Below are positions 1 to 5,471 of a stretch of 5,471 bases of DNA, piece after piece (position 1 is the first letter of the stretch; every line of letters begins with the position of its first letter). Source of the stretch: Acidimicrobiaceae bacterium (GTDB lineage: Bacteria > Actinomycetota > Acidimicrobiia > Acidimicrobiales > RAAP-2); contig PLSY01000305.1 of assembly GCA_003164275.1 (NCBI GenBank), positions 1 to 5,471 of the forward strand, given 5' to 3'. The translations under genes and the position numbers were made by a program. The notes beneath the pieces are model-generated. The model made no database searches. It saw nothing but the letters and a program-made list of their open reading frames with translations, and was not told the origin of the DNA.

Positions 1-2
1 GC

Positions 3-95
3 AAAATGCTCACAGACTTCGGCGCTGCGAAAGCAGCACTTATACTTACTCGCCTTGACGAGCCTGAAAATGTCGAACGGTGCTTGGGATTCTGA
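3..95 (+). CDS. C-terminal fragment of a rightward gene (partial, unrecognised)
   Basis: The frame entering from the left edge reads about 30 residues, with a natural composition (the segment LTDFGAAKAALILTRLDEPE followed by NVERCLGF), and stops at TGA 93-95. The competing forward frame stays open to a TAG near 145 but reads as an arginine- and threonine-rich string unlike a protein tail, so this frame is preferred. A hairpin starts 5 bases after the stop, as expected at a gene end. The fragment is too short to assign a family. The next gene is convergent (leftward, ending at 252). Third-position GC is not strongly biased, so confidence is low. Confidence 0.33.
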   Translation, partial: KMLTDFGAAKAALILTRLDEPENVERCLGF

Positions 96-99
96 GCAA

Positions 100-117
100 C
101 GTCGTACACACACGACG
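100..117 (+). terminator. Hairpin after the left-edge gene, possible terminator
   Basis: CGTCGT (100-105) pairs perfectly with ACGACG (112-117) around a 6-nt loop, 5 bases after the TGA at 93-95. No T-run follows on either strand, so it is not a classical intrinsic terminator. Such U-poor hairpins at gene ends are common in high-GC Gram-positives. A second, weaker 5-bp stem (AGGAG 130-134 with CTCCT 141-145) lies just downstream. The position between convergent genes supports a termination role, but the stem is short. Confidence 0.28.
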
Positions 118-211
118 ATCAAAAGACCCAGGAGACGACACTCCTAGGTGAACCGGAAGGTGTGGGATGCCGTCCGGAGTGACCTAATGCCCTTCGTGCT
201 CACGGTAGCCA

Positions 212-236
212 CGGTGTACCTGACCAGCAGGCACCG
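212..236 (-). terminator. Hairpin after the leftward operon, possible terminator
   Basis: CGGTG (212-216) and CCTG (219-222) pair with CAGG (228-231) and CACCG (232-236), giving a 9-bp GC-rich stem with a 2-nt bulge and a 5-nt ACCAG loop. It begins 15 bases past the stop codon of the leftward membrane-protein gene (252-254). There is no U-tract on the minus strand after the stem. Placement in a convergent gap favours a transcription-end role; this is an inference from structure and position. Confidence 0.33.
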
Positions 237-251
237 GCAGCCAATGAGCAG

Positions 252-764
252 TCAGTCGTCACTCATCTTCAGGGATTCTCGAACAGCAGTACGAAACTGA
301 CCTAACGCAGTGCCAGACGGAGCTAAGAAGACCTTCATGCTGTCGAGATCTGGCACAGGATCACAAACCATGTTGTCTGAGCTTTGCAACACGGTCTTGC
401 TCAGGTGAACGGCGGAAGTCGCAACCGTCTTGGCCCCGAACGTCTGGACCTCATCCGTCTTGGTCATTAACTCGATTCTGAGTTCAGCGACTCTACGGAT
501 CTGCTCGACTTCCTTGCTGTGGCTCGCCTGGCTTCGCTTGGACTGGTGCACGTTGGCCGCAAACGAAGTCAGCAACGTCACAAACTCCTCAGCGACGGCT
601 GTGCACTCGCTATAGATCCGCACCCGCAGATCTCGTTGCCAGACCTTGTGCTCTGACGCACTTGCTGTCTTGGCGTTGTAGATCGTGCCACCGATACTGG
701 CGGCTACAGCCAAGCCAGCCAAGATAAGTGTCCAGATCTGGATCGCAGAGATCGATGCCGTCAT
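252..764 (-). CDS. Single-pass membrane protein with helical cytoplasmic domain, unknown function
   Basis: This 170-residue protein has one clear hydrophobic segment near the N terminus (about residues 7-29, IQIWTLILAGLAVAASIGG). A charged helical region follows, with RDLRVRIYSE at about 44-53, then amphipathic stretches. The layout (short N-terminal anchor, then an Arg-rich R-x-x-R-x-x-x-Y helix) resembles many uncharacterised small actinobacterial membrane proteins, a resemblance I infer rather than match to a named family. The ATG at 764-762 overlaps the TGA of the upstream gene by four bases (ATGA on the minus strand), so translation is probably coupled and it is the second gene of an operon. 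No strong Shine-Dalgarno precedes it. It is visibly less GC-rich than the recombinase genes further right. Function unknown; the pairing suggests a membrane partner for the upstream product. Confidence 0.75.
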   Translation of the reverse strand: MTASISAIQIWTLILAGLAVAASIGGTIYNAKTASASEHKVWQRDLRVRIYSECTAVAEEFVTLLTSFAANVHQSKRSQASHSKEVEQIRRVAELRIELMTKTDEVQTFGAKTVATSAVHLSKTVLQSSDNMVCDPVPDLDSMKVFLAPSGTALGQFRTAVRESLKMSDD

Positions 765-1318
765 AGCAACCGGACGCCATCGTCAACGCTCGACAGCACA
801 TCGCCTTCGTCGGCGCAGTCGATGATGAAATCGAAGAACTCTTGATCGGCGTGTGTGTAGAAGTACCAGTTCTCCACTTCAGCGTCCGTCAGCGGCTCAG
901 TCGTGGCTGCTCTGTCGGCTGGCAGGCCATCACCACGGAAAAAGGACAGGCCGACGATCTGGAAGGCGTCGTCTTCGTAGTTGACATCGAAGCGACAGAC
1001 CCACGGCCAGTCGATCCGTAGCTTCGACCTGAGCGATTCGGCATCGAGAACACAGATGAACTTCTGAGTAGCGATCAGGATCACGCCACCGAAGTTGCCG
1101 CCTGGCTGATGGACAAGGGCGAAGTTCCAGAGCTTCTCTTCGCTGTCGTCACTGTTGTAAAAGCCACTGACCGATGCAACCAGCTTCGCCACGTACTCAG
1201 GATCGTCGTAGGGCAAGCGTTCCAGCATCGACATGAACTGCTTCGCCTTGGTTGGCACGCTCTTCAGGAACAAGAGTCGGTGCTTAGGACTAACCCGCTT
1301 ACGCTCGGAACCCGCCAT
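761..1318 (-). CDS. Hypothetical protein, possible PH-like domain
   Basis: This is a soluble, acidic 185-residue protein with no signal peptide or membrane segment. Residues about 1-35 are basic and helical. About 60-165 look like alternating beta strands (FALVHQPGGNFGGVILIATQ, then FICVLD, RIDWPWVCRFDVNYED, FQIVGLSFF, NWYFYTH) ending in a helix (QEFFDFIIDCAD). That pattern is like bacterial PH-like domains, where an 'I-L-I-A-T-x-K' strand precedes a W/F-rich sheet; this is my inference, not a confirmed match. An in-frame TAG lies four codons upstream, so ATG 1318-1316 is the first possible start. No Shine-Dalgarno is visible before it, which suggests a leaderless mRNA or a later start (Met29 or Met31). 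It is first in the leftward operon, its stop overlapping the next start by ATGA. A PH-like protein with a membrane protein would fit a membrane-proximal role, but that is speculative. Confidence 0.75.
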   Translation of the reverse strand: MAGSERKRVSPKHRLLFLKSVPTKAKQFMSMLERLPYDDPEYVAKLVASVSGFYNSDDSEEKLWNFALVHQPGGNFGGVILIATQKFICVLDAESLRSKLRIDWPWVCRFDVNYEDDAFQIVGLSFFRGDGLPADRAATTEPLTDAEVENWYFYTHADQEFFDFIIDCADEGDVLSSVDDGVRLL

Positions 1319-1363
1319 CCGGACAGGCTAGGTGTGGGCGATCCATCCGGTGAGGATGTCCGG
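1315..1363 (-). promoter_or_regulatory. Repeats over the start of the leftward operon, possible operator
   Basis: The 8-mer CCATCCGG occurs at 1315-1322, across the start codon, and again at 1343-1350, 28 bp apart. CCGGACA (1319-1325) also has an inverted partner TGTCCGG at 1357-1363. Repeats this close to a start without a Shine-Dalgarno could bind a repressor or form an RNA structure, but short GC-rich repeats also arise by chance. Low confidence. Confidence 0.2.
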
Positions 1364-1406
1364 CGAGCATCTGACAGAAGCACATTCTTAAGGTACGAGT
1401 GCTCGA

Positions 1407-1421
1407 CTTATTATTAATAAG
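1407..1421. promoter_or_regulatory. AT-rich perfect palindrome in the divergent intergenic region
   Basis: CTTATTA (1407-1413), a single central T, then TAATAAG (1415-1421) form a perfect 7-1-7 palindrome in otherwise GC-rich DNA, 89 bp upstream of the leftward start. It contains -10-like hexamers on both strands (TATTAT forward, TATTAA reverse), but no convincing -35 element is seen for either. It could be an operator, a promoter core or both. Its right arm shares three bases with the GC stem at 1419-1449. Confidence 0.35.
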
Positions 1422-1449
1422 CCGCCCGAGAACGCCCAGCGTGCGGCTT
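1419..1449 (+). other. GC-rich stem-loop followed by TTTAT, possible attenuator or terminator
   Basis: AAGCCGC (1419-1425) pairs with GCGGCTT (1443-1449). Inside it, ACGC (1432-1435) pairs with GCGT (1439-1442) around CCA, leaving a 6-nt bulge (1426-1431) on one side. A short TTTAT begins at 1448. The shape resembles a weak intrinsic terminator in the plus direction, yet no plus-strand gene ends here because the flanking genes are divergent. It may be an attenuator in a long leader for the 1648 operon, or leftover DNA. The 329-bp stretch 1319-1647 otherwise contains only the palindrome, the start-site repeats and the candidate promoter near 1538; I see no tRNA or convincing small ORF. Confidence 0.3.
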
Positions 1450-1537
1450 TATACGGAAGCTGCGCCTTGCTCCCAGTCGCCATGCGGTCTCTTGGCCGTC
1501 TAGACCGAATCCCGGCACGAATCACCTTGTGCACGGC

Positions 1538-1543
1538 TACAAT
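1538..1543 (+). promoter_or_regulatory. Candidate -10 element for the 1648-2465 operon
   Basis: TACAAT matches the sigma-70-type -10 consensus at five of six bases and lies 104 bp upstream of the GTG start at 1648. The expected -35 position (around 1515-1520, GCACGA) is a poor match. It is the best promoter-like hexamer seen near the operon, but single hexamers are weak evidence. Confidence 0.22.
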
Positions 1544-1633
1544 CGCAATGAACATTCAGAAGATCCGAGGGACGTAGCCCTATGACGGTCTCGCAACCTG
1601 CCGAGAGGTGATGGTGCGCCCGCTGCGATCAAT

Positions 1634-1640
1634 GGGAGGT
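1634..1640 (+). promoter_or_regulatory. Ribosome binding site that fixes the GTG start at 1648
   Basis: GGGAGGT lies 7 bases before GTG 1648-1650, an ideal Shine-Dalgarno spacing. It is the main reason to accept the GTG as the start of the four-cysteine protein and to treat this frame as real over the overlapping frames. Confidence 0.7.
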
Positions 1641-1647
1641 AGCAAAA

Positions 1648-1983
1648 GTGCCAATCAAAGTCGATGGCCGAATCATTGAAGAAGTTCTTGAGCGGCAGGG
1701 CGGAGTGTGTCACCGATGCCCAGAGCCACTCGAAGCCGACTACCTCGATCCAGAGCAGAACTTCTGGTTTGACCCTGCAAGGCCACACATCGAGGGCGAC
1801 CTACTCTGTGACCCTTGCACCCAGGATCTCTGGCAAGCGATTGACGACCGGGAGGAACAAGAAGCCCTTGGCCTGTTCGAAGACAGAGTACGGATACACG
1901 TAGCCGAGGGTGGTGACTTCGAGTTTGATCGAGTCACCGATCTGGCGATCCTCGACCTCGAAGCCCGATTGGGATCGTCATGA
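1648..1983 (+). CDS. Small four-cysteine protein, possible degenerate HNH/treble-clef domain
   Basis: This 111-residue acidic protein starts at GTG 1648 behind a strong Shine-Dalgarno. It has two CxxC pairs, C21-H-R-C24 and C54-D-P-C57, about 30 residues apart. The context resembles the zinc scaffold of HNH nucleases: 'GVCHRC' at the first knuckle and 'LLCDPCTQDL' at the second, which recalls the HNH 'LLCxxCNxxK' strand-helix. However, the His-rich catalytic core usually found between the knuckles is absent; only a lone HIEGD at about 47-51 remains. The safest call is a zinc-binding treble-clef or zinc-ribbon protein, probably without nuclease activity. The C-terminal half (about 60-111) is acidic and helical. 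Its stop overlaps the next start by ATGA, so the two genes are probably translated together. Molecular role unknown. Confidence 0.7.
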   Translation: MPIKVDGRIIEEVLERQGGVCHRCPEPLEADYLDPEQNFWFDPARPHIEGDLLCDPCTQDLWQAIDDREEQEALGLFEDRVRIHVAEGGDFEFDRVTDLAILDLEARLGSS

Positions 1984-2465
1984 CCGACAGCACTGATATA
2001 GGTGCCGACGCCACCGGAGATCAGCCGAAGAGGAAGGTCTCGGTGTCTCTACAACCTGGCGAATCCACCGACGACTTCGCCGCCCGAGCTATGAGAATGC
2101 TGACGGCTGCGAGTGAAGGCCACGTGATCGAGAGGGTCCTCAGATCGGCCCCCGAGGAGTGGGCCACCCTACCGAGCGACCGGTGGCTGGAAGCTGAACT
2201 CAAGGCAATGCCAGACCTGCATGTCCGGCTGACTTCGCTGGCCACTGGAGATGGAGGATCGGTAGCCCACCTTGACATCGAATCGAGAGGCGAACTCGTA
2301 CACGATGATTGGGGCGATGAACACGAAAGCATCTATCTCCCGAAGTCAGACGATGGCCACATTTCGACCGGGCGGGCGATCCTCTGGAGCTTGGTCCACG
2401 AGATCCGAGGCGTGGGCGACCTCTACGACTACATCTTCGAGCGGAGCGGCCTCATCATCAGATAG
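1980..2465 (+). CDS. Hypothetical acidic protein, coupled to the four-cysteine gene
   Basis: This 161-residue protein is not recognised. About 1-20 look disordered and polar. A conserved-looking core begins at about 19 (KVSVSLQPGESTDDFAARAM) and runs as predicted helices to about 77. Then comes a beta-like section (HVRLTSLATGDGGSVAHLDI, about 81-100), an acidic loop (DDWGDEHES) and a C-terminal helix (ILWSLVHEIRGVGDLYDYIF, about 134-153). There are no membrane segments, signal peptide or known catalytic motifs. The ATG at 1980 overlaps the TGA of the previous gene by four bases, so this is the second gene of the same operon. It ends 36 bp before the left terminus of the mobile element. A partner or regulator of the zinc protein is a guess from gene order alone. 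Confidence 0.75.
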   Translation: MTDSTDIGADATGDQPKRKVSVSLQPGESTDDFAARAMRMLTAASEGHVIERVLRSAPEEWATLPSDRWLEAELKAMPDLHVRLTSLATGDGGSVAHLDIESRGELVHDDWGDEHESIYLPKSDDGHISTGRAILWSLVHEIRGVGDLYDYIFERSGLIIR

Positions 2466-2501
2466 CGCTTCTCCGAGCCGCACCCTGCCCCCTACCGGCA
2501 C

Positions 2502-2530
2502 TTACACGGGTGATCCGCACCTTGGACTGA
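2502..2530 (+). repeat. Left terminal inverted repeat
   Basis: TTACACGGGTG (2502-2512), then a 4-base spacer ATCC, then GCACCTTGGACTGA (2517-2530). The two blocks match the reverse complement of 4943-4953 (11 of 11) and 4923-4936 (13 of 14). Matching stops at the outer side (C2501 against G), which suggests the element boundary is near 2502. The last nine bases also form part of the stem-loop 2522-2564. Confidence 0.82.
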
Positions 2531-2564
2531 CCACACGAGAAACCTTTCTCGTGTGGAGGTCCAA
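2522..2564 (+). promoter_or_regulatory. Large palindrome between the left end and the first recombinase gene
   Basis: CCACACGAGAAA (2531-2542), CC, TTTCTCGTGTGG (2545-2556) is a perfect 12-bp inverted repeat with only two central bases. Outside it, TTGGAC (2522-2527) pairs with GTCCAA (2559-2564) across a 3/2-nt internal loop, for 18 bp in total. The structure ends two bases before the AGGAGG of the recombinase gene. No T-run follows, so it is not a standard terminator. It can be read in two ways: an RNA hairpin that hinders translation of read-through mRNA, as some transposons use, or a recombinase-binding or crossover site (9-bp arms around the 8-bp centre AAACCTTT). Neither is proven. Confidence 0.75.
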
Positions 2565-2566
2565 CC

Positions 2567-2572
2567 AGGAGG
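2567..2572 (+). promoter_or_regulatory. Strong ribosome binding site of the first recombinase
   Basis: AGGAGG lies 6 bases before ATG 2579-2581 and begins two bases after the end of the stem-loop at 2564. The near-consensus site fixes the start. Its closeness to the hairpin is notable, because a folded leader would leave the site unpaired but sterically crowded. Confidence 0.75.
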
Positions 2573-2578
2573 TGCGAA

Positions 2579-3622
2579 ATGAAGTGGTGTCCGGTATTCG
2601 AATGTTCCGTCGGTCCTGATGGTCAGAAGACCTATCGGGTCGGCCACGAGCTGGTCGACGAGTTCTTGGAGTTCGCGTCAGCCCGGTGCCGACCAAGCAC
2701 GGTGCGGGCCTATGCCCACGATCTGAAGGTCTTCTTCGGGTTCGTCAATATGGAGCCGTCCGAGGTCATGCCGAGGGACGTGCTGTCCTTCATCGCCAAC
2801 CAGCAGAGGTCGAGGGCCAGCGCCGGCAACGTGGTCCGGATCAGCGACGGAGGTGCCGGGCTGTCACCGGCAACAGTGAAGAGGCGCCTCGCTGCCGTCT
2901 CCAGCCTCTTCAACTATCTGGTCATCCGAGGCGACACCGGAGTCGAGGTCAATCCGGTGCCTCGGGGCATGCCGACCAGGAGGAGTCGTCACCGTGACCA
3001 ACGGGGCCTGCCTCTGGTCCGAGGAGTGCGGCGACTGCCCCGGATCCTCGATGCCGACGAGGTGGAGCTCTTGATGTCGGCCTTTCGGACCGATCGGGAC
3101 CGGGCCATGGCCCAAGCCATGCTTCTCGGAGGTCTGCGTCGATGCGAGGTCCTGGGGCTTCGACTGGAGGACCTCCGGGTGGGCGAGAAGCAGCTCTTCA
3201 TCGCCGACGGCAAAGGAGGGCATCAACGGCTGGTCCCGATCTCGCCGACGTTCTTCGCCACCGTGGCCGACTACTTGAACCGGGAGCGACCACCTGATGC
3301 GGCGACTAACCACGTCTTCGTCGCCCTCCAGGGGCCGAGGCGAGGACATGCGTTGTCTTCCGAGGGACTGGACGAGGTCTTCAGCTCAGCCCGAGCCCGA
3401 GCCGGACTGGTGCACGGGACGTGCCACGAACTGCGCCACACCTGCTTCACCAGGCTGAAGGAGGCGGGCATGGCCATCGAAGCCATCCAGGCCCTGGCCG
3501 GGCATCGCTCGATTGCCTCTACCCGGATCTATCTTCATCTGGGAGGCGACTGGTTGGCCAACGAGTATCGCCGGGCCGCCGAGGCCATCGACGCCCAGGC
3601 GCAGATGGGGGTGGCCCAATGA
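2579..3622 (+). CDS. Tyrosine recombinase/integrase, first of the pair
   Basis: This 347-residue DNA strand-exchange enzyme has the two usual domains. The N-terminal SAM-like core-binding domain is about 20-118 (HELVDEFLEFASARCRPSTV onward), and the catalytic domain about 155-335 (LPRILDADEVELLMSAF onward). All active-site positions are visible: Arg187 (GLRRCE), Lys212 (GKGGHQR), His283 and Arg286 (HELRHT), His309 (AGHRSI) and nucleophile Tyr318 (TRIYLHL). The nine-residue His-Tyr spacing is normal for the family. A basic linker (about 128-154, PRGMPTRRSRHRDQRG) joins the domains. It resembles actinobacterial integrases that occur as adjacent pairs, from memory and not from a search. The length is typical of an intact enzyme. 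The stop overlaps the second recombinase by ATGA, implying coupled expression, and the two may act as a heteromeric complex on the element ends, by analogy with XerC/XerD. It may be controlled by the upstream hairpin. Confidence 0.95.
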   Translation: MKWCPVFECSVGPDGQKTYRVGHELVDEFLEFASARCRPSTVRAYAHDLKVFFGFVNMEPSEVMPRDVLSFIANQQRSRASAGNVVRISDGGAGLSPATVKRRLAAVSSLFNYLVIRGDTGVEVNPVPRGMPTRRSRHRDQRGLPLVRGVRRLPRILDADEVELLMSAFRTDRDRAMAQAMLLGGLRRCEVLGLRLEDLRVGEKQLFIADGKGGHQRLVPISPTFFATVADYLNRERPPDAATNHVFVALQGPRRGHALSSEGLDEVFSSARARAGLVHGTCHELRHTCFTRLKEAGMAIEAIQALAGHRSIASTRIYLHLGGDWLANEYRRAAEAIDAQAQMGVAQ

Positions 3623-4905
3623 GCGTCCTCTCGCCCCTTCCGTTTCCTGACGGCAACCCGCCTCGAGGTGTTCCCCGCCAGGAGGTGACGTGGACCGACG
3701 TGTTGATCCGAGCTCCGCAGATGGCAACCACCATGGCCCGCTACCTGGACCAACTCTCCGTTTCGGCTCGCCCGGCCACAGTCGACGCCACGGGTCTGGC
3801 CTTGCGATTCTTCGCCGCCCAAGTGACGCAGGATGACCCAACGTGTACTTGCGTCGCCGACATCGAGCGCCGCCACATCGAAAGCCACAAGCGCTGGATG
3901 GCCGCCCGTCCGGGCAAGCACGGCAAGCGGCTCTCCAACACCACAATCCGTCATCGTCTGAGCCTGCTCCGCACGTTCTTCGAGCGGGTCATCGAGTGGG
4001 ACTACGACGATGCTCCTCGGCGAGTGCCGATCTTCCCTGGGGACTTCCCGCAAGCCGACGAGGCATTACCGAAGTTCCTTGACGATCCGACGGCTGCCGT
4101 CTTCATGGCCGCTCTGGCCGAGGACCCCAATCGACGGCGGCGGCTGATGGTCGAGCTGCTGGCCCGGACCGGGATGCGGGCGGGTGAGCTCTCGATGCTC
4201 GAGGACGACGCCATGATCCGCCAGGGAGATACCTATTGGCTCCGCATTCCGGTCGGCAAACTGCACAACGACCGATATGTGCCTCTGCATCCGATCCTTG
4301 TCGACCTGATCGCTGACTACCGGGCAAAGCGCGGACCCACCCGGTCGGGTCGGCTCGTTGAGCGCAACGACGGGAAGCCATTCGACCGGAGGACGATCCA
4401 TCGCTATGTGGAAGCCGTGGCCAAACGGGCGGGGGTGGGCCACGTCCACCCCCATCAGCTCCGCCACACTCTGGCCACCCAGTCGATCAATCGAGGCATG
4501 AGCTTGGAGGCGATCGCCGCCTTGCTTGGACATCGGTCCATGCGCATGACGATGACCTATGCCCGGATCTCTGACAGGACTGTTGCCGATGAGTACTTCC
4601 GGGTGACCGAGGCCGTCGAGGCCAACTACGGGAGAACTGATGTGGTCCCGGACGAGGCGGTCGGGGCCAACATGCGACGACTCGCTGCCGACCATCGGCG
4701 GATGCTCGGCAATGGCATGTGCACACGACCGGTCGCCCTCGACTGCTCGTTCGAGTCAGCCTGTGAGCGCTGCAACTTCTTCGAGACCGGTCCGCAGTTC
4801 ATTCCGATCCTCCGCCGTCAACGCGACCATGCCACCGAACACGACCAGACAGATCGGGTCGTCCTCTTTGACCGCCTCCTGAAGGACGTCGACGGAGACC
4901 CGTGA
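3619..4905 (+). CDS. Tyrosine recombinase with C-terminal zinc-finger-like extension, second of the pair
   Basis: This 428-residue recombinase starts at ATG 3619, chosen because it overlaps the previous stop (ATGA) and the core domain begins soon after; the longer in-frame extension to GTG 3421 lies within the first gene and reads as out-of-frame sequence. The core-binding domain is about 25-135 (ARYLDQLSVSARPATVDATG, and the RLSNTTIRHRLSLLRTFFER helices). The catalytic domain is about 150-335 with Arg187 (TGMRAGE), Lys214 (VGKLHNDR), His279 and Arg282 (HPHQLRHT), His305 (LGHRSM) and Tyr314 (TMTYARI), a complete set. A further 90 residues follow, with Cys368, Cys376, Cys382 and Cys385 (GNGMCTRP, then CSFES-ACERCNFFET). 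This Cys arrangement, also seen in my recollection of TnpB-like partners of such pairs, suggests a zinc-bound tail for DNA or partner contact. A weak GGGGGTGG precedes the start, so coupling to the first gene is likely. The stop lies 17 bp before the inner edge of the right inverted repeat. Confidence 0.95.
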   Translation: MSVLSPLPFPDGNPPRGVPRQEVTWTDVLIRAPQMATTMARYLDQLSVSARPATVDATGLALRFFAAQVTQDDPTCTCVADIERRHIESHKRWMAARPGKHGKRLSNTTIRHRLSLLRTFFERVIEWDYDDAPRRVPIFPGDFPQADEALPKFLDDPTAAVFMAALAEDPNRRRRLMVELLARTGMRAGELSMLEDDAMIRQGDTYWLRIPVGKLHNDRYVPLHPILVDLIADYRAKRGPTRSGRLVERNDGKPFDRRTIHRYVEAVAKRAGVGHVHPHQLRHTLATQSINRGMSLEAIAALLGHRSMRMTMTYARISDRTVADEYFRVTEAVEANYGRTDVVPDEAVGANMRRLAADHRRMLGNGMCTRPVALDCSFESACERCNFFETGPQFIPILRRQRDHATEHDQTDRVVLFDRLLKDVDGDP

Positions 4906-4922
4906 GTGTGGTTCGATGAGGC

Positions 4923-4953
4923 TCAGTCCGAGGTGCATCAACCACCCGTGTAA
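4923..4953 (-). repeat. Right terminal inverted repeat
   Basis: Read on the minus strand from 4953, it gives TTACACGGGTG, a 6-base spacer GTTGAT, then GCACCTCGGACTGA ending at 4923. It is the inverted copy of the left end, with one mismatch (C for T) and a spacer two bases longer. It begins 17 bp after the stop of the second recombinase. Inward of it, the minus-strand ACCACAC (around 4905-4911) repeats the start of the left palindrome at a different spacing, but no palindrome like the one at the left end is found here. Confidence 0.82.
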
Positions 4954-4988
4954 CAACACATCCGGGCGTGTGGAAAAGTTGGAGTCCC

Positions 4989-5435
4989 ATGAGCATCGAC
5001 CCACCGTTCATTACCGAGTCGGACGGCACGACACGGAAGGGCACAATGGTCCATCCTGGCCGGGACTGGAACCTCGACCTCCAGAACCTTGAGCTGTCGT
5101 ACTTCCGCATCGACCACCAGACTTGTCTTCAGTTCGGAGACACTGTCATCCAGATTGGCTGTCCGCTCACACTCAAGGTGGAAGGCGAGACGTACGTGCT
5201 CGACGAGCCGCAAGATCTTGGACCCCTGCTCGGGCAGTATCCGGACACCTTGGCCACAGGAACGGTTGACGAAGATGGGACGCTTCGTCTCGCTTTTTGT
5301 CGGGGCTGGACCGTCGACGTTCCGCCGAACCCTCACTATGAGGCATGGCAGATCGCAGGCCCTGGCAATGCGCTGGTGGTCTGTCCACCAGACGGCGGCA
5401 GTCTCGCCGTCTGGGCCAACACGAAAGGCTCCTGA
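4989..5435 (+). CDS. DUF6188-like protein
   Basis: This 148-residue soluble protein of mostly beta structure lacks a signal peptide or membrane segment. It resembles DUF6188: after HPGRDW (22-27) comes a strand-rich stretch where FRIDHQTCLQFGDTVIQIGCPL (39-60) parallels the 'D-x-x-x-x-L-x-F' repeats of the family. Then come LGPLLGQ (77-83), the DGTLRLAFCRGWTVDVPP stretch (96-113), the signature YEAW (117-120), and a Gly-rich end with SLAVW (138-142). The call is from recognition of these motifs. DUF6188 proteins have no proven activity; some are found near polymorphic-toxin and immunity genes, but nothing here shows that. The start at 4989 has GGAG four bases before it. An alternative ATG at 5046 (129 residues, starting just before HPGRDW) has GGAAGGG four bases before it and is also credible. 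It lies 35 bp right of the element terminus. Confidence 0.8.
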   Translation: MSIDPPFITESDGTTRKGTMVHPGRDWNLDLQNLELSYFRIDHQTCLQFGDTVIQIGCPLTLKVEGETYVLDEPQDLGPLLGQYPDTLATGTVDEDGTLRLAFCRGWTVDVPPNPHYEAWQIAGPGNALVVCPPDGGSLAVWANTKGS

Positions 5436-5440
5436 CCATC

Positions 5441-5459
5441 CCTGAACGCCGGTTCCAGG
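5441..5459 (+). terminator. Hairpin after the DUF6188-like gene, probable terminator
   Basis: CCTGAAC (5441-5447) pairs with GTTC and AGG (5452-5455, 5457-5459) around a GCCG loop, with one bulged C at 5456. It starts 5 bases after the TGA at 5433-5435. No T-run is visible before the window ends at 5471, so it is a U-poor hairpin. Its position right after the stop supports a role at the transcript end. Confidence 0.35.
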
Positions 5460-5471
5460 CCGTCGTAGAGT

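Follow-up and report, generated by a model that had tools for sequence, protein, structure and literature searches.

The stretch of DNA analysed here (the window; 5,471 nt of a contig of an Acidimicrobiaceae bacterium) contains at positions 2502-4953 a 2452-bp unit, which consists of two overlapping tyrosine-recombinase genes between inverted ends and is free of cargo (Table 1). The products of both genes match the Phage_integrase model of Pfam (E 2e-31 for gene 1 and 7.9e-28 for gene 2), and the motifs GLR/GMR..E, GK, H.LRH, GH, and Y, which we take to be the usual catalytic motifs of tyrosine recombinases, are legible in both. The genes overlap by 4 bp, and only 77 bp separate them from the left end and 48 bp from the right end of the unit, which leaves no space for cargo; the original prediction of two overlapping recombinases without cargo is thus confirmed. 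Neither a consensus promoter nor a consensus terminator was found within 2300-5100. The start codon of gene 2 lies inside the stop codon of gene 1 (ATGA) in 20 of 22 loci, the exceptions being L072 and L058, in the latter of which gene 1 is broken. The dN/dS values of both genes, calculated for the window and its relatives L008 and L009, are 0.14-0.18, which indicates that both genes are maintained by purifying selection. A search with the gene 1 protein gave 7888 proteins at E <= 0.001 among the 7999 scored, the best of them 91% identical. Fifteen of the 17 gene 2 proteins included in our tree have 409-446 aa, and the remaining two have 592 and 611 aa.

Table 1. Features of the two-recombinase unit and its borders (window coordinates)
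Feature	Positions	Strand	Remarks
Left crossover spacer (putative), CGGCAC	2496..2501	+	same in L008, L009, and L054; homology to L009 starts at 2496
Left terminal inverted repeat	2502..2530	+	outer TTACACGGGTGATC is the conserved end motif; inner part is an arm of the predicted stem-loop
Predicted stem-loop, gene 1 5' leader	2516..2576	+	outer helix over part of the Shine-Dalgarno sequence AGGAGG
Gene 1	2579..3622	+	347-aa tyrosine recombinase, TnpA-like
Gene 2	3619..4905	+	428-aa tyrosine recombinase, TnpB-like, without long N-terminal extension; C-terminal Cys cluster
Right terminal inverted repeat	4923..4953	-	from block comparison and end scan
Right crossover spacer (putative), CAACAC	4954..4959	+	same in L008, L009, and L010; homology to L009 and L010 ends at 4959

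The left block is composed of TTACACGGGTG, ATCC, and GCACCTTGGACTGA, and the right one, read as the reverse complement (4953-4923), of TTACACGGGTG, GTTGAT, and GCACCTCGGACTGA. Outside the insert of 4 or 6 nt the blocks are identical at 24 of 25 bases, as had been described from the sequence before. The local alignment score of the two 201-nt end regions, 22, was reached by none of 2000 dinucleotide-shuffled pairs (mean 11.7, sd 2.0, maximum 21, i.e., one shuffle came near the observed value). The inner part of the repeat, GCACCTYGGACTGA, is missing from the right ends of L008, L009, and L010, in which the outer TTACACGGGTG is retained. The DNA homology to the loci L008 and L009 of two Acidimicrobiaceae MAGs (78.7% and 78.6% identity) extends at E <= 1e-3 over window positions 2486-4966 and 2496-4959 only, and the partial locus L010 aligns with positions 4525-4959. 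This break of homology at the ends bears out the idea of a transposon-like unit with defined ends.

A scan of 31 loci with a matrix built from ends chosen by eye, the window's ends included, indicated both ends in 23 loci (among the scanned loci, one and the same element is represented by L001, L047, and L048), the right end alone in four (L005, L010, L059, and L066), the left end alone in two (L060 and L061), and neither end in two (L067 and L070). Where both ends are present, the scan positions give element lengths of 2375-3089 bp. Scores are low (6.6-10.1) for the right ends of L009, L050, and L062; for L065 the second-ranked match (4.6) was used as the right end, and where two matches scored equally (L064 and L069) the outer one was chosen. 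Because of the way in which the matrix was obtained, independent support for the ends comes from the break of homology and from the copies and empty sites described below.

Multiple copies of relatives of the unit were found in two cases. Three 2117-bp relatives, 99.0-99.9% identical to one another in the aligned pieces, are present with differing flanks on one 4.97-Mb contig of genome G936; the relative's proteins 1 and 2 are 58% and 54% identical to those of the window. A Rhodococcus relative, a 2950-bp element with protein 2 of 51.5% identity to that of the window, is 100% identical in five plasmid records, in which it occupies different sites. Both flanks of its copy in plasmid pREL1 occur at >= 99% identity in six records. 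The site is filled in two of them (NC_007491 and NZ_CP092102) and empty in four, of which L045 and L046 were read directly, while NZ_AP018735 and NZ_CP133328, empty by coordinates, are also without a match to the 2950-bp element. The empty site is situated within an open frame with the reading ...EDVAILKAATTFFAGELDPRNR, interpreted here as the end of an OrfA of the IS3 type; among the matches to this flank, four on Gordonia plasmids carry the annotation IS3 family transposase. The recurrence of the ends on other copies of the recombinase pair, in the end scan as well as in Rhodococcus and G936, agrees with what was predicted, and the element of the window represents a genuine type of mobile element, the type as such being mobile. 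A search for an empty site of the family by means of the flanks of L055, L008, L058, and one G936 copy gave none, and for the window's own unit neither an empty site nor a second copy was found in the genomes searched; in the sibling genome G009, the match to the left flank of the G936 copy stops 184 bp before the insertion. Matches were found in 13 of 298 genomes of the order and 2 of 396 genomes of the phylum (both at E <= 1e-100), 4 of 172 genomes of the family (E <= 1e-140), 12 of 395 genomes of the class (profile, E <= 1e-120), and 2 of 10 genomes of one further family; these samples overlap, and most of them contain G001, the query's own relative. Two scans of viral contigs did not reveal any relative.

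Judged by comparison with relatives, the putative crossover spacer is the 6 bp immediately outside each end block, and the variable spacer originally described within the blocks, namely the 4/6-nt insert, differs from it. The effect of insertion can be read in Rhodococcus, where the empty site is GAAGAAA-GTTGTC-GCAGC (L045 and L046) and the filled site GAAGAAA-ATCATG-element-GTTGTC-GCAGC (L001), which shows that target bases were neither duplicated nor deleted. The gene-1-side hexamer is ATCATG in all six copies read (L001, L002, L003, L047, L048, and L049), which have three different left flanks, and the gene-2-side hexamer varies (GTTGTC, GACAAC, TTCGGC, or GACGCC). In this relative, the former is shown to move with the element and the latter to be that of the target. 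In L003, GACAAC equals the reverse-complemented hexamer of the empty site and adjoins the same flank, which would fit an inverted insertion followed by a change of the other flank. The G936 copies, with GGGTAG at the left in all three and GGGCCG, GGGCCG, and GGACCG at the right, agree with the Rhodococcus polarity.

For the SE elements (strand-biased circularizing integrative elements), placement of the target hexamer at attL, the intA-proximal end, and of the donor hexamer at attR is reported, as is copying of 6 bp from the donor left to the new right in Tn554-related elements (PMC10214605). The footprint polarity of the Rhodococcus relative, which keeps its hexamer on the left, is the reverse of that reported for SE elements and Tn554, when gene-1-proximal is equated with intA- or tnpA-proximal.

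Tyrosine recombinases usually ask for short homology beside one cleavage point. The left and right spacers of 22 elements, compared on the top strand, are identical at positions 1-6 in 17, 16, 15, 10, 8, and 13 cases, respectively; this count leaves out L056, the contig of which ends within the right spacer, and the loci with fewer than two ends. Outside the window's clade, 11 non-redundant elements have matches in 30 of 33 cells at positions 1-3 (mean of permutations 18.1; none of 20,000 reaching this count) and in 8 of 33 at positions 4-6 (mean of permutations 7.3). The pattern is different in the six elements of the window's clade, with matches in 16 of 18 cells at positions 4-6 (mean of permutations 10.8; 305 of 20,000 reaching this count) and in 10 of 18 at positions 1-3 (mean of permutations 9.2), and so the order of strand exchange in this clade may differ. 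Little left/right spacer homology is seen in the Rhodococcus copies. The agreement at positions 1-3 suggested a hybrid left spacer with its first 3 bp from the target, a reading that was rejected in view of the G936 copy in L156, with GGG at the left against GGA at the right, and of the constant left hexamer in Rhodococcus.

In a set of 36 target arms, the second base from the spacer is T in 29, and the fifth, sixth, and seventh bases are G in 26, 23, and 26, respectively. These preferences are alike on both sides of the spacer, which makes the target an imperfect palindrome. Target-like palindromes free of the element were found beside repeated sequence in related genomes, one with CAACAC (L110) and two with CGGCAC (L099 and L138). 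Both hexamers of the window occur in them, so that either may be that of the target in the window's clade, and the window, L008, and L009, which have both spacers in common, are not independent with respect to polarity.

In a tree of 46 proteins, several branches of which are long and the root of which is arbitrary, all 17 gene 1 proteins group with TnpA of the Tn554 copy in L073 (support 85/82) and all 17 gene 2 proteins with TnpB (support 100/98), away from the integron integrase and from the proteins of L077, which we take for a RIT element from its three-recombinase layout. By this placement, the kinship of gene 1 with TnpA is moderately supported. The unit has also the gene order and the 4-bp gene overlap of Tn554, and Tn554 is reported to insert without target duplication, as the Rhodococcus relative does. 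Unlike the unit, Tn554 carries resistance cargo and TnpC (DUF6262, PF19776), which was identified on Tn554 in L073 and remained below the cut-off on L079; the 48 bp between the stop codon of gene 2 and the right end of the unit leave no room for it.

The original prediction stated that known relatives carry three genes, which is wrong: the portion of the report of Van Houdt et al. 2012 considered here describes an actinobacterial Tn554-related class (Famint36/41) of two adjacent tyrosine recombinases, some members of which are without TnpC, and suggests that TnpC is perhaps dispensable (PMC3414803). The plasmid pREL1 is named there among such members and is listed for two variants. Our Rhodococcus copy L001 resides on pREL1 and has no annotated third gene; it is probably the listed pair, an identification that the listing of two variants keeps indirect. 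Hence, the unit is indeed built of two recombinases, but it should be regarded more as one of a group of two-gene elements than as a reduced curiosity (PMC3414803; L001). One recombinase of that class is abnormally long (611-828 aa), in contrast to gene 2 of the window, and no ends, spacers, or targets are given in the portion considered (PMC3414803). In the literature, searched with partial coverage, the query for two-tyrosine-recombinase transposons with inverted repeats in Actinobacteria returned only dif/Xer work, and that for an Acidimicrobiia transposon with a tyrosine recombinase returned none. The kind of element is therefore already known, and what is new are its ends, the footprint polarity, and perhaps the regulation.

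The SE elements resemble the unit in having two tyrosine recombinases, imperfect inverted ends of 13-19 bp, and a 6-bp spacer, and IS3 insJ is among their reported targets, as far as the consulted part of the source goes (PMC10214605). They comprise, however, intA, tfp, intB, and srap, of which the unit lacks tfp and srap, and they are larger (7.2 and 13.8 kb in the two first examples, median 15.7 kb; PMC10214605). A further mark of the SE elements is that their circle arises with strand bias and leaves no empty donor site behind.

It is very probable that the window carries a minimal site-specific Tn554-type transposon encoding a TnpA-like and a TnpB-like recombinase and nothing else. An immobile fossil, i.e., a Tn554-like element that lost TnpC and cargo, would account for the absence of a third gene and of a known empty site for the window as well as for the broken gene 1 of L058. 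We regard it as improbable, since both genes of the window are open and under purifying selection, the two-gene layout with its 4-bp overlap recurs among the loci, and near-identical multiple copies exist in G936 and Rhodococcus. The number of genes also argues against derivation from a RIT element by loss of one of the three adjacent recombinases, as each of the elements with both ends has two genes throughout the range of lengths given above. Such a loss is suggested by the adjacent, overlapping tyrosine recombinases between terminal inverted repeats, which are RIT-like; nevertheless, the genes group with those of Tn554 and the RIT proteins are on other branches of the tree. Although the exclusion by the tree is not strong, because the RIT branches are long, we consider this origin very unlikely.

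There is hardly any probability that a chromosomal Xer-like pair, or an integrase pair of a phage or IME, is flanked by an inverted repeat by chance. Both proteins do match the models of XerC and XerD, with scores far short of the cut-offs, and weak partial matches occur in 355 phage records; however, no phage record covers 80% of the gene 2 protein, the viral contigs are devoid of relatives, the score of the repeat was not reached by shuffled sequences, and like ends with differing flanks recur on most of the scanned loci.

For the minimal Tn554-type transposon favoured here, the following mode of movement may be proposed. Each of the two recombinases would act on one half-site, the core being formed by an outer target arm, the 6-bp spacer, and the inner end motif TTACACGGGTGATC. 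The left and right ends would join, probably into a circle with one 6-bp spacer, which would then recombine with a roughly palindromic target resembling gCCCnnaa-N6-ttnnGGGc. Insertion would proceed without duplication or deletion of the target, and the gene-1-side hexamer would come from the element and the gene-2-side one from the target, both as seen in the Rhodococcus relative. A further-reaching version, which we put forward only tentatively and hold to be somewhat doubtful, is that of a two-recombinase transposon that needs no helper of the TnpC or Srap type and uses for its integration the strand that SE and Tn554 do not use, so that its left hexamer is permanent and its right hexamer records the target, with the left end serving in the window's clade as an arm of a damping stem-loop. 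The transposition of Tn554 is reported to depend on TnpC (PMC10214605, in the part consulted), an observation that speaks against the sufficiency of two genes.

For the movement of tyrosine-recombinase transposons such as Tn554, SE, and RIT, a helper of the TnpC or Srap type is reportedly needed. The two-gene elements belong to a known but little studied branch of bacterial transposons, in which the 6-bp mark reveals the mode of insertion. With about 2.1-3.1 kb, two proteins, and a readable 6-bp footprint they are a very simple test system, and their fixed ends and real empty sites make them suited to testing transposition. With the help of the end motif that they have in common, elements of this kind could be marked in genome annotation.

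The inner left repeat and the bases that follow it are predicted to fold back onto the gene 1 leader (z -5.16). When nine left ends from the window's clade are compared, pairing is seen in 82.9% of cells, compared with 74.7% after shuffling, and 11 of 24 pairs are changed on both sides, compared with 6.2 (2 of 500 shuffles as high). The covariation score is 0.373, compared with 0.242 +/- 0.024 for shuffled alignments, none of 500 of which reached it, and with a maximum of 0.181 on sliding; it can be inflated by the relatedness of the left ends. The stem-loop is thus a predicted structure supported by covariation; Rfam gave no family above threshold. The inner helix is paired in 91.2% of cells across the clade and the outer helix, which includes part of the Shine-Dalgarno sequence, in 63.5%. 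The predicted openness of the Shine-Dalgarno sequence is 0.02-0.48 in the clade vs. 0.04-0.63 outside, i.e., not lower in the clade, and so the cover is partial and the hiding of the ribosome-binding site a guess. Cells with G-U number 27 on the plus strand vs. 12 that would be G-U on the minus strand, an excess that favours a structure formed in RNA, the signal being blurred by misalignment, chiefly of L054. Damping of the translation of read-through transcripts is known for IS10, and the stem-loop may likewise damp the translation of gene 1 from transcripts entering from outside. The nine clade loci have fold z-scores between -1.9 and -5.1, and 12 others have scores between -0.1 and -3.1.

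The gene 2 product (TnpB-like tyrosine recombinase) encoded at locus L054 of genome G243 is 592 aa long, as compared with 428 aa in the element of the window. Since the core of the former is 73% identical to the latter, the long N-terminal extension typical of Tn554-like elements is variably present inside one clade, as seen when L054 is set against the window element and its Acidimicrobiaceae relative L008. In the three near-identical 2117-bp copies of genome G936 (L156, L157, and L158), the gene 2 frame comprises just 346 aa, and its alignment with gene 2 of the window ends ahead of the C-terminal Cys cluster.

The insertion point of the window element is located between two open frames, with no evident gene interrupted.

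Gene flanking the element of the window
Feature	Position in window	Location	Evidence
DUF6188 protein gene (PF19686)	4968-5435	adjoins right end of element	Pfam match

The Rhodococcus element seems to occupy one common position in IS3-type OrfA genes of the plasmids carrying L001, L047, and L048, as assigned by reading frame at the L001 site and by resemblance at the two others. SE-6945 is likewise reported to lie in an IS3 insJ gene (PMC10214605).

A repeated sequence with the terminus CGATTCGCGAGTGACCCC (one mismatch in L138) is present at L098, L099, L110, L137, and L138; in the first three of these loci it lies at the contig end. In L099, L110, and L138, it is followed by an element-free palindromic site with one of the crossover spacers of the window element, CGGCAC or CAACAC. 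Perhaps this repeat represents the end of another mobile unit that uses palindromic sites of this kind.
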